The notes under the pieces are model-generated. The model ran no database searches and was not told the origin of the DNA. It saw only the letters and a program-made list of their open reading frames with translations. The position numbers and the translations under genes were made by a program. A DNA stretch of 64,000 nt from Acidimicrobiaceae bacterium (GTDB lineage Bacteria > Actinomycetota > Acidimicrobiia > Acidimicrobiales > JAUTXP01). Every line of letters starts with the position of its first letter. Positions within the stretch are counted from its first letter, which is position 1. The DNA lies in assembly GCA_030837965.1 (NCBI GenBank), contig JAUTXP010000030.1, forward strand, positions 1 through 64,000, given 5' to 3'. Of the stretch, positions 1-64,000 are shown in pieces.

Positions 1-80
1 AGACGACCACGTTGATAGGCCGGAGGTGTACGCACAGCAATGTGTTCAGCCGACCGGTACTAATCGGCCGAGGGCTTGGA
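1..80 (+). rRNA. 23S ribosomal RNA, 3' end (partial)
   Basis: The first 80 bases match the conserved 3' terminus of bacterial 23S rRNA: the segment GTTGATAGGCCGG, then GACCGGTACTAAT, then the closing-stem strand ending near GAGGGCTTGG. The rest lies left of the window. A 5S gene follows after about 110 bases, as in a normal rRNA operon. The exact 3' end is uncertain by several bases. Confidence 0.95.
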
Positions 81-191
81 ACAATTATTCTCGTGCTCGC
101 TATGGAAGTCTCAGGGGTGCAAATGCACCTGTACTGAGCGTGGTTTGCCCTTCGGGGCCCCCAGCGGCACTTCGGTTCCGATGGGGAAAGT

Positions 192-309
<118 letters not shown>

Positions 310-320
310 TAATTCGCAGC

Positions 321-348
321 GAGAAGCGCCCCTTCGGGGGCGCTTCTT
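321..348 (+). terminator. rRNA operon terminator
   Basis: A perfect stem GAAGCGCCCC / GGGGCGCTTC closes a stable TTCG tetraloop at 333-336, extended by an A-T pair, directly downstream of 5S. The following sequence is TTCGCG rather than a long T-run, as is common for high-GC actinobacterial terminators. Confidence 0.85.
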
Positions 349-389
349 CGCGTCCCGGCTTCGATGCGTTCTGCGGCCCGGTCGGCCAG

Positions 390-395
390 TAGCGT
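390..395 (+). promoter_or_regulatory. -10 box TAGCGT, leaderless spacing
   Basis: TAGCGT ends 7 nt before the ATG at 403, matching the TANNNT geometry seen before many genes here and supporting 403 rather than 364 as the start. Confidence 0.5.
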
Positions 396-402
396 CACGG
401 CC

Positions 403-1920
403 ATGACCCCCGCCGACGGCGACGGCGCCCCCCGTCGTCGCGCCCCCCGCGGCGCCGACAAGCCCAGGCCCGCCACCTCGTCCGGCAAACCCCCCCGCTC
501 CGGCACGCCCCGCGCAAGCACGCCTCGCGCAAGCACGCCTCGCGCCGGAGCCCCGCGCTCCGGCACCCCCCGCGCAAGCACGCCTCGCGCCGGCACGCCC
601 CGCGCCGGAGCCCCGCGCTCCGGAACCCCCCGCGCCAGCACGCCTCGCGCCGGCACGCCCCGCGCCGGAGCCGCGCGCGCCAGCACCCCCCGGGCCCCTC
701 GGCATTTGGGCGCAGATTCCCCCCAAAAGGGACGTCAACCACGCCCAAATACGGAGTCCGGGCGGGGCACCCCCCGTGCGAACACTCCCCGCGCCGGAGC
801 CGCGCGCGCCGGCACGCCCCGGGCCCCTCGGCATTTGGGCGCAGATTCGGTCGATAAACGGCGGGAACCACGCCCAAATAAGGACGATCGGGCCCGCAAG
901 CGAGCGGGCGGAGGCGACCCGGCCATGGGCTCGGCCGCCCGCCGGGCCGTGGACAGGGGCAGGTCGGCGGATAGGGGCAGTCGCCCGGCCCGACCGGCCC
1001 CTCGTGAAGAGCCGACCGTCCCGCGCACCTGGGGCGGCGTGGCCCGCAGGGGCGCTCGGGTCGTGGGCGAGCCCGCGGCCGGGTCGGCCAGCCGGGCCTG
1101 GCGCGACGCCATCGACAAGGACCGCGACCGAGACCGGGACCGGGCCCAGCCCCCCGAGTGGACGCCGGAGGTCTGGATCGAGGAGCCCGACGCCAGCCGC
1201 CCCCGTCCCCGCGCGGCCCGCGCCAGCGCCGGCCGCCCCCGCACGCCCCAAGCCCAAGCTCAGGCGCCGAAGCCCGCCCCCCGCGGACGCGGCGCCCGCC
1301 TTCCCGCCCCGGTCAAGGACGAGCTGGGCCGGGCCAACCGCCGGGTCGCGCCCAAGTTGGAGCACCGCCTGGCGGAGGCGGTTCGGGCCTACCAGCACGA
1401 CCGCTACCAGGACGCCCGGCGCATCCTGCGTCCCCTGGCCGAGGCTGCGCCCGGCGCGGCCGCGGTGCGGGAGCTGCACGGCCTGACCCTCTATCGCATG
1501 AACCGGTGGATCGAGGCCCGTAAGGAGCTCGAGGCGTTCCACGCCCTCACCGGCTCCTACGACCAGCACCCTGTGCTGATGGACTGCTGCCGGGCGCTCA
1601 AGCGCTGGAGCAAGGTCGAGTCGCTTTGGGCCGACCTGCGCGAGGCCTCGCCGGGCGCGGACATCGTGTCCGAAGGGCGCATCGTGGCCGCGGGCGCAAT
1701 GGCCGACCGGGGCCGCCTGGCCGAGGGCATCCACCTCCTGGACCGGGCGCCCACGGACGTGAAGCGGCCCAAGCTGCATCACCTGCGCACCTGGTATGCG
1801 CTGGCCGACCTGCACGAGCGGGCGGGGGACATCCCCCGGGCCAGGGCCCTGTTCACCGCCGTCCTGCGCCAGGACGCGGACTTCGCCGACGTCGGGGAGC
1901 GCCTCGCAGGCCTCGGCTGA
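403..1920 (+). CDS. Low-complexity Pro/Arg/Ala-rich protein with C-terminal TPR-like region
   Basis: The predicted protein has 505 aa. Residues 1 to about 300 are very basic and repetitive, built on units like TPRAG, TPRAS and APRSG; about residues 320-505 are helical with TPR-like spacing (for example RRILRPLAEAAPGAAAVREL and ARALFTAVLRQDADFADVGE). The N-terminal part encodes two copies of a palindromic element (704-750 and 833-879) within a 129-bp tandem duplication, so both stay in frame. No signal peptide or catalytic motif is seen. The start at 403 is chosen for its TAGCGT box; an in-frame ATG at 364 is the alternative. The TPR part may mediate protein contacts, but the function is unknown. 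Confidence 0.75.
   Translation: MTPADGDGAPRRRAPRGADKPRPATSSGKPPRSGTPRASTPRASTPRAGAPRSGTPRASTPRAGTPRAGAPRSGTPRASTPRAGTPRAGAARASTPRAPRHLGADSPQKGRQPRPNTESGRGTPRANTPRAGAARAGTPRAPRHLGADSVDKRREPRPNKDDRARKRAGGGDPAMGSAARRAVDRGRSADRGSRPARPAPREEPTVPRTWGGVARRGARVVGEPAAGSASRAWRDAIDKDRDRDRDRAQPPEWTPEVWIEEPDASRPRPRAARASAGRPRTPQAQAQAPKPAPRGRGARLPAPVKDELGRANRRVAPKLEHRLAEAVRAYQHDRYQDARRILRPLAEAAPGAAAVRELHGLTLYRMNRWIEARKELEAFHALTGSYDQHPVLMDCCRALKRWSKVESLWADLREASPGADIVSEGRIVAAGAMADRGRLAEGIHLLDRAPTDVKRPKLHHLRTWYALADLHERAGDIPRARALFTAVLRQDADFADVGERLAGLG
490..680 (+). repeat. GC-rich coding tandem repeats (TPRA-type units)
   Basis: Imperfect repeats of 15-30 bp based on CGCCCCGCGCCGGAGCC and CACGCCTCGCGC encode alternating TPRAG/TPRAS/APRSG blocks. 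They probably expand and contract by slippage. Confidence 0.8.
704..750 (+). repeat. Palindromic element, family E copy 1 (inside a CDS)
   Basis: Arms ATTTGGGCG (704-712) and CGCCCAAAT (742-750) enclose 29 nt. The flanks are C-rich on the left and G-rich on the right, like the intergenic palindromes of this window. It is read in frame as about residues 101-116 of the TPR-like protein. Confidence 0.7.
833..879 (+). repeat. Palindromic element, family E copy 2 (inside a CDS)
   Basis: It has the same 9-bp arms and the same 47-nt length as copy 1, 129 bp further on, but its loop has diverged. It is read in frame as about residues 144-159 of the TPR-like protein. Confidence 0.7.
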
Positions 1921-2043
1921 CGACCCTCCCGCATATTTCAGTGGTTCTTGTTACACCCCCCTGCCATGATGTCGGCAGCGGTCGCGATCGACGCTGCATC
2001 TCCCCGGTCGCCTTTGCCTGTTTCATACGCGAAGGGGAGAGCC

Positions 2044-2538
2044 ATGCCGGTCACCCGGCCCACAGCCGCAGAGGTCCTGCGCGCCATCATCGACCTGCTC
2101 GACGAGGCCGCCGCAGCCGAGAACGCTTCGGCGCCTGCCGCGCTGGTGCGCATCGACCGCCTGCCCGCCACGGCTGACGACGAGGTCCAGTTCTCGCTGC
2201 AACGGCTGGAGCCCGGCCAGCACCCGCTTGCCGTGCTGCGCGGCTTCGTGGCGCCCCCCACATGGGCGGGGATCGGAGTAGTGGCCGGGGGCCGGTGCCA
2301 GTCGATGGACGACCCGTCTCGGGTCGGGCGGGCCCGGGTGATCGTGGTGTTGGCCAGAGACGGCACCATGGCTTCCGGCCTGCGGGTGGACGGCGACCCG
2401 ATGGTGGTCGACGTGGCGCCTGCGGGAGCGACCGTCATCGGCGACATCCCCCTCGCGTTGTGCCGGGCCCTCGGCGTCCCCGTGGTGACGGGGCCCACGC
2501 CGGGGCTGCCCGACAGCCCGCAAGGAGATACCGGATGA
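2044..2538 (+). CDS. Hypothetical protein, operon with SSB-like gene
   Basis: A 164-aa protein of unknown function. The start at 2044 is favoured by a strong ribosome-binding site (AAGGGGAGAG at 2030-2039); upstream in-frame ATGs at 1948 and later lack one. The N-terminal third is helical (TAAEVLRAIIDLLDEAAAAE) and the rest looks beta-rich. No signal peptide, membrane helix or catalytic motif is visible. Its stop overlaps the start of the next gene (ATGA), so it is translationally coupled to the OB-fold protein, which hints at a DNA-related role but does not prove one. Confidence 0.7.
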   Translation: MPVTRPTAAEVLRAIIDLLDEAAAAENASAPAALVRIDRLPATADDEVQFSLQRLEPGQHPLAVLRGFVAPPTWAGIGVVAGGRCQSMDDPSRVGRARVIVVLARDGTMASGLRVDGDPMVVDVAPAGATVIGDIPLALCRALGVPVVTGPTPGLPDSPQGDTG

Positions 2539-2873
2539 ACGTCAGCGTCGTACAGGGACATCTCAGCCGCTCCCCGGAGGAGCGCATCCTGCCGTCGGGC
2601 GACCGCCTCGTGAGCCTCGAGGTGTCGGTCCGCCGTCCGAACCAGTCAACCGAGTCGGTGCCGGTCGCGTGGCCCGACGCGCCCAAGAACGTGACCATCC
2701 TCGAACCGGGGACGGAGGTGCTCGTGCTCGGCCGCGTGCGCCGCCGCTTCTTCCGGGCGGGCGGGTTCACGCAGAGCAGAACCGAAGTGGTGGCCGAGTC
2801 AGTGGTGCCCGTGCGCCATCCCAAGAAGGTGCAGGCGTTGCTGGACAAGGCCGCGGCCCGCCTCAGCGAGTGA
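2535..2873 (+). CDS. Single-stranded DNA-binding protein-like OB-fold protein
   Basis: The product has 112 aa and an SSB/OB-fold pattern: an opening strand MNVSVVQGHLSRSPEERILPSG, a strand LVSLEVSVRRP, a TESVPVAWPDAP segment and a closing LGRVRRRFFRAGG with basic residues suited to nucleic-acid contact. It is shorter than housekeeping SSB and lacks the acidic DDDIPF-type tail, so it is probably an accessory SSB-like protein. An AAGGAG site at 2522-2527 precedes the ATG, which overlaps the upstream stop by 4 nt. Confidence 0.75.
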   Translation: MNVSVVQGHLSRSPEERILPSGDRLVSLEVSVRRPNQSTESVPVAWPDAPKNVTILEPGTEVLVLGRVRRRFFRAGGFTQSRTEVVAESVVPVRHPKKVQALLDKAAARLSE

Positions 2874-2892
2874 CGGCGGCCCCGAGGTCGAG

Positions 2893-2931
2893 CGAGCAGG
2901 TGCGAGCAGGTGCGAGAAGGAGAAGGAGAGG
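2893..2931 (+). repeat. Short purine-rich tandem repeat
   Basis: Two copies of the 10-mer GAGCAGGTGC are followed by GAGAAGGAGAAGGAGAGGAGG in the gap after the SSB-like gene. No function is evident. Confidence 0.5.
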
Positions 2932-3015
2932 AGGCGACGACCAAATGCGCAGGATGACGTTGAGCACAACTTTCGCGACACGAACGGGCCAGCCGGGCGT
3001 AGTTCAGGGATGGCA

Positions 3016-3054
3016 GGCCGCGAACGGCCGGAGGGAGGCCGACCGTTCGCGGCC
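3016..3054 (+). promoter_or_regulatory. Inverted repeat over the aldolase promoter (possible operator)
   Basis: A perfect 12-bp inverted repeat, GGCCGCGAACGG (3016-3027) and CCGTTCGCGGCC (3043-3054), is separated by 15 nt. The right arm lies just upstream of the proposed -10 box at 3060-3065, so the repeat overlaps the -35 region, as an operator would. Confidence 0.5.
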
Positions 3055-3059
3055 GGCGA

Positions 3060-3065
3060 TAGGCT
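3060..3065 (+). promoter_or_regulatory. -10 box TAGGCT, leaderless spacing
   Basis: TAGGCT lies 6 nt before the aldolase ATG at 3072; no Shine-Dalgarno sequence is present. Confidence 0.5.
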
Positions 3066-3071
3066 GCCGTC

Positions 3072-4124
<1,053 letters not shown>

Positions 4125-4184
4125 TCGTTCCGGCGGCGGGTGGGGCCGCCGCGGGCAGCGGCGGGGAAAGGCGTCAGTCGGCAG

Positions 4185-4190
4185 TAGACT
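4185..4190 (+). promoter_or_regulatory. Possible -10 box (TAGACT) for korAB
   Basis: TAGACT fits the local TANNNT consensus but lies about 64 nt upstream of the korA start, so this transcript would have a short leader. No clear -35 box is seen. Confidence 0.3.
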
Positions 4191-4253
4191 CGCCCCTCGT
4201 ACCGGCATGCCCACCCGATCGCGTCCCGCGGCCGGAGGGCCAGACCTGCCGGC

Positions 4254-6163
4254 GTGATGACCGTCGGGGGGAACAGCTTGACCGACACCGCAGAACATCC
4301 GCTTCAGACCCTGGACCGGGTCGTCATCCGCTTCGCGGGCGACTCGGGCGATGGCATGCAGCTCACCGGCGACCGTTTCACGAGCGTCAGCGCCCTGTTC
4401 GGCAACGACTTGTCGACGCTGCCGGACTACCCGGCCGAGATCCGTGCGCCCGCGGGGACGCTGGCCGGAGTCTCGGCCTTCCAGGTCAGCATCGCCGACC
4501 ACGACATCCTGACGCCGGGCGACGCGCCCAATGTGCTGGTGGCCATGAACCCGGCCGCCCTCAAGGCCAATCTCAAGGACCTGCTGTCGGGTGGGACCAT
4601 CCTCGTCAACGTCGACGCCTTCGACGAGCGCAACCTGGTCAAAGCCGGGTACGAGGCCAACCCGCTCACCGACGACAGCCTCGCCGGCTACACGGTGTAC
4701 GAGGTCCCCATGACCAGCCTCACGCTGGAGGCGGCCAAGCCGACGGGCGCCAAGCCGCGCGACGCGGAGCGGAGCAAGAACTTCTTCGCCCTGGGCCTGG
4801 TGTCATGGATGTACACCCGCCCGGTGGAGGACACCCTCCAGTGGATCGCGGCCCGGTTCGCCAAGACCCCGACGGTGGCCGAGTCCAACGCCTTGGCCTT
4901 CAAGGCGGGCTACAACTTCGGCGAGACGGCCGAACTGTTCGACAGCGCCTACGAGGTCAAGCCCACCCACTTCGACCCGGGCACCTACACCAACATCAGC
5001 GGGAACACGGCCATCGCGTGGGGCCTGGTCGCGGCCGGGCAGCTGGCCAACCTGCCGGTGTTCCTGGGCTCGTACCCCATTACGCCTGCGTCGGACATCC
5101 TGCACGAGCTGTCGAAGCACAAGAACTTCGGCGTGCGCACCATGCAGGCCGAAGACGAGATCGCGGGAGTGGGGGCGGCCCTGGGCGCGGCGTTCGGCGG
5201 ACACCTGGGCGTGACGACCACCAGCGGGCCTGGGGTCGTGCTCAAGAGCGAGACCATCGGGCTGGCCGTGAGCATGGAGCTGCCGCTGGTGATCATCGAC
5301 ATCCAGCGGGGTGGCCCATCGACCGGGCTGCCGACCAAGACCGAGCAGGCCGACCTGCTCCTGGCCGTGTACGGCAGGCACGGCGAGTCGCCGTTGCCGG
5401 TGGTGGCGGCCAAGACGCCTTCGGACTGCTTCTTCGCGGCCATCGAGGCCGTGCGCATCGCGGTGAAGTACCGCACCCCGGTGATCCTGCTGTCGGACGG
5501 CTACCTGGCCAACGGCACCGAGCCCTGGCGACTGCCCGCGGTGGAGGACCTGCCCGAGATCAGCGCGCCCTTCACCACCGAGCCGAACGGCACGGACGCG
5601 GCGGGCAACCCGGTGTACCTGCCGTTCCTGCGGGACCCCGAGACGCTCGCCCGCCCCTGGGCCGTGCCTGGGACGCCAGGGCTGGAGCACCGCATCGGCG
5701 GACTGGAGAAGTCGGACCCGACCGGGAACATCAGCTACGACCCGGCCAACCACGAGCACATGGTGCGGACCCGGGCGGCCAAGGTGGCGGGCATCGCCAA
5801 GGACATCCCGCCCGTCGAGGTGGACGACCAGGAGGGCGCCGAGCTTTTGGTGCTGGGCTGGGGCTCGACCTACGGGAGCATCGGGGCCGCGGTGGCTGCG
5901 GCCCGAGCTGGCGGGCGCAAGGTGGCCCAGGCCCACCTCACCCACCTGAGCCCGTTCCCGGCCAACCTGGGCGAGGTGCTGTCGCGGTACCGGCGGGTGA
6001 TCGTGCCCGAGATGAACCTGGGCCAGTTGAGCCGCATGGTGCGGGCCGAGTTCCTGGTCGACGCCAGGGCGGTGTCGAAGGTGCAGGGCCAGCCGTTCAA
6101 GGCGTCCGAAATCCAGGCCGCCATCGACGAGGCCCTCGAGAGCTTGCAGTCGGAGGCACGAGC

Positions 6164-6167
<4 letters not shown>
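4254..6167 (+). CDS. korA: 2-oxoacid:ferredoxin oxidoreductase, alpha (gamma-alpha fused) subunit
   Basis: This 637-aa subunit pairs with KorB to decarboxylate a 2-oxoacid, most likely 2-oxoglutarate, to its CoA thioester with reduction of ferredoxin. The N-terminal gamma domain (IRFAGDSGDGMQLTGDRF, about residues 23-215) is followed by the TPP pyrimidine-binding domain (YPITPASDILHELSK near residue 274, then GLPTKTEQADLL) and a transketolase-C-like domain (about 520-637). The gamma-alpha fusion is typical of KorA. The start is ambiguous: tandem ATGs at 4254/4257, or TTG at 4278 preceded by a GGGGGG purine stretch. It overlaps korB by ATGA. Confidence 0.93.
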
Positions 6168-7180
<1,013 letters not shown>

Positions 7181-7262
7181 CGTCGAGCGGCACTCCCGGT
7201 CGCGGCACGAGCGAAAGCCGACTGGGAGCGTAAGGATTGGTAAGGCTAAGCTCGATCGCGCC

Positions 7263-8342
7263 ATGCGCGTCCTACCCACCCGAGTGGTGCGACTGCTGCG
7301 GACGGCGGGTGCACTCGGCCTGTTCGGCGGTGCCACGCTCGCCGTCGTCACCGGCGCCACGCCGCTCGCCCACGCCGCTACGCAGGTCTCCGTCACCGGC
7401 GGCTACTACTGGGCCGACCAGCCTGCGCCGCTGCCACCGCCCGTCGGCCAGCCTCTGGGCAACCTGTCCAACCCCACGGTCCCCGCAGGCGACTGGGGGG
7501 TCGGTGCTCGCAATGACGAGTCGAACATGGAGACCTATCTCCACGTCAACTTGAGCACGCTGCCTCTGCCCGGCACGGCCAGCGGCTTCGTCCTGCACCT
7601 GGCCGAGGACGCCGGTAGCGCGGGTTCGGCCACTGCTTTGATCGACGCCGTGGCCGTGCCCGAGTACTTCGGCGACGACGCCGTGGCCCGGCCCTACGGC
7701 GAGCAGCCGACGGTGCCGGAGGGGGCGACCAAGGTTCGGGGCCAGCGCTCGACGACCGGGGAGTGGACCTGGGACGTCACCGCCTTCGTCTCCGACTGCC
7801 TCCAGAGCGAGCGGCCGGACTGTGGCATGGCCCTGCTGCCCGCGGGCGGCACCTTCCAGGTCAACTTCGTCGGCCCCACCGCGCCGGACGACCCCACCGG
7901 GACCCGGCACCCGCCGTTCGCCATCGGCGAGGCCATGGCCTCGTCTACCAACGACACGACGGACACCACCGCTGCGGTGGTGGAGGACACCACGCCGCCG
8001 CCGGACACCAGTTCAGGCGGCAGCAGCACCAATGACGTCGTCCCCATCAACGACACCCCGCCTGCGCCCGACGTGGTGACGCCTATCGACACGCCCATCC
8101 CCCCGCCGTCCACGCCCTTCGTGGCCCGGCCCGCGCCCAAGCGGGTTGCCGTCCAGCGCAAGGAGCACGGCGCCCCGCCCTTCGCCTTCTTCCTGGCCGT
8201 CCTCGGCGCCCTGGTGTTCTTCGGCTCGGGGATGTTCGCCCTGGGCGAAGATGGCGAGCCCGGCCTCCCCCGTACCGGGAGCGTCTTCAAGACGCTCGAC
8301 CAACGACTGGCCGCGGCCCGGCGGCAGTCTTCCAAGGAGTGA
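7263..8342 (+). CDS. Exported surface-anchored protein of unknown function
   Basis: The predicted 359-aa protein starts with an Arg-rich signal peptide (hydrophobic core near residues 13-30, cleavage likely after AHA). A beta-rich extracellular domain of about 190 aa follows (VSVTGGYYWADQ to HPPFAIGEAM), resembling carbohydrate- or cell-wall-associated DNRLRE-like modules only weakly. A Thr/Ser/Pro-rich stalk leads to a single C-terminal membrane helix (FAFFLAVLGALVFFGSGM) and a basic tail. A longer upstream frame exists, but the ATG at 7263 gives a proper signal peptide. It ends 2 nt before the binding-protein start codon, so it may be an accessory factor of the importer operon. Confidence 0.75.
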   Translation: MRVLPTRVVRLLRTAGALGLFGGATLAVVTGATPLAHAATQVSVTGGYYWADQPAPLPPPVGQPLGNLSNPTVPAGDWGVGARNDESNMETYLHVNLSTLPLPGTASGFVLHLAEDAGSAGSATALIDAVAVPEYFGDDAVARPYGEQPTVPEGATKVRGQRSTTGEWTWDVTAFVSDCLQSERPDCGMALLPAGGTFQVNFVGPTAPDDPTGTRHPPFAIGEAMASSTNDTTDTTAAVVEDTTPPPDTSSGGSSTNDVVPINDTPPAPDVVTPIDTPIPPPSTPFVARPAPKRVAVQRKEHGAPPFAFFLAVLGALVFFGSGMFALGEDGEPGLPRTGSVFKTLDQRLAAARRQSSKE

Positions 8343-8344
8343 TC

Positions 8345-9820
8345 GTGAAACGCCGTCGCATCGTCAGCCTTCTGGCCCTGCTCAGCGCCTGCACGCTGGT
8401 GGCAGGGGCCTGCGGGCAGAAGTCAGGGATCCACCTGTCGGCCAGCGGCTCGTCGGGCGGTCTGGGCGGGATCGATGAGGGCACGGGCGGCACGGGCACC
8501 GGGACCGGGGGCGACACCTCGCTCGGCGGGACGGCGGGCGGGACGGGCACGGGCGGCACCGGGACGGCGACGGGCGGGGGTGGCACCAGCGCGGTGGGCA
8601 CCGGCGGGCGGTCCACCGGTACGGGCACCGGCGGTACGGGCACCGGCGGCGGCGGTACTGGAGGCGGCGGTACGGGAGGCGGAGGCGGCGGCGTCAGCGC
8701 GGCGGACACCACCGGCGTGAGCGCCACCGAGATCAAGATCGGCATCCACGCCCCGGCCACCGGCGCGGGCGCTCCTGCGGCCAGCTTCCAGAACTACTTC
8801 GACCTCTACTTCAAGACCATCGGCCCGACCATCAACGGCCGCAAGGTGACCGTCTACTTCGAAGACGACGGGTACAACCCGAGCCAGGCCCGGGCCGCGT
8901 GCAAGAAGCTGGTCCAAGAGCAGCACGTGTTCCTGCTCGTGGGCGGCGGCGGCACCGACCAGATCGTGGAGTGCGCCAAGTACGCGGACAGCGTGGGCGT
9001 GCCCTACCTGGCCGAGGGCGTGACCGAGGCGGGCCTGAACACGCTGAAGCGCTACTTCGCCGAGTCGATGAGCTACAAGGCCCAAGGCGTGCTGTTGGCC
9101 CAGTACGTCAAGGCCAAGTCGGGCAAGACCAAGTGGGCCATGATCCGCGGCAACACGGCCAACTTCGAAGACGCCCACACCGGCTTCGTGAGCGCGGCCA
9201 ACGCGGCCGGGCTGACCAAGGTCTACGACCAGGCCGTCCCCAAGGACTCCGACAACCAGGCCATGGCCTCGGCCGCGACCGCCTTTTGCTCGGCGCCGGG
9301 CGGGCTGCCCGACAAGTCGGACGTGGCCATGTACCCGCTGATGTCGCCCAAACTCTTCATCGCCTTCGCCTTGGCCGCGGCCCAGCAGCAGTGCTTCCCC
9401 CGCTACGCGGGCATCGGGATCACCCTCGGCCTGGACGTAGTGGCCAAGGCGGTGTGCGACTCGGGCGCATTCAAGAACGGGGCCACCTTCTTCTCGCCCT
9501 ACCAGGCTTTGGACCAGGCCGACCCCGCCTACAAGCAGGCCGTGGCCAGCCACCCTGACGCCGACGACATCGCCTACGCGCTGTGGGCCGCCGAGAAGCT
9601 GCTCGGCGAGCAGTTGCGGGCCGCGGGCAAGAACATCAACAGACAGTCGTTCGTCGACGGCATCCTGGCCGCCAAGATCTTCGACGTCGGGACCTATCCA
9701 AAGGTCAACTACAACAACACCCGCTTCGGCGGGACGGCAGTGCACGTCCTTCAGGCCGACTGCTCGGTCAAGGGATCTGGGCACTACACCACCCAGTCGC
9801 AGAACAACTCGAGCTTCTAG
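8345..9820 (+). CDS. Branched-chain amino-acid-type ABC transporter substrate-binding lipoprotein
   Basis: This 491-aa lipoprotein has a lipobox near residue 20 (LVAGAC), which would anchor it to the outer face of the membrane. About residues 40-120 form an extreme Gly/Thr linker, followed by a type I periplasmic-binding fold (VSATEIKIGIHAPATGAG, GRKVTVYFEDDGYNPSQA, LVGGGGTDQIVECAKYA). GTG 8345 is preferred because AAGGAG lies 5 nt upstream; an in-frame GTG at 8339 is the alternative. It heads a complete LivHMGF importer. The ligand is not determinable: the family also binds amides, urea and aromatic compounds. Confidence 0.9.
   Translation: MKRRRIVSLLALLSACTLVAGACGQKSGIHLSASGSSGGLGGIDEGTGGTGTGTGGDTSLGGTAGGTGTGGTGTATGGGGTSAVGTGGRSTGTGTGGTGTGGGGTGGGGTGGGGGGVSAADTTGVSATEIKIGIHAPATGAGAPAASFQNYFDLYFKTIGPTINGRKVTVYFEDDGYNPSQARAACKKLVQEQHVFLLVGGGGTDQIVECAKYADSVGVPYLAEGVTEAGLNTLKRYFAESMSYKAQGVLLAQYVKAKSGKTKWAMIRGNTANFEDAHTGFVSAANAAGLTKVYDQAVPKDSDNQAMASAATAFCSAPGGLPDKSDVAMYPLMSPKLFIAFALAAAQQQCFPRYAGIGITLGLDVVAKAVCDSGAFKNGATFFSPYQALDQADPAYKQAVASHPDADDIAYALWAAEKLLGEQLRAAGKNINRQSFVDGILAAKIFDVGTYPKVNYNNTRFGGTAVHVLQADCSVKGSGHYTTQSQNNSSF
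8481..8695 (+). repeat. Gly/Thr-encoding low-complexity repeats
   Basis: G-rich tandem units such as GGCACCGGGACGGG and GGCGGCGGTACTGGA encode the GTGGTGTGG-like linker of the binding protein. The coding strand has many G-runs and could form G-quadruplexes. Confidence 0.75.
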
Positions 9821-9826
9821 CCGCCG

Positions 9827-10714
9827 ATGCTCGCATTGGCGTTGGGGCAGCCGATCGTCCTCGGCATCGTCCAGGGCGCGGCCTTCGGCCTGATGGCCAT
9901 CGGCCTGGTCCTGATCTACAAGAGCAGCCGGGTCTTCAACTTCGCGGCGGGCGAGTTCGCCACCCTCGGGGCGTTCGCCTACTACTTGTCGAAGGACAAG
10001 GTGCCGGTGCCCATCGCGGCTGTCATCGGCGTGGTGGTGGGCATCGTGGCCGGGCTGTTGACCGAGCGGCTGGTCGTGCGGCCGCTGGCCAACCGGCCCA
10101 AGGTCACGGTCCTGGTGGCCACCGCGGCCACGGCCATCACCATCATCGCCGTGCAGTTCCTGGCCGGGGCGACGGGCAAGACCTTCGCCGTGCCCGCGCT
10201 GTGGAAGGGCACCCTGCCGTTCCGCATCCTGGGCCTGTACGTGTCCTACCAGCAGCTCATCGTGCTGCTGGCCTTGGCCTTGGCGGGCGGCGCGCTGGCC
10301 TTGTTCTTCTCCCAAACCGACTTGGGCCTGGCCACGTTGGCCACGAGCCAGGAGCCCACGGCCAGTCGGCTCATGGGCATCCGCGTCAACCGGGTGGCCA
10401 TGCTCACGTGGGGCCTGGCCGGCGGCCTGGGCGGGCTGGCGGGCGTGCTGTTGAGCCCGACCCTCGGCAACTTCACGCCGGCCTACGGCACCACCGACTT
10501 GTTGACGCAGTCGTTCACCGCGGCCGTGCTGGGCGGCATGACGTCGGTGCCGGGCGCCTTCGTGGGCGGCCTGGCCCTGGGCCTGGTGCAGAACCTGGCC
10601 CAGTTCAACATAAGCAGCGACACCCTGCCCGGCGCGCAGTTCGTGGCCGTGCTGGTGGTGCTCGTCATCGTCCTGCTGGTGCGGCCCACTGGCATCCTGG
10701 GCAAGGAGGCGTAG
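9827..10714 (+). CDS. livH: ABC transporter permease, LivH family
   Basis: A 295-aa integral membrane permease with about eight hydrophobic segments. Family features are the N-terminal GIVQGAAFGLMAIGLVLIYK followed by RVFNFAAGEFATLGAFAYY, and the loop ATSQEPTASRLMGIRVNRVA. It forms the channel with LivM and is energised by LivG and LivF. It lies 6 nt after the binding-protein stop and 4 nt before livM. Confidence 0.92.
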   Translation: MLALALGQPIVLGIVQGAAFGLMAIGLVLIYKSSRVFNFAAGEFATLGAFAYYLSKDKVPVPIAAVIGVVVGIVAGLLTERLVVRPLANRPKVTVLVATAATAITIIAVQFLAGATGKTFAVPALWKGTLPFRILGLYVSYQQLIVLLALALAGGALALFFSQTDLGLATLATSQEPTASRLMGIRVNRVAMLTWGLAGGLGGLAGVLLSPTLGNFTPAYGTTDLLTQSFTAAVLGGMTSVPGAFVGGLALGLVQNLAQFNISSDTLPGAQFVAVLVVLVIVLLVRPTGILGKEA

Positions 10715-10718
10715 GGCG

Positions 10719-11834
10719 ATGACGGCCACGTTGGAGCGTCCCACCGAGGACGAGCCCGAGGGCTCCAGGCCCTCGCCCGTCGAAGGCCGGCGCTTCCGGC
10801 CCACGCCGGGCGGATGGGCAGGTCGGGCCGCCGTGCCCGTCGGGTTGCTGTTGATCGCCCTGTGGTACACGCACCACTTCTCGCAGGGCCGGTCCGACAT
10901 CCTGGCCAGCGGCCTGGTGATCGCGGTGGGCGCGCTGAGCCTCAACGTGCTCGTCGGCTACGTGGGCCAGATCTCGCTCGGCCATCAGGCCTTCATCGGG
11001 ATCGGCTCGTTCACCGCCTCATACGTGATCGGCCAGTCGGGCCAGAGCTTCTATGTCGGGCTGTTGGCGGGGGCCGCGGTGGGTGGTCTCCAGGCCATCC
11101 TGCTCGGGCTCATCGCCTTGCGGGTGCGGGGCCTCTACTTCGCCCTCGTCACGCTGTCGTGGGGCGCAGTGGCCGAGAACTGCATCTTCCGGCTCAAGGG
11201 CTTCACCGGCGGCGGCGAGGGGGCCAATGCCTCCCGTCCGGGCGGCTTCATCACGGACCGGGCCTTCCTCGTCATGTGCGCGCTCGTGCTCACCGTGGTG
11301 CTGCTGATCGACTGGCGCCTGGTGTCGACCAAGGCGGGCCGGGCCTTCCAGGCCATTCGTGAGAGCCCGCAGGTGGCGGCCAACTACGGCATCAACGTGC
11401 GCCTCTACACCCTGTACGCCTTTGCCGTTGCCGGCGTTTACGCCGGCATTGCCGGGGCGCTGTATGCGTCCCGACGCATCACCGTGCAGGCGGGCGACTT
11501 CACGTTCGCCTCCATCGCCTTGACCTACCTGATCGTGACCGTGGTCGGCGGGCTGCGGCGCCGGGGCGGAATCGTGTTGTTCTCGTTGTTCTACGTACTC
11601 GGCGGCGAGTACCTGCCCGGCTGGGTACGGGGGCTGCCCCTGCCCGGCACGCTCAAGGCCAATGCGGGCTACCTGGTGCAGGCCATCTCCGGCGTGCTGG
11701 CCATCGTCACCCTGATCTTCCAGCCCGAGGGGTTGGGCACGTTCACCGCCCCGATGGGCCGTTGGCTCAAGGGCGAACGGTTCGCGCTGGGTCACGGTGG
11801 GGCAGGGGCGGAGGGCGTCGATGCCCGTCCTTGA
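10719..11834 (+). CDS. livM: ABC transporter permease, LivM family
   Basis: The 371-aa second permease has a cytoplasmic N-terminal tail of about 40 residues followed by multiple membrane helices. The LivM hallmarks are ALSLNVLVGYVGQISLGHQA, the loop GRAFQAIRESPQVAANYGIN and AVAGVYAGIAGALYASRRIT. The start is supported by AAGGAGG upstream. The 3' end overlaps livG by 14 nt, implying coupling. Confidence 0.92.
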   Translation: MTATLERPTEDEPEGSRPSPVEGRRFRPTPGGWAGRAAVPVGLLLIALWYTHHFSQGRSDILASGLVIAVGALSLNVLVGYVGQISLGHQAFIGIGSFTASYVIGQSGQSFYVGLLAGAAVGGLQAILLGLIALRVRGLYFALVTLSWGAVAENCIFRLKGFTGGGEGANASRPGGFITDRAFLVMCALVLTVVLLIDWRLVSTKAGRAFQAIRESPQVAANYGINVRLYTLYAFAVAGVYAGIAGALYASRRITVQAGDFTFASIALTYLIVTVVGGLRRRGGIVLFSLFYVLGGEYLPGWVRGLPLPGTLKANAGYLVQAISGVLAIVTLIFQPEGLGTFTAPMGRWLKGERFALGHGGAGAEGVDARP

Positions 11835-12672
11835 GGCCAGCGACGTCTCCATCCGCTTCGGTGGCGTGCAGGCCCTGACCGACGTCACCCTGCGGGTGGA
11901 CGAGTACGAGATCGTCGGGCTCATCGGCCCCAATGGGGCGGGCAAGACGACGATCTTCAACTGCATAACGGGCTTCTACCGGCCACAGCGGGGCAAGGTC
12001 ACGTTCAAGGGCGTGGACGTGTCCGACGTCGGCCCCCACGACCGCAGCGCCATGGGCATGGGCCGCACGTTCCAGAACGTCGGCCTGGTCAAGACCGAGA
12101 CCGTCCTCGACAACATGCTCACGGCCCAGCACGCGGCCATCGACTACAGCCCGCTGGCCGGCATCGTCGGCAGCCCCACCACGTTCGGGGCCGAGCGCAG
12201 GCTGCGCCAGCGGGCCGACGCCCTGTTGGAGATCCTGCACCTGGGCCATCTGCGGGACCGGCCTGTCGCCGGGCTGCCGTACGGCGTGCTCAAGCGGGTC
12301 GAGATCGCCACGGCTTTGGCCACCGACCCCGACCTGCTGCTGCTCGACGAGCCCGGCTCCGGCCTGGGTCCCGAGGAGGCGGACAAGCTGGGCGACGAGC
12401 TGCTCGGGCTGCGCCACGAGTTCGACCTCACCATCGTCATGATCGAGCACCACGTGCCCTTGGTCGTGCGTATCTGCGACTACGTCTACTGCCTGAACTT
12501 CGGCCAGCTCCTGACCGAGGGCAAGCCCCTCGAGGTGCGCAACCACCCCGAGGTGGTGGCCGCCTACCTCGGCGAGGAGGCGCCCGAGGCCGAGGCGGAG
12601 GCCGAGCGGCTGGAGGCGGCCCACCTGGCCACCGAGATGAGGGCCGCGGACACCGGGGAGGTGGGGGTCTGA
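11821..12672 (+). CDS. livG: ABC transporter ATP-binding protein, LivG family
   Basis: The 283-aa ATPase has Walker A GPNGAGKT at residues 36-43, a Q-loop in GMGRTFQNV, Walker B LLLLDEP and the switch histidine in MIEHH. The ABC signature reads LPYGVLKRVEIA rather than LSGGQ. A 30-residue Glu/Ala-rich C-terminal extension follows the usual end of the fold. The start is the ATG at 11821; the longer in-frame extension to 11797 lies inside livM. Confidence 0.92.
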   Translation: MPVLEASDVSIRFGGVQALTDVTLRVDEYEIVGLIGPNGAGKTTIFNCITGFYRPQRGKVTFKGVDVSDVGPHDRSAMGMGRTFQNVGLVKTETVLDNMLTAQHAAIDYSPLAGIVGSPTTFGAERRLRQRADALLEILHLGHLRDRPVAGLPYGVLKRVEIATALATDPDLLLLDEPGSGLGPEEADKLGDELLGLRHEFDLTIVMIEHHVPLVVRICDYVYCLNFGQLLTEGKPLEVRNHPEVVAAYLGEEAPEAEAEAERLEAAHLATEMRAADTGEVGV

Positions 12673-13388
12673 TGGCGCTGCTCGAAGTGCGAGACCTGCG
12701 GGTGGGCTACGGCGCCATCCCCGTCCTGCAAGGGATCGACTTCGACGTGGAGGAGGGCAAGACCACCGTCTTGCTCGGGCTCAACGGCGCGGGCAAGACC
12801 ACCACCGTGGCCACCATCGCGGGGCTGTTGAAGCCCACGGCCGGGTCGATCACCTTCGACGGAAACCGCATCGACGGCAAGGACACGGCCATGCTGGTCG
12901 AGGTCGGGCTGACGCTGGTGCCCGAGGGCAGGCGGGTGTTCCCTGCGCTGACTGTCGAGCAGAACCTGCGGCTGGGGACGTGGACCAAGCGCAAGCGCAA
13001 GGCCGAGATCGCCGCCACGCAGGAGCGGGTCTTCGAGTACTTCCCGATCCTGGCTGAGCGGCGGTTGCAGTTGGCGGGCACGCTGTCGGGCGGCCAGCAG
13101 CAGATGCTGGCCATCGGGCGGGGGCTGATGAGCCTGCCCCGGCTCATGCTGATCGACGAGGCCTCGCTCGGCCTGTCGCCCGCCTTGGCCAAGACCGTGT
13201 TCCAGATCGTGGACCGCATCAACGAGGACGGGACCACGGTCATCATCGTGGAGCAGAACGTGGGCGTGCTCCGACACGCCGACGCGGCCCTGGTCATGGA
13301 GAAGGGCGAGATCGTGTACCAGGGGTCGGGCGACGAGCTGCGCCGAGGCGACGAGCTGCGCACGACCTACCTGGGCGGCTCCGCCTGA
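12672..13388 (+). CDS. livF: ABC transporter ATP-binding protein, LivF family
   Basis: The 238-aa second ATPase of the importer. Walker A is GLNGAGKT (Leu in place of the usual Pro), the signature is LSGGQQQM, Walker B is LMLIDEA and the switch region is VEQNV. The LivF-specific VPEGRRVFPALTVEQNL is present. The ATG shares its A with the livG stop codon. It is the last gene of the operon; a palindromic element and a convergent gene follow. Confidence 0.93.
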   Translation: MALLEVRDLRVGYGAIPVLQGIDFDVEEGKTTVLLGLNGAGKTTTVATIAGLLKPTAGSITFDGNRIDGKDTAMLVEVGLTLVPEGRRVFPALTVEQNLRLGTWTKRKRKAEIAATQERVFEYFPILAERRLQLAGTLSGGQQQMLAIGRGLMSLPRLMLIDEASLGLSPALAKTVFQIVDRINEDGTTVIIVEQNVGVLRHADAALVMEKGEIVYQGSGDELRRGDELRTTYLGGSA

Positions 13389-13395
13389 CCCGTTG

Positions 13396-13462
13396 CTTCT
13401 TCCCGACTGGAGGACATAGCCCGCCGATTCCGCAGTCCATGTCCTCCAGACGTGGGGGGAAG
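13396..13462 (+). repeat. Palindromic element, family A copy 1
   Basis: A perfect 11-bp stem CTGGAGGACAT (13407-13417) / ATGTCCTCCAG (13439-13449) encloses a 21-nt loop. Outer strands CTTCTTCCC and GGGGGGAAG can also pair using G-T wobbles. It lies between the convergent livF and the NPCBM gene and may terminate both. The sequence recurs at 14833 and, reversed, at 61419. Confidence 0.85.
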
Positions 13463-13496
13463 GGCGTGGGGGGCGGGAGGTGCGGCGGTGGCGGGG

Positions 13497-14159
13497 TTAC
13501 TTGGGGACGAGGACAGGGTCGGCCCAGACCGGCCGTGAGGGCGCGTCGTTGCCGCCCGGCTGATCGACCTCGACCAGGTGGAGCCGCAGCCGTGACGTCT
13601 TGCTGACGTCCGCGACGACGTCCAGGGACTGGCCGAACGACAGCGTCCTCGGCTCGGCCAGGTACGTCGTCTCGTCACCCAGGATCTCGAAGCGCACGGT
13701 GTGGCGAACCGACGGCGAGTCGTCGGCGAACCCGAGCGTCACCCGCAGCTCGCGATAGGCACCGCCCAGCGTGAACTCCAGGCTCCCGGTTGCTCCGGCC
13801 AAGACATTGCAGAAGTAGGCGCTGGCCACGGGCCGGCCGTTGACCCGCAATGGGCCACGCTCCCACGCCGACCCCTCGGCCGACTTGGGCGGGTGGCATG
13901 GCTCCGAGGACAGCGGCTTGACCTCGAAGCCCAGCCTGACCGCACCGGCCCCGGCTGGCGTTGGCGCGGCGGCGGCAACCGTGCTCGGCGAGACGTTGGC
14001 AGGAGCGGTTGAAGCCGAGGTACGGGGCGCGGCTTGTGGCGAATGCTCAGGCCAGGCCGTGACCACCACGAGGGCGACGGCCGCAACCGCGGTCACGGCC
14101 AGGATGACGGTCTGCCACCGCCAGAGGTATTGCAGGCCCCCGCCGGGCAGATCCGCCAT
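13497..14159 (-). CDS. Membrane-anchored NPCBM-like carbohydrate-binding-type protein
   Basis: The predicted 220-aa protein has a short cytoplasmic N-terminus, one membrane helix (VILAVTAVAAVALVVVTAW), a Pro/Ala/Thr-rich spacer and a C-terminal beta-sandwich of the NPCBM type (TGSLEFTLGGAYRELRVTLG, then SVRHTVRFEILGDET and LDVVADVSKTSRLRLHLVEV). NPCBM modules usually bind glycans, so a wall- or capsule-facing role is inferred. The start at 14159 overlaps the upstream lipoprotein stop by ATGA; longer readings of this frame run over that gene. Confidence 0.75.
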   Translation of the reverse strand: MADLPGGGLQYLWRWQTVILAVTAVAAVALVVVTAWPEHSPQAAPRTSASTAPANVSPSTVAAAAPTPAGAGAVRLGFEVKPLSSEPCHPPKSAEGSAWERGPLRVNGRPVASAYFCNVLAGATGSLEFTLGGAYRELRVTLGFADDSPSVRHTVRFEILGDETTYLAEPRTLSFGQSLDVVADVSKTSRLRLHLVEVDQPGGNDAPSRPVWADPVLVPK

Positions 14160-14797
14160 CAGCCGAAGCGTGGGCTGCCGATAGCGAGTTGGTTGTCGTA
14201 CCCGCTGACCGAGACGGGCGTCACCGAGACCTTGATGCGAAGGGCGTTGGTGACGTCGATATCGATCTTCTTGGTCTCGCCGAACCGGATGTCGTAGACC
14301 ACGATGGGCGCCGAGCCGTCCAGGCTGATCTCCACCTTGTAGGCGTTGGTCGAGTGCTGGTCGTCGGGGATGCCCAGATCGCCGAGGAAGCGGTGCATTC
14401 TTCGCCCGGCGTTGATCTGGAGCTGGGTGGTCGAGCTCGAGCTCGGCCGCATCTCCAACGCATTGGAATACGAGACGCCATTGATCGTGTCCCGGCCGAA
14501 CTCGAAGCCCATGTCCGCCTCGGGCACGTAGTCCTTGTCGAGGGCCGTCTCGGCGGGGGAGAGCGTGGTCGAGGTGGGCACCGTCCCGAACGTCGTGGGC
14601 GTATTCGACGTCGAACCTGACGACGCCGAGGTAGAGGACGACGTCGAGGACGGCGGGGACGTGGACGTGGTGGTCGTGGAAGAAGTCGTGCCTGCGTCCT
14701 TGGTCACCTTGGCGTGGTGGCATGCCGACAGGGCAAGCGCAGCGGCCGCGATCACGAGGAGGGTCCGGCAGGTTGCCGCCGTTCGTCGATGCCACAT
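14159..14797 (-). CDS. NPCBM-like lipoprotein
   Basis: A 212-aa secreted lipoprotein with signal peptide and lipobox (ALALSAC near residue 26), a Ser/Thr-rich stalk of about 60 residues and a C-terminal NPCBM-like domain (DTINGVSYSNALEM, YKVEISLDGSAPIVVYDIRF, KKIDIDVTNALRIKVSVTPV). It is coupled to the following NPCBM membrane protein. ATG 14797 has TAGAGT 7 nt upstream, and a second in-frame ATG at 14866 is less likely. The pair probably acts together at the cell surface; the ligand is unknown. Confidence 0.78.
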   Translation of the reverse strand: MWHRRTAATCRTLLVIAAAALALSACHHAKVTKDAGTTSSTTTTSTSPPSSTSSSTSASSGSTSNTPTTFGTVPTSTTLSPAETALDKDYVPEADMGFEFGRDTINGVSYSNALEMRPSSSSTTQLQINAGRRMHRFLGDLGIPDDQHSTNAYKVEISLDGSAPIVVYDIRFGETKKIDIDVTNALRIKVSVTPVSVSGYDNQLAIGSPRFG

Positions 14798-14804
14798 GCG
14801 CCGT

Positions 14805-14810
14805 ACTCTA
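14805..14810 (-). promoter_or_regulatory. -10 box TAGAGT, leaderless spacing
   Basis: On the minus strand TAGAGT lies 7 nt before the ATG of the NPCBM lipoprotein (14797). Confidence 0.5.
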
Positions 14811-14832
14811 TCGGCGTGTCCTCCACTCGCGA

Positions 14833-14875
14833 CTGGAGAACATAGCCCGCCGATTCCGCAGTCCATGTCCTCCAG
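14833..14875 (+). repeat. Palindromic element, family A copy 2
   Basis: CTGGAGAACAT (14833-14843) pairs with ATGTCCTCCAG (14865-14875) with one mismatch. From GACTGGAG through CAGACGTGGGGGG it differs from copy 1 by a single base and has the same orientation. The two copies bracket the NPCBM gene pair. Confidence 0.85.
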
Positions 14876-14917
14876 ACGTGGGGGGAGAGGGCGGGGAGAG
14901 GGAAACGGCGGGCGGGA

Positions 14918-15505
14918 TTAGCGGGAGGTGCGGCGGCGCCGCGTCGCGGTGGCGCGGGTGGCGGCGGTCGGCTCGAGCTCGGCCGTTTCGCCCGTGGGGT
15001 CGCAGATGCGGCAGGCGGACAGGCCCTCGGCCATAGCGGCCTGGACTGGCATGGCGGCCAGGTCCTTGCCCGTGGCCAGCCGACAGTCGGGTCGGTGGAA
15101 CGACGTGCTGCCCACCACGACCATGCCCGACCCCAACGACCCAGCCGACGACGACCCAGCCGACGAGGATGCGGCCGACGAGGCGCCGGAGGTCGAGCCC
15201 GACCCGTTGGTGCCGCCCAGCCCGGTGCCCAAGGCGTTGGCCAGCCTGGCGATGGCGTTGTTCAGGTCCTGCAACTGGCCCTCGATGATGGCCCGGTCCC
15301 GCCTGGTGTTCTGGACCACGACCAGGCTCACGCCGATCATCACCAAGGCCAGGCCGAAGAACCCGCCCGACAGCAGATAGGGGATCTGGCCGGACACGAA
15401 GTCGACGCCCGCGGCGCCGTTCCAGGCCAGCCCGATGGCGAGCACGCCCAGGGCGGCGCAGCCCAATCCGAGCTGGCCCCCAAGCTTCGCCCACGTGCGT
15501 TTCAT
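14918..15505 (-). CDS. Small membrane protein with C-terminal Ada-like cysteine motif
   Basis: The predicted 195-aa protein has two membrane helices near residues 9-31 and 40-63, a helical stretch (RRDRAIIEGQLQDLNNAIAR), a Ser/Gly-rich linker and a C-terminal motif resembling Ada/zinc-finger metal sites: FHRPDCRLA, then about 23 residues, then CRICDP. The tail is basic (TATRRRRTSR). The cysteines suggest a bound metal ion, but no enzyme is recognised. The start has TACGAT 6 nt upstream, and its first codon overlaps the stop of the methyltransferase gene. Confidence 0.7.
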   Translation of the reverse strand: MKRTWAKLGGQLGLGCAALGVLAIGLAWNGAAGVDFVSGQIPYLLSGGFFGLALVMIGVSLVVVQNTRRDRAIIEGQLQDLNNAIARLANALGTGLGGTNGSGSTSGASSAASSSAGSSSAGSLGSGMVVVGSTSFHRPDCRLATGKDLAAMPVQAAMAEGLSACRICDPTGETAELEPTAATRATATRRRRTSR

Positions 15506-16233
15506 GGTGTAATCGTAGTCCGAGCGGTCACCCGCAGACCCAGCCCGGACCAGTCGGCCGACACCATCGTGAGCCCGGCCGCGGCCACCCAGCGCTCGGC
15601 CATGGAGGCCCCGTTGCGCCGAAGCGACACGGTGTCCTGATGCACCGCACGCACCGCACCAGCAGCGGCCCCGTGCTCGGTCGTGCCCCCTACCTCCTCG
15701 AACCGCCGCCTGTAGTGCAGCACGTCGCCCTGGACCGACAGCGAGCCGATCAGGCGCACGCCGTCGGCCTCGGCCAGCACCTCCGGCTCGACGTCGCCCG
15801 CCACCCCGAAGTCGGTGACCTCGAAGGCGATGAGGCCATGCCCGGCCAGATGCCGCGCCGCGCACCGAAGGCAGGCCACGATCGACTCGTCGTCGAGCAG
15901 CAGTTGCAACGAGTTGTAGGGAACGGTGATCAGGCTGAAGGGCCGACTGATGGCGCCGGAGAACGAGAACGCGAACGACCGCATGTCGGCCTGTACCACC
16001 CGGTCCACGCCGCGTGCCCGCGCCGAGCGCAGCATGGCCGAGTCGATGTCGAGCCCGACCACGTCCATGCCCGCGTCCACCAAGGCGGCTGCCACCCGGC
16101 CCGTTCCGCAGGCCAGTTCCAGCACCGGCCCCTCCAGGGCCCGGGCCAGGCCGCGGTAGAAGCCCACGTCCTGATCGATGCGGTGGTGGAGGTGCTGAAG
16201 CTCCCAGTCGTACAGGTCAGCCGTCGAGCGCAC
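15502..16233 (-). CDS. Class I SAM-dependent methyltransferase
   Basis: The 243-aa protein has motif I VLELACGTGRVAAAL, an acidic post-I residue in VVGLDIDSAMLRSA, and motif-IV-like ITVPYNSLQLLL, so it is a cytosolic small-molecule or protein methyltransferase of unknown substrate. GTG 16233 is the likely start: upstream sequence in this frame lies antiparallel to nothing but overlaps the coding end of the DUF1015 gene. Overlaps of 17 nt (upstream) and 4 nt (downstream) place it in a minus-strand operon. Confidence 0.8.
   Translation of the reverse strand: MRSTADLYDWELQHLHHRIDQDVGFYRGLARALEGPVLELACGTGRVAAALVDAGMDVVGLDIDSAMLRSARARGVDRVVQADMRSFAFSFSGAISRPFSLITVPYNSLQLLLDDESIVACLRCAARHLAGHGLIAFEVTDFGVAGDVEPEVLAEADGVRLIGSLSVQGDVLHYRRRFEEVGGTTEHGAAAGAVRAVHQDTVSLRRNGASMAERWVAAAGLTMVSADWSGLGLRVTARTTITP
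15512..15517 (-). promoter_or_regulatory. -10 box TACGAT, leaderless spacing
   Basis: On the minus strand TACGAT lies 6 nt before the ATG at 15505, inside the end of the methyltransferase gene; it would be an internal promoter. Confidence 0.4.
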
Positions 16234-17353
16234 GAAAGACCATGCCGGTGCGCGGCTTGGGGAAGAAGAACGTGGTCTTGGGCGGCATGCGCTCGCCGCC
16301 ATGCCCGGTGGCCGCGATCTGGGTGACGGTGGCGGGCCGCAACAACACGGCCGCATCGGCATCGCCCTTCTCCACCGCGGCCACGACCAGATCGACGCCG
16401 TGTTGGAAGCGCACGCTCACGTTGGGAAGCGCGGCCAGGGCCACGTCGAGCCTGCTCGAGTCGAGGTCGGCCTCGGCCGCGTCAGCGGTGGCGGGCTTAG
16501 CCGTCAGCCGCCACAGGCCGTCGCGGGTGACGAGGCTCATGCTCCCGGCCGCAGGCTCGTCGACCGGCTCCATGTCGAACCAGGACGACAGGTCGACGGG
16601 GCCGTTGAGCAGCCGGTGGATGGGTCCGACCGCGAGCTGCTCGTCGCTCAACTCGACCACGTAGGCCAGCACGGCGTGGGCGCCCGGCGACCCGTCCTCG
16701 TCGCGAAAGGCGAGGGCCGTCTCGTACCGGTGATGGCCGTCGGCGATGACGAGGGGCTCGGCTCCCACCGCGGCCCGCACTGCATCGATCACTGACTGGT
16801 CGGTGATGCGCCACAGCTCGTGGGCCACACCGTGCTCGTCGGTGGCCTGCGCGTCGGGAGCGCGGTCGACCGGCAGCAGGTCGGACAGGCCGGGGGCGAG
16901 GGACAGACCCCAGATGGGGGAGAGGTTGGCCCGGCAGGCCCGCAGCAGGTTGAGCCGGTCGGCCTTGTCCTTGCTGGTCGTTCGCTCGTGCGGGAGGATG
17001 CCCGCCTCGCCGGGCCGGGACAGCTCCAGGGCGCCGAGCACGCCCAGGGTCTGTCGGGCCCGGCCCGTCTCGTCGGTGAAGCGCATGCGGTAGGCGTAGA
17101 AGGATGCGGCGTCGTCGTCGGCCAACACGCCGTCGGCCCGCCACTGGCGCCACAGGTCGGCCGCCACCTCGTAGCGGTCCCGGCCTCCCTCCTCCGCGGG
17201 CAGTTCGATGCGCACCGCGTTGTGCTCGTCCAAGGCCACCAGTCGGGCCCTGTCCTCGGGGCTGATGACGTCGTAAGGAGGGGCGACCAGGCGGTCGACC
17301 CGGCCGTCGGGCGTGGTGTAGCGGACGGCGGCGAAGGGCTCGAATCGGGGCAC
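16217..17353 (-). CDS. DUF1015 family protein
   Basis: The predicted 378-aa protein matches the conserved DUF1015 family (SerB-associated HipA-like annotation in some genomes): an N-terminal VPRFEPFAAVRY, then APPYDVISPEDRARL, GILPHERTTSKDKADRLNLL, the LVIADGHHRYETAL motif, and a C-terminal PPKTTFFFPKPRTGMVFR. Biochemical role is not established for the family. GTG 17353 is preferred since a TACACA box lies 8 nt upstream; GTG 17371 is the alternative. It is divergent from the HAD phosphatase gene. Confidence 0.88.
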   Translation of the reverse strand: MPRFEPFAAVRYTTPDGRVDRLVAPPYDVISPEDRARLVALDEHNAVRIELPAEEGGRDRYEVAADLWRQWRADGVLADDDAASFYAYRMRFTDETGRARQTLGVLGALELSRPGEAGILPHERTTSKDKADRLNLLRACRANLSPIWGLSLAPGLSDLLPVDRAPDAQATDEHGVAHELWRITDQSVIDAVRAAVGAEPLVIADGHHRYETALAFRDEDGSPGAHAVLAYVVELSDEQLAVGPIHRLLNGPVDLSSWFDMEPVDEPAAGSMSLVTRDGLWRLTAKPATADAAEADLDSSRLDVALAALPNVSVRFQHGVDLVVAAVEKGDADAAVLLRPATVTQIAATGHGGERMPPKTTFFFPKPRTGMVFRALDG

Positions 17354-17361
17354 GGGGCCCG

Positions 17362-17367
17362 TGTGTA
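17362..17367 (-). promoter_or_regulatory. -10-like box TACACA for the DUF1015 gene
   Basis: On the minus strand TACACA is 8 nt before GTG 17353. The last base deviates from TANNNT. Confidence 0.35.
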
Positions 17368-17376
17368 GCACGCCGT

Positions 17377-17382
17377 TAGCCT
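17377..17382 (+). promoter_or_regulatory. -10 box TAGCCT, leaderless spacing
   Basis: TAGCCT lies 8 nt before the HAD phosphatase ATG (17391), back-to-back with the DUF1015 promoter. Confidence 0.5.
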
Positions 17383-17390
17383 GCGAGGCG

Positions 17391-18143
17391 ATGACGTGGG
17401 CGCTGGACCTCGACGGCGTGGTGTGGCGCGGCGACGTGGTACTGCCCGCCTCGCCCGAGGCCATCGCCGCCTTGCGGGCCGCAGGGGAGCGGGTCGTGTT
17501 CCTCACCAACAACTCGGCCCTGACCATCGAGGACTACGTGGCCAAGCTGGCCGACATGGGCGTGCCCGCCCGGGCCGAGGACGTGCTGACGTCGGCCCAG
17601 GCCGCGGCGCGGCTCTTGGAACCGGGCCAGACCGCGTTGGTGTGCGCGGGGCCAGGTGTGGACCAGGCCTTGTCCGAGCGAGGGGTGCGCACGGTGCGCC
17701 ACGGACGGGCCGATGCCGTGGTGGTGGGTTGGCACCGGGACTTCGACTACGACCGGCTCACGGCCGCGGCCGACGCGGTCTTGACGGGGGCCCGCCTGAT
17801 CGGCACTAACGACGACGCCACCTATCCCACGCCCGACGGCGTGCTGCCGGGCGGCGGCGCCATCCTGGCCGCGGTGGCATACGCGGCGTCGGCCGTGCCG
17901 CTCGTGGCAGGCAAGCCCAACGAGCCCATGGCCGCGCTGGTGGCCGAGCGGGTCGGTCGCGTGAGCGTGATGGTGGGCGACCGGCCGTCGACCGACGGGC
18001 TCATGGCCAAGCGGCTGGGCGCCCGCTTCGCACTGGTGTTGAGCGGTGTGACCGGGCCCGAGGACGCCGGCACCGTCGACCCCGCGCCCGACCAGGTGGC
18101 GGGCGACCTCAGCGCATTGGTGGCCTTGCACCACCCCGATTGA
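17391..18143 (+). CDS. HAD-superfamily phosphatase, NagD/4-nitrophenylphosphatase-like
   Basis: A 250-aa IIA-type HAD hydrolase. Motif I is LDLDGVVWRGD (nucleophile Asp near residue 6), motif II VVFLTNNS, a C2 cap lies in the middle, the motif III lysine is in VAGKPNEPM and motif IV is VMVGDRPSTD. It probably dephosphorylates small phosphometabolites in the cytosol, with unknown specificity. It has an AG-rich site just before the ATG and a TAGCCT box 8 nt upstream. Confidence 0.9.
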   Translation: MTWALDLDGVVWRGDVVLPASPEAIAALRAAGERVVFLTNNSALTIEDYVAKLADMGVPARAEDVLTSAQAAARLLEPGQTALVCAGPGVDQALSERGVRTVRHGRADAVVVGWHRDFDYDRLTAAADAVLTGARLIGTNDDATYPTPDGVLPGGGAILAAVAYAASAVPLVAGKPNEPMAALVAERVGRVSVMVGDRPSTDGLMAKRLGARFALVLSGVTGPEDAGTVDPAPDQVAGDLSALVALHHPD

Positions 18144-18152
18144 CAGGCCGGG

Positions 18153-18917
18153 CTACCAGGCGGGCTGCGCCAACGCCGGGCCCCGCGGTTCGGGGTGGGC
18201 GGCCCGCCAAGCCAAACCGACCAGCACGCCGAAGGCGAACCCGCCCACGTGCGCCATCCAGGCCACGCCTGATGCCGGGTTGGTGAAGAACTGGGTGACG
18301 AACCAGATGCCGAGCAGCCACTTGGCGCTGATGTCGCGGAAGAAGATGAAGAAGCCCAGGAAGATCAGCGAGCGGATGCGCACGTTCGGAAACAGGATCA
18401 GGTACGCGCCCATCACCCCTGCGATGGCGCCCGACGCGCCGATCATGGGGACGGTGGACGATGGGTCGACCGCGATCTGCGCGGCCGTGGCGGCCAAGCC
18501 AGCCAATAAGTAGAAGAGGATGTACTTCACCTTGCCCGCGTGGTCCTCGATGTTGTTGCCGAAGACCCAGAGGAACAGCATGTTGCCGCCCAGGTGCAGC
18601 AGGCTCCCGTGCAGGAACATCGAGTAGAGGATGGCGAGGTACGGGCTCTTGTCGGGGAAGTCGGCGTTCGTGGTGGGGTGGGCCTGGCACGCCGAGCTGT
18701 CGCCCTGCTGGATGGTGCGGGCGATCTCCTCGTCGGCCAGCGGCCTGCCCTTCACCACCTCGCAGGGGATGGCCGCGTGTGAATAGCTGAACACGGCCTC
18801 GTCCACGGCCCGGTTGTGGGGCTGGATCAAGAAGTAGACGACGACGCATGCCCCGATCAGCAGCATGGTCACGACCGGCCTGGTGCGCGTCGGGTTCCGG
18901 TCGTACAGGGGGATCAC
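18153..18917 (-). CDS. Rhomboid-family intramembrane serine protease
   Basis: The 254-aa polytopic protein has the rhomboid core: SMFLHGSLLHLGGNMLFLWV (loop 1/helix 2), the catalytic serine in GASGAIAGVMGA (near residue 161) and the catalytic histidine in WMAHVGGFAFG (near residue 221). It cleaves membrane proteins within the bilayer; substrates are unknown. The GTG start at 18917 has TAGGGT 7 nt upstream. Its 3' end is 9 nt from the convergent HAD phosphatase. Confidence 0.92.
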   Translation of the reverse strand: MIPLYDRNPTRTRPVVTMLLIGACVVVYFLIQPHNRAVDEAVFSYSHAAIPCEVVKGRPLADEEIARTIQQGDSSACQAHPTTNADFPDKSPYLAILYSMFLHGSLLHLGGNMLFLWVFGNNIEDHAGKVKYILFYLLAGLAATAAQIAVDPSSTVPMIGASGAIAGVMGAYLILFPNVRIRSLIFLGFFIFFRDISAKWLLGIWFVTQFFTNPASGVAWMAHVGGFAFGVLVGLAWRAAHPEPRGPALAQPAW

Positions 18918-18924
18918 GGCGCTG

Positions 18925-18930
18925 ACCCTA
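18925..18930 (-). promoter_or_regulatory. -10 box TAGGGT, leaderless spacing
   Basis: On the minus strand TAGGGT lies 7 nt before the rhomboid GTG start (18917). Confidence 0.5.
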
Positions 18931-18974
18931 CCCAGGCCCGCCGTTCGTCCCCCGCCTCGTCGTCACGTCGTCTG

Positions 18975-19025
18975 CTTCTTGTCAGGGTTGCGACGGCTGG
19001 GACTCGAACTGGTCATGACAAGAAG
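18975..19025 (+). repeat. Palindromic element, family B copy 1
   Basis: A 10-bp perfect stem CTTCTTGTCA (18975-18984) / TGACAAGAAG (19016-19025) with a 31-nt loop, followed by a G-rich strand. It lies between two divergent genes, so it cannot simply be their terminator. Read in reverse, its loop (GACCAGTTCGAGTC) matches copies at 30134 and 45311. Confidence 0.8.
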
Positions 19026-19111
19026 GGGAGGGGGCGGGTGTCTGGGCGCAGGGGTCTGGATGCGACGGTCCGGGGCCGGCGGCGGACTGTCGTCCCCAAA
19101 GGGTCGTTGAC

Positions 19112-19117
19112 TAGCCT
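19112..19117 (+). promoter_or_regulatory. -10 box TAGCCT, leaderless spacing
   Basis: TAGCCT lies 6 nt before the ATG at 19124. Confidence 0.5.
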
Positions 19118-19123
19118 CCGCAT

Positions 19124-19693
19124 ATGGCCCAAAACGACATGCTGAAGCGGTACCTGGACGCCGGCTTGGCCTTCACCCAGATGACCCGCAGTCGGGCCGA
19201 GGCCATCGTCAAGGACCTGGTCAAGGCAGGCGAGATCCAGCGGGAGCAGACCCAGGACCGGGTCGAGGAACTGGTCGAGCGCAGCCGCCGAAACACCGAG
19301 CAGCTCGTGGACATGGTCCGCAAGGAGATCACCGAGCAGGTGCGTTCACTGGGCCTGGTGAGCAGGGTCGACTTGGGCAGGCTCGAGGCCCGCATCAACT
19401 CGCTGACCGGCAGGGGCGGCGGCCCGTCGAGCCGCCCGACCAGCACGACGGCAACCGCGACCACGACGGCCACCGCCGCGGCCAGCCCGTCGACCGCCAA
19501 GTCGGCGGCTGCGGCCAAGAAGGCACCGGTCCAGAAGAAGGCCCAGGCCCCGGCCAAGAAGGCGGCCGCCCCGGCCCCGGTCAAGAAGGCCGCCGCCCCC
19601 GCCCCCGGCCCCGCCAAGAAGTCGGCGAAGCCGGCCACCAAGGCCGCGCCGGCCACCAAGGCGGCCAAGGCCACCGGGGCGAAGAAGGCCTGA
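19124..19693 (+). CDS. Phasin-like helical protein with Lys/Ala/Pro histone H1-like tail
   Basis: The 189-aa protein has an N-terminal helical domain (residues 1-95) of the phasin-type: LDAGLAFTQMTRSRAEAIVKDLVKAG followed by a heptad-like coiled coil (QDRVEELVERSRRNTEQLVDMVRKEITEQV). Residues 115-189 are a Lys/Ala/Pro tail (AAAKKAPVQKK and similar) like bacterial H1-type or mycobacterial Hup tails, likely to bind DNA or polyanions. It may therefore link polymer granules to DNA or act as a nucleoid-associated protein. It immediately precedes tlyA. Confidence 0.75.
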   Translation: MAQNDMLKRYLDAGLAFTQMTRSRAEAIVKDLVKAGEIQREQTQDRVEELVERSRRNTEQLVDMVRKEITEQVRSLGLVSRVDLGRLEARINSLTGRGGGPSSRPTSTTATATTTATAAASPSTAKSAAAAKKAPVQKKAQAPAKKAAAPAPVKKAAAPAPGPAKKSAKPATKAAPATKAAKATGAKKA

Positions 19694-20433
19694 CCAGCAG
19701 GCGACGTCTCGACGTCGAGCTGGTGCGTCGCGGCCTGGCTGACAGCCGGGAGCAGGCCAAAGAGCTCATCGGGGCCGGGCATGTCCTGGTGTCGGGAGCC
19801 GTGGCCGACAAGCCCGCCCGGCAGGTGTCGACAGCAGAGCCCGTCGAGCTGCTCGGCCCCAAGCCCCGCTTCGTCAGCCGCGGCGGCGAGAAGCTGGACG
19901 CGGCCATCGCGCACTTCAACGTGACCGTGGAAGGTCGAAGGGCGTTGGACGCGGGCGCGTCGACGGGCGGGTTCACCGACTGCCTGCTGCAACGGGGTGC
20001 GGCCCATGTGGTGGCGGTGGACGTGGGCCATGGGCAGTTGCACGAACGGCTGCGGGCCGACCCCCGTGTCACTGTCGTCGAGCGCACCAACATCCGTGAC
20101 TTCGCCACCGAGGAGCGCTTCGACCTGCTGGTGGCCGACCTGTCCTTCGTCAGCCTGCGCATCGTCGCCCCCGCCCTCGTCGGCCTGGCCCGTCCCGGCG
20201 CGGACCTAGTGACTCTGGTCAAGCCGCAGTACGAGGCGGGCCGGGCCGAGGCGGCCAAGGGGAGGGGCGTCATCACCGACCCGGAGGTGTGGCGCCGGGT
20301 GCTGAACGAGGTGGTGTCAGCCCTGAGCGACGCCGGAGCGGCGATGATGGAGGTCATGGTGTCGCCCCTCAAAGGGGCCGACGGCAACGTCGAGTTCCTG
20401 GCCCACTTCCGCTGCCACCAGGCGGCTGCGTAG
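19690..20433 (+). CDS. tlyA: TlyA family rRNA 2'-O-methyltransferase / hemolysin
   Basis: The product matches mycobacterial TlyA, which methylates 16S and 23S rRNA ribose. An N-terminal S4 RNA-binding domain (RRRLDVELVRRGLADSREQA) precedes the SAM fold (DAGASTGGFTDCLLQRGA, VAVDVGHGQL, ADLSFVSLRI). The S4 conservation begins upstream of the first ATG/GTG/TTG in frame (GTG 19723), while CTG 19690, overlapping the upstream TGA, would give a 247-aa protein with the full domain. I therefore propose a CTG start; GTG 19723 would truncate the S4 domain. Confidence 0.88.
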   Translation: MTSRRRLDVELVRRGLADSREQAKELIGAGHVLVSGAVADKPARQVSTAEPVELLGPKPRFVSRGGEKLDAAIAHFNVTVEGRRALDAGASTGGFTDCLLQRGAAHVVAVDVGHGQLHERLRADPRVTVVERTNIRDFATEERFDLLVADLSFVSLRIVAPALVGLARPGADLVTLVKPQYEAGRAEAAKGRGVITDPEVWRRVLNEVVSALSDAGAAMMEVMVSPLKGADGNVEFLAHFRCHQAAA

Positions 20434-21285
20434 ATGGCCGTCTTCGCCCTCGTGCCCCACCGCCATCGGGCCGAGTCGGCTGACCTGGTCGTGTCCGCCG
20501 CCACCTGGCTGGAAGCGCGGGGTCACGAGGTGCGCGTGCCCGCCGACGACGCCCAGTCGATGCACCGGCGCTGGGCCTGGCCCGAGGCCGACCTGTCGGC
20601 CGGGCTCGACCTGGCCGTGAGCCTGGGCGGCGACGGCACCATGCTCCACGTCGTGCAGTTGGTGTGCGAGGCGGACGTGCCCGTGCTCGGCGTCAACGTC
20701 GGCCACCTCGGCTACCTGACCACGGTGGAGCCCCACAACCTGCTCGACGCCTTGGACCGCTTCCTGGCCGGGGCCTTCCAGATCGAGCGGCGCATGATGC
20801 TCCAGGTCGTGGTCGAGTGCCGTGACGGGGAGGCGGCCCACGCCACCGCTTTGAACGAGGCGGTGCTGGAGAAGACGGCGTCGGGCAACACCGTCCAGTT
20901 GGCCATCCGCATCAACGACCGGCCCTTCACCACCACCGCGGCCGACGGCATGATCGTGGCCACACCCACCGGATCGACCGCCTACAACCTTTCGGCGCGC
21001 GGCCCGATCGTGTCGCCGCGGCACCGGGCCATCGTGCTCACGCCCGTGTCGCCCCACATGCTGTTCGACCGCTCGCTGGTGCTCGAGCCGGACGAGGTGG
21101 TCGAGCTGGAGGTGCTCGACGGCAGGCCCGCCATGCTGGTGGTGGACGGCCGCAACCTGGCCACGCTCGCCCCCACGGACAAGGTGCGCATCGGCCAGGC
21201 CAAGCACGACGCCCATCTGGTCACGTTCGACGGCCGCGACTTCCATCAGATCCTGAAGGCCAAGTTCAAGCTGGCCGACCGATGA
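20434..21285 (+). CDS. nadK: NAD kinase
   Basis: The 283-aa enzyme phosphorylates NAD to NADP. The GGDGT motif is at residues 65-69, followed by GVNVGHLGYLTTVEP, the NE pair in ALNEAVLE, and TPTGSTAYNLSARGPIVSP. Length is typical. The gene abuts tlyA (stop/start adjacent) and precedes recN, the widely conserved actinobacterial order tlyA-nadK-recN. Confidence 0.96.
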   Translation: MAVFALVPHRHRAESADLVVSAATWLEARGHEVRVPADDAQSMHRRWAWPEADLSAGLDLAVSLGGDGTMLHVVQLVCEADVPVLGVNVGHLGYLTTVEPHNLLDALDRFLAGAFQIERRMMLQVVVECRDGEAAHATALNEAVLEKTASGNTVQLAIRINDRPFTTTAADGMIVATPTGSTAYNLSARGPIVSPRHRAIVLTPVSPHMLFDRSLVLEPDEVVELEVLDGRPAMLVVDGRNLATLAPTDKVRIGQAKHDAHLVTFDGRDFHQILKAKFKLADR

Positions 21286-21313
21286 GCGGCGTGCGCGCAG
21301 GGTCGAGCCCCAC

Positions 21314-22921
21314 GTGCTGATCGAGCTGTCCATCCGCAACCTGGGCGTGATCGAGTCGCTCGACCTCGTGCTCGGCCCGGGCATGACCGCACTGACCGGT
21401 GAGACGGGCGCGGGCAAGACCATGGTGGTCGAGGCCATCGAGCTGTTGCTGGGCGGGCGGGCCGACGCCGTGCTGGTGCGACCGGGCAACGAGGAGGCGC
21501 GCGTCGACGGGCGCTTCGCGCTGGCCGACGACGAGGGCGAGATCGTGCTGTCGCGCGTGGTGCCCGCCAACGGCCGCACCCGCGCCTATGTGGACGGGAC
21601 CATGGCCACCGCGTCGGCGTTGGCCGAGGCCGGGGCCGACCTGGTGGACCTGCACGGCCAGCACGTCCACCAAAAGCTCTTGGCCACACCCGCCCAGCGG
21701 GCCGCGCTGGACGAGTTCGGCGCCATCGACCTCACGCCGCTGGCCGATGCACGCGACCGGGTGCGGGCCCTGGACGACGCGTTGGCCGCGCTGGGCGGCG
21801 ACGAGCGGGCGCGAGCCCGCGAGATCGACCTGTTGCAGTACCAGGTCGCCGAGTTGGAGGCCGCGGGCCTGGTCGACGCCGACGAGGACGAGCGCTTGCG
21901 CGACGAGGAGGACCGGCTGGCCGACGCCACCGCGCACCGGGACGCGGCCGCGGCCGCGTACGAGGCGTTGCGGGGCGACGGTGGCGCGGCCGACGGCCTG
22001 GGCGCGGCCCTGGGCGCCATCGCCCACCGGGCCCCGCTGACCGACCTGCACGAGCGACTGCACGCCTTGGCCGCGGAGGTGGAAGAGGCGGCCCACGACC
22101 TGCGGGCCGCGGTCGAGTCGTTGGAGGACGACCCCGAGCGGTTGGCTGCGGTGCGCGAGCGCAGGAACCTGTTGCGCAACCTGACCCGCAAATACGGCGA
22201 GTCGCTGGCCGACGTGCTGGCCTACTTCAGCGAGGCCGACGACCGACTGGCCGAGCTGCGCGCCCACGACAAGCGGGCCGCGGCGTTGGATGCGGAGAGG
22301 TCCCAGGCCGCGGCCGTGGTCGAGCAGGAGGAGCGGCGGGTGCGCGCCGCCCGGAACGAAGCCGCGCCCCGTCTGGCATCGGCCGTCCAAGAGCGGCTGC
22401 GGGAACTGGCCATGCCCCGCGCCTGCTTCGAGGTCGAGGTCAGCGAGGAAGGCCCCGGCGACCGGGTCGGCTTCCTGCTGAGCGCCAACGCGGGTGAGCC
22501 CGCGCTGCCGTTGACCAAAGTCGCGTCCGGCGGCGAGTTGGCCAGGACCATGCTGGCCGCCCGGCTGGTGCTCACGGGCGCCCCGCCCACCCTCGTGTTC
22601 GACGAGGTGGACGCGGGCATCGGGGGCGAGGCCGCGGTGGCCGTGGGACGGGCCTTGGCCGCGCTGGCCCAGCAGGGCAGCCAAGTGCTGGTCGTGACCC
22701 ACCTGCCCCAAGTAGCCGCCTTCGCCGACCGCCAGGTGGCGGTGTGGAAGGAAGAGGCCGGAGGGCGCACGGTGGCCAAGGCCAAGACGCTGGACGACGG
22801 CGAGCGGGTCGTCGAGCTGTCGCGCATGCTGTCGGGCAGCCCGGAGAGCGACACGGCCAGGGGCCACGCCGAGGAGCTGCTGGCCGTGGCCGTGGCCGCC
22901 CGCCAAAGGGGTGGGCGGTGA
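21314..22921 (+). CDS. recN: DNA repair protein RecN
   Basis: A 535-aa SMC-like ATPase involved in double-strand break repair. Walker A GETGAGKT is at residues 29-36, HGQHVHQKLL follows, a long coiled coil spans about residues 140-350, the ABC signature SGGELARTMLAARLVL and Walker B TLVFDEVDAGIGG close the head. GTG is the start. It shares its stop with the steA start (TGATG). Confidence 0.96.
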   Translation: MLIELSIRNLGVIESLDLVLGPGMTALTGETGAGKTMVVEAIELLLGGRADAVLVRPGNEEARVDGRFALADDEGEIVLSRVVPANGRTRAYVDGTMATASALAEAGADLVDLHGQHVHQKLLATPAQRAALDEFGAIDLTPLADARDRVRALDDALAALGGDERARAREIDLLQYQVAELEAAGLVDADEDERLRDEEDRLADATAHRDAAAAAYEALRGDGGAADGLGAALGAIAHRAPLTDLHERLHALAAEVEEAAHDLRAAVESLEDDPERLAAVRERRNLLRNLTRKYGESLADVLAYFSEADDRLAELRAHDKRAAALDAERSQAAAVVEQEERRVRAARNEAAPRLASAVQERLRELAMPRACFEVEVSEEGPGDRVGFLLSANAGEPALPLTKVASGGELARTMLAARLVLTGAPPTLVFDEVDAGIGGEAAVAVGRALAALAQQGSQVLVVTHLPQVAAFADRQVAVWKEEAGGRTVAKAKTLDDGERVVELSRMLSGSPESDTARGHAEELLAVAVAARQRGGR

Positions 22922-24075
22922 TGCTCGGGCGCAAGGGCGCCGAGGTCACGGTCACCAGCGGCACGGCGCGCGTCGACAAGCGCACCAAGGACCTCATCAA
23001 GCGGTTGCAGCCGGGCGACATCGCCGTGATCGACCACGAGGACCTCGACCGAGTCGCGGCCGAGGGCTTGATCGAGGCGCGCGTGGGCGGGATCGTCAAC
23101 GCGGCCCGATCCATGTCCGGCCGCTACCCCAACGTCGGCCCCTTGCTCATCGCCGCCGCGGGCATTCCGCTGGTGGACCATGCGGGTGGGCAGGTGATGG
23201 ACCTGGTGCGCGAGGGCGTCCTGGCCCGGTTGGAGGACGGCGACCTGGTGGTCGAGGGCGCGGTGGTGGGCAAAGGCGTGCGTCAGAGCCTGCGCTCGTT
23301 GGAGGACGCCTACGAGCAGTCGAAGCAGGCCATGGGCGACGAGTTGGAGCGCTTCGCCGAGAACACGTTGGAGTACCTCCGGCGCGAGCGCCACCTCGTC
23401 GTGGGCGACCTGCCCATGCCCGACCTGCGCACCAGCCTGAAGGGCCGACACGCCCTCATCGTCGTGCGGGGCGTGGACTACAAGGAGGACTTGGCCCACC
23501 TGCGCAGCTACGTGCGCGAGATCAGGCCGGTGCTGGTGGCGGTGGACGGCGGGGCCGACGCGCTGTTGGAGTTCGGCATGCGCCCTGACCTCATCATCGG
23601 CGACTTCGACTCCGTGTCCACCGACTCGTTGCAGTGCGGGGCCGAGTTGGTGGTGCACGCCTACCCGGGCGGGGACGCGCCGGGCGCGGCCAGGCTCGAC
23701 GCCCTCGGCCTGTCCTACAAGGTGCTTGAGGCGCCGGGCACCAGCGAGGACATCGCCATGCTGCTGGCCGACAACAAGGGCGCCGACCTGTTGGTGGCGG
23801 TGGGCACCCACGCGTCGATGGTGGAGTTCCTCGACAAGGGCCGGGCGGGCATGGCCTCCACCTTCCTCGTGCGGCTCAAGGTGGGCGAGAAGCTGGTGGA
23901 CGCCAAAGGCGTGAGCCGCCTGTACGAGAGCCGTATCCGCAAGCGCGACATGACCTTCTTCCTGTTGGCGGCCATGCTCTGCTTCGTGGTCGTGGTCGTC
24001 GCCCTCACCCCCAGCGTCTTCCTCGACGGCTTCTGGGTGCTGCTGCGCGACGCGTGGCGGTCGATCGTCCGCTAA
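22921..24075 (+). CDS. steA: SteA-like septum/cell-envelope protein (thiamin pyrophosphokinase-like fold)
   Basis: The 384-aa protein resembles actinobacterial SteA, a cytokinetic-ring-associated protein that works with SteB. Visible are TVTSGTARVDKRTKDLIKRL, a pyrophosphokinase-like core (VAVDGGADALLEFGMRPDLI, then GDFDSVSTDSLQCG), and a C-terminal membrane helix (MTFFLLAAMLCFVVVVVAL) with a short tail. The next gene encodes the SteB/MctB partner 4 nt downstream. Role in division is by family analogy with corynebacteria. Confidence 0.88.
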   Translation: MLGRKGAEVTVTSGTARVDKRTKDLIKRLQPGDIAVIDHEDLDRVAAEGLIEARVGGIVNAARSMSGRYPNVGPLLIAAAGIPLVDHAGGQVMDLVREGVLARLEDGDLVVEGAVVGKGVRQSLRSLEDAYEQSKQAMGDELERFAENTLEYLRRERHLVVGDLPMPDLRTSLKGRHALIVVRGVDYKEDLAHLRSYVREIRPVLVAVDGGADALLEFGMRPDLIIGDFDSVSTDSLQCGAELVVHAYPGGDAPGAARLDALGLSYKVLEAPGTSEDIAMLLADNKGADLLVAVGTHASMVEFLDKGRAGMASTFLVRLKVGEKLVDAKGVSRLYESRIRKRDMTFFLLAAMLCFVVVVVALTPSVFLDGFWVLLRDAWRSIVR

Positions 24076-24079
24076 CGCC

Positions 24080-24964
24080 ATGGTCACCTTTCGATTCCAC
24101 CTCCTCTCGCTGACTGCCGTCTTCTTGGCCTTGGCCGTGGGCATCGCCATCGGCGCCACCGTGGTCGACCAGGCCACCGTCGACGTGCTCCAGCGCAGGC
24201 TCAAGACCGTGCAGGAGAACGTGGCCCGCACCGACAAGCTCCAAAGCCAGGTCGACGAGTGGAAGCGCTTCAGCGACCAGGCCGCCGACGAGCTGGTGGA
24301 GGGCAGGCTGCCGCAACAGCCGGTGTTGGTGGTCGGCGTGCGGGGCATGGACCGCCTGCCGGTCGAGCGTTTCCGCCAGTCGCTGGCCCGGGCCGGCGCG
24401 CTCTTGGAGGGCACGGTCTGGTTCACGTCCAAGCTCAAGCTGGACAAGGCCGACGACGTGGCCAGCCTGGCCGAGATCCTGGGGGTGCCCAACGGCAGGC
24501 CCGACGAGTTGCGACGGGCCTTGGTCGGCAGGCTGGCGTCGTCCTGGGCGGGCAGCGGCGAGACCAATCCACTGCCGAGGCTGGTCGAGTCGTCGTTCGT
24601 GGAGTACGAGTCGCCGCAAGGGATCGACATCGACCCGGCCACCGTGCCGCGTATCGAGACCAAGTTCGTGGTCGTGTCCGACGAGCGGGCCGACGTGGCC
24701 AACGAGCAACTGGCCATCCCCTTCGCCACCCAGTTGGCCAAGAGCTTCCCGGCGCGGGTTCTCGCCGCGGAGCCCGCGGGCGCGTTGTTCGTGGGCCCGC
24801 TGCGCCAAGGCGAGGCCTCGAACGCGCTGTCCACGGTGGACAACGTGGGCGACTTCAGGGGTCGGGTGGCGGCCGTGCTGGCCTTGCAGGACCTGGCCAA
24901 CAAGAAGGTGGGCCACTACGGCGACGGACCGCATGCGTCCCGGCTCGTCCCCGAGCCCGCATGA
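24080..24964 (+). CDS. steB: SteB/MctB-like envelope protein (copper transporter family)
   Basis: The 294-aa protein starts with FRFHLLSLTAVFLALAVGIAIG, one N-terminal membrane helix, followed by a coiled coil (VDVLQRRLKTVQENVART) and an extracytoplasmic domain. This is the pattern of MctB/SteB proteins, annotated as copper transporters but shown in corynebacteria to act with SteA. No copper-binding Cys/Met cluster is visible, so a division role is favoured. The stop overlaps the murJ start (ATGA). Confidence 0.87.
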   Translation: MVTFRFHLLSLTAVFLALAVGIAIGATVVDQATVDVLQRRLKTVQENVARTDKLQSQVDEWKRFSDQAADELVEGRLPQQPVLVVGVRGMDRLPVERFRQSLARAGALLEGTVWFTSKLKLDKADDVASLAEILGVPNGRPDELRRALVGRLASSWAGSGETNPLPRLVESSFVEYESPQGIDIDPATVPRIETKFVVVSDERADVANEQLAIPFATQLAKSFPARVLAAEPAGALFVGPLRQGEASNALSTVDNVGDFRGRVAAVLALQDLANKKVGHYGDGPHASRLVPEPA

Positions 24965-26316
24965 CGGACACCAGCCTCACCCGTTCCACGCTGACCATCA
25001 CGGCGTGGAACTCCGTGTCCCGCCTGACTGGTTTCGTGCGCGTGCTGGCCGTGGGCGCGGCGCTGGGCACCACCTTCTTGGGCAACACCTACCAAAGCTC
25101 GAACCTCGTCTCCAACCTCCTGTTCGAGATCCTGGCCAGCGGCCTGCTGTCGGCTCCGTTGATCCCTGCCTTCGTCGGGCTCCTCGACCGAGGCGACCAA
25201 GCCGAGGCCGAAGGCCTGGCGTCGTCGTTGTTGGGCTTGGCCTTGGTGGGACTGGGTGTGGTGGTGGTGGCCGGAGTCGTCGCGGGCCACGCCGTGATGC
25301 GGCTGCTGACTGTCGGGGTGGCCGACGCGGCCGTGCGCCAGGCCGAGATCAGGCTGGGCGGGTTCTTCTTGTGGTTCTTCCTGCCCCAGGTCCTGCTGTA
25401 CGCGGTGGGCGCGGTGGCCAGCGCCTTTTTGAACGCGTCCCGTCGCTTCGCGGCGGCCGCCTTTGCACCCGTGGCCAACAACGTGGTGGTGACGGCGACC
25501 ATGATCGCCTTCATCGTCGTGCGCGGCGGCCACAAGCCGTCGCTGGGAATCGCCTTGTCCCACAAGCTCCTGCTGGCCGTGGGCACCACCGGCGGCGTGC
25601 TGGCCATGAGCGCGGTGCCAGTGCTGGCCCTGGTGCGCGCCGGCTATCGACTGCGGCCGCGCATCGACTTGTCCAACCCGCACCTGCGGTCCGTGGGCCG
25701 GGTGGGGGCATGGGGTGCGGTGATGCTGGCCGCGGCCCAGGTGCTCATCGGCGTGACCCTCGTGCTGGCCAACCGGGTGGAGGGCGGCGTGGTCGCCTAC
25801 ACCATCGCCTACACCTTCTTCCTGCTGCCCCACGCGGTGATCGCCCACCCGCTCTACACCGCGCTGTACCCGCGGCTCGCCGCGCACGTGCACGCGGGGG
25901 ACAAGGCCGCCTTCGCCGCGGACGTGGGCGACGGCGTGCGCCGCATGGCCGCCTTCGTGCTGCCCGCCTCTGTCGCGCTGGCCGTGGTCGCCCCGCCGTT
26001 GCTGCGATTGGTCCATCTGGGCGCGCTCGACAAGGCGGGCACGTCGTTCGTGGCCCGCGTGCTGCTGGCGTACGCGCTGGGCCTGCTCGGCTACTCGGTG
26101 TTCCAACTCCTGGCCCGCGCGGCCACGGCCATGGGCGACGCCCGGCTTCCCGCGCTGGTCGGCATCGGCATGACGGTGGGCGGCGCGGGCCTGATGGTGC
26201 TGGGCTCGTCCGTCACCCACGGACGCGACCGGGTGGTGGTGCTAGGCGTGGCCCACTCGGTGGCCATGAGCGTGGGCGCGGCCGTCATGTGGGCCCTGCC
26301 CTGGCGGCGCGCGTGA
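24961..26316 (+). CDS. murJ: Lipid II flippase MurJ/MviN family
   Basis: A 451-aa MOP-superfamily membrane protein with about 12 hydrophobic segments: ITAWNSVSRLTGFVRVLAVG, a NLLFEILASGLLSAPLIPAF segment typical of MurJ, and further helices. It is shorter than typical MurJ (over 500 aa) and lacks the extended C-terminal part found in many actinobacteria. ATG 24961 overlaps the steB stop; an in-frame extension upstream lies inside steB. It likely flips lipid-linked wall precursors, though a related polymer flippase is possible. Confidence 0.85.
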   Translation: MTDTSLTRSTLTITAWNSVSRLTGFVRVLAVGAALGTTFLGNTYQSSNLVSNLLFEILASGLLSAPLIPAFVGLLDRGDQAEAEGLASSLLGLALVGLGVVVVAGVVAGHAVMRLLTVGVADAAVRQAEIRLGGFFLWFFLPQVLLYAVGAVASAFLNASRRFAAAAFAPVANNVVVTATMIAFIVVRGGHKPSLGIALSHKLLLAVGTTGGVLAMSAVPVLALVRAGYRLRPRIDLSNPHLRSVGRVGAWGAVMLAAAQVLIGVTLVLANRVEGGVVAYTIAYTFFLLPHAVIAHPLYTALYPRLAAHVHAGDKAAFAADVGDGVRRMAAFVLPASVALAVVAPPLLRLVHLGALDKAGTSFVARVLLAYALGLLGYSVFQLLARAATAMGDARLPALVGIGMTVGGAGLMVLGSSVTHGRDRVVVLGVAHSVAMSVGAAVMWALPWRRA

Positions 26317-29243
26317 GCACCGTCGCCATCGTCCCGGCCAAGGACAGGGCTGACTCCGTGGCCGAGACGGTGCGGGCCCTGCTGGGCGTGGACGGGGTGG
26401 ACGAGGTCGTGGTGGTGGACGACGGCTCGGTCGACGACACGTCGGCCCAGGCCGAAGGTGCCGGGGCCACGGTCGTGCGCCTGCCCGTCAACCGGGGTAA
26501 GGGCAGGGCCGTGGCCGCGGGCGTGGCCGCCGCCCTCCACGCCGACGTGTACCTGTTGATCGACGCCGACGTGGGCGACACCGCGGCCGTGGCCCACGCC
26601 CTGCTGGCGCCGGTTGCCGCGGGCCACGCGGACATGGCCATCGGCGTGCTGCCCGCGGCCGGTCGAAGAGGCGGTTTCGGGAAGGTGCGCGACCTGGCCC
26701 TTCGGGGCATCCGCAGGGCGTGCGGCTTCGAGGCCCGGGCGCCGTTGTCGGGACAGCGAGCGGTACGCGGCGGCCTGCTGCGGTCGCTCGATCTGGCCGA
26801 GCGGTTCGGGTTGGAGACGGCACTGACGATCGATGCGGTTCGGGCGGACGCGCGGGTCGTCGAGGTGGACGTGGCCATGGAGCACAGGCACACCGGCCGC
26901 ACGGTGTCGGGCTTCGGCCATCGGGCCCGACAAGGCGCCGACATCGTGCGGGCGTTGTGGCCCCGGCTCACGTCCGCCCGCCAGCGCATCGGCGCCGTGG
27001 TCCTCCTGTTCGTGGTGCTGGCCGGTGCCTCGCTGTTCGAGTCGTCGCGCTCCTTCCCGTCCAGTGAGGCCGGCCCCGGCGGCGTGCGCCAGGTCGTGCT
27101 GGTCGGCATCCCCAAATTGGCATGGACCGACCTCGACCCCCAGACCATGCCCGTGCTCCACCGCCTGGTGCGCAATGGCGCGGTCGCGGCCACCAGCGTG
27201 CGGACGCTGTCGGGCCAGCCCACGACCGTGGAGGGCTATGCCACGTTGGGCGCTGGGGCGCGGGTGAAGGCCGACGGGCAGGCCGTGGCCGCATTCGACG
27301 CGGACGAGATGGTCGAGGGCGTGACTGCGGCCGCGGCGTTGCAAGGACGCACTGGCGTCGAGTCGAACGGCGAAGTCGCGGTGGTCGGGGCGCCCGCCGT
27401 GCGCAGGCTCAATCAAGGCAAGCACCTCCCCAGTCAGCCCGGCGCATTGGGCGACGCGCTGCACGCGGCAGGCAGGCGCACGGCGGTGATCGGCAACGCC
27501 GACACGGGCTCCTCGCTGTTGCCCGTCGGCTCGGCGGGCAGGCCCCGGTCACGGCCCGCGGCGGTGGCCTTGATGGACCGCTACGGACGAATCGACTTCG
27601 GACGGGTTGGCCCCTCGCTGTTGGCCCACGGCTCGTCGGCCCCGTTCTCCCGAGCCGCCGATGTGGAGGCCATGACCCGCGCCTTCGACCGAGCGCAGGA
27701 CCAGGCCGACGTCGTGCTGATCGACACGGGGGACATGGACAGGTCGGCCGCGTTCGCGGCGGTGGCCACCGCGGGTCGGGCCGCAGAGGTGCGGAGAGCC
27801 GCGTTGGCCAATGCCGACCAGTTGCTCGGCCATGTCGTGGCCTCGGTGGGCGCGGACACGCTGGTGCTGGTGGTGTCGGTCGACCCGCCCGGCGACGAGT
27901 GGCACACCACGCCCATGGTCGCGACGCGGCCCGGCCTGCCTCGGGGCTACCTGCACTCGCCGTCGGTGCGCAGGCTCGGCGTGGTCACCCTGACCGACGT
28001 GGCCCCCACCGTGCTGGACGCGCTGGGCGTGGCCGTGCCCCAGGCCATGATCGGCCATCCGCTGCGGTACCACCCGGGCGACGGTGACGTGGGCAGGCTC
28101 GAGCGGCTCGACCGCGACGCCGCCTTTCGGGAGCGCATCTACTTCCCGATCACGCTGGGCTACATCATCTTCCAAGCCGTGATCTACCTGCTGGCCATGG
28201 TGTCGTTCGGTCGGTTGGGCGGCGTGGGCCGGGCCGGCGCGTTGCTCAAGTGGATCGTGCTCGGGGTGGCCGCGTGGCCGTTGGCCACGTTCGTGCTGCG
28301 GGCCGTGCCCGGCGTGGCCCGGTTGAACGGGGCGGCCGTCTTCGTCCTGCTGGCCGCGGACGTGGTGATCGTGCTGCTGGCCTTGGCGTTGGCATCAGGA
28401 GGTCGGCGTCATTCGCTGAGCGCGCTGTCGTGGATCCTCGGCACGACGATTGCGTTGTTGGCTGTCGACGTGGCCTTCGGGGCCAGGCTCCAGACGTCAA
28501 GCATCCTGGGCTACTCGCTGCACACCGCGGCCCGCTTTACCGGTCTGGGCAACACCGCCTTCGCCGTGCTGGCCGCATCGACGGTGCTGTTCGGGGTGAT
28601 CCATGTGTGGGCCGCGCCCCGAAAGAGCGAGGCCTTGTGGACGGTCGGCGCCCTGTTCGCCTTCGTGGTGCTGCTCGACGGCGCTCCTTCGCTGGGCGAC
28701 GATGTGGGCGGCATCCTCACCCTGGTCCCTGTGTTCGGCATCACGTTGTTCGTGCTGTCCGGCCGCAAGGTCCGGCTGCGCACGCTCGTGGTGGTGGGCC
28801 TGTGCGCGGCGGCCGTTCTGGCCGTGGCCACCGGAGTCGACCTGTTGCGGCCCGCCGAGTCGCGCACCCACCTCGGCCAACTGGTGACCGACATGCGCAC
28901 CAGCGGGTCGGGGACGTTCACCACCACGCTGGCCCGCAAGTTCGCCACCAATCTGCGGACGTACAAGTCGGTGTGGCTGTGGGTCATCGTGATCATCGCC
29001 GTGTACTTGGTGTTCTTCGTGGCGTGGGGCCGGGGGTGGGCCCGCCTGGTGCCGAAGGGCTCGCCCCTGCGGGTGGGCGTGCTGGCCGTGCTGGCCGCCG
29101 GGCTGGCGGGCAACTTCTTGAACGACTCGGGCGCGGTGGTGACCGCGCTGGTCTTCGTGTACCTGGGGCCGTTCGTGACCATGCTGGCGCTGGGCCAGGA
29201 GGCGGAGTCGTCCGGGGCCGGCGTGCAGGGGGCGGGGCCGTGA
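26313..29243 (+). CDS. Fusion: GT2 glycosyltransferase + alkaline-phosphatase-like domain + polytopic membrane domain
   Basis: A 976-aa protein. Residues 1-225 are a GT2 glycosyltransferase (AIVPAKDRAD, EVVVVDDGSVDDT, VYLLIDADVGD). A membrane helix near 230-248 (IGAVVLLFVVLAGASLFES) leads to an extracytoplasmic alkaline-phosphatase-superfamily-like domain (about 260-600; VVLVGIPKLAWTDLDPQTMP, TTVEGYATLGAGAR, TLTDVAPTVLDALGV). About nine helices fill residues 610-970. GTG 26313 overlaps the murJ stop (GTGA). The topology suggests making and trimming or exporting a lipid-linked glycan; substrates are unknown. A longer frame upstream of 26313 lies inside murJ. Confidence 0.82.
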   Translation: MSTVAIVPAKDRADSVAETVRALLGVDGVDEVVVVDDGSVDDTSAQAEGAGATVVRLPVNRGKGRAVAAGVAAALHADVYLLIDADVGDTAAVAHALLAPVAAGHADMAIGVLPAAGRRGGFGKVRDLALRGIRRACGFEARAPLSGQRAVRGGLLRSLDLAERFGLETALTIDAVRADARVVEVDVAMEHRHTGRTVSGFGHRARQGADIVRALWPRLTSARQRIGAVVLLFVVLAGASLFESSRSFPSSEAGPGGVRQVVLVGIPKLAWTDLDPQTMPVLHRLVRNGAVAATSVRTLSGQPTTVEGYATLGAGARVKADGQAVAAFDADEMVEGVTAAAALQGRTGVESNGEVAVVGAPAVRRLNQGKHLPSQPGALGDALHAAGRRTAVIGNADTGSSLLPVGSAGRPRSRPAAVALMDRYGRIDFGRVGPSLLAHGSSAPFSRAADVEAMTRAFDRAQDQADVVLIDTGDMDRSAAFAAVATAGRAAEVRRAALANADQLLGHVVASVGADTLVLVVSVDPPGDEWHTTPMVATRPGLPRGYLHSPSVRRLGVVTLTDVAPTVLDALGVAVPQAMIGHPLRYHPGDGDVGRLERLDRDAAFRERIYFPITLGYIIFQAVIYLLAMVSFGRLGGVGRAGALLKWIVLGVAAWPLATFVLRAVPGVARLNGAAVFVLLAADVVIVLLALALASGGRRHSLSALSWILGTTIALLAVDVAFGARLQTSSILGYSLHTAARFTGLGNTAFAVLAASTVLFGVIHVWAAPRKSEALWTVGALFAFVVLLDGAPSLGDDVGGILTLVPVFGITLFVLSGRKVRLRTLVVVGLCAAAVLAVATGVDLLRPAESRTHLGQLVTDMRTSGSGTFTTTLARKFATNLRTYKSVWLWVIVIIAVYLVFFVAWGRGWARLVPKGSPLRVGVLAVLAAGLAGNFLNDSGAVVTALVFVYLGPFVTMLALGQEAESSGAGVQGAGP

Positions 29244-30094
29244 TCGTGCTCGTGTCCTTCGTGATCGGCTTCCTGGCCGGTCGACTGGTGTGGGTGTTGG
29301 TGCGGCCCACGTTGTCGCAGCCGTTGTTCGAGCGGGCCAACTACCGGGGCGCGCCGGTGGTTACCGCGGCCGGGTTGGTCCTGCCCTTCACGCTGGTGTT
29401 GGTGGAGGCGGGCCGGGTGCTGGCCGGCGCTGGGGGCGTGGGTTCCCGCGGCATCTCGCCTGCGAGGGCGGGTGTGGTGGTGGCCGGTCTCGGCCTGGCC
29501 CTGCTCGGCCTGTTCGACGACCTGGGCGCGGCCGGGGCCGACGGGCGCGGGTTTCGGGGGCACTTGGCCGCGCTGGCGCGCGGCAGGCTGACGACGGGCG
29601 GGGCCAAGCTGTTCGGCGGACTGGCCGTGGCCGCGGTGGCCGTGGCCGTTTCGTCCGGCGGGTCCTCGCAGTCGGTTGGTCGACTGGCGGGCGACGCCGC
29701 GCTGGTAGCTCTGGCCGCCAACCTGGGCAACCTGTTCGACCGGGCGCCGGGACGGGTGGTCAAGGTGTCGCTGCTGGCCTTCGTGATCCTGGCCGTCTCG
29801 TCGGGCCTGGCCGTGGCCGTGGGGCCGGTGGCCGTCGTGGTTGGTGGCGCGGCCGCGCTGTTGCTGGACGACCTGCACGAGCGCCTGATGCTGGGGGACA
29901 CGGGCGCCAACGTGGTGGGCGGCGCCCTCGGTCTCGGCGTGGTGTTGACCACGGCCCCGTCGACCCGCCTGGTCGTGCTCGTCGCGCTGGCCGCGCTGAA
30001 CGCGGCGTCCGAGCTGGTCTCGTTCAGCCGGGTCATCGACGCCGTTGCGCCGCTGCGCGCCCTCGACCGCCTCGGCCGCCCGACCCGCCCATGA
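29240..30094 (+). CDS. MraY/WecA-like polyprenyl-phosphate glycosyl-1-phosphate transferase
   Basis: The 284-aa polytopic protein has degenerate counterparts of the MraY/WecA motifs: GLFDDLGA (DDxxD region), ANLGNLFDRAPGR (in place of NxxNxxDG) and MLGDTGANVVGG (in place of GDxG). That pattern belongs to a recognised divergent clade whose substrate is unknown. It would load a sugar-phosphate onto a lipid carrier for the preceding glycosyltransferase and MurJ-like flippase. GTG 29240 overlaps the upstream stop (GTGA). Confidence 0.78.
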   Translation: MIVLVSFVIGFLAGRLVWVLVRPTLSQPLFERANYRGAPVVTAAGLVLPFTLVLVEAGRVLAGAGGVGSRGISPARAGVVVAGLGLALLGLFDDLGAAGADGRGFRGHLAALARGRLTTGGAKLFGGLAVAAVAVAVSSGGSSQSVGRLAGDAALVALAANLGNLFDRAPGRVVKVSLLAFVILAVSSGLAVAVGPVAVVVGGAAALLLDDLHERLMLGDTGANVVGGALGLGVVLTTAPSTRLVVLVALAALNAASELVSFSRVIDAVAPLRALDRLGRPTRP

Positions 30095-30133
30095 CCGACC
30101 CGCCATGACCCGCCGGGCTCTCTTCTATTTCTT

Positions 30134-30183
30134 CTTCTTGTCAGGCTCAGTTCGAGTCGCAGGCGAGGGGCCATGACAAGAAC
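30134..30183 (+). repeat. Palindromic element, family B copy 2
   Basis: TTCTTGTCA (30135-30143) pairs perfectly with TGACAAGAA (30174-30182), with the loop beginning GGCTCAGTTCGAGTCGCAG. The right arm contains the proposed ATG of the MFS gene (30173). Confidence 0.8.
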
Positions 30184-31390
30184 GCAAGGGCCACGGCGGG
30201 CTGGCGGGGTGCGGGACTCGGGCACGGGGTGGCGCAACGTGGCCGCCGCCTTCGTCGCCATGTTCACCGTGTTCGGGGTGGCGTACAGCTTCGGCGCCTT
30301 CTTCCGGCCCATGACCGACGAGTTCGGCGCGGGCCGGTCGGCCGCCGCGGCCGTGTTCTCCATCACCGCGTGCGTGTACTTCCTGGGCGGGTCGGTGAGC
30401 GGGTGGGCGGTGGACCGCATCGGGCCCCGGCGGGTGCTGTTGGCGGGGGCGGCGTCGATGGCTGTCGGCCTGTTGCTGACCTCGCGGGTGACCGCCCTGT
30501 GGCAGGGCTATGTGACCTACGGCTTGGGCGTGGGCATCGGCGTGGCCTGTGGCTATGTGCCCATGCTGGCCGTGGTCGGCGGGTGGTTCGAGCGGCACCG
30601 GAGCACGGCCCTCGGCATCGCGGTGGCGGGCATAGGGTTCGGCACCCTGTCAGTGGCGCCGTTGGCTGCGGCCATCATCGACCGCCACGGCTGGCGCACG
30701 ACCTACGTGGTGTTCGGTGTGGCGTCGGCCGCGCTGCTCATCCTGGCCGCGGCCCTGTCGTCCAAGCCGCCAGGACACGTGGGGGAGCGGCCCCGGGTGG
30801 GCGCCGCCGTTCGGACGCGGGCCTTCGCCTCGCTGTACGTGTCCGCCCTGTTCATGTCGCTGGCCCTGTTCCAGGTCTTCGTGTTTCTGGCCCCCTACGC
30901 GGAGGATCAAGGCGTGAAGCACGTGGGCGCCGCCGCCCTGGTCGGGATCGTGGGCGGGGCCAGCATCATCGGGCGCATCGGGCTGGGCATGCTGGCCGAC
31001 CGGATGGGCCGTATCCGCACCTACCAAGGGTGCTTCCTGGCCATGGCCCTGAGCTACGGCATCTGGTGGGCCTCGCACTCCTTCGTCCCCCTGCTCGTCT
31101 TCGCGGTGGTCATGGGCGTGGGGTACGGCGGGTTCATCGCCTTGTCGCCTGCCGTGATCGCCGACCTGTTCGGCACCGCGGGCATGGGCGGCGTGGTCGG
31201 CGTCCAGTACACGGCCGCAGGTGTGGGCGGCCTGATCGGGCCCATCGCCGCGGGCCGGGTCATCGACGCCGCGGGCTACGCCTGGGCCATCGGCCTCTCC
31301 GGGGCCATGGCGGGCCTGGCCTTCGTGGCCTTGCTCTGGCTGCGCCCGCCCGAAAACGCCCTGAGTCCGCCCGTCCCGGCCCCTTCCTGA
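30173..31390 (+). CDS. Major facilitator superfamily transporter
   Basis: The predicted 405-aa protein has 12 hydrophobic segments and MFS signatures: VDRIGPRRVLLAGA after helix 2, a GLGVGIGVACGYVP segment, and the second-half copy LADRMGRIRTYQG. The pattern resembles the oxalate:formate/monocarboxylate branch, so an organic-acid substrate is plausible but unproven. The ATG 30173 sits in the right arm of palindrome B2 with GCGAGGGG just upstream; a later GTG (about 30209) is an alternative start that would leave helix 1 intact. Confidence 0.87.
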   Translation: MTRTQGPRRAGGVRDSGTGWRNVAAAFVAMFTVFGVAYSFGAFFRPMTDEFGAGRSAAAAVFSITACVYFLGGSVSGWAVDRIGPRRVLLAGAASMAVGLLLTSRVTALWQGYVTYGLGVGIGVACGYVPMLAVVGGWFERHRSTALGIAVAGIGFGTLSVAPLAAAIIDRHGWRTTYVVFGVASAALLILAAALSSKPPGHVGERPRVGAAVRTRAFASLYVSALFMSLALFQVFVFLAPYAEDQGVKHVGAAALVGIVGGASIIGRIGLGMLADRMGRIRTYQGCFLAMALSYGIWWASHSFVPLLVFAVVMGVGYGGFIALSPAVIADLFGTAGMGGVVGVQYTAAGVGGLIGPIAAGRVIDAAGYAWAIGLSGAMAGLAFVALLWLRPPENALSPPVPAPS

Positions 31391-33070
<1,680 letters not shown>

Positions 33071-33072
33071 GG

Positions 33073-33618
33073 TTGCCGTCCGTCTTCAGCAAGACCGGCG
33101 AACGAGAGGTCTGGCACGGCCCGTTGTTGCGGTTCGTGGTCGCGACGTTCACCGGTCCCGACGGCGAGCAGTTCGAGCGCGAGGTGGTGCACCACCCCGG
33201 CGCCGTCTCCGTGGTCCCAGTTGTGGACGAGGGGACCGCGGTGCTGTTGGTCCGCCAGTACCGCTCGGCCGTCGACCGCGACCTGCTTGAGATCCCCGCG
33301 GGCAAGCGGGACGTGACCGACGAGCCGCCCGACCAGACGGCGCGGCGCGAGCTGGAGGAGGAGGTCGGGATGCGGGCCGGCCGCCTGGAGAAGCTGGCCG
33401 AGTTCTACAACTCGCCCGGCTTCTGCGACGAGCACTCATTTGTCTACATGGCCCTCGACCTGGACCCGGTGCCGCTGTCGGCCCAGTCCATCGAGGAGCA
33501 GCACATGACCATCGAACGGGTCGCGTTGGACGACGTCCCCAGCCTCATCGCCACCGGCGAGCTGGTCGACGCCAAGTCCATCATCGGCCTCTGTCTGGCC
33601 CGGGAGGCCTTGCAATGA
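33073..33618 (+). CDS. Nudix hydrolase, ADP-ribose pyrophosphatase-like
   Basis: The predicted 181-aa protein has the Nudix box GKRDVTDEPPDQTARRELEEEVG (G-x5-E...REUxEE pattern, written here only in part: RRELEEEVG), preceded by VLLVRQYRSAVDRDLLEIPAG and followed by EFYNSPGFCDEHSFVYMA, the ADP-ribose pyrophosphatase arrangement. TTG 33073 is chosen because it lies just after the pyrG stop and keeps the N-terminal dimer strands. Likely cleaves ADP-ribose or related nucleotide sugars. Confidence 0.85.
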   Translation: MPSVFSKTGEREVWHGPLLRFVVATFTGPDGEQFEREVVHHPGAVSVVPVVDEGTAVLLVRQYRSAVDRDLLEIPAGKRDVTDEPPDQTARRELEEEVGMRAGRLEKLAEFYNSPGFCDEHSFVYMALDLDPVPLSAQSIEEQHMTIERVALDDVPSLIATGELVDAKSIIGLCLAREALQ

Positions 33619-33667
33619 ACGTGTATCGAACCACCGAATCGGTCCCCACGACACCGGGGGTGGCGGC

Positions 33668-34777
33668 GTGATCGTCGGCATCCCGGCCGAGGTGAAGACG
33701 GGCGAGAACCGGGTGGCCATGACGCCCGACGGCGTGCGCGAACTGGTGCACCACGGCCACACCGTGTTGATCGAGCGGGGCGCGGGCGAGGGCTCGTCCA
33801 TCCACGACGACGACTTCGCCGCCGCGGGCGCCCGCACCGTGGACACCGCTGAGGCGTGGGCCGCGGACATGGTGGTAAAGGTCAAAGAGCCTCAGGCGTC
33901 CGAGTACGCCAGGCTGCGCCAAGACCTCATCCTGTTCACCTACCTGCACCTGGCCGCCTACCCAGACGTGGCTCGGGCCCTGCTGGACGCCAAGACCACG
34001 TCCATCGCCTACGAGACCGTGCAACTGGCCAACGGCGCCCTGCCCCTGCTCGCCCCCATGAGCGAGGTGGCGGGCCGCATGGCCACCCAGATCGGGGCCC
34101 ACTACCTGGAGCGGGAGAACGGCGGCCGCGGTGTGCTGCTGGGCGGCGCCCCAGGTGTGCGGCCGGCGCGGGTCGTGGTGCTGGGTGCGGGCAACGTGGG
34201 CTGGAACAGCGCGTGGATCGCCCAGGGCATGGAGGCCGAGGTGTGGCTGCTCGACAAGAACCTGGATCGGCTGCGCTTCGTCGACCAGATCCATCAGGGG
34301 CGCATCATGACGTTGGCGTCCAACCGCGGCGCGGTGGAGCGGGCCGTGGCCGAGGCCGATCTGGTGATCGGCGCCGTGCTCGTCCCTGGCGGCCGGGCGC
34401 CCATGGTGGTGACCGACGAGATGGTGTCGGCCATGAAGAAGGGCGCGGTGATCGTGGACGTGGCCGTCGACCAAGGCGGCTGCGTGGAGACGACCCACGA
34501 GACCACCCACGACGATCCCGTGTACGAGGTCCACGGCGTGCTGCACTACGCGGTGGGCAACGTGCCCGGCGCCGTGCCCCACACGTCGACCTACGCCCTC
34601 ACCAACGCCACGCTGCCCTACGTGCTGGACGTGGCCGAGCGGGGTGTGCGGGGCGCGGTCGAGCATGACAATGCCCTGCTGCCCGGCGTGAGCACGGTGG
34701 GCGGGCGGGTCACCAATGCCACGGTGGCCGAGGTCTTGGGCGACGAGGCCGTCGACCCCGTGGCTGCCCTGGCCTGA
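33668..34777 (+). CDS. ald: Alanine dehydrogenase
   Basis: The 369-aa NAD-dependent enzyme interconverts L-alanine and pyruvate plus ammonia. Family motifs are IPAEVKTGENRVAMTPDGV at the N-terminus, KVKEPQASEY with the substrate lysine, the Rossmann VVVLGAGNVGWNSAWIA and the active-site region DVAVDQGGCVETT. The usual length is 370. It starts at GTG, 49 nt after the Nudix gene. Confidence 0.96.
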   Translation: MIVGIPAEVKTGENRVAMTPDGVRELVHHGHTVLIERGAGEGSSIHDDDFAAAGARTVDTAEAWAADMVVKVKEPQASEYARLRQDLILFTYLHLAAYPDVARALLDAKTTSIAYETVQLANGALPLLAPMSEVAGRMATQIGAHYLERENGGRGVLLGGAPGVRPARVVVLGAGNVGWNSAWIAQGMEAEVWLLDKNLDRLRFVDQIHQGRIMTLASNRGAVERAVAEADLVIGAVLVPGGRAPMVVTDEMVSAMKKGAVIVDVAVDQGGCVETTHETTHDDPVYEVHGVLHYAVGNVPGAVPHTSTYALTNATLPYVLDVAERGVRGAVEHDNALLPGVSTVGGRVTNATVAEVLGDEAVDPVAALA

Positions 34778-34808
34778 CAGAGCGCGCAGCGCAGGAAAGG
34801 CCAGCCGC

Positions 34809-34814
34809 TACGCT
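34809..34814 (+). promoter_or_regulatory. -10 box TACGCT, leaderless spacing
   Basis: TACGCT lies 7 nt before the ATG at 34822. Confidence 0.5.
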
Positions 34815-34821
34815 GGTCGAC

Positions 34822-35157
34822 ATGGCAAGCGATGCAGCGTCTCTCGATGTGCGCGCCCAGTTGGAGGAGGAGCGGGACTCGCTGCGCGGCCAATTGGCCG
34901 AGCTGGGTGTAGGAACGGTCGGGGTCGACTACGACTCCAACTTCGCCGACTCCAGTCAGGTGACGGCCGAGCGGGGCGAGGCCGAGGCCCTCTCCGCCCA
35001 ACTGCGCGAGACGCTCGACGACGTGGAGCACGCGCTCAACAAGCTGGACGAGGGCGCGTACGGCACGTGCGAGGAGTGCGGTAAGCAGATCAACCCGGCC
35101 CGGCTGGAGGCCAAGCCCGCGGCGCGGTACTGCATCGACTGCGCCTCCAAGCGCTAG
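34822..35157 (+). CDS. DksA/TraR-family C4 zinc-finger protein
   Basis: The 111-aa protein has an N-terminal coiled coil (AQLEEERDSLRGQLAELG, EALSAQLRETLDDVEHALNK) and the DksA zinc finger GTCEECGKQINPARLEAKPA ending in YCIDCA, supplying four cysteines. DksA-type proteins bind RNA polymerase through its secondary channel; the acidic coiled-coil tip typical of true DksA is not obvious here. TACGCT 7 nt upstream indicates a leaderless transcript. Confidence 0.88.
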   Translation: MASDAASLDVRAQLEEERDSLRGQLAELGVGTVGVDYDSNFADSSQVTAERGEAEALSAQLRETLDDVEHALNKLDEGAYGTCEECGKQINPARLEAKPAARYCIDCASKR

Positions 35158-35166
35158 CTGAACGCC

Positions 35167-35844
35167 ATGCCCCGAGGGCAGCGCCTCGTCCTGGTCGCGC
35201 TGGCCGCCCTCGCCGTCTACGCCGTCGTGCACGGCAAGGTGCTCACCCAGGACCGGCTCCTGTTCTTCGCCGCCCTGGTCCCGTCGATCATCCTGCACGA
35301 GGTGTCGCACGGCGTGGCCGCCTTGGCGTGCGGGGACGACACGGCCAAGCGGGCGGGCCGCATCACGCTGAACCCGTTGGCCCACATCGACCCGCTGGGT
35401 TCGATCGTGCTGCCCGCCATCCTCATCCTCACGTCGGGCGCGGCCTTCGGGTACGCCAAGCCGGTGCCGGTGAACCCGCGGCGGATGCGCTCGCCGCGCA
35501 ACCACAGTGTGGTCACGGCCTTGGCCGGGCCGGGCACCAACATCGTGCTGGCCGTGCTGGCCGCGGGCGTGCTGCACCTGGTGGGCTTCAACGACACGCT
35601 GGCCTCGCGCTTCGCCTTCGAGTTCGGGTTCGCCAACGTGATCCTGGCCATCTTCAACCTCCTGCCCATCCCGCCGCTGGACGGGTCGGCCATGATCGAG
35701 CGGGTGCTTCCGGCCGCGTGGTGGCCCCGTTACATGCGGGTGCGCCAGTACGGGTTCGCCCTGTTGTTCGTGGCCGTGTTCTGGCTGCCGCTCGACCGGG
35801 TGTTCGAGCCCGCGCTGCGGCTGTGGGCCCACCTGCTTCCGTGA
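35167..35844 (+). CDS. Site-2 protease family (M50) membrane metalloprotease
   Basis: The 225-aa polytopic protein carries the zinc site HEVSHG (near residue 43) and the conserved LLPIPPLDGS with the third ligand, plus PKPVPVNPRRMRSPRNHSVV between helices. It belongs to the compact M50 group without PDZ domain that often follows segregation or tRNA synthetase genes. It likely cleaves membrane substrates; none is known. It overlaps the HD gene by GTGA. Confidence 0.88.
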   Translation: MPRGQRLVLVALAALAVYAVVHGKVLTQDRLLFFAALVPSIILHEVSHGVAALACGDDTAKRAGRITLNPLAHIDPLGSIVLPAILILTSGAAFGYAKPVPVNPRRMRSPRNHSVVTALAGPGTNIVLAVLAAGVLHLVGFNDTLASRFAFEFGFANVILAIFNLLPIPPLDGSAMIERVLPAAWWPRYMRVRQYGFALLFVAVFWLPLDRVFEPALRLWAHLLP

Positions 35845-36362
35845 GCGCGAGCGGCACACAGTTGGCGCGCATGGCGCCGGTCGCGCACGTGGGCCACTTG
35901 GCCCGGCGGTTCGTGGGCTCGCTGGCGTTGGGCGGGCCCAGCCCGCAGGACGAGGCGTGGGTGCTGTCGCTGCTGTCCGAGGCCGAGCTGTCGTTGTGGC
36001 GGCGGATGGACGGGCCCGATCAGCGCCACGCGGCAGGCGTGGCCCGACGGGTGTCGCGGTCGTTGTCGGAGCGGGCCGCGCTGGTGGCCGCCCTGCTGCA
36101 CGATGTGGGCAAGGTCGAGTCGGGCCTGGGCACGTTCGAGCGGGTGGGGGCCACGGTGGCCCGGCCGTGGCGCGAAAGGCCCGTCGTCCCCGGGCGATGG
36201 CGCCGCTACTACGACCACCCCGCGCTGGGCGCCGAGCTGTTGGCGTTGGCGGACAGCGACCCGCTGGTGGTGGCGTGGGCCCGCGAGCACCACTTGCCGG
36301 CCGCCCGCTGGACCGTGCCTGCAGAAGTGGGCCGGGTCCTCAAAGCCGCCGACGACGACTGA
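35841..36362 (+). CDS. HD-domain protein
   Basis: The predicted 173-aa protein has HAAGVARRVSRSLSERAALVAALLHDVGKVES, in which the first His and the HD pair form the metal site, and a later YYDHPALGAELL and AREHHLP supply further ligands. It is likely a metal-dependent phosphohydrolase acting on nucleotides or signalling molecules. GTG 35841 overlaps the upstream stop. Substrate not determinable. Confidence 0.82.
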   Translation: MSASGTQLARMAPVAHVGHLARRFVGSLALGGPSPQDEAWVLSLLSEAELSLWRRMDGPDQRHAAGVARRVSRSLSERAALVAALLHDVGKVESGLGTFERVGATVARPWRERPVVPGRWRRYYDHPALGAELLALADSDPLVVAWAREHHLPAARWTVPAEVGRVLKAADDD

Positions 36363-36399
36363 CACCGACCGCTGACGCCGACCAACCCGCAACCCGTCC

Positions 36400-36434
36400 A
36401 TCTTTTCCACAGCACCTGCTGCTGTGGAAAAGAT
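36400..36434 (+). repeat. Palindromic element, family C copy 1
   Basis: A perfect 15-bp stem ATCTTTTCCACAGCA (36400-36414) / TGCTGTGGAAAAGAT (36420-36434) with a 5-nt loop, between convergent HD and trpS genes. No T-run follows on either strand, yet a bidirectional terminator is possible. A near-copy lies at 43530. Confidence 0.88.
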
Positions 36435-36441
36435 CGCGGGG

Positions 36442-37428
36442 TCAGCGGGGGAGGAGGCCCATGGCCGCCGCGGCCCGGGCGTAGGTGTCGGCGGCCATGC
36501 CCTCGGCCTTGGCCGCGCCCTTGTCCAGCACGGTGTGCACGTACGCGGGGTCGGCGGCCAGCGCCGCGTAGCGGTCCTGCACCGGTCGCAGATAGGCCAC
36601 CACGGCCTCGGCCGTGTCCGCCTTCAGCGGCCCGTACTGGGTGTAGGACGCAGCCAAGTCCTCGACCGGAGTGCCGGTCACCGCGCCCAGGATGGTCAAC
36701 AGGTTCGACACGCCGGGCTTGGCCTGCACGTCGTAGCGCACGTCGCCGCCGGTGTCGGTGACGGCCCGCTTGATCTTGCGCTCGATGTCCTTGGGGTCGT
36801 CGAGCACGTAGACGGTGCCTTGCGGTGAGTCGTGCGACTTGCCCATCTTCCCCGTCGGGTCCTGCAGGTCCATGATGCGCGCCCCCACCTTGGGGATGGA
36901 CGCCTCCGGCACCACGAACGTGTCGCCGTATCGGTGGTTGAAGCGCATGGCCAGGTCCCGGGTCAGTTCGAGGTGCTGGCGCTGGTCGTCGCCCACCGGG
37001 ACCCGGTCCACGTCGTACAGCAGGATGTCGGCGGCCATCAGCACCGGATACGTCAACAGGCCGGCGCGCGCCTCGCCCTCGCCCCCTTTGGCCGACTTGT
37101 CCTTGAACTGGGTCATGCGCCGCAGCTCGCCGAACGAGGCCGTGCACTCCAGCAGCCAGGTCAAGCGCGGGTGCTGGGGCACATGGCTCTGCACGAACAG
37201 CGTGCACACGTCCGGGTCGAGTCCCACCGCCATCAGCACCATGGTCAGCTCCAACGTGAGCGATCGCAGCGCGTCCGGGTCGACGTCGACCGTGAGGGCG
37301 TGCAGGTCGACGATGGGGAAGAGGGCGTCGGCGTCGTGTTGGTCCTCGGCCCAGAACCGCAGCGCCCCGAGCAGGTTGCCGAGGGTGGCATGGCCGGTCG
37401 GCTTCAGGCCGGAGAGCACGCGGGTCAT
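36442..37428 (-). CDS. trpS: Tryptophanyl-tRNA synthetase
   Basis: The 328-aa class I synthetase charges tRNA-Trp. The HIGH-type motif is in SGLKPTGHATLGN, the KMSKS equivalent is GKMGKSHD, and family strings DLHALTVDVDPDALRS and MAADILLYDVDRVPVGDDQ are present. TAACCT lies 7 nt before the ATG, and its promoter is back-to-back with that of scpA. Confidence 0.96.
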   Translation of the reverse strand: MTRVLSGLKPTGHATLGNLLGALRFWAEDQHDADALFPIVDLHALTVDVDPDALRSLTLELTMVLMAVGLDPDVCTLFVQSHVPQHPRLTWLLECTASFGELRRMTQFKDKSAKGGEGEARAGLLTYPVLMAADILLYDVDRVPVGDDQRQHLELTRDLAMRFNHRYGDTFVVPEASIPKVGARIMDLQDPTGKMGKSHDSPQGTVYVLDDPKDIERKIKRAVTDTGGDVRYDVQAKPGVSNLLTILGAVTGTPVEDLAASYTQYGPLKADTAEAVVAYLRPVQDRYAALAADPAYVHTVLDKGAAKAEGMAADTYARAAAAMGLLPR

Positions 37429-37435
37429 CCACCTG

Positions 37436-37441
37436 AGGTTA
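37436..37441 (-). promoter_or_regulatory. -10 box TAACCT, leaderless spacing
   Basis: On the minus strand TAACCT lies 7 nt before the trpS ATG (37428). Confidence 0.5.
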
Positions 37442-37450
37442 GGTGGCCGG

Positions 37451-37456
37451 TATCCT
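37451..37456 (+). promoter_or_regulatory. -10 box TATCCT, leaderless spacing
   Basis: TATCCT lies 7 nt before the scpA ATG (37464), 9 nt from the divergent trpS box. Confidence 0.5.
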
Positions 37457-37463
37457 CGACCCG

Positions 37464-38240
37464 ATGGCTTATGACGTCGCGACCCCCGTTTTCGAGGGGC
37501 CGTTCGACCTCCTCCTGCACCTCATCACCAGGGAGCAGGTGGACCTCTACGAGATCTCCATCAGCCGGATCATCGACGCCTACCTGGCCGAGCTGGACCG
37601 CATGGAGAACCTCGATCTGGACGTGGCCACCGAGTTCCTCCTCATCGCCTCGACCCTGATCGAGCTCAAGACCCGCAGGCTGCTGCCCGGCCGCGACGAC
37701 GTGGACCTGGACGAGGAGTTGGCCCTCTGGGAGGAGCGCGACGTCCTGCTCGCCCGCCTCCTGGAATGCAAGACGTTCAAGGACGCGGCCGACGTGTTGT
37801 CCCGACTGGCCGCGGCCGCCGACCGCTCGGTGCCGCGCCGGACGGGCTTGGAGGAGCGCTTCCTCAGCCTCACGCCCGACCTGTTGGCGGGGGTCACCCC
37901 GGCCAGGCTCAAGGACGCCTTCATCCGGGCCGTCACCCCGAAGCCGCCCGCCCGGGTGCTGCTCGACCACGTCGCCCCCATCCGCATCAGCGTGCAGGAC
38001 GCGGTGGAGGAGCTGATCGACGAGCTGCCCCGCGTCGGCGTCATCACCTTCCGCCATCTCACCCAGGAGCTGGTCGAGCGGCTCGAGGTCATCGTGCGCT
38101 TCCTCGCCGTGCTCGAACTGTTCAAGGAGGGGTTGGTCGACCTGGACCAGGACGGCAACTTCGCCGACCTCACCGTCACCTGGCTGGGGGACAAGGCCGT
38201 GACATTGGAGTCGCTCAGCGTCGAGGAGTACCAGGGTTGA
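37464..38240 (+). CDS. scpA: Segregation and condensation protein A
   Basis: The 258-aa kleisin bridges SMC heads. The N-terminal FEGPFDLLLHLITREQVDLYEI and IASTLIELKTRRLLP are diagnostic, and the C-terminal winged helix (VITFRHLTQELVERLEVIVRFLAVLEL) contacts the SMC ATPase. ATG 37464 is preferred over an upstream in-frame start because of the TATCCT box. It is first of a run that continues through plsC. Confidence 0.95.
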   Translation: MAYDVATPVFEGPFDLLLHLITREQVDLYEISISRIIDAYLAELDRMENLDLDVATEFLLIASTLIELKTRRLLPGRDDVDLDEELALWEERDVLLARLLECKTFKDAADVLSRLAAAADRSVPRRTGLEERFLSLTPDLLAGVTPARLKDAFIRAVTPKPPARVLLDHVAPIRISVQDAVEELIDELPRVGVITFRHLTQELVERLEVIVRFLAVLELFKEGLVDLDQDGNFADLTVTWLGDKAVTLESLSVEEYQG

Positions 38241-38265
38241 GCGGCGCGAAGGCGGCACGGCGCTG

Positions 38266-38829
38266 ATGGCCAGCGAGGAGGAGCGGGCCATCGAGGCCAT
38301 CTTGATGGTGGCCGAAGACCCCATCGAGCCCGGCCTGCTGGCCCAGCTTCTCGAGGTGTCGGTCGAGCGGGTGGAGGCCATGTGCACGGCACTGGCCGAG
38401 TCCTATGAGGCTGACGACCGCGGCTTCGCCCTGGTGCGGGTGGCGGGCGGCTACCGCTTCCAGAGCCACCCGGACCTGTCGCCCTACGTCGAGCGCTTCG
38501 TGCTCGAAGGCCAGAACGCCCGCATGTCCTCGGCCGCCTTGGAGACGCTGGCCATCGTGGCCTACAAGCAGCCCGTCTCCCGGGCCCAGGTGTCCGCCAT
38601 CAGAGGCGTCAACGTGGACGGCGTCATGCGCACGTTGCAGGTCCGCGGCTACATCGAGGAGGTGGCGCGCGACCCGGGGCCGGGACAGGCCGTGCTGTAC
38701 GGGACCACGCGCATGTTCCTCGAGAAGCTTGGCCTGGACACGCTCGACGACCTGCCGCCGCTCGGCGACTTCGTGCCCGGGCCCGACGTGGTGGAGGCGC
38801 TCGAACAGGGGTTGCGACCCGACGCGTGA
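38266..38829 (+). CDS. scpB: Segregation and condensation protein B
   Basis: The 187-aa partner of ScpA has two winged-helix domains: ERAIEAILMVAEDPIEPGLLA at the start, then ALETLAIVAYKQPVSRAQVSAIRGVNVDGVM and RGYIEEVARDPGPGQAVLYG, the family core. It lies 25 nt after scpA and overlaps the pseudouridine synthase gene by 4 nt. Confidence 0.95.
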   Translation: MASEEERAIEAILMVAEDPIEPGLLAQLLEVSVERVEAMCTALAESYEADDRGFALVRVAGGYRFQSHPDLSPYVERFVLEGQNARMSSAALETLAIVAYKQPVSRAQVSAIRGVNVDGVMRTLQVRGYIEEVARDPGPGQAVLYGTTRMFLEKLGLDTLDDLPPLGDFVPGPDVVEALEQGLRPDA

Positions 38830-39587
38830 CGGCGTCGTCTCCTGACGGTGGACCTCCTGAAGCCGGGCGGCTGCCCGACGGCGAGCGGCTGCAGAAGACG
38901 CTCGCCCGGCTGGGCTTCGGCAGCAGGCGGGTGTGCGAGGACCTGATCGCCGAGGGGCGGGTCACGGTCAACGGCGAGGCCGCCGAACTCGGGCGCAGGG
39001 TCGACCTCGAACACGATGCCGTAGCCGTCGACGGGGTTCCCGTCGGCATCAAGCCCGATCTGGTGTACCTGCTGCTGCACAAGCCCCGCGGCGTCTACAC
39101 CACGGCCCACGACCCGCAGGGCCGGCCGACGGTCATCGACCTCGTGCCCCAGCACACGCGGGTGTTCCCCGTGGGCAGGCTGGACGCCGACACCGAGGGC
39201 CTGTTGCTCCTCACCAACGACGGCGACCTCACCCACCGTCTCACCCATCCCAGCTTCGGGGTCGAGAAGGAGTATTTGGCCGAAGTCGACGGCTCGCCCA
39301 CGCCCGCCGCCGTGCGCAGGCTGCGCACCGGCGTGGAGTTGGACGACGGGCCGACGGCGCCGGCCAAGGTGTCGACGGTCGGTTCATCGGGCTTGCGCAT
39401 CGTGATCCACGAGGGCCGCAACCGGCAGGTGCGCCGAATGTGCGAGGCCGTTGGGCATCCCGTTCGCAGGCTGGTGCGCACCCGCATCGGGCCGCTCACC
39501 GACCGCAGGCTGAAGCCGGGGGAGTGGCGCGCGCTGACCACCGAAGAGGTCCGTGCCCTCGAAAGGGCAGCCGCACCCCGCCACTAG
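38826..39587 (+). CDS. rluB: 23S rRNA pseudouridine synthase, RsuA/RluB family
   Basis: The 253-aa enzyme has an N-terminal S4 domain (ERLQKTLARLGFGSRRVCED) and the catalytic GRLDADTEGLLLLTNDG, with the Asp that attacks the target uridine. RNRQVRRMCEAVGHPVRRLVR near the C-terminus is typical of RsuA/RluB. It starts at GTG and is coupled to scpB, the common scpA-scpB-rluB order. Confidence 0.93.
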   Translation: MTASSPDGGPPEAGRLPDGERLQKTLARLGFGSRRVCEDLIAEGRVTVNGEAAELGRRVDLEHDAVAVDGVPVGIKPDLVYLLLHKPRGVYTTAHDPQGRPTVIDLVPQHTRVFPVGRLDADTEGLLLLTNDGDLTHRLTHPSFGVEKEYLAEVDGSPTPAAVRRLRTGVELDDGPTAPAKVSTVGSSGLRIVIHEGRNRQVRRMCEAVGHPVRRLVRTRIGPLTDRRLKPGEWRALTTEEVRALERAAAPRH

Positions 39588-39590
39588 AGT
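39585..39590 (+). promoter_or_regulatory. -10 box TAGAGT, leaderless spacing
   Basis: TAGAGT overlaps the rluB stop and lies 7 nt before the chorismate mutase ATG (39598): a probable internal promoter. Confidence 0.5.
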
Positions 39591-39597
39591 CCCCGGG

Positions 39598-39966
39598 ATG
39601 CCGCTCGCCGTCCGGGGCCTGCGCGGCGCCACCACGGTGGACGCCGACACCGCTGAACAGATCAAGGAGCGCGTCACCGCGCTGGTCGAGGCCATGATCG
39701 AGCGCAACGGGTTGGACAATGAGGACTTGGTGTCGGTCGTGTTCACCGCCACCGACGACATCCACGCCATGTTCCCCGCCACCGCGGCCCGGGCCGTAGG
39801 GCTGGGCGACGTGCCCCTCTTGTGCGCGCGTGAGCTGGAAGTCGTGGGCGGGGCGCCGCGCTGCATTCGTGTGCTCATGCACGTCTATACGGAAAAGAGC
39901 CGGGCCGAGCTCCACCACGTGTACCTCGAAGGGGCCCGCAACCTGCGCGATGACCTCCCCGACTAG
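39598..39966 (+). CDS. aroH: Chorismate mutase, AroH class
   Basis: The 122-aa trimeric enzyme converts chorismate to prephenate. AroH hallmarks are VRGLRGATTVDADTAEQI with an active-site Arg, VVFTATDDIHAMFPATAAR and PLLCARELEVVGGAPRCIRV, then TEKSRAELHHVYLEGARNLR. Its end overlaps tyrA by 17 nt, so mutase and dehydrogenase steps are coupled. Confidence 0.95.
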   Translation: MPLAVRGLRGATTVDADTAEQIKERVTALVEAMIERNGLDNEDLVSVVFTATDDIHAMFPATAARAVGLGDVPLLCARELEVVGGAPRCIRVLMHVYTEKSRAELHHVYLEGARNLRDDLPD

Positions 39967-41017
39967 GCGAGCGCAGGTCTGGGGCACCGGGCTCATCGGG
40001 GGGTCGATCGGCCTGGCCTTGCGCAGGCAGGGCTGGCACGTCACCGGCCGCGACCGCGACGAGGACAGGGCCGGTCGAGCAGTGGCGTTGGGCGCCCTCG
40101 ACGCCACTGGTGTTGATGAAGGCGCGTCGATCACCTTCATTGCCACGCCCGTTTCGACGGTGGCCGACCTGGCCCGCGATGCGTTGGCGCGCGGCGGCGT
40201 AGTCACCGATGTGGGCAGCGTGAAGAAGCCCATCGTGGACGCGGTGAACAGCGCGCACTTCGTGGGCGGGCATCCGATGGCGGGCTCAGAGCAGGAGGGC
40301 GTGGACGGGGCCGAGGCCGACCTGTTCGAGGGGGCCACGTGGGTGCTTACGCCCACCGATCAGACCGACAGCGACGCGTTCATGACCGTGCGCTCGGTCG
40401 TCTCCTCGCTGGGCGCCAACGTGGTGGCCCTGCCCCCGGAGCGCCACGACGCGCTGGTGGCACTGGTGTCGCACGTCCCCCACCTCACCGCCGCGTCGCT
40501 CATGGGCCTGGCCGCGGAGCGGGCCGAGGAGAGCAGCGCCCTGCTGCGGCTGGCCGCGGGCGGGTTCAGGGACATGACGCGCATCGCGGCCGGGCACCCC
40601 GGCATCTGGCCCGACATCTGCGTCGAGAACCGCGACGCCATCGTCGACGCGTTGGACAGCCTGCTGGCCGCGTTAGGCGACGTGCGCTCGGTGGTGGCGG
40701 GGGCGGACCGCGACGGGCTGCTGCGGATTCTGGAGCGGGCCCGCGCCGCGAGGGTCAACCTGCCGTCGCGTGCCGTGCAAGCCGAGGCGTTGGCCGAGCT
40801 TCGAGTCCCGGTGCCGGACCGGCCTGGCGTCATCGCCGAGGTGACCACGCTCGCGGGGGAGCTGGCCGTGAACATCTACGACTTGGAGATCGCCCACTCG
40901 ACCGAAGGCGACAGGGGCGTGCTCGTGCTGGTGGTCGACGCGGCCGCGGCCGACTTGTTCCGCGGCGCGCTGTTGGCCCGCAACTTCAGGGTGTCCGTCA
41001 CTCGGCTCGGCGCGTGA
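39950..41017 (+). CDS. tyrA: Prephenate dehydrogenase with C-terminal ACT domain
   Basis: The 355-aa enzyme oxidatively decarboxylates prephenate to 4-hydroxyphenylpyruvate for tyrosine. The Rossmann motif is GTGLIGGSIGLALRRQG, followed by VTDVGSVKKPIV and GGHPMAGSEQEGVDGA, the substrate region. A C-terminal ACT domain (about residues 285-355; VPDRPGVIAEVTTLAGELAV) probably gives feedback control by tyrosine. ATG 39950 lies inside the aroH end. Confidence 0.95.
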   Translation: MTSPTRRAQVWGTGLIGGSIGLALRRQGWHVTGRDRDEDRAGRAVALGALDATGVDEGASITFIATPVSTVADLARDALARGGVVTDVGSVKKPIVDAVNSAHFVGGHPMAGSEQEGVDGAEADLFEGATWVLTPTDQTDSDAFMTVRSVVSSLGANVVALPPERHDALVALVSHVPHLTAASLMGLAAERAEESSALLRLAAGGFRDMTRIAAGHPGIWPDICVENRDAIVDALDSLLAALGDVRSVVAGADRDGLLRILERARAARVNLPSRAVQAEALAELRVPVPDRPGVIAEVTTLAGELAVNIYDLEIAHSTEGDRGVLVLVVDAAAADLFRGALLARNFRVSVTRLGA

Positions 41018-42219
41018 CCGACGCTCGTCTCGCATTGGCGGAACTCGCCGTCGAGCCGTTGGCTGGGCCGCCGCACGCGGTGGTGCGGGTGCCGGGCTCC
41101 AAGAGCCTCACCAACCGGGCCTTGGTGTGCGCGCTGTTGGCATCGGGCCGCTCGGTGCTCACGGGTGCCCTCGACGCGGACGACACCAGGGCCATGGCCG
41201 AAGCGGTGGCCCGGTTGGGCGCGGCCGTGGCATGGGAGGGCACGACCATCACGGTGGACGGCACGGGCGGGGAGCTGACCCCCGGGCCTTTGACCCTGCA
41301 CGTGCGGGACTCGGGCACGTGCGCGCGGTTCCTGGCGCCGGTGTTGGCGTTGGGGCGCGGGCGGTACGTGCTCGACGGCAGCGAGCAGTTGCGGCGCAGG
41401 CCCATGCGGCCGATGGTCGAGGCCCTGCGCTCTCTGGGCGTGGAGGTGCAGGGCGACTCCCTTCCGCTGACCATTCTGGGCACAGGCTCGCTCCTGCCAT
41501 CCGAGGTGGCGGTGCCCGGAGGCGTGTCGAGCCAGTTCATCAGCGGGCTCTTGCTGGCCGGTGCGCGCGTGCGGGCCGAAGGCGACGTCGTCTCGCGGCC
41601 CTACATCGAGATGACCGAGCACGTGCGGGCCGCGTTCGCCGGACAGGGCACGGACTTCGCCATCGAGCCCGACGCCACCGCGGCCTCCTACTTCTACGCC
41701 GCGGCCGCCATGTTCGATGGCGGGTCGGTGGCGGTGGAAGGTCTGGGTCCGGACTCGGTGCAGGGTGACATTGCCTTCGTGGATCGGTTGGTCGAGATGG
41801 GGGCGCGCCTCGACGGCCAGAACGCCTTGGTGGGCACCGGCACCTTTCGAGGGATCACCGTCGACCTGCGGGACACGCCCGACGTGGCCCAGACCCTGGC
41901 CGCCGCGGCCGTGTTCGCCGACGGGCCGACGACCATCACCGGCATCGGGTTCGTGCGGGGTCACGAAACGGACCGCATCAAAGCCGTGGTCACCGAGTTG
42001 CGCAGGCTCGGGTTGCAGGCCGACGAGGCCGACGACGGCTTCACCGTGCACCCGGCCCCACCCCGTCCCGCCCTGGTCGAGACCTACGGCGACCACCGCA
42101 TGGCCATGGCCTTCGCCCTCATCGGCCTCAAGACGCCCGGCATCCGCATCAAGGACCCTGGCTGCGTGGCCAAGACCTTCCCCGAGTTCTGGTCCGTGCT
42201 CGACGGCCTCCGTCGCTAG
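41014..42219 (+). CDS. aroA: 3-phosphoshikimate 1-carboxyvinyltransferase (EPSP synthase)
   Basis: The 401-aa shikimate-pathway enzyme has PGSKSLTNRALVCALLASG at residues 18-36, DSGTCARFLAPV, GSEQLRRRPMRPMVEALRSLG and the C-terminal ETYGDHRMAMAFAL. GTG 41014 overlaps the tyrA stop (GTGA). Its position beside aroH and tyrA gives a compact aromatic amino-acid module. Confidence 0.96.
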   Translation: MTDARLALAELAVEPLAGPPHAVVRVPGSKSLTNRALVCALLASGRSVLTGALDADDTRAMAEAVARLGAAVAWEGTTITVDGTGGELTPGPLTLHVRDSGTCARFLAPVLALGRGRYVLDGSEQLRRRPMRPMVEALRSLGVEVQGDSLPLTILGTGSLLPSEVAVPGGVSSQFISGLLLAGARVRAEGDVVSRPYIEMTEHVRAAFAGQGTDFAIEPDATAASYFYAAAAMFDGGSVAVEGLGPDSVQGDIAFVDRLVEMGARLDGQNALVGTGTFRGITVDLRDTPDVAQTLAAAAVFADGPTTITGIGFVRGHETDRIKAVVTELRRLGLQADEADDGFTVHPAPPRPALVETYGDHRMAMAFALIGLKTPGIRIKDPGCVAKTFPEFWSVLDGLRR

Positions 42220-42229
42220 GGTGCCCGCC

Positions 42230-42823
42230 GTGCGCGTCATCGCCATCGACGGCCCGGCGGGCTCGGGCAAGTCGACCGTCGCCCGCAGGCTGGCCGAGCG
42301 CCTCGGCCTCGACTACCTCGACTCCGGTGCCATGTACCGATCGGTCGCGCTGGCCGCCCTTCAACAGGGCGTCGATCCTCATGACGCCGATGCGGTGGCC
42401 GCGTTGGCCCCCGGCGTGGTGGTCGAGTTCGGCGACGCGGTGCGCACGCCCGAGGTCAATGCCATCGTGAGCGCGGTGGCGGCCGTGCCCGCGGTGCGGA
42501 CCGAGTTGGTGCGCAGGCAGCGGGAGTGGGCCGACGAGCACGGTGGCGGTGTGGTCGAGGGCCGCGACATCGGGACCGTCGTGTTCCCGCACGCCGAGTT
42601 GAAGGTCTTCCTCACGGCCAGCGCGCACGAGCGGGCCCGGCGTCGGGGCGACGAGACGGGCGAGCAGGACTATGACGTGGTTGCCGCCGACCTGGCCCGC
42701 AGGGACGACCTCGACTCCACCAGGGAGACGTCGCCGTTGAAGCCCGCGGAGGACGCGTTGGTGATCGACACCACCGGCCGCCCAGTGGACGACATCGTCG
42801 ACGAGGTGGTGAGGAAGCTGTGA
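42230..42823 (+). CDS. cmk: Cytidylate kinase
   Basis: The 197-aa kinase phosphorylates CMP/dCMP. The P-loop is DGPAGSGKSTVARRLAERLG, followed by LDYLDSGAMYRSVA, GVVEGRDIGTVVFPHAELKVF and the LID RRDDLDSTRETSPL. GTG 42230 follows an AGGG stretch; GTG 42221 is an alternative 3 codons earlier. It overlaps plsC by GTGA. Confidence 0.95.
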   Translation: MRVIAIDGPAGSGKSTVARRLAERLGLDYLDSGAMYRSVALAALQQGVDPHDADAVAALAPGVVVEFGDAVRTPEVNAIVSAVAAVPAVRTELVRRQREWADEHGGGVVEGRDIGTVVFPHAELKVFLTASAHERARRRGDETGEQDYDVVAADLARRDDLDSTRETSPLKPAEDALVIDTTGRPVDDIVDEVVRKL

Positions 42824-43506
42824 GCCCCGCGCCCGTGGTGAACGTGGCCGCCGCGCCCGGCCGGGGTGAGCTGCTGCTCTACCGCATCGTGCGGGGCATC
42901 GTGGTCGGCTTCTGCAAGCTGTTCTGGCGGGTGCGCTTCGACGGCTTGGAGCACGTGCCCGCCCGCGGGCCGTTCGTGCTGGCGCCCGTGCACCGGTCCA
43001 ACGTGGACACGCCGTTGGTCGCCGGGGTCACGCGCCGGCGGATGCGGTTCATGGGCAAGGACTCGATGTGGAAGATCAAGCCCATCGGCAGGCTGTTCAG
43101 TGCCCTGGGCGCCTTCCCCGTGCACCGCGGGACAGTGGACAGGGAGGCCTTGCGGCGGACGATCGAGGTGTTGCAGGCAGGCGAGCCGGTGGTGATCTTC
43201 CCCGAGGGCACCCGTCAGTCCGGGCCGTTGGTGCAGCCGCTGTTCGAAGGGGCCGCCTACGTGGCCGCCCGCACCGGCGTGCCCGTCGTGCCCGTCGGCA
43301 TCGGCGGGTCGGAGCAGGCCATGCCCAAGGGGGCCAAGATGCTCAAGCCCGTCAAGGTCCACATCGTGGTGGGCGAGCCGCTGGTGCCGCCACCGCTGGG
43401 CCCGGGCGAGCGGGCGCCGCGACGGGTCGTGCACGAGATGACCGAGGACCTGCACGCCCGGCTCCAGGCCCTGTTCGACCAGGCCCAAATCCGCGCCACC
43501 CGGTAA
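42820..43506 (+). CDS. plsC: 1-acyl-sn-glycerol-3-phosphate acyltransferase
   Basis: The 228-aa membrane-associated acyltransferase carries the catalytic HX4D motif (HRSNVD), the substrate motif FPEGTRQSGPL and PVVPVGIGGSEQAMPKG. It makes phosphatidic acid. The order cmk-plsC is widespread. It starts at GTG overlapping the cmk stop and is followed by palindrome C2. Confidence 0.93.
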   Translation: MSPAPVVNVAAAPGRGELLLYRIVRGIVVGFCKLFWRVRFDGLEHVPARGPFVLAPVHRSNVDTPLVAGVTRRRMRFMGKDSMWKIKPIGRLFSALGAFPVHRGTVDREALRRTIEVLQAGEPVVIFPEGTRQSGPLVQPLFEGAAYVAARTGVPVVPVGIGGSEQAMPKGAKMLKPVKVHIVVGEPLVPPPLGPGERAPRRVVHEMTEDLHARLQALFDQAQIRATR

Positions 43507-43529
43507 CCCCCACCCGGTAACCCCTCCAT

Positions 43530-43560
43530 CTTTTCCACAGCAACAGGTGCTGTGGAAAAG
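43530..43560 (+). repeat. Palindromic element, family C copy 2
   Basis: A perfect 13-bp stem CTTTTCCACAGCA (43530-43542) / TGCTGTGGAAAAG (43548-43560) with loop ACAGG. The flanks CCATC on the left and TCGCGGGGT on the right match copy 1. It lies between convergent plsC and an HD gene. Confidence 0.88.
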
Positions 43561-43585
43561 TCGCGGGGTGGGAGGTGCGGGGCGG

Positions 43586-44128
43586 TTAGAAGGTGCTGGG
43601 GCGGGCGAAGACCTGGCGGATCAGGGGCTCGAAGTGCTCGAGCGGCTCGGTGGCGTAGGCCGGGTCGAAGCTGGTCTGGTCCCACTCGTCGGCGAACCGC
43701 TCGGCCAGGCCGAACCAGGCCTCGCCCCGGTACTGCTCACGGGCATTCGGGTCCTTGCCGAAGTGGGCGTAGTAGTGACGGCCCTGGAAGTCCTGATGGG
43801 CCCTGATCATCCAGTAGACCTCGTCGCGCACATACGGTTTGAGGATCTCGGCCGCGATGGCCGGATGGTTGGGGATGGAGACGGCCTTGCCGATGTCGTG
43901 GCACAGCGACGCCGCCACCACCTCGGTGTCGGCCCCGTCCCGCTCGGCCCTCGTCGCCGTCTGCAGGCAGTGGGTGAGCTGGTCGGTGGCGAACCCGTCG
44001 ACGACCTCGCCCAGACTGCGCAACAGCATCAGCACCCGCTCCGCGGCCCGCCCCTGGTTGTTCAGGTGCTTCACACCGATCTCGGCCCACTGCGCCGCCG
44101 TCGACTCGTCCATGCGGGTAAACGTCAT
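43586..44128 (-). CDS. HD-domain protein resembling PhnZ-type diiron oxygenases
   Basis: The 180-aa protein has LTHCLQTATRAERDGADTEV followed by AASLCHDIGKAVSIPNHPAI, giving the H...HD...H metal set, then WMIRAHQDFQGRHYYAHFG and EWDQTSFDPAY. This arrangement resembles the PhnZ/TmpB branch of HD mixed-valence diiron oxygenases more than nucleotide hydrolases, though that is a judgement by eye. The ATG is at 44128; a GAGACT box lies 6 nt upstream. Confidence 0.75.
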   Translation of the reverse strand: MTFTRMDESTAAQWAEIGVKHLNNQGRAAERVLMLLRSLGEVVDGFATDQLTHCLQTATRAERDGADTEVVAASLCHDIGKAVSIPNHPAIAAEILKPYVRDEVYWMIRAHQDFQGRHYYAHFGKDPNAREQYRGEAWFGLAERFADEWDQTSFDPAYATEPLEHFEPLIRQVFARPSTF

Positions 44129-44155
44129 GGCCCCAGTCTCGCGGCTTTGGACGTG

Positions 44156-44211
44156 TTCGGCGAACGGGCTGGGAGAACGGGCGGGGCAACGGGCGGGGCG
44201 AACGGGTTGGG
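44156..44211 (+). repeat. GC-rich 12-13 bp tandem repeat
   Basis: Four imperfect units based on GAACGGGCGGGGC fill the gap between ispH and the HD gene. No clear function; they may disturb or end transcription from ispH. Confidence 0.6.
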
Positions 44212-45261
44212 TTACCTGGGGAGGCCGACCAGGTCGTCCAGCACGTCGCTGGCCGCGACCTGCCGGTCGTCGGCCAAGGCCGGGTCCTTGGGCAGCGGCC
44301 CGAACAACGAGAACGTCACCGCCGCGGCGGCCGCGTCGAGCAGCCTTCGCAACTCGGGCGGCGGTGGGAAGTACTCGTCCTCGTCGGTGACCTCGACCAG
44401 CGTCACGCCATGGGCGGGCGCCAGGCGCGAGACCACGTCGCGCACCAGTTCCTCCGGTGCCGACGCCCCCGCGGTCACGCCCACCACGCCCGACAGGTCC
44501 GTGGGCAGTTCATCGGGACCGTTGACCCGCAGCACGCGGGCCGCGCCGCTGGCCCTCGCCACCTTCTCCAAGGCGACGGTGTTGGACGAGTTCGACGAGC
44601 CGATTACCACCACCGCGTCCGACTGCGACGCGATCTCCTTCAACGCCGACTGTCGGTTGGTCGTGGCGAAGCACAGGTCCGATCGACCGGGCATCCACAT
44701 CTGGGGGAATCGGTCCTGGGCCGCGTCCCGCACGCCGAACCACTCGTCCTGGCTCAACGTGGTCTGAGCGAGGAACGCCACCGGCGTCTCCGGCGCCAGG
44801 TCCAGCCCGGCCACGTCCGACTCGCGCTCCACCAGCCGCACCGCGCTGGGCGCCACGGCCATGGTGCCCAGCGCCTCGTCGTGGCCCTCGTGGCCCACAT
44901 AGATGACGGTGTAGCCCTTGCCCGCCCGCACCTTGACCTCGTGATGGACCTTGGTCACCAGCGGGCAGACGGCGTCGATCACCACACCGCCCTTGGCCCT
45001 GGCTGCGGCCACCACATCAGGCGCCGAGCCGTGGGCCGACAGCATCAGCGGCGCCCCAGCGGGGACGCGGGCCACGTCGTCCACGAACACCACGCCCAGG
45101 CGCCGGAACCGGTCGACCACGACCTGGTTGTGGACGATCTCGTGGTAGCAGTACACCGGCGGCTCGAAGACCCTGACCATCCACGCCAAGGCCTTGATGG
45201 CCATCTCCACGCCCGCACAAAAGCCACGCGGCGCGGCGAGCAGGACGCGGTCGACGGGCAC
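44212..45261 (-). CDS. ispH: 4-hydroxy-3-methylbut-2-enyl diphosphate reductase
   Basis: The 349-aa iron-sulfur enzyme performs the last MEP-pathway step, forming IPP and DMAPP. The three cluster cysteines are in APRGFCAGVEMAI (C15), IDAVCPLVTKVHHEV and DLCFATTNRQSAL. SAHGSAPDV and VVIGSSNSSNTVAL contact substrate. A C-terminal extension of about 20 residues follows the core. The start is GTG with TAGCCT 6 nt upstream. Confidence 0.96.
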   Translation of the reverse strand: MPVDRVLLAAPRGFCAGVEMAIKALAWMVRVFEPPVYCYHEIVHNQVVVDRFRRLGVVFVDDVARVPAGAPLMLSAHGSAPDVVAAARAKGGVVIDAVCPLVTKVHHEVKVRAGKGYTVIYVGHEGHDEALGTMAVAPSAVRLVERESDVAGLDLAPETPVAFLAQTTLSQDEWFGVRDAAQDRFPQMWMPGRSDLCFATTNRQSALKEIASQSDAVVVIGSSNSSNTVALEKVARASGAARVLRVNGPDELPTDLSGVVGVTAGASAPEELVRDVVSRLAPAHGVTLVEVTDEDEYFPPPPELRRLLDAAAAAVTFSLFGPLPKDPALADDRQVAASDVLDDLVGLPR

Positions 45262-45267
45262 GATCCC

Positions 45268-45273
45268 AGGCTA
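45268..45273 (-). promoter_or_regulatory. -10 box TAGCCT, leaderless spacing
   Basis: On the minus strand TAGCCT lies 6 nt before the ispH GTG start (45261). Confidence 0.5.
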
Positions 45274-45310
45274 CCGGCGCCCCGTCCCTTCACCGCCCCG
45301 TCGTCTCCCG

Positions 45311-45358
45311 CTTCTCGTCAGGACCAGTTCGGTATGCCGAACTCAGGCTGACAAGAAG
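45311..45358 (+). repeat. Palindromic element, family B copy 3
   Basis: CTTCTCGTCA (45311-45320) pairs with TGACAAGAAG (45349-45358) with one mismatch; an inner 7-bp stem AGTTCGG / CCGAACT (326-332 and 337-343 of 45,000+) closes a TATG loop. It lies between the divergent ispH and DUF512 genes. Confidence 0.8.
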
Positions 45359-45401
45359 GGCGGGGGGAGGGCAGGCCAGACGCGAGAGGGGCCATTCGCC
45401 C

Positions 45402-45407
45402 TATTCT
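45402..45407 (+). promoter_or_regulatory. -10 box TATTCT, leaderless spacing
   Basis: TATTCT lies 8 nt before the DUF512 ATG (45416). Confidence 0.45.
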
Positions 45408-45415
45408 CTTCTCCT

Positions 45416-46753
45416 ATGTCGCTGCCCCGTTTGGTGGCCGTCGACCCCATGTCGCCGGCCGCCCGGGCCGGCCTCCAGCCGGGCGATGAGATCGTCGCCA
45501 TGAACGGCCAGGCTCCTCGGGATGTCATTCAGTATCGCTTGCTCGCGGACGAACCCGTCCTCGAGCTCGACGTGGCGCGGGGCGGCCTCCAGATCACGCT
45601 CACGGTCGAGAAGGACGCCGGCGAGCTGTTGGGCGCCGAGGTCGAGTCCGCCCTGTTCGACCAGGTGCGCACGTGCGACAACCACTGCGAATTCTGCTTC
45701 ATTTACCAACTGCCGCCCGGCCTGCGAAAGAGCCTGTACTTGAAGGACGACGACTACCGACTCTCGTTCCTGTACGGCAACTTCACCACCCTCACCCGGT
45801 TCACCGAGGCCGACTTGGAGCGGGTCGTCACCGAACGGCTCTCGCCCCTCTATGTCAGCATCCACGCCACCGACCCGGAGACCCGCGTCCGCATGCTGCG
45901 CAACCGCCGCGGCGGCGTGAGCTTGCGCTGGCTGCGGGCCCTGCTCGACCACGGCATCGAGGTCCACGGCCAGGTCGTCGTGTGCCCGGGGGTCAACGAC
46001 GGGGACGTGCTGCACGACACGCTGGCCGGCGTGCTGGACGAGTATCCCGAGCTGGCATCGGTCGCGGTCGTGCCCTTGGGCGTCAGCCGCTACAACAACG
46101 AGTCGGCCATGCGGCCTCACACCCAGGCCGAGGCCGAGGTGGTGGTGGACGCGGTGGAGGAGTGGCAGGCCGCCTTCCTCACCGCATTGGGACGACGGGT
46201 CGTGTTCGCGGCGGACGAGTACTACCTGCTGGCCCGCCGCCCGTTCCCATCCGCCGACACCTACGAGGGCTTCCCCCTCCATGAGGACGGCATCGGCATG
46301 GCCCGGGCCTTCGAGGCCGCCTTCACCGGCCAGAGCGACGTCTCCCTCGCACCCCAAGCCGGGTTCTTCGCCTGGTCGGACGCTGCGTATCGCGGTCCTC
46401 GCACCGACGGCCAGGTCGTGTTCCGGCCCCGGCCGAAGAGGGATGCGCCGGTCGCAGTCTTGACCGGCGTCTACGGCGCTGAGGTGCTGCGCCCGCTGCT
46501 CCCCGAGCACGTGCGGGTCGTCCCAGTGCCCAGCGAGTTCTTCGGCGGGAACGTGGGAGTGACCGGTCTCATGGTGGGAGCAGACATTCTGAGAGTGCTT
46601 GCTCACGAGCCCGAGGGCCACCGCTACCTGCTGCCCGACGTGTGCCTGTCACAGGGCCGCTTCCTCGATGGGACCACGCCCGCGGACCTGCCCCGGCCGG
46701 TCGAGATCGTGGCCACCGACGGCCTGTCCTTGCGCAAGGCGCTGTCCGCGTGA
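45416..46753 (+). CDS. DUF512 radical SAM protein with PDZ domain
   Basis: The predicted 445-aa protein combines an N-terminal PDZ-like domain (AGLQPGDEIVAMNGQAPRDV), a radical SAM cluster motif CDNHCEFC (C87, C91, C94) and the C-terminal DUF512 domain (about residues 240-430). The family is conserved but its reaction is unknown. It is placed next to der, as in many other bacteria, and overlaps it by GTGA, hinting at a ribosome- or membrane-related role. ATG 45416 is favoured over an upstream in-frame start by the TATTCT box. Confidence 0.88.
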   Translation: MSLPRLVAVDPMSPAARAGLQPGDEIVAMNGQAPRDVIQYRLLADEPVLELDVARGGLQITLTVEKDAGELLGAEVESALFDQVRTCDNHCEFCFIYQLPPGLRKSLYLKDDDYRLSFLYGNFTTLTRFTEADLERVVTERLSPLYVSIHATDPETRVRMLRNRRGGVSLRWLRALLDHGIEVHGQVVVCPGVNDGDVLHDTLAGVLDEYPELASVAVVPLGVSRYNNESAMRPHTQAEAEVVVDAVEEWQAAFLTALGRRVVFAADEYYLLARRPFPSADTYEGFPLHEDGIGMARAFEAAFTGQSDVSLAPQAGFFAWSDAAYRGPRTDGQVVFRPRPKRDAPVAVLTGVYGAEVLRPLLPEHVRVVPVPSEFFGGNVGVTGLMVGADILRVLAHEPEGHRYLLPDVCLSQGRFLDGTTPADLPRPVEIVATDGLSLRKALSA

Positions 46754-48123
46754 GCACGGTGCGCAGTGCCGCCGTCGGACAGCCCGTCGTGGCCATCGTG
46801 GGCCGGCCCAACGTGGGCAAGTCGACGCTGTTGAACCGGGTCATCGGCCGACGCGAGGCCATCGTGGAGGAGAAGCCGGGCGTCACCAGGGACCGCAAGC
46901 CGGTGGACGCCGAATGGAACGGACGGACGTTCACGCTCGTCGATACCGGTGGATGGCTGGACACCGAGCACGCGTTGGACCGCCAGGTCAGCAAGCAGGC
47001 CGAACGGGCCATCGCCGATGCCGACCTGGTCCTCATGGTGGTTGACGTCACCGTGGGCGTGACCGACGAGGACGAGCGGGTCGCCCGCCTCCTGCGCCGG
47101 TCGGGCAAGCCCGTGATGCTGGTCGTGAACAAGGTCGACTCCGAGCGGCGCGAGAGCGAGTCGTGGGAGTTCACCCGCCTGGGCCTCGGCGACCCCTACG
47201 CCATCAGCTCCCTCCATGGCCGAGGGACGGGCGACATGCTCGATGACGTGGTGGCCCGCCTGCCCGAGCCGCCTGCCGACCGTGAGAGTGGCCACTTCCA
47301 CTATCAGAGTGACCACTCTGATAGTGCTCACACGGACGGTGATGAGGACGAGCACGAGGCCGCGGCCGTGGCCATCGTGGGCCGTCCGAACGTGGGCAAG
47401 TCCACGCTCTTCAACCGGCTCATCGGCGACGAGCGCTCGGTCGTCCACGACATGCCGGGGACGACACGCGACACCATCGACACCGTGGTGGAGACGGACG
47501 AAGGACCGATCCGCTTCGTCGACACCGCGGGCATGCGCCGCAAGTCGCGCATCGACGAGGGCACCGAGTACTACTCGCTGGTCCGGGCCCTGCAAGCCAT
47601 CGACCGGGCCAATGCCGCCGTGTTGGTGATCGACGCCACCGAGGGCGTGACCCATCAGGACCAGCGGCTGGCCGAGCGGGTGGACGCGGCGGGCAGCCCG
47701 GTAGTGATCCTGCTCAACAAGTGGGAGCTGCTCGACGCCGAGGCCCGCGCCGACGTCACCGTGCAGATCGCCGACCGGCTGTCGTTCCTCGGCTACGCGC
47801 CAGTGCTGAAGGTCAGCGCCAAGACCGGGCTCGGCGTGCACAAGCTGCTGCCAGCCTTGCAGCAGTCGATCACCGCCTACCACCGGCGGGTGCCCACCGG
47901 CGAGTTGAACCGGGTTGTGCAGGAGGCGCAGGCGGCCCACCCCTCGCCCGGTGGGCGCATCCTGTACGCGACCCAAGGGGCCATCGACCCGCCGACGTTC
48001 ACCCTGTTCACCAACAAGCCCCAGCCCGCGCCGTATCTGCGTTACATCGAGCGCAAGATCAGGGAGCACTTCGGGTTCGGGCCCACGCCCATCAAGCTGC
48101 GCGTGCGCAGGCGGGCGGGCTAA
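46750..48123 (+). CDS. der: Ribosome biogenesis GTPase Der (EngA)
   Basis: The 457-aa double GTPase acts in 50S assembly. G1 motifs GRPNVGKST occur near residues 17-25 and 213-221, G3 as DTGGW and DTAGM, G4 as NKVD and NKWE, with the C-terminal KH-like domain ending FGFGPTPIKLRVRRR. The linker (about residues 178-206) contains a His/Asp-rich stretch encoded by a perfect 13-bp palindrome (47299-47326). GTG 46750 overlaps the DUF512 stop. Confidence 0.96.
   Translation: MSTVRSAAVGQPVVAIVGRPNVGKSTLLNRVIGRREAIVEEKPGVTRDRKPVDAEWNGRTFTLVDTGGWLDTEHALDRQVSKQAERAIADADLVLMVVDVTVGVTDEDERVARLLRRSGKPVMLVVNKVDSERRESESWEFTRLGLGDPYAISSLHGRGTGDMLDDVVARLPEPPADRESGHFHYQSDHSDSAHTDGDEDEHEAAAVAIVGRPNVGKSTLFNRLIGDERSVVHDMPGTTRDTIDTVVETDEGPIRFVDTAGMRRKSRIDEGTEYYSLVRALQAIDRANAAVLVIDATEGVTHQDQRLAERVDAAGSPVVILLNKWELLDAEARADVTVQIADRLSFLGYAPVLKVSAKTGLGVHKLLPALQQSITAYHRRVPTGELNRVVQEAQAAHPSPGGRILYATQGAIDPPTFTLFTNKPQPAPYLRYIERKIREHFGFGPTPIKLRVRRRAG
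47299..47326 (+). repeat. Perfect palindrome in the der linker (element F)
   Basis: CACTATCAGAGTG (47299-47311) and CACTCTGATAGTG (47314-47326) are exact inverted copies separated by AC. It encodes about residues 184-193 (HYQSDHSDS) between the two GTPase domains. Local AT content is higher than in the surrounding gene. Confidence 0.85.
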
Positions 48124-48127
48124 GCGC

Positions 48128-49237
48128 ATGGTCTCGACCGTCATCGTCATCGTGGTGGCCCTCGGCTGTTTCGCGGGCACGGTCGTGTGGAGCCGGTCCG
48201 CGCTACGGCTCGGCCGGGCCTGTCAGCGCATCGAGCAGGACCTGGCCGCCGTCCCCATGCGGGGCGAGAGCCCGGCCGCCGAGCTGGCCCGCTCCGACTT
48301 CCGCAAGGAGCTGCACACCGCAATCCTCTACGGCCTCCTCACGGTCGTCATCTTGTTGACCGGCTTGTCGGAGAACCTGTCTGACCGGGTGGCGTTCGAC
48401 GCCTTGCGCCTGTTGCTGCTGGTGCCGGTGGTCGTCTCGCTGATCAACGGTCGGCGATTCCTCGACGAGGCCCGCCAGGCCGAGGAGCGGTTCCTGATCG
48501 AGCGCCGGGCCAAGGAGGTGGCCACCCAGGAGGTGAGCGCACCCCTCGCGTGGGCCGCCCGTTTGGCGCCCGCCGAGTTGCCGCCCATTGAGGGCTTCGA
48601 GGTCGGTCGCGTGTACGAGCCGGGGTCCGGCGCCATGGCGGGCGACTTCTACGACCTGTACCACACGGCCCCGAGCAGGCTGGCCGCGGTGATCGGCGAC
48701 GTCGCGGGCCACGGCATCGAGCCCTCCATCACCGCGTTTCAGGTCAAGTACCTGTTGCGTGTCTTTCTGCGTGAGTACCGCGATCCTGCGCAGGCCTTGG
48801 AGGAGTTGAACCTGGTGCTGTCGGCCAGCGGACGGCCCGAGGACCTGGTGTCGCTGTGCGCGGTGGTGTTCGACTCCGCTGCCGGGTCGCTGCGGTTCGC
48901 GTCAGCGGGCCACCCGCCCGCGTGGATCTGGCACGACGGCGAAGTCCGCCCCCTTCGTTCCACCGGCCCGCTGCTGACGCTCGACCCGAAGGGCACGTAC
49001 GTGAGCTATGAGTTCCCGCTCAATCCAGGCGACGTCGCCCTGCTCTATACGGACGGTCTTTCCGAGGCCAGGGCGGGGGAGCAGTTGTTCGGCGAGGACC
49101 GCATCGCGGCCATGCTGCGGCGCGATCCCGGTGAGGACCTGACGACGCTGTGCAAGGGTTTGCTCGAGGCGGCACGCGACTTCGCCACCGCCCCCCTGAC
49201 CGACGACATCGCCATCCTCGCCATTCGGAGAACCTGA
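48128..49237 (+). CDS. Membrane-anchored PP2C/SpoIIE-type serine phosphatase
   Basis: The 369-aa protein has an N-terminal membrane helix (VSTVIVIVVALGCFAGTVVW), two further hydrophobic segments near residues 63-105, a linker helix, and a C-terminal PPM/SpoIIE phosphatase (MAGDFYDLYHTA with the metal Asp, AAVIGDVAGHGIEPS, DVALLYTDGLSEAR, LTDDIAILAIRR). It probably reverses kinase action on an anti-sigma antagonist in a partner-switching pathway; no partner gene is adjacent. It follows der by 4 nt. Confidence 0.88.
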   Translation: MVSTVIVIVVALGCFAGTVVWSRSALRLGRACQRIEQDLAAVPMRGESPAAELARSDFRKELHTAILYGLLTVVILLTGLSENLSDRVAFDALRLLLLVPVVVSLINGRRFLDEARQAEERFLIERRAKEVATQEVSAPLAWAARLAPAELPPIEGFEVGRVYEPGSGAMAGDFYDLYHTAPSRLAAVIGDVAGHGIEPSITAFQVKYLLRVFLREYRDPAQALEELNLVLSASGRPEDLVSLCAVVFDSAAGSLRFASAGHPPAWIWHDGEVRPLRSTGPLLTLDPKGTYVSYEFPLNPGDVALLYTDGLSEARAGEQLFGEDRIAAMLRRDPGEDLTTLCKGLLEAARDFATAPLTDDIAILAIRRT

Positions 49238-49316
49238 GGCCCATGCCCGCATCCGCACTTGCATCAGCACCGGCAGTCATTCACCGAGCAGCACCGGCCG
49301 ACGACCGGCACCACGC

Positions 49317-50843
49317 ATGACGGAGGACATCGCCAGGGCCACCGAACGGGCCTTGCAGGGCAACCTGGCCAAGGAGCAGGAGAAGCTGGCCCGGCAGAAC
49401 AAGCTCTTCGTGCGCGATCGGCTGGCCCTGTTGTTGGACGAGGGATCGTTCGTCGAGGACGCCCTGTTGGCCAACGCCAACGCCCCCACGAACGACCTGC
49501 CCGCGGACGGCGTGGTCACCGGACGGGGCATGGTCGACGGCAGGCCGGTGTGCGTCATGGCCAACGACCCCACGGTGAAGGCGGGGTCGTGGGGGGCGCG
49601 CACGGTCGAGAAGATCGTGCGGCTGACCGAGTACGCGCTGGCCCACGAGCTTCCGGTGTTCTGGCTGGTCGACTCGGCCGGGGCCCGCATCACCGATCAG
49701 GTGCAGCTCTTCCCCGGGCGGCGGGGCGCGGGCCACATCTTCTACAACCAGGTGCGGCTGTCGGGCCGCGTCCCGCAGATCTGCTGCCTGTTCGGCCCGT
49801 CGGCCGCAGGGGGCGCCTACATCCCCGCGTTCTGCGACGTGGTGTTCATGGTCGAGGGCAATGCGTCGATGTACCTGGGCTCGCCCCGGATGGCCGAGAT
49901 GGTGATCGGCGAGATCACCACGTTGGAGGAGATGGGCGGCGCCCGCATGCACTGCTCGGTGTCAGGGTGCGGCGACAACCTGGCCGCGGACGACGCCTCT
50001 GCCATCGAGATGGCCCGGTGGTACTTCTCGTATCTCCCAGGGTCGTGGCGCGAGGACCCGCCCGTGGCTCCCGCGGGCAAGCCCGTCACCACGCTGACCG
50101 CATCGATGATCCCCGAGCTCGACACCGAGGGCTACGACGTGCGCCGGGTGATCGACGCCTTGGTGGACGAGGGCTCCTTCTTCGAGGTGAAGCCGCTCTT
50201 CGCGCCGGAGCTGGTGATCGGGTTCGCGCATGTGGAGGGCAACCCGGTCGGCATCGTGGCCAACAACCCGATGGTGAAGGGTGGCGTGCTGTTCACCGAC
50301 TCGGCCGACAAGGCGGCCCGCTTCATCTGGAATTGTGACGCCTTCAACGTGCCGCTGATCTTCCTGTGCGACGTGCCCGGTTTCATGGTGGGCACCCAGG
50401 TCGAGCGCGAGGGCATCATCCGACACGGGGCCAAGATGATCACGGCCGTGTCCGAGGCCACCGTGCCCAAGGTGTCGGTGATCCTGCGCAAGGCGTACGG
50501 CGCCGGGCTGTACGCCATGGCCGGACCGGCCTTCGAGCCGGACGCGTGCATCGCGTTGCCGTCGGCCAAGATCGCGGTGATGGGGCCGGAGGCGGCCATC
50601 AACGCGGTCTACGCCAACAAGATCGCGGCCATCGAGGGCGAAGACGAGAAGGCCGCGTTCGTGGCCGAGCGACGGGCCGAGTACGAGGCCGACGTCGACC
50701 TGCTCCGACTGGCCGCCGACCTGGTGATCGACGCTGTGGTGCAGCCCGAGTCGCTGCGCGACGAACTGGTCCGGCGGCTGGCGCTGGCGTCGAGCAAGGG
50801 TCGGGCGTTCAGCGAGCGGAGGCACGGGGTCCCGCCCGTATGA
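49317..50843 (+). CDS. Acyl-CoA carboxylase, carboxyltransferase (beta) subunit
   Basis: The 508-aa protein has both crotonase-like halves of the AccD5/PccB/MccB family: VFWLVDSAGARITDQVQLFPG and GPSAAGGAYIPAFCDVVFMV in the N-half, then NPVGIVANNPMVKGGVLFTDSADKAARF and FLCDVPGFMVGTQVEREGIIRHG in the C-half. It transfers carboxyl from biotin to an acyl-CoA. The adjacent lyase gene suggests leucine or branched-acyl degradation, but propionyl- or acetyl-CoA cannot be excluded. No biotin-carrying alpha subunit lies in the window. Confidence 0.92.
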   Translation: MTEDIARATERALQGNLAKEQEKLARQNKLFVRDRLALLLDEGSFVEDALLANANAPTNDLPADGVVTGRGMVDGRPVCVMANDPTVKAGSWGARTVEKIVRLTEYALAHELPVFWLVDSAGARITDQVQLFPGRRGAGHIFYNQVRLSGRVPQICCLFGPSAAGGAYIPAFCDVVFMVEGNASMYLGSPRMAEMVIGEITTLEEMGGARMHCSVSGCGDNLAADDASAIEMARWYFSYLPGSWREDPPVAPAGKPVTTLTASMIPELDTEGYDVRRVIDALVDEGSFFEVKPLFAPELVIGFAHVEGNPVGIVANNPMVKGGVLFTDSADKAARFIWNCDAFNVPLIFLCDVPGFMVGTQVEREGIIRHGAKMITAVSEATVPKVSVILRKAYGAGLYAMAGPAFEPDACIALPSAKIAVMGPEAAINAVYANKIAAIEGEDEKAAFVAERRAEYEADVDLLRLAADLVIDAVVQPESLRDELVRRLALASSKGRAFSERRHGVPPV

Positions 50844-51727
50844 CGGCGGGAGCCGACTCGGTCGATGTGCGCGAGGTGGGGCCCCGCGACGGGTTGCAGG
50901 CCGAGGCGCCCATCGCGGTCCGGGACCGAGTGCGTTTGATCGCGGCGCTGTTCGACGCAGGCGTCCGCCATGTCGAGGCCTGCTCGTTCGTGTCGCCCAA
51001 GGCCGTGCCATCGATGGCCGGCGCGGCCGAAGTGGTGTCCGCGCTGCGGCCGCCTGCCGATGCGCGAGTGGTCGCTTTGGTGCCCAACCTTCGGGGTGCG
51101 GAGTTGGCCGGCGACGCGGGCGTGCGCGAGCTGTCGGTCACGATCAGTGCGTCGCCCGCGTACAACGAGAAGAACGTGCGCATGTCGGTGGACGAGTCGG
51201 TCGAGTCGATCGCGGCGATCGCCAAGCTGGGCATGCCCGTCGATGCGGTCGTTTCGTGCGCATTCGGGTCGCCCTATGAGGGCGACATCGCCGTGGCCGC
51301 GGTGGCCGAGTTGGGCCGGCGGCTGCTCGATGTCGGCGCGGCCACCTTGACCCTGGCCGACACCACGGGCATGGCCACGCCCCGGCGCGTCGAGGAGGTG
51401 TTGGCCGCGACGGGGACCGACGTCGGCCTGCACCTGCACGAAACCCGCGGGACCGGGCTGGTGAACGCGTATGCGGCATGGCAGGCGGGCGTGCGCCGGT
51501 TCGACACGTCGGTCGGCGGCCTGGGCGGCTCGCCGTTCGCGGCAGGGGCGGCGGGCAACCTGGCCACCGAGGACCTGGTCCACTTGTTGGACGACCTCGG
51601 CGTGGTGACGGGCATCGACTTGGACCGGCTGTTGGCGGCCAGCGGGTTGGTGGCATCGCTGGTGGGGCACGCCGTGCCGAGTCGGGTGGCCGGCGCCGGG
51701 CCTCGGACCCGTCTGGCTCCGGCGTAA
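50840..51727 (+). CDS. Hydroxymethylglutaryl-CoA lyase
   Basis: The 295-aa TIM-barrel lyase shows the family core: VDVREVGPRDGLQAEAPIAV with catalytic Arg/Asp, VEACSFVSPKAVPSMAGA, ADTTGMATP and GLHLHETRGTGLVNAYAAW with metal His residues. The catalytic GCP(Y/F) loop of HMG-CoA lyases corresponds to VGGLGGSPFAAGAAGN, where the usual Cys is replaced, so activity on HMG-CoA itself needs caution. ATG 50840 overlaps the carboxylase stop. Confidence 0.85.
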   Translation: MTAGADSVDVREVGPRDGLQAEAPIAVRDRVRLIAALFDAGVRHVEACSFVSPKAVPSMAGAAEVVSALRPPADARVVALVPNLRGAELAGDAGVRELSVTISASPAYNEKNVRMSVDESVESIAAIAKLGMPVDAVVSCAFGSPYEGDIAVAAVAELGRRLLDVGAATLTLADTTGMATPRRVEEVLAATGTDVGLHLHETRGTGLVNAYAAWQAGVRRFDTSVGGLGGSPFAAGAAGNLATEDLVHLLDDLGVVTGIDLDRLLAASGLVASLVGHAVPSRVAGAGPRTRLAPA

Positions 51728-51772
51728 GTCGCGGCCGGTTGGCCGCGGCCGGTTGGGCGCGGCCAACGCCCG

Positions 51773-51778
51773 TACACT
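51773..51778 (+). promoter_or_regulatory. -10 box TACACT, leaderless spacing
   Basis: TACACT lies 6 nt before the GTG at 51785. Confidence 0.5.
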
Positions 51779-51784
51779 CGGCCG

Positions 51785-51997
51785 GTGCCGTGGTGCGACG
51801 AGTGCAGTCGGTACTGGAGCCCGGTGTCGGTGCGCAGCGCGACGTGTCCTGCGTGCGGGGGCGAGTTGGAGGGCGCCGCCGTCCGCGAGGACGTGCCCAA
51901 GGTGCCGTGGCACTTCACCCTGCTGCTCGTCGCCCTGGGCCTCTACCTGTCGTGGCGGTTCGTCCAACTCGCCCTCTGGCTGGCCCACCGCCTCTAA
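51785..51997 (+). CDS. Small zinc-ribbon membrane protein
   Basis: A 70-aa protein with two CxxC pairs (C4/C7 and C21/C24) forming a zinc ribbon, a short linker, and one C-terminal membrane helix (HFTLLLVALGLYLSWRFVQL). It is unrecognised otherwise; size and layout suggest a small adaptor or sensor at the membrane. GTG 51785 is supported by the TACACT box. Confidence 0.75.
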   Translation: MPWCDECSRYWSPVSVRSATCPACGGELEGAAVREDVPKVPWHFTLLLVALGLYLSWRFVQLALWLAHRL

Positions 51998-52069
51998 CCC
52001 CCAACCCCCCCGCCCCCCCGCCCCCTGGCCGCCCGCCCCCCGCCCGGCCTGGACCCACCCGCCATTCCG

Positions 52070-52116
52070 TTCTGGGCACCTTTTCTTGTCCCAGGGCGAA
52101 GAAAAGGTGCCCAGAA
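52070..52116 (+). repeat. Palindromic element D (18-bp perfect stem)
   Basis: TTCTGGGCACCTTTTCTT (52070-52087) and its exact inverse (52099-52116) enclose an 11-nt loop. A C-rich strand precedes and a G-rich strand follows. It lies between the zinc-ribbon gene and tRNA-Pro and may act as a terminator; only one copy is present here. Confidence 0.88.
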
Positions 52117-52160
52117 GCGGGGAGGGGGCGGACGGTGCGGGCGGCTAGCATGGGCGGCTT

Positions 52161-52238
52161 CGGGCTGTGGCGCAGCTTGGTTAGCGCGCTTGACTGGGGG
52201 TCAAGAGGTCGGGAGTTCAAATCTCCCCAGCCCGACCA
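52161..52238 (+). tRNA. tRNA-Pro (anticodon GGG), CCA encoded
   Basis: The acceptor stem pairs CGGGCTG with CAGCCCG, followed by discriminator A and an encoded CCA. The anticodon arm CTTGA-CTGGGGG-TCAAG places GGG at positions 34-36, and GGGAGTTCAAATCTCCC forms the T arm. It decodes CCC and CCU. A TAGCAT box lies 9 nt upstream. Confidence 0.97.
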
Positions 52239-52253
52239 GCAAAGGTCAGCTCA

Positions 52254-52277
52254 GAGGGCGCCCATATGGGCGCCCTC
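52254..52277 (+). terminator. tRNA-Pro terminator hairpin
   Basis: GAGGGCGCCCAT followed directly by ATGGGCGCCCTC forms a perfect 24-bp palindrome 15 nt after the tRNA. No T-run follows. Confidence 0.7.
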
Positions 52278-52417
52278 GTCGCGGCGGGCCGTCGATTGCT
52301 GACGGGTCGACCCGACGGCAGCGTCGGAGGCCCGTGCGGCCGGTGCATCCGACTCGACCGGCACGCCGCACTGGGTGGACCGTTCTGCAACAATCATGAA
52401 GTGTTGGGGGTCGAGCG

Positions 52418-52932
52418 GTGACCGGGGTTCGGAGTCGATGGTGTCTCGGCCTCATCGTTGCCGTTATGCAGTTCCTCGGTGTACGCGCCGCCCCAGCGGG
52501 AACGCCGCCCGCGAAGTCGCCGAATTTCACGGACTGCTCTGTGCCCGACCCCGGGTTTCCTATTTCGAAGGCAGCCCGATGTGGACGGTGAAATCGGATT
52601 TCGGGAACTACTGCCTTGGCGACGAGCCCTCGCCGGACGCGAGCTTCGCTTGGGGCTCCGTCAACGCCACTCCGGGACCACGGCGGAGGGTCAGGCCGGT
52701 TGTACGCGCACGACGGCCGGCGACTGCTATGGCGTGAGCGGCTCCACGTCCCCCCGCCGAGTTCTACCCGTTCACCTTTACCGTCTGCGTCCGCGCCACG
52801 GCCCACGGCTACGCCGTATCGGCCAATCAGATCAGGCCCACGGCCGTGTTTTCTGAAGGACCGGGCTGCGTCGAGACGTGCCCGCCGCCGGGCCATTGCG
52901 TCCAGCCCGATGCCGCGAGGCGAGAGCGATGA
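52418..52932 (+). pseudogene. Frameshifted remnant of a small exported protein
   Basis: GTG 52418 opens a reading frame with a signal peptide (CLGLIVAVMQFLGVRAAPAG) and a plausible mature start, which stops at 52589. Sensible sequence continues in two other frames: MWTVKSDFGNYCLGDEP from 52579, TTAGDCYGVSGSTSP around 52715-52750, and AEFYPFTFTVCVRATAHGYA from about 52756 to the TGA at 52930. At least three frameshifts are needed to join them. The end overlaps the next ATG (ATGA), as in intact local operons, so this was once a coupled gene; sequencing errors are the alternative. Confidence 0.65.
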
Positions 52933-53801
52933 CCGTCCGAGGCCGCTGGTCCGCGTCCGCTGCGGCCGCGGCCGCCCATATCGCCGTCGCCGTCGTGCTG
53001 CTGACGATCGGCGCGTGCAGTGACCGCTCGGGCCCCGCGGCCACGGGCGGACCTGGCGCCCGCGACGATGCCCTGTCTCCGTCCACGGGCACTGCCGGCT
53101 CCGACGTCTCGGCGCCGAGCCCGCCCGCGTCACCGTCATCGCCGGGCGGAAAGCGTTCGGGCTCGTCGGCAGGCTCGTCAGGCGCGGCAGGCCGGGCCCA
53201 GTCGGCAGGGACAGGCTCTCGCCCTGCGGCGTCGGCCCAGCCGCCCGCGTCCCGGTGCACGGGAGTGGCGGACGCCTCCAGCCAGGCGGGCCAGTCGTCC
53301 TACCCCGAGTTCCACTCGCTCGCCGACTCGCCCCACGACGAAGCGCTCGCCTGGGACGGCCTGTCCACATGGTGGAGTTGCCGCCCCCTTTTCCGGGCGC
53401 CGGCGCCGTTGGGCACGATCGAGCACGACTATGCCTGGAGCATCGCAGGCGGTTCTCGGGGCGACCCGGCCACGGCGCCTTCCGCCGCCCTGGTCGTCTA
53501 CGACACCCGCCGGGCCCCGGTCGAGACGAACGACCTGATCGGCGTCGTCCGTGGCGGCGGCTACGCCATCGGCCATCACCGCTTGACCAACCCACCGTCG
53601 ATGACCCCGCCCGCCACGGCCACGTCGGTCGACTTCGGCCCCGGCCCGGGCAAGCAATGGACGATGGATCTCGGCGACGGCTCGGTGATCCGCTTCACCC
53701 GATGGGAGTTCGCGGGCCAGGCGCTCGTCGTCTACACCTCGACGGCCTACGCCACCGACGCCGACGTGCGCGCCTTCGTGGGCTCTATGCGCCAGGTCTG
53801 A
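52929..53801 (+). CDS. Putative lipoprotein of unknown function
   Basis: The 290-aa protein has a signal peptide with lipobox-like LTIGAC (near residue 30), a long Ser/Gly/Pro-rich stalk to about residue 110 and a C-terminal domain with two cysteines (SRCTGVADA and WWSCRPLF) and beta-strand pattern. No family is recognised. It starts at ATG 52929, coupled to the frameshifted exported-protein remnant, so the two were probably partners. A stable hairpin follows the stop. Confidence 0.72.
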   Translation: MTVRGRWSASAAAAAAHIAVAVVLLTIGACSDRSGPAATGGPGARDDALSPSTGTAGSDVSAPSPPASPSSPGGKRSGSSAGSSGAAGRAQSAGTGSRPAASAQPPASRCTGVADASSQAGQSSYPEFHSLADSPHDEALAWDGLSTWWSCRPLFRAPAPLGTIEHDYAWSIAGGSRGDPATAPSAALVVYDTRRAPVETNDLIGVVRGGGYAIGHHRLTNPPSMTPPATATSVDFGPGPGKQWTMDLGDGSVIRFTRWEFAGQALVVYTSTAYATDADVRAFVGSMRQV

Positions 53802-53805
53802 CCGG

Positions 53806-53840
53806 CGGCCCCCGCCGGCGAAAGCAGGCGGCGGGGGCCG
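53806..53840 (+). terminator. GC-rich hairpin after the lipoprotein gene
   Basis: CGGCCCCCGCC (53806-53816) pairs perfectly with GGCGGGGGCCG (53830-53840). A second, bulged hairpin follows at about 53849-53885 (CCCGAAGGCCAG / CTGGCTTCGGG). They are likely factor-independent terminators without a T-run. Confidence 0.65.
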
Positions 53841-54081
53841 GGTCATTCCCGAAGGCCAGCCCCCGCCGCGGTTCTGGCTTCGGGTACGTTCCCGAACCGG
53901 CCTCGGCCTACACGCGCCAACTCCGCACAATTGTGAACACGGCCCGTCCGGGCAAGGCCATGACGGACGGGGCGTGACACATGGCGCGCTTGCAACTGGG
54001 ATACATGGGTACAACACCAGACAGCGCCCGAGTCCACCACCCCGTGGCGCGTCCGACATCCCCAACCCCCCAGGGAGATCC

Positions 54082-54591
54082 ATGAGCAACCCCATCGACG
54101 ACCGCGCCCCGAGCGTGTTCGAAGCCGTGAAGGGCAAGGCCAAGGAGGTGGCAGGCGAGGTCTTCGGCAACGACGACCTGGCCCGCGAAGGCAGGCTCGA
54201 GCAGGAGAAGGTGGCGGCCGAGAAGGACGCCGTCGAGCAACGGGCCGAGGCGGCCCAGCACGAGGAGCGGGCCGAGCTGGAGGCAGCCAGGGCCCGCAAC
54301 GAGGCCGAGCGAGACCGTCTGCGCGCCGAGCAGGAGCAGCGGGTGCGCGAGGAGCAGGTCGAGCAACAGCGCCAGCGGGCCGAGGAGCGAGCCGAGCAGG
54401 AGGCCCAGCGCCGAGAGTCGGCCGTCGACATGCAGGCCGAGGCCCGCATGAGTGCGGCGGAACGGGCCGAGGCCGACGCCGAGCGCCTGCGCATCCAGGC
54501 CGAGGCCAAAGCCCGGGCCGAGGAGCAGGCGGCGCAGGCCGCAGTGGCGACCGCGGCCACCATCGACGATGCCCTCGACACCACCCGCTGA
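54082..54591 (+). CDS. CsbD-like protein with long charged coiled coil
   Basis: The 169-aa protein opens with a CsbD-like segment (VFEAVKGKAKEVAGEVFGND, about residues 12-40), the stress-protein signature, then a highly charged Glu/Arg/Ala coiled coil to the end. ATG 54082 follows CAGGGAGATC. The next gene also encodes a coiled coil and starts 33 nt later, so the two may form a complex. A general-stress role is inferred only from the CsbD part. Confidence 0.78.
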   Translation: MSNPIDDRAPSVFEAVKGKAKEVAGEVFGNDDLAREGRLEQEKVAAEKDAVEQRAEAAQHEERAELEAARARNEAERDRLRAEQEQRVREEQVEQQRQRAEERAEQEAQRRESAVDMQAEARMSAAERAEADAERLRIQAEAKARAEEQAAQAAVATAATIDDALDTTR

Positions 54592-54624
54592 ATGAACGCA
54601 TACACGATCGCTGAAAGGACAGCC

Positions 54625-55257
54625 ATGAACCTCAGAGCACTCACCATCAGATCGGTGCCCCGCCGCGTGCTCGACACGCAGCTTCGTCTGGCCCGAATCC
54701 CGCTCGACGCGCTCGAGCGGGCCACCCGCCCCGAGGACCCCGCGCTGTGGGGGCCGAACGTCGCCTTCGACGCGGCCGAGGCCACCATCCGCGACGCGGT
54801 CGGGACGGTGTTGGGCGACAGCACCCTGCGCCAAGAGGCCGCGCTCCAGCGGGCCAAGGTGCAAGAGCTTCGGGAGGCGGCCCGCCGCCTGGCCGACGCC
54901 GAGCAGACCCGCCGCCAAGGCGACGCCGAGTACCAGGCCCGCCTCGAGCAGGCCGAACGGGACAAGGCCAAGGCCGAGCGCGACGCCCAGCAGCAAAAGG
55001 CCCGCATCGAGCGCGACCAGGAGCAGGCCGCCCGCCAGGTCCGCGAGGAGACGGCGCGCAAGGAGGCCCAGGTCCGCAAGGCGGCCCAGGCCCGCGAGGA
55101 CCGCATCCGCAAGCAGGAGACGGCCAATCGGCTCGACGCGGCTGCGGCCGAGGCCAAGGCCCTCGATGCCAAGCAGGAGGAGTTGGCCATCCGCGAGGAG
55201 GCGGCCCGGCTCGACCAGGCCGCGTCCGCGGTGCGCACCCGGCGCAAGACCACCTGA
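54625..55257 (+). CDS. Coiled-coil protein paired with CsbD-like gene
   Basis: The predicted 210-aa protein has an N-terminal region of about 75 residues (RSVPRRVLDTQLRLARIPLD, DAAEATIRDAVGTVLGD) that could be a membrane- or partner-binding helix pair, then about 130 residues of charged coiled coil (AERDKAKAERDAQQQKARIE). ATG 54625 has AAAGGA 7 nt upstream; ATG 54592 adds 11 residues and lacks a site. No family assigned. Its stop lies in the first unit of a 17-bp tandem repeat. Confidence 0.75.
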   Translation: MNLRALTIRSVPRRVLDTQLRLARIPLDALERATRPEDPALWGPNVAFDAAEATIRDAVGTVLGDSTLRQEAALQRAKVQELREAARRLADAEQTRRQGDAEYQARLEQAERDKAKAERDAQQQKARIERDQEQAARQVREETARKEAQVRKAAQAREDRIRKQETANRLDAAAAEAKALDAKQEELAIREEAARLDQAASAVRTRRKTT

Positions 55258-55296
55258 CGGCCGAGACCACCTGACGGCGAAGACCACCTGACGGCG
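55246..55296 (+). repeat. 17-bp tandem repeat carrying the stop codon
   Basis: Three units of the type AAGACCACCTGACGGCG start at 55246, 55263 and 55280. Each contains TGA, and because the period is not a multiple of three, stops fall in all three frames. The first TGA ends the coiled-coil gene. Confidence 0.8.
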
Positions 55297-55324
55297 GGGA
55301 ACTGACGGCGGGCTGGGCGGTTTG

Positions 55325-55330
55325 TAACCT
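55325..55330 (+). promoter_or_regulatory. -10 box TAACCT, leaderless spacing
   Basis: TAACCT lies 6 nt before the GTG start at 55337. Confidence 0.5.
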
Positions 55331-55336
55331 TCGTCC

Positions 55337-56686
55337 GTGGACGACGTTCCCGAGACGCGTTACGCGCGCAGTGGCGACGTCCACATCGCGTACCAGACGA
55401 TGGGCGACGGCCCTCTCGACCTCGTGTTCGTATCGGGCTGGGCCAGCCACGTGGCGGGCATGTGGGAGGGCCGGTGGCTCGCCCGCCCGTTGCGCAGGCT
55501 GGCCGCCTTCAGCAGGCTGATCGTGTTCGACAAGCGCGGCACCGGGTTGTCCGACCCGGTGCCGCCGCGCCACCTGCCCTCCCTCGAAGAGCGGGTCGAC
55601 GACGTGCGGGCCGTGCTCGACGCCGTGGGTTCGAGCCGGGCCGCGCTGTTGGCCGTGAACGAGGGGAGTGCGGTGGCGCTGTTGTTCGCCGCCCTTCACC
55701 CCGACCGCACCGCGGCGCTCGCCCTTGTCAACGCCAGCGCCCATGCGCGCCGTGACGACCAGACACCATGGGGCATCCCGTCCGAGGCCATCGAGCAGCG
55801 GACCCAGGCGCTGCGCGAGCGATGGGGCGTGGAGGCCACCCTCGGCCCGCCCGACCAACTGGCCCCGAGCCTGGCCGCCGACGCCGATTTCGTGCGCTTC
55901 TACCGCCGCTATCAACAGCTCTCGGCCAGTCCGGGCGTGGCCGCGGCATTGGCTGCCACGACCTTCACCGACGATGCCAGGGCCATCCTCCCGATGGTGC
56001 AGGCCCCGACCCTGGTGCTGCACCGGTCAAGCGACTGTGTCATCACGACCAGCCACGGCGAGTACCTGGCCGCCAACATCCCCGGCGCCCGATACCTGGA
56101 GCTGCCGGGTGCCGACCACCTGTGGTTCTCGGGCGACACCGACGAACTGGTCGACGAGGTGCAGGAGTTCCTCACCGGCGTGCGCAGGCCGGTGAGGGCC
56201 GAGCGGGTCCTGGCCACCGTCCTGTTCACCGACATCGCCGACTCCACCCACCTGGCCGCCACCCTGGGCGACGGCCGATGGAATGACCTGCTCGAGGAGC
56301 ACCATGCGCTGATCCGCCGTCAGCTCACACGCTTTCGCGGCACCGAGGTCAAGACCACGGGCGACGGGTTCCTGGCCACCTTCGACGGTCCGGCCCGCGC
56401 CATCCGCTGCGCCAGCGCCATCCGTGACGGCGTGCGGTCACTGGGCATCGAGGTGCGGGCGGGCGTGCATGCGGGCGAAGTGGCCTTGCACGGTAAGGAC
56501 TTGAGCGGCATCGCCGTGCACATCGGCGCCCGGGTCACCGACTTGGCCAAGGCGGGCGAGGTGCTCGTTTCCTCCACCGTGCGCGAGCTGGTGGCGGGCT
56601 CGGAGATCGACTTCGTGGACCGGGGCGAGCACGACCTGCGAGGCGTGCCCGGGACGTGGCGGCTCTATGCCGTGGAGCGCTCGTAG
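55337..56686 (+). CDS. Alpha/beta-hydrolase fused to class III nucleotide cyclase
   Basis: The 449-aa protein has an N-terminal hydrolase fold (about residues 1-275; FVSGWASHVAGMWEG, VFDKRGTGLSDP) and a class III cyclase domain (about 290-449; VLFTDIADSTHLAATLGDG, EVKTTGDGFLATFDG) with both metal aspartates and a substrate lysine. At the nucleophile elbow it reads AVNEGSA, with Asn where such hydrolases have Ser, while later Asp and His candidates remain. The hydrolase may thus be a ligand sensor controlling cAMP synthesis. It starts at GTG, leaderless; its end overlaps the convergent DJ-1 gene by 22 nt. Confidence 0.88.
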   Translation: MDDVPETRYARSGDVHIAYQTMGDGPLDLVFVSGWASHVAGMWEGRWLARPLRRLAAFSRLIVFDKRGTGLSDPVPPRHLPSLEERVDDVRAVLDAVGSSRAALLAVNEGSAVALLFAALHPDRTAALALVNASAHARRDDQTPWGIPSEAIEQRTQALRERWGVEATLGPPDQLAPSLAADADFVRFYRRYQQLSASPGVAAALAATTFTDDARAILPMVQAPTLVLHRSSDCVITTSHGEYLAANIPGARYLELPGADHLWFSGDTDELVDEVQEFLTGVRRPVRAERVLATVLFTDIADSTHLAATLGDGRWNDLLEEHHALIRRQLTRFRGTEVKTTGDGFLATFDGPARAIRCASAIRDGVRSLGIEVRAGVHAGEVALHGKDLSGIAVHIGARVTDLAKAGEVLVSSTVRELVAGSEIDFVDRGEHDLRGVPGTWRLYAVERS

Positions 56687-57312
56687 AGGAACCGGCTCTG
56701 CGACCGGAGGAACTCGACGATCATCTCCGGCGCCTTGGCAGGCGAGCCCGCGTCGAACGGCGGCTGCGGGTCGTACTCGATGCCGAGCTGGATGGCTTGC
56801 GCGACCTCGTCGCCGGCGATGCGCGCCACCAAGGTCAAGGCCATGTCGATACCGGCCGACACGCCCGCGGCAGTGACGACCTTGCCGTCGAACACGACCC
56901 GCTCCGACGTGGGCTCGGCCCCGAACTGGCGCAGTTGCTCCAAGGCCAGCCAGTGCGAGGTGGCCCGCTTGCCTTCGAGCAGTCCGGCCGCGGCGAGGAT
57001 GAGCGAGCCGGTGCACACGGACGTGGTCCACGTCGACGTGGCGTCGACGGCTCGGACCCAGTCGAGCACCTCTTGGTCGCGCATGGCCTCGTCCTGGCCC
57101 GGCCCGCCGGGCACCAGGAGGATGTCGGCCGCGGCCACGTCGGCCAGGGCCGCGTCGGCGGTCACGGCGAGCCGGCCGGTGTCGGTGCGGACCGGGCCCA
57201 GCTCCTTGGCTGCGAACGTGACGGTGGCACCGGGAATGCGGGTCAGCACCTCGTAGGGGCCGACGGCGTCGAGGGCGGTGAAGCGGTCGAACAGCAAGAT
57301 GGCGATGTCCAT
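56665..57312 (-). CDS. DJ-1/PfpI family protein
   Basis: The 215-aa protein shows the ThiJ/PfpI fold: MDIAILLFDRFTALDAVGPYEVL, VPGGPGQ and a nucleophile elbow TTSVCTGSLILAAAGLL with the reactive Cys. Sequences of this subtype include isonitrile hydratases, but activity cannot be assigned. AAAGGA precedes the ATG. The gene is 42 nt downstream of the GlxA-type regulator, so probably co-transcribed, and its stop overlaps the cyclase end tail-to-tail. Confidence 0.87.
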   Translation of the reverse strand: MDIAILLFDRFTALDAVGPYEVLTRIPGATVTFAAKELGPVRTDTGRLAVTADAALADVAAADILLVPGGPGQDEAMRDQEVLDWVRAVDATSTWTTSVCTGSLILAAAGLLEGKRATSHWLALEQLRQFGAEPTSERVVFDGKVVTAAGVSAGIDMALTLVARIAGDEVAQAIQLGIEYDPQPPFDAGSPAKAPEMIVEFLRSQSRFLYERSTA

Positions 57313-57354
57313 GACAGTTCCTTTCTGGGAAGGGGATGAGGGATCAGGGCCTGG

Positions 57355-58332
57355 TCAGGCCGACAACGGCGCCGCGCTGTGGAAGCGCCTTCGGTACTCG
57401 GCGGGGGAGAGGTGCAGGGCGCGGGTGAAGACCCGGCGCATGGTCTCGGTGGTGCCGAATCCGCAACGGCGGGCCACGGCGTCGACGTTCAGATCCGTCT
57501 CCTCCAGCAACCGCCGGGCCACTTCAAGGCGCACCTGCTCGACGTAGCGGGCGGGCGTCACCCCGATCTCCTGGCCGAAGGTGCGGGCGAAATGGCGCTC
57601 GCTCATTCCTGCTTGGACGGCCAGCGCGGCCACCGACAAGTCGGCGTCGGGGTGTTCCGCGATCCAGCGCTGCACATGGCGCAGCCCGTCGTGTTCCGCG
57701 AACTGGGCGGACAACTGGGCGCTGAACTGCGACTGGCTTCCCGGGCGGCGCAGGAACAGGACCAGCCTGCGGGCGATGGCCAGGGCCGCATCGCGCCCCA
57801 AGTCCTCCTCCGCCAGCGCGAGGGCCAAGTCCATGCCCGCGGTAACGCCTGCCGAAGTCCACACGTTGCCGTCGCGCGTGTAGATGGGGTCCCGGTCGAC
57901 GCGCACGGCCGGATAGCGCGCGGCCAAGGCGTCGCACGCAGACCAGTGGGTCGTGGCCGTGCGCCCGTCGAGCAGGCCGACTTCGGCCAACAAGAACGCG
58001 CCCGAGCACACCGAGGTCACCCGGCGGGCCCGTCGGGCCAGCCGGGCCACGCCGATGAGCAGCCGCGGGTCGCGTAGGGCGCCGGGCGTGCCCGCGCCTC
58101 CCGCCACGACCAAGGTGTCGACCGCGTGCCGGAACTGGCTCACGGCCATGTCGGGCATGAGCACGAGGCCGCTCGACGTGGGACATGGCGCCCCGTCCAC
58201 GGTGACGAGCGTGATGGCGTAGGCGTTCCGGCCCGCGTGCTCGTTGGCCGCGGCGAAGACCTCCACCGGCCCGGTGACGTCCAGGCTCTGAACGCCGGGG
58301 AAGGCGACAACGACGACATGACGAGCGCGCAT
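57355..58332 (-). CDS. GlxA-family transcriptional regulator (DJ-1 domain + AraC HTH)
   Basis: The 325-aa protein has an N-terminal DJ-1/PfpI-like sensor (VVVVAFPGVQSLDVTGPVEV, with SVCSGAFLLAEVGLL) and a C-terminal AraC-type double HTH (LSVAALAVQAGMSERHFARTF, VDAVARRCGFGTTETMRRVF). It probably controls itself, the DJ-1 gene downstream and the divergent oxidoreductase gene. The ATG at 58332 excludes a 38-residue upstream extension into the intergenic region. Confidence 0.9.
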   Translation of the reverse strand: MRARHVVVVAFPGVQSLDVTGPVEVFAAANEHAGRNAYAITLVTVDGAPCPTSSGLVLMPDMAVSQFRHAVDTLVVAGGAGTPGALRDPRLLIGVARLARRARRVTSVCSGAFLLAEVGLLDGRTATTHWSACDALAARYPAVRVDRDPIYTRDGNVWTSAGVTAGMDLALALAEEDLGRDAALAIARRLVLFLRRPGSQSQFSAQLSAQFAEHDGLRHVQRWIAEHPDADLSVAALAVQAGMSERHFARTFGQEIGVTPARYVEQVRLEVARRLLEETDLNVDAVARRCGFGTTETMRRVFTRALHLSPAEYRRRFHSAAPLSA

Positions 58333-58435
58333 GGGTCTGATTGTGCATGCCCCGGCCGATGGCGGCAATGACGAATAACCCACGATTCCTGCCACGCCTC
58401 CGGCGGCCCTTCGGACGACCGGGAAGAATGAGGCC

Positions 58436-59416
58436 ATGATCCGCATGGGCCTTCAGATCCCGAACTTCACCTATCCCGGCGTGGCGGTCGAAGACCTGTT
58501 CGAACGGGTGGCCGACATCGCCGTGACCGCGGAGGAGTCGGGATTCGACTCGGTGTGGGTCATGGACCACTTCTTCCAACTTCCGCTGCTCGGCCCGCCC
58601 AGCAACGAGATGTTCGAGGCCTACACGCTGTTGGGCGCGCTGGCGGCCCGGACGCAGCGGGTACGGCTCGGCACCATGGTCACCGGTGTGACCTACCGCA
58701 ACCCGGCCGTGCTGGCCAAGACGGTCACCGCCTTGGACGTGATCTCGCGGGGCCGGGCCATCTGCGGCATCGGTGCGGCCTGGTTCGACGTGGAGCACAG
58801 CGCGCTGGGCGTGCCCTTCCCCTCGACCCGTGAGCGGCTGGATCGGCTCGAGGAGGCGGTGCAGGTGCTGCGGGCCATGTTCACGCAGGAAGTGGCGACC
58901 TTCGACGGGCGGTACTACTCGATCGCCGAGGCGTTCAACGCGCCTCGCCCGGTCAGTCCCGGCGGGCCGCCCATCCTGATCGGCGGCAGCGGCGAGAAGC
59001 GAACGCTGCGCCTCGTCGCCCAGTACGCCGACGCCTGCAACATCTTCGGCTCGCCGGAGCACGTGCACCGCCTGGTCGGCGTGTTGGAGCAGCACTGCGC
59101 AGACGTGGGCCGCGACCCGTCGGCCATCACGAAGACGCGGTTGAGCACGCTGGTGCTGGGCGAGTCGAAGGAGGCGGCCGACGCCAAGTTCGCCGACATG
59201 CTGTCGGCCCGCGGCATCGACCTGGCCGCCCTGCCCGAAGAGATGAAGCAGGACATCCGGGCACGCGTCAACGTGGGCGGGCCGGACGAGATCGCCGAGC
59301 AGGTGCAGGAGCTGCTCGATGCCGGGCTCGACGGGCTGGTGTTCAACATGCCCGATGCCCACGAGCTAGACAGCGTGCGGTTGGCGGGCGAGGTGCTTTC
59401 GAAGGTCTTGCAGTAG
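58436..59416 (+). CDS. Luciferase-like (LLM) F420-dependent oxidoreductase
   Basis: The 326-aa TIM-barrel protein has MGLQIPNFTYPGVAVEDLFE, SGFDSVWVMDHFFQLP, the GTMVTGVTYRNPAVLAKTV segment and ILIGGSGEKRTLRLVAQYAD, typical of the TIGR03560-like F420 group. It likely uses F420 rather than FMN; the substrate is unknown. It is divergent from the GlxA-type regulator, a likely regulatory pair. AGG-rich sequence precedes the ATG weakly. Confidence 0.87.
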   Translation: MIRMGLQIPNFTYPGVAVEDLFERVADIAVTAEESGFDSVWVMDHFFQLPLLGPPSNEMFEAYTLLGALAARTQRVRLGTMVTGVTYRNPAVLAKTVTALDVISRGRAICGIGAAWFDVEHSALGVPFPSTRERLDRLEEAVQVLRAMFTQEVATFDGRYYSIAEAFNAPRPVSPGGPPILIGGSGEKRTLRLVAQYADACNIFGSPEHVHRLVGVLEQHCADVGRDPSAITKTRLSTLVLGESKEAADAKFADMLSARGIDLAALPEEMKQDIRARVNVGGPDEIAEQVQELLDAGLDGLVFNMPDAHELDSVRLAGEVLSKVLQ

Positions 59417-59477
59417 TCGACGTCGCCGTCGACGTCGGCGCCGCGGTTCACGCCCCCGGCGACGGCGGCGCCGAGCC

Positions 59478-59526
59478 CATCTGGGTGCAGTCGACCACCG
59501 CCTCGGTGGTCATCTACGCCCAAATG
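59478..59526 (+). repeat. Palindromic element, family E copy 3 (reverse orientation)
   Basis: Imperfect outer arms CATCTGGGTGCA (59478-59489) and TACGCCCAAATG (59515-59526) enclose a perfect 8-bp stem GACCACCG / CGGTGGTC. Reversed, CATTTGGGCGTAGAT matches the left arm of the two coding copies at 704 and 833. It lies in the gap before the GT-C gene. Confidence 0.6.
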
Positions 59527-59564
59527 CCCGGTGGCCGCGAACGTGTCCGCAAGACTGCGCTCCC

Positions 59565-61541
59565 ATGGTCGCGGCCGAGCCCCGTCGCCCGAGGAGCCGG
59601 GCGGGCGCGGCCGTGGCCGCCATGGCTCCGACTGCTGGCGCGTTCGTCGTGGCCCTGGTCCTCGGGCTGGTGGCCCTGGCCCACGCCCACCCGTTCGTGG
59701 TGGGCGACGAGCCCCATTACGTGGTCATGGCGTCCAGCCTGGTCCACGACCACGACCTCGACCTGGCGAATGACTACGGCGGCCTGAAGGGCGGGTCGAG
59801 CCGGGCCTTTCCCACGATGGCCCCCGACATCCACGCGTTCCACTATCGAGCCGGTGGGCCGCTGGCGCCGGTGCACGGCCCCGGCATGGCCGTCCTGCTG
59901 GCCCCGTTCATCGCCGTGCGCGAGACGATGTACTCGGCCCGCGTGGGAATGGTCGTGATGTTCGCGGCCTTCGCCGCGGCCCTGCTGTCGCTGTTGCGAG
60001 CCCTCGCAGGCAGACGCTCCCTCGCCGCCGTCGTCGTGTGGGCCTGCGTCATGGCCGCGCTGCCGGTCGTCGTGTTCTCCTTCGAGGTCTATCCCGACAT
60101 GCCCGGCGCCCTGTTCGTCGCGCTGGCCCTGCGAGCCCTCGTCAGTCGCCGCTTCACTCCGCTTCACGCGTTGGCCGCAGGCTTGTGCGCGGCGTGGCTT
60201 CCGTTTCTCCATGTGCGCTTCGGCATCCTGGCCGTGCCCCTCGTCGCCGCGGCCGTGGTCCGCTCGGTGCGGGCCGCGGGCGTGGACTCCTGGACCGCGC
60301 TTGGCTCGGCCCGACGCCGCACGGTCGTCGGCCATGCCGCCCCCGCGGCCGTGCTGTTCCTCCTGGGGATGGCCGCTTTGGCCGCCGTGTTCGTCCACCT
60401 GTACGGCAGCCCACTCCCCGGTGCGCCGTATCGCATCGAGCCGTTCCTGTCCGACAACCGCTTCACCCTGCTGAAGGCCTACCGGTTCGGCTTCGGCTCC
60501 CTGCTCGGCTTCAGCAGCGGCATGATCCCGTACGCACCGGTCTTCTGGTTCGGCGTGGTCGGGGTGGCCGCGTTCACTCGCCGAGTGGGTTGGCGCCTGG
60601 TCGCCGCCGTCGGCGTCGTGGCGGCCGCATATCTGCTCGTGGTGGGCGGCCACGGACCGGTTGTCAACGCGTTCCCCGGTCGCACCATGCTGGTGTTCCT
60701 GCCCGTGCTGGCCATCGGGATGCTGGGCGCGGTGCAGTCGTCGCGCACCGTTGCCGTGGCCGTCGTTCTCACCGCCGCAGTGGGCGCGGCCGTCAGCTAT
60801 CAAGGCGTGCGCCACTTGGAGCTGGTCTACGACGTGGCCGAGGTTCGGCTGCCCCTGGAGCGGCGGCTGGCTCCGGCATTCCCGTGGTTCTCGGTGCCCG
60901 CGGGCGGCGTCACGGCCCAGTTCGAGTTGAGCAAGCTGGAGCGCACGACCGGACGGGTGTCGTCCGAGGGCGGTACCGAGGCGGTCGAGGCTGAGCCGAC
61001 CACGAATGCCGCCGGCCTCTTGGCCCGCACCCCGCCCTTTCGAGTCCGGCCCGGCATGTACGACGTGTCGTTGGTCTTGACGACGCCCGCGCCGCAGCCA
61101 GTGCCCGAACGAGTGCTCGACGTCCAGGTGCTGCGGTCCTTTGACGGCGTCGTGTACGCCCACAGCACGGTGTGGTCGGCCGACGTCCCGGTCGGCGCGC
61201 CGTGGCGGATGCGGTTCATGGTGCCCGACCTCCAGCAGTTCGAGATCCGGCTCGACTACACGGGCGCGGGCTCAGTGCGGGCCACCCAGGCCGTCGTCGG
61301 GCCGGCAGGCACGGGGCCGCTGCCCATCCGAACCGCGGACAGCGACCTGGCCCTCACGGTGCTGTGGCTGGGCATGACCGCCGTCGCCATGGCCCTGTTC
61401 GCCCGTGCTCGCCCGGCTCTGGAGGACATGCCCTGCGGAAACGACAGGCCATGTCCTCCAGTCGGGGAAGAAGCGAGTGAGGGCCGAGCGGGTGCGGGCC
61501 AGCCGGCGGCATCCAGCGCCACTTACACTCCGGCTCCGTGA
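59565..61541 (+). CDS. GT-C fold membrane glycosyltransferase
   Basis: The predicted 658-aa protein has about ten helices. The first extracytoplasmic loop carries VVGDEPHYVVMASSLVHDHD, the GDEP-H motif of PMT/ArnT-like enzymes that use polyprenyl-phosphate sugars, and about residues 430-600 form a beta-rich external domain before a last helix (LTVLWLGMTAVAMALFARA). The final 40 residues (from about 619) are encoded by palindrome A3 and following sequence and look like read-through of intergenic DNA. It overlaps the pgsA-type gene by 4 nt. An alternative start lies 19 codons downstream. Confidence 0.82.
   Translation: MVAAEPRRPRSRAGAAVAAMAPTAGAFVVALVLGLVALAHAHPFVVGDEPHYVVMASSLVHDHDLDLANDYGGLKGGSSRAFPTMAPDIHAFHYRAGGPLAPVHGPGMAVLLAPFIAVRETMYSARVGMVVMFAAFAAALLSLLRALAGRRSLAAVVVWACVMAALPVVVFSFEVYPDMPGALFVALALRALVSRRFTPLHALAAGLCAAWLPFLHVRFGILAVPLVAAAVVRSVRAAGVDSWTALGSARRRTVVGHAAPAAVLFLLGMAALAAVFVHLYGSPLPGAPYRIEPFLSDNRFTLLKAYRFGFGSLLGFSSGMIPYAPVFWFGVVGVAAFTRRVGWRLVAAVGVVAAAYLLVVGGHGPVVNAFPGRTMLVFLPVLAIGMLGAVQSSRTVAVAVVLTAAVGAAVSYQGVRHLELVYDVAEVRLPLERRLAPAFPWFSVPAGGVTAQFELSKLERTTGRVSSEGGTEAVEAEPTTNAAGLLARTPPFRVRPGMYDVSLVLTTPAPQPVPERVLDVQVLRSFDGVVYAHSTVWSADVPVGAPWRMRFMVPDLQQFEIRLDYTGAGSVRATQAVVGPAGTGPLPIRTADSDLALTVLWLGMTAVAMALFARARPALEDMPCGNDRPCPPVGEEASEGRAGAGQPAASSATYTPAP
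61419..61461 (+). repeat. Palindromic element, family A copy 3 (inside a CDS, reverse orientation)
   Basis: A perfect 12-bp stem CTGGAGGACATG (61419-61430) / CATGTCCTCCAG (61450-61461) is followed by TCGGGGAAGAAGC, the reverse complement of the left flank of copy 1. It is translated as about residues 619-633 of the GT-C protein (LEDMPCGNDRPCPP). Confidence 0.87.
61524..61529 (+). promoter_or_regulatory. -10 box TACACT, leaderless spacing
   Basis: TACACT, inside the GT-C reading frame, lies 8 nt before the GTG at 61538. Confidence 0.45.
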
Positions 61542-62149
61542 CGGAGGAGCAAGCCGAGGCCCAGGGCGAGGATCGGCTGCTCACCATCCCCAACGCCGTG
61601 TCGATCGCCCGGCTGTTGTGCGTACCCGTCTTCCTCTACCTCCTGTTCGGGCCCGACCCGCCGCATCGCGTCGCCGCCGCCTACCTCCTCGCCGTGCTCG
61701 GCATCACCGACTGGGTGGACGGCTACGTGGCCCGCCACTTCAACCAAGTCAGCACCCTCGGCAAGATCCTCGACCCGGCCGCCGACCGCATCATGCTCGC
61801 CACCGGTGTGGCCGCCATCCTCATAGACCGGGCCGTGCCGCCGTGGATCGCCATCGCCGCCATCGTCAGAGAGGTGGTGGTGTCGGTCGCCGTCGTCGCC
61901 CTCGCCGCGGCCGGGGCCAGGCGCATGGACGTGCAGTGGGCGGGCAAGGCGGGCACGTTCGCGCTGATGGTGTCGTTCCCGCTGTTCCTCGGCAGCCACG
62001 CGCCCGACCTGTGGTGGCACAGCACGGCACGCGTGCTCGCCTACCTCACCGCCATCCCCGGCCTGGTCCTCGGCTACTACGCGGCCATCACCTATGTGCC
62101 CCTCGCACGCACTGCTTTGAGGGAAGGGCGGGTAGGGTCCAGGGGGTGA
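61538..62149 (+). CDS. pgsA: CDP-alcohol phosphatidyltransferase (PgsA-like)
   Basis: The 203-aa membrane enzyme carries the CDP-OH-P motif DWVDGYVAR followed by LGKILDPAADR (D-x2-D-G-x2-A-R-x8-G-x3-D-x3-D), with about six helices. The opening LTIPNAVSIARLLCVPVFLYL is typical of phosphatidylglycerophosphate synthases; phosphatidylinositol-phosphate synthase is an alternative in actinobacteria. GTG 61538 overlaps the GT-C stop; TACACT 8 nt upstream suggests its own promoter. Confidence 0.88.
   Translation: MTEEQAEAQGEDRLLTIPNAVSIARLLCVPVFLYLLFGPDPPHRVAAAYLLAVLGITDWVDGYVARHFNQVSTLGKILDPAADRIMLATGVAAILIDRAVPPWIAIAAIVREVVVSVAVVALAAAGARRMDVQWAGKAGTFALMVSFPLFLGSHAPDLWWHSTARVLAYLTAIPGLVLGYYAAITYVPLARTALREGRVGSRG
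62133..62138 (+). promoter_or_regulatory. -10 box TAGGGT, leaderless spacing
   Basis: TAGGGT, inside the end of pgsA, lies 7 nt before the GTG at 62146. Confidence 0.45.
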
Positions 62150-64000
62150 AGGCCGTGATCATGGCGGGCGGCGAGGGCACCCGCCTGCGTCCGCTGACCA
62201 GCAACCTCCCGAAGCCGATGATGACGTTGGCCAACCGGCCGATGATGGAGCACATCGTCCGGCTGTTGAAGGACCACGGCTTCGAGGACATCGTGGTCAC
62301 CGTCGCCTTCATGGCCAACGTGATCCGCACCTACTTCGGCGACGGCTCCGAGTTCGGCGTGCGCATGGTCTACGCCACCGAGGAGTCGCCCTTGGGCACG
62401 GCGGGCAGCGTGCGCAACGCCATGGACGAGTTGGACGAGCGCTTCCTCGTCATCAGCGGCGACGTCCTGACCGACATCGACCTGTCCGCCATCGTGCGCT
62501 TCCACGAGGACAAGGGCGCCCTGGCCACCATCGGCCTCAAGGCCATGGAGAACCCACTCGACTTCGGCATCGTCATCACCCACGAGGACGGCTCCATCGA
62601 GCGCTTCCTCGAAAAGCCGACGTGGGGCCAGGTCTTCAGCGACACCATCAACACGGGCATCTACGTCCTCGAACCGGAGATCTTCGACTTCATCCCCGAG
62701 GGCAGGCCGGTCGACTTCAGCGGCGAGGTCTTCCCCGCGCTGTTGGAAGCGAAAAAGCCGCTGTACGGGTATGTGGCCGACGGGTACTGGGAGGACGTGG
62801 GCACGCTCGAGGCCTACGTCACCGCCCATCACGACGTGCTCGACGGCAAGGTCGAGATCGACGTGCCCGGCTTCCGGCTGGCCGAAGGCGTGTGGCTGGG
62901 GGAGGGGGCCGAGGTCGACCCCGGTGCGCGCGTCGACGGGCCTGTCGTCATCGGCGACTACTGCCGGGTCGACTCCGGCGCCCATCTGGCCCAGTACACC
63001 GTGCTCGGCTCGAACGTGCGCGTCGGCGCCGACGCCTACCTGGAGCGCGCCGTCGTCCACGACAACGTGTACCTCGGACCGGCCGTGCGCCTGCGGGGCT
63101 GCGTGGTGGGCCGGTCGTCCGACCTGCGCCGCGGCGCGCGCTGCGAAGAGGGCGTGGTCCTGGGCGAGGAGTGCTTCGTCGGCGAGCACGCCGTCATCAA
63201 CCCCAACGTCAAGGTGTACCCCTTCAAGACGGTCGAGGGGAACGCCATCATCAACTCCTCGATCGTCTGGGAGTCACGCGGCGCGCGCAACCTGTTCGGC
63301 CGCCTCGGCGTGTCCGGCCTGGCCAACGTGGACGTGACGCCCGAGCTGGCCGTGCGCGTCGCCATGGCCTTCGGCACCACCCTCAAGAAGGGCGCGACCG
63401 TCACCTGCTCGCGCGATTCGAGCCGCGCCGCCCGCGCCTTGAAGCGGGCCGTGATGGTGGGCCTCAACGCCACCGGCGTGAACGTGGCCGACTTGGAGCT
63501 GGCCACCATCCCGGTGACCCGGTTCGAGGTTCGGACCTTCAGAAGCCAGGCGGGCATGACCGTGCGCCTGAGCCCGGACGACTCGCAGTCGGTGATCATC
63601 CGGTTCCTCGACTCGTCCGGGATCGACATCACCGAGACCATGCAGCGCAAGGTCGAGCGCCTCTTCTACCGCGAGGACTTCCGCCGGGTGTTGGCCTCCG
63701 AGATGGGCGACATCGGCTTCCCGGCCCGAGCCTTGGAGCACTACACCAACGCGCTCATGACCTCGGTCGACGGCGAGGCCATCAAGGCCGCGGGCTTCAA
63801 GGTCGTGCTCGACTACGCGTACGGCTCGGCCAGCTTCGTCATGCCCAACGTCTTGGCCAAGCTGGGGGCCGATGTCCTGGCCGTCAACCCGTACGCGTCG
63901 ACGGCCGGAGTGGCCACCTTCGACCGCTGGGCCGCGGCCACGCGTGTGGGCGACTTGGTGCGGGCGTCGGGCGCCCACCTCGGGGCCGTGTTCGACCCCG
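62146..64000 (+). CDS. Mannose-1-phosphate guanylyltransferase / phosphomannomutase-like fusion (3' end missing)
   Basis: At least 618 residues; the gene runs off the window. Residues 1-235 are a nucleotidyltransferase (VIMAGGEGTRLRPLTSNLPK, VISGDVLTDIDL), about 255-345 a left-handed hexapeptide-repeat helix, and from about 370 a phosphohexomutase-like region (VTCSRDSSRAARALKRAV, then GMTVRLSPDDSQSV, REDFRRVLASEMGDIG). The canonical phosphoserine loop TASHNP is absent, so the mutase part may be regulatory. It would supply GDP-mannose for surface glycans, consistent with the GT-C gene. GTG 62146 overlaps the pgsA stop. Confidence 0.88.
   Translation, partial: MKAVIMAGGEGTRLRPLTSNLPKPMMTLANRPMMEHIVRLLKDHGFEDIVVTVAFMANVIRTYFGDGSEFGVRMVYATEESPLGTAGSVRNAMDELDERFLVISGDVLTDIDLSAIVRFHEDKGALATIGLKAMENPLDFGIVITHEDGSIERFLEKPTWGQVFSDTINTGIYVLEPEIFDFIPEGRPVDFSGEVFPALLEAKKPLYGYVADGYWEDVGTLEAYVTAHHDVLDGKVEIDVPGFRLAEGVWLGEGAEVDPGARVDGPVVIGDYCRVDSGAHLAQYTVLGSNVRVGADAYLERAVVHDNVYLGPAVRLRGCVVGRSSDLRRGARCEEGVVLGEECFVGEHAVINPNVKVYPFKTVEGNAIINSSIVWESRGARNLFGRLGVSGLANVDVTPELAVRVAMAFGTTLKKGATVTCSRDSSRAARALKRAVMVGLNATGVNVADLELATIPVTRFEVRTFRSQAGMTVRLSPDDSQSVIIRFLDSSGIDITETMQRKVERLFYREDFRRVLASEMGDIGFPARALEHYTNALMTSVDGEAIKAAGFKVVLDYAYGSASFVMPNVLAKLGADVLAVNPYASTAGVATFDRWAAATRVGDLVRASGAHLGAVFDP

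Follow-up and report, generated by a model that had tools for sequence, protein, structure and literature searches.

Two superfamilies of REPs, tagged GTAG and CGTC, have been published (PMC3733652). The CGTC REPs have stems of 8–9 bp, loops of 4–5 bp, and mostly CCA tails, are not associated with a dedicated transposase, and are listed from Proteobacteria, Chlorobi, Bacteroidetes, Spirochaetes, and Thermotogae (PMC3733652). The literature treats REP families that lack a transposase, namely the CGTC class, as an open problem. Published REPs are found on the 3′ side of genes, in gaps flanked by convergent or unidirectional genes (PMC3733652), and are known insertion targets (PMC1525189). REPINs, in which inverted conserved ends form a hairpin around a variable middle, need RAYTs (PMC3116915). 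A survey of 2025 counted putative REPs in Acidimicrobium ferrooxidans and other actinobacteria by structure alone (PMC12306157).

In the 64-kb window (the whole stretch of DNA analyzed here, 64,000 nucleotides), the first-pass annotation had reported three copies of one palindrome, and all three were found at the positions it gave. The unit of this family, designated family A, was 43 bp long, CTGGAGGACAT-N21-ATGTCCTCCAG, with two 11-bp constant arms around a 21-bp middle. Copy 1 (13407–13449, minus strand; 13404–13452 with its half-site extensions, CGA ... ACG) was located between convergent genes, 18 bp past the stop codon of an ABC-transporter ATPase gene. Copy 2 (14833–14875, minus strand), with one arm substitution, CTGGAGAACAT, was located 42 bp past the stop codon of a minus-strand gene called at 14918–15466, and copy 3 (61419–61461, plus strand) was at the 3′ end of the ORF 59565–61541, 76 bp upstream of a CDP-alcohol phosphatidyltransferase gene. 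A whole-genome search, which the annotation had proposed, revealed that these were not the only copies. A BLAST search with the 67-bp unit found approximately 40 distinct places in the present genome (3.55 Mb, 88 contigs, assembly completeness 97.9%), and palindromes with exact 10-bp arms, TGGAGGACAT-N19..23-ATGTCCTCCA, occurred 93 times in 3.55 Mb, whereas the reversed pattern used as a control did not occur. The single 11-mer arm CTGGAGGACAT was present at 213 sites genome-wide, nearly all in tight inverted pairs, against none for its reversal. The genome-wide total was roughly 100 copies in both orientations, and the arms together with the fixed length far exceed chance expectation.

For the statistics of anatomy and location, 83 copies with their flanks were collected, sampled as stretches of genome. 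Exactly 43 bp was the length of 78 of the 83, and all 22 arm bases were exact in 69. The mean pairwise divergence was 0.2–1.1% (0.002–0.011) in the arms, a value biased low by the collecting pattern, which fixed most arm bases, whereas it was 42% (0.421) in the 21-bp interior. In a check free of this collection bias, run at fixed spacing and tolerating up to three mismatches over the 22 arm bases, only 99 places were found; slightly decayed copies therefore do not form a large class. The outermost 8 pairs of the interior were complementary at 5.90 of 8 positions, compared with a mean of 5.17 and a maximum of 5.62 in 1000 re-pairings between copies. The interiors were of two or more types, GGCCTGCGG-AWW-CCGC... 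and AGGTACCC...GGGTGTGCC, enclosed by identical arms. The potential stem was approximately 19 bp, consisting of near-invariant outer arms and a variable interior, with a mean predicted hairpin energy of −31 kcal/mol. The arm itself was not self-complementary, and the element was a single hairpin.

Just past the arms, the outward consensus was CCAG-W-C-S-G, in which W and S were often unpaired across the stem; beyond approximately 5 bp, the flanks matched only by low-complexity C/G runs, and an extended unit with common flanks was rejected for this reason. The earlier view that the copies share arms, loop motif, and flank was thus right for the near-identical arms and for the half-site extension, which is family-wide, but not for the loop, which is more divergent across the family than had been thought, nor for the longer match between copies 1 and 3, which is not a family feature. 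Neither target duplication nor flank sharing was found for family A, and it did not conform to a DDE-type MITE with terminal inverted repeats (TIRs) and target-site duplication. Because neutral decay would strike arms and interior alike, the contrast between them argues against simple parasitic decay; simple parasitic dispersal with neutral decay is insufficient, and in-place constraint or homogenization of the arms is also needed.

Genes around the 83 copies were called by a codon-usage caller trained on the 64-kb window. Gaps between called genes contained 75 of the copies: 24 were in convergent, 38 in codirectional, and 11 in divergent gaps, 2 were unclassed, and the other 8 overlapped a gene end. 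Baseline gaps of the same genome comprised 4 convergent, 28 codirectional, and 7 divergent ones, showing an excess of family A in convergent gaps (Fisher p=0.011). In the codirectional gaps, the element was nearer to the 3′ end of the upstream gene in 26 of 38 cases (p=0.034), and distances to gene 3′ ends were mostly 6–60 bp. At three loci (L086, L128, and L140), the element itself supplied the stop codon. The G-U form had no strand preference relative to transcription (10 vs 12), giving no sign of selection on the RNA.

Family A fits a REP in the broad sense. It is a short palindrome (43 bp, REPs being mostly 20–50 nt) with 93 or more copies; REPs have tens to hundreds. Its copies are mainly intergenic and predominantly 3′ of genes, in convergent and unidirectional gaps (PMC3733652), it is unevenly distributed among related genomes, and like REPs it occasionally overlaps a gene end and serves as an insertion target (PMC3733652, PMC1525189). 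It is unlike REPs in its fixed 43-bp frame, its potential stem of approximately 19 bp, and the lack of a GTAG tag. GTAG REPs have an unpaired GTAG end, whereas the outer half-site of family A was CCAG-W-C-S-G. Many copies start with CGTC (CGT-CTGG) and have a partly unpaired outer end, and no dedicated transposase was found, as with CGTC REPs; however, the tag was inconstant, many copies having CGA or GGA instead, and was absent in family B, described below, and 11-bp arms with a longer paired interior differ from a stem of 8–9 bp and a loop of 4–5 bp. The inverted conserved ends, hairpin, and variable middle resemble those of REPINs (PMC3116915), but family A is not a pair of inverted imperfect-palindrome REPs, and no RAYT accompanied it. 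Family A fits neither the GTAG nor the CGTC class nor the REPINs, and the term orphan REP-like family describes it best.

The first-pass annotation had described copy 3 as translated and had suggested that the element seems able to be absorbed by coding DNA. The palindromic elements of Rickettsia are repeats that are readable within an ORF. Copy 3 is literally within the ORF 59565–61541, but the coding statistics collapsed exactly at the element. The mean codon score fell from +0.21 ahead of copy 3 to −0.26 inside it and was −0.23 beyond it, GC3 dropped from 0.88 to 0.63 at the copy, and no other window of the ORF scored as low. The run-on frame through the copy (61419–61541, plus strand), consisting of the last 41 or so codons, had non-coding statistics, with a codon score of about −0.24 against +0.23 for the whole ORF. 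Copy 3 was the only one of the 83 wholly within a called ORF, where it begins this non-coding-like tail, and the other seven overlaps were at ORF ends; absorption into coding DNA is therefore unsupported as a general property. In the simplest reading, copy 3 stands at the original 3′ end of the gene, and the frame continues to a chance stop. Unlike the Rickettsia elements, family A gives a run-on C-terminal tail only, and its habitat is gene ends, not gene interiors. Among the relatives, no orthologue of this ORF was close enough for a comparison of the C-terminus.

Exact-arm copies of family A were absent from 58 order-level relatives and from 394 other genomes of the class. In a scan of public genomes, nine copies were found in the Acidimicrobiales MAG YX2bin35, two in the Actinobacteria MAG YU_71_112, and four in a Legionellaceae MAG, besides isolated chance matches. 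YX2bin35 and the present genome share syntenic genes with approximately 50–87% protein identity. The coding DNA could be aligned as far as the stop codon at two orthologous gene ends; at one (contig C25 of the present genome), family A followed the stop here and was missing at the YX2bin35 orthologue, and the reverse was the case at the other (C6 here, C12 of YX2bin35). This presence and absence in both directions indicated that copies have been gained or lost. The comparison of orthologous loci proposed in the annotation therefore bore out its expectation that the element is not the same at every locus, but did not yield precise empty sites: no clean one was found against YX2bin35, where the intergenic flanks have diverged, and what was observed is a presence/absence difference only. 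Dispersal of family A, favored by its genome-wide occurrence, both orientations, and variable presence at orthologous gene ends, is well supported. A plasmid or viral origin was rejected, there being no plasmid match and two isolated viral matches. The Legionellaceae copies were variants of a local 44-bp family, TTTGGA...TCCAAA, and their match to the arms may reflect convergence that the search itself selected. At the loci L031, L035, L038, and L044 of this MAG, the 44-bp sequence was TTTGGA, a variable block, and GACATGC...TCCAAA, and the variable block sometimes matched the family A arms.

Two other palindrome families were found in the window. Family B, TTCTGGGCACC...GGTGCCCAGAA (52070–52116, 43 bp between the CTGG and CCAG ends), was located upstream of a tRNA at 52161; it had 36 copies in the present genome, which like those of family A were intergenic with a bias to 3′ ends, and none in the three MAGs (YX2bin35, YU_71_112, and Legionellaceae). 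Family C, GCATTTGGGCG...CGCCCAAATGC (TTGGGCG...CGCCCAA; 706–748), had the 43-bp frame YTGG...CCAR, and more sites were present at L050:1424–1466, L017:1410–1452, and L131:992–1034; in two cases a family A copy lay nearby. All three families begin with YTGG and finish with CCAR on a frame of exactly 43 bp. When strongly palindromic YTGG...CCAR segments of 31–57 bp were collected from the sampled sequence, those of the three families were almost all at 43 bp, although this frame was noticed post hoc and its significance is to be discounted. At the locus L141, a family A copy was split in its loop by an insert of approximately 150 bp (L141:1974–2175), and removal of the insert restored exactly 43 bp and a normal interior. 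The insert carried family B and inverted CCGTGAC/GTCACGG motifs, and a second copy of it at L173 (contig C17:44188–44325) was 86% identical over approximately 140 bp. The insert units in L141 and C17 were both bounded by CGA, and the CGA on both sides of the family B unit in L141 was ambiguous as a duplication. The three families might form one 43-bp palindrome superfamily with interchangeable arms, in which an undescribed non-RAYT factor reads the arm sequence and the frame length; we offer this only tentatively and think it rather unlikely. If it were true, each arm type would represent a distinct specificity, coexisting with the others in one genome.

We consider it likely that family A represents an orphan REP-like family that spread through recognition of its arms by a trans-acting factor and provides gene-end hairpins in place. 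Copies of the 43-bp unit have been dispersed to gene 3′ ends and later gained or lost between related genomes, as the orthologous gene ends of YX2bin35 show. As for the mobiliser and the function, we infer that the trans-acting factor uses the near-invariant arms as recognition handles. It would probably be a protein that attaches to both arms or to the extruded hairpin, whether for copying the element or for binding it where it stands. A copy located at a gene end would form a strong hairpin (predicted mean −31 kcal/mol) in RNA or in supercoiled DNA, and this hairpin would most likely mark, protect, or insulate transcript 3′ ends, a role proposed for other REPs. The question of what recognizes the arms is directly testable in this genome, given its approximately 100 copies sharply divided into near-invariant arms and a free interior, the 43-bp frame common to three families, the nested insertion, and the different insertion points of a relative.

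The elements could instead be operator-like DNA sites, each with two 11-bp half-sites about three helical turns apart that are bound by a dimer of an abundant chromosome-organizing protein. The near-invariance of half-sites and length (78 of 83 at exactly 43 bp), the extension of the half-site consensus to WCSG, bases that are unpaired across the stem, and the frame common to the three families are all consistent with this explanation. On the other hand, complementarity is kept in the interior, though pairing is not required of a spacer separating protein sites, the gene-end bias is strong, and the distribution is too patchy for a core chromosome function; we regard operator sites as possible but doubtful.

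It is improbable that the elements act as bidirectional, U-less or Rho-assisted transcription terminators, resembling one another by shared selection without having been copied. Their 3′-end location, the convergent enrichment, and the strong hairpins with interior compensation would suit terminators, and the C-rich approach to the hairpin on both strands is as expected of Rho sites, but plain 3′ ends in the same 64-kb window were also C-rich. An intrinsic terminator is a GC-rich hairpin followed by a T-run, whereas a T-run of at least 4 within the outward 15 nt was present in just 1 of 166 family A flanks, and these flanks were purine-rich. Family A copies are therefore not canonical intrinsic terminators. 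Moreover, termination needs neither an 11-bp constant sequence nor a length of 43 bp, yet the arms are near-invariant, and the 394 other genomes of the class have no copy. The annotation had preferred dispersal to look-alike terminators, and the missing T-tail and arms constrained in sequence beyond pairing agree with it in disfavoring ordinary intrinsic terminators.

That family A consists of REPINs mobilized by a RAYT since lost, or missed in an incomplete assembly, is similarly hard to credit. The conserved inverted ends, variable middle, extragenic location, and high copy number match the description of REPINs (PMC3116915), and at 97.9% completeness the gene could be missing from the assembly. 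However, no Y1/HUH RAYT-type transposase (PF01797) was found in the present genome or in YX2bin35 and YU_71_112, the two actinobacterial relatives that carry family A, the GTAG tag is missing, and the individual arms are not palindromes; the association with a RAYT was rejected since the genome has no Y1_Tnp. No gene recurred beside family A copies. The gene between two copies at L115 was CbtA, and in YX2bin35 (L032:2863–3904) a gene for an AbiEi-antitoxin/DUF559 protein, with a restriction-like nuclease fold, had a copy on each side; this protein had no match in the sampled loci of the present genome or of YU_71_112. On this evidence, a copy-flanked gene was rejected as a common partner that would mobilize the copies. 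No dedicated transposase was found, and the mobiliser may have been lost. DNA-uptake-type signals paired as terminators, as in Neisseria, would also put inverted pairs of one short, constant sequence at the ends of genes, but uptake signals are mostly single, whereas nearly all 213 CTGGAGGACAT sites were paired and about half of the single-arm loci retrieved looked like chance coding matches, and this very improbable reading was rejected on the rarity of single arms.

A further palindrome in the window, CTTTTCCACAGCA...TGCTGTGGAAAAG (36392–36442), had arms resembling inverted DnaA-box-like sequences, and one or more other copy types of it were present in the genome.
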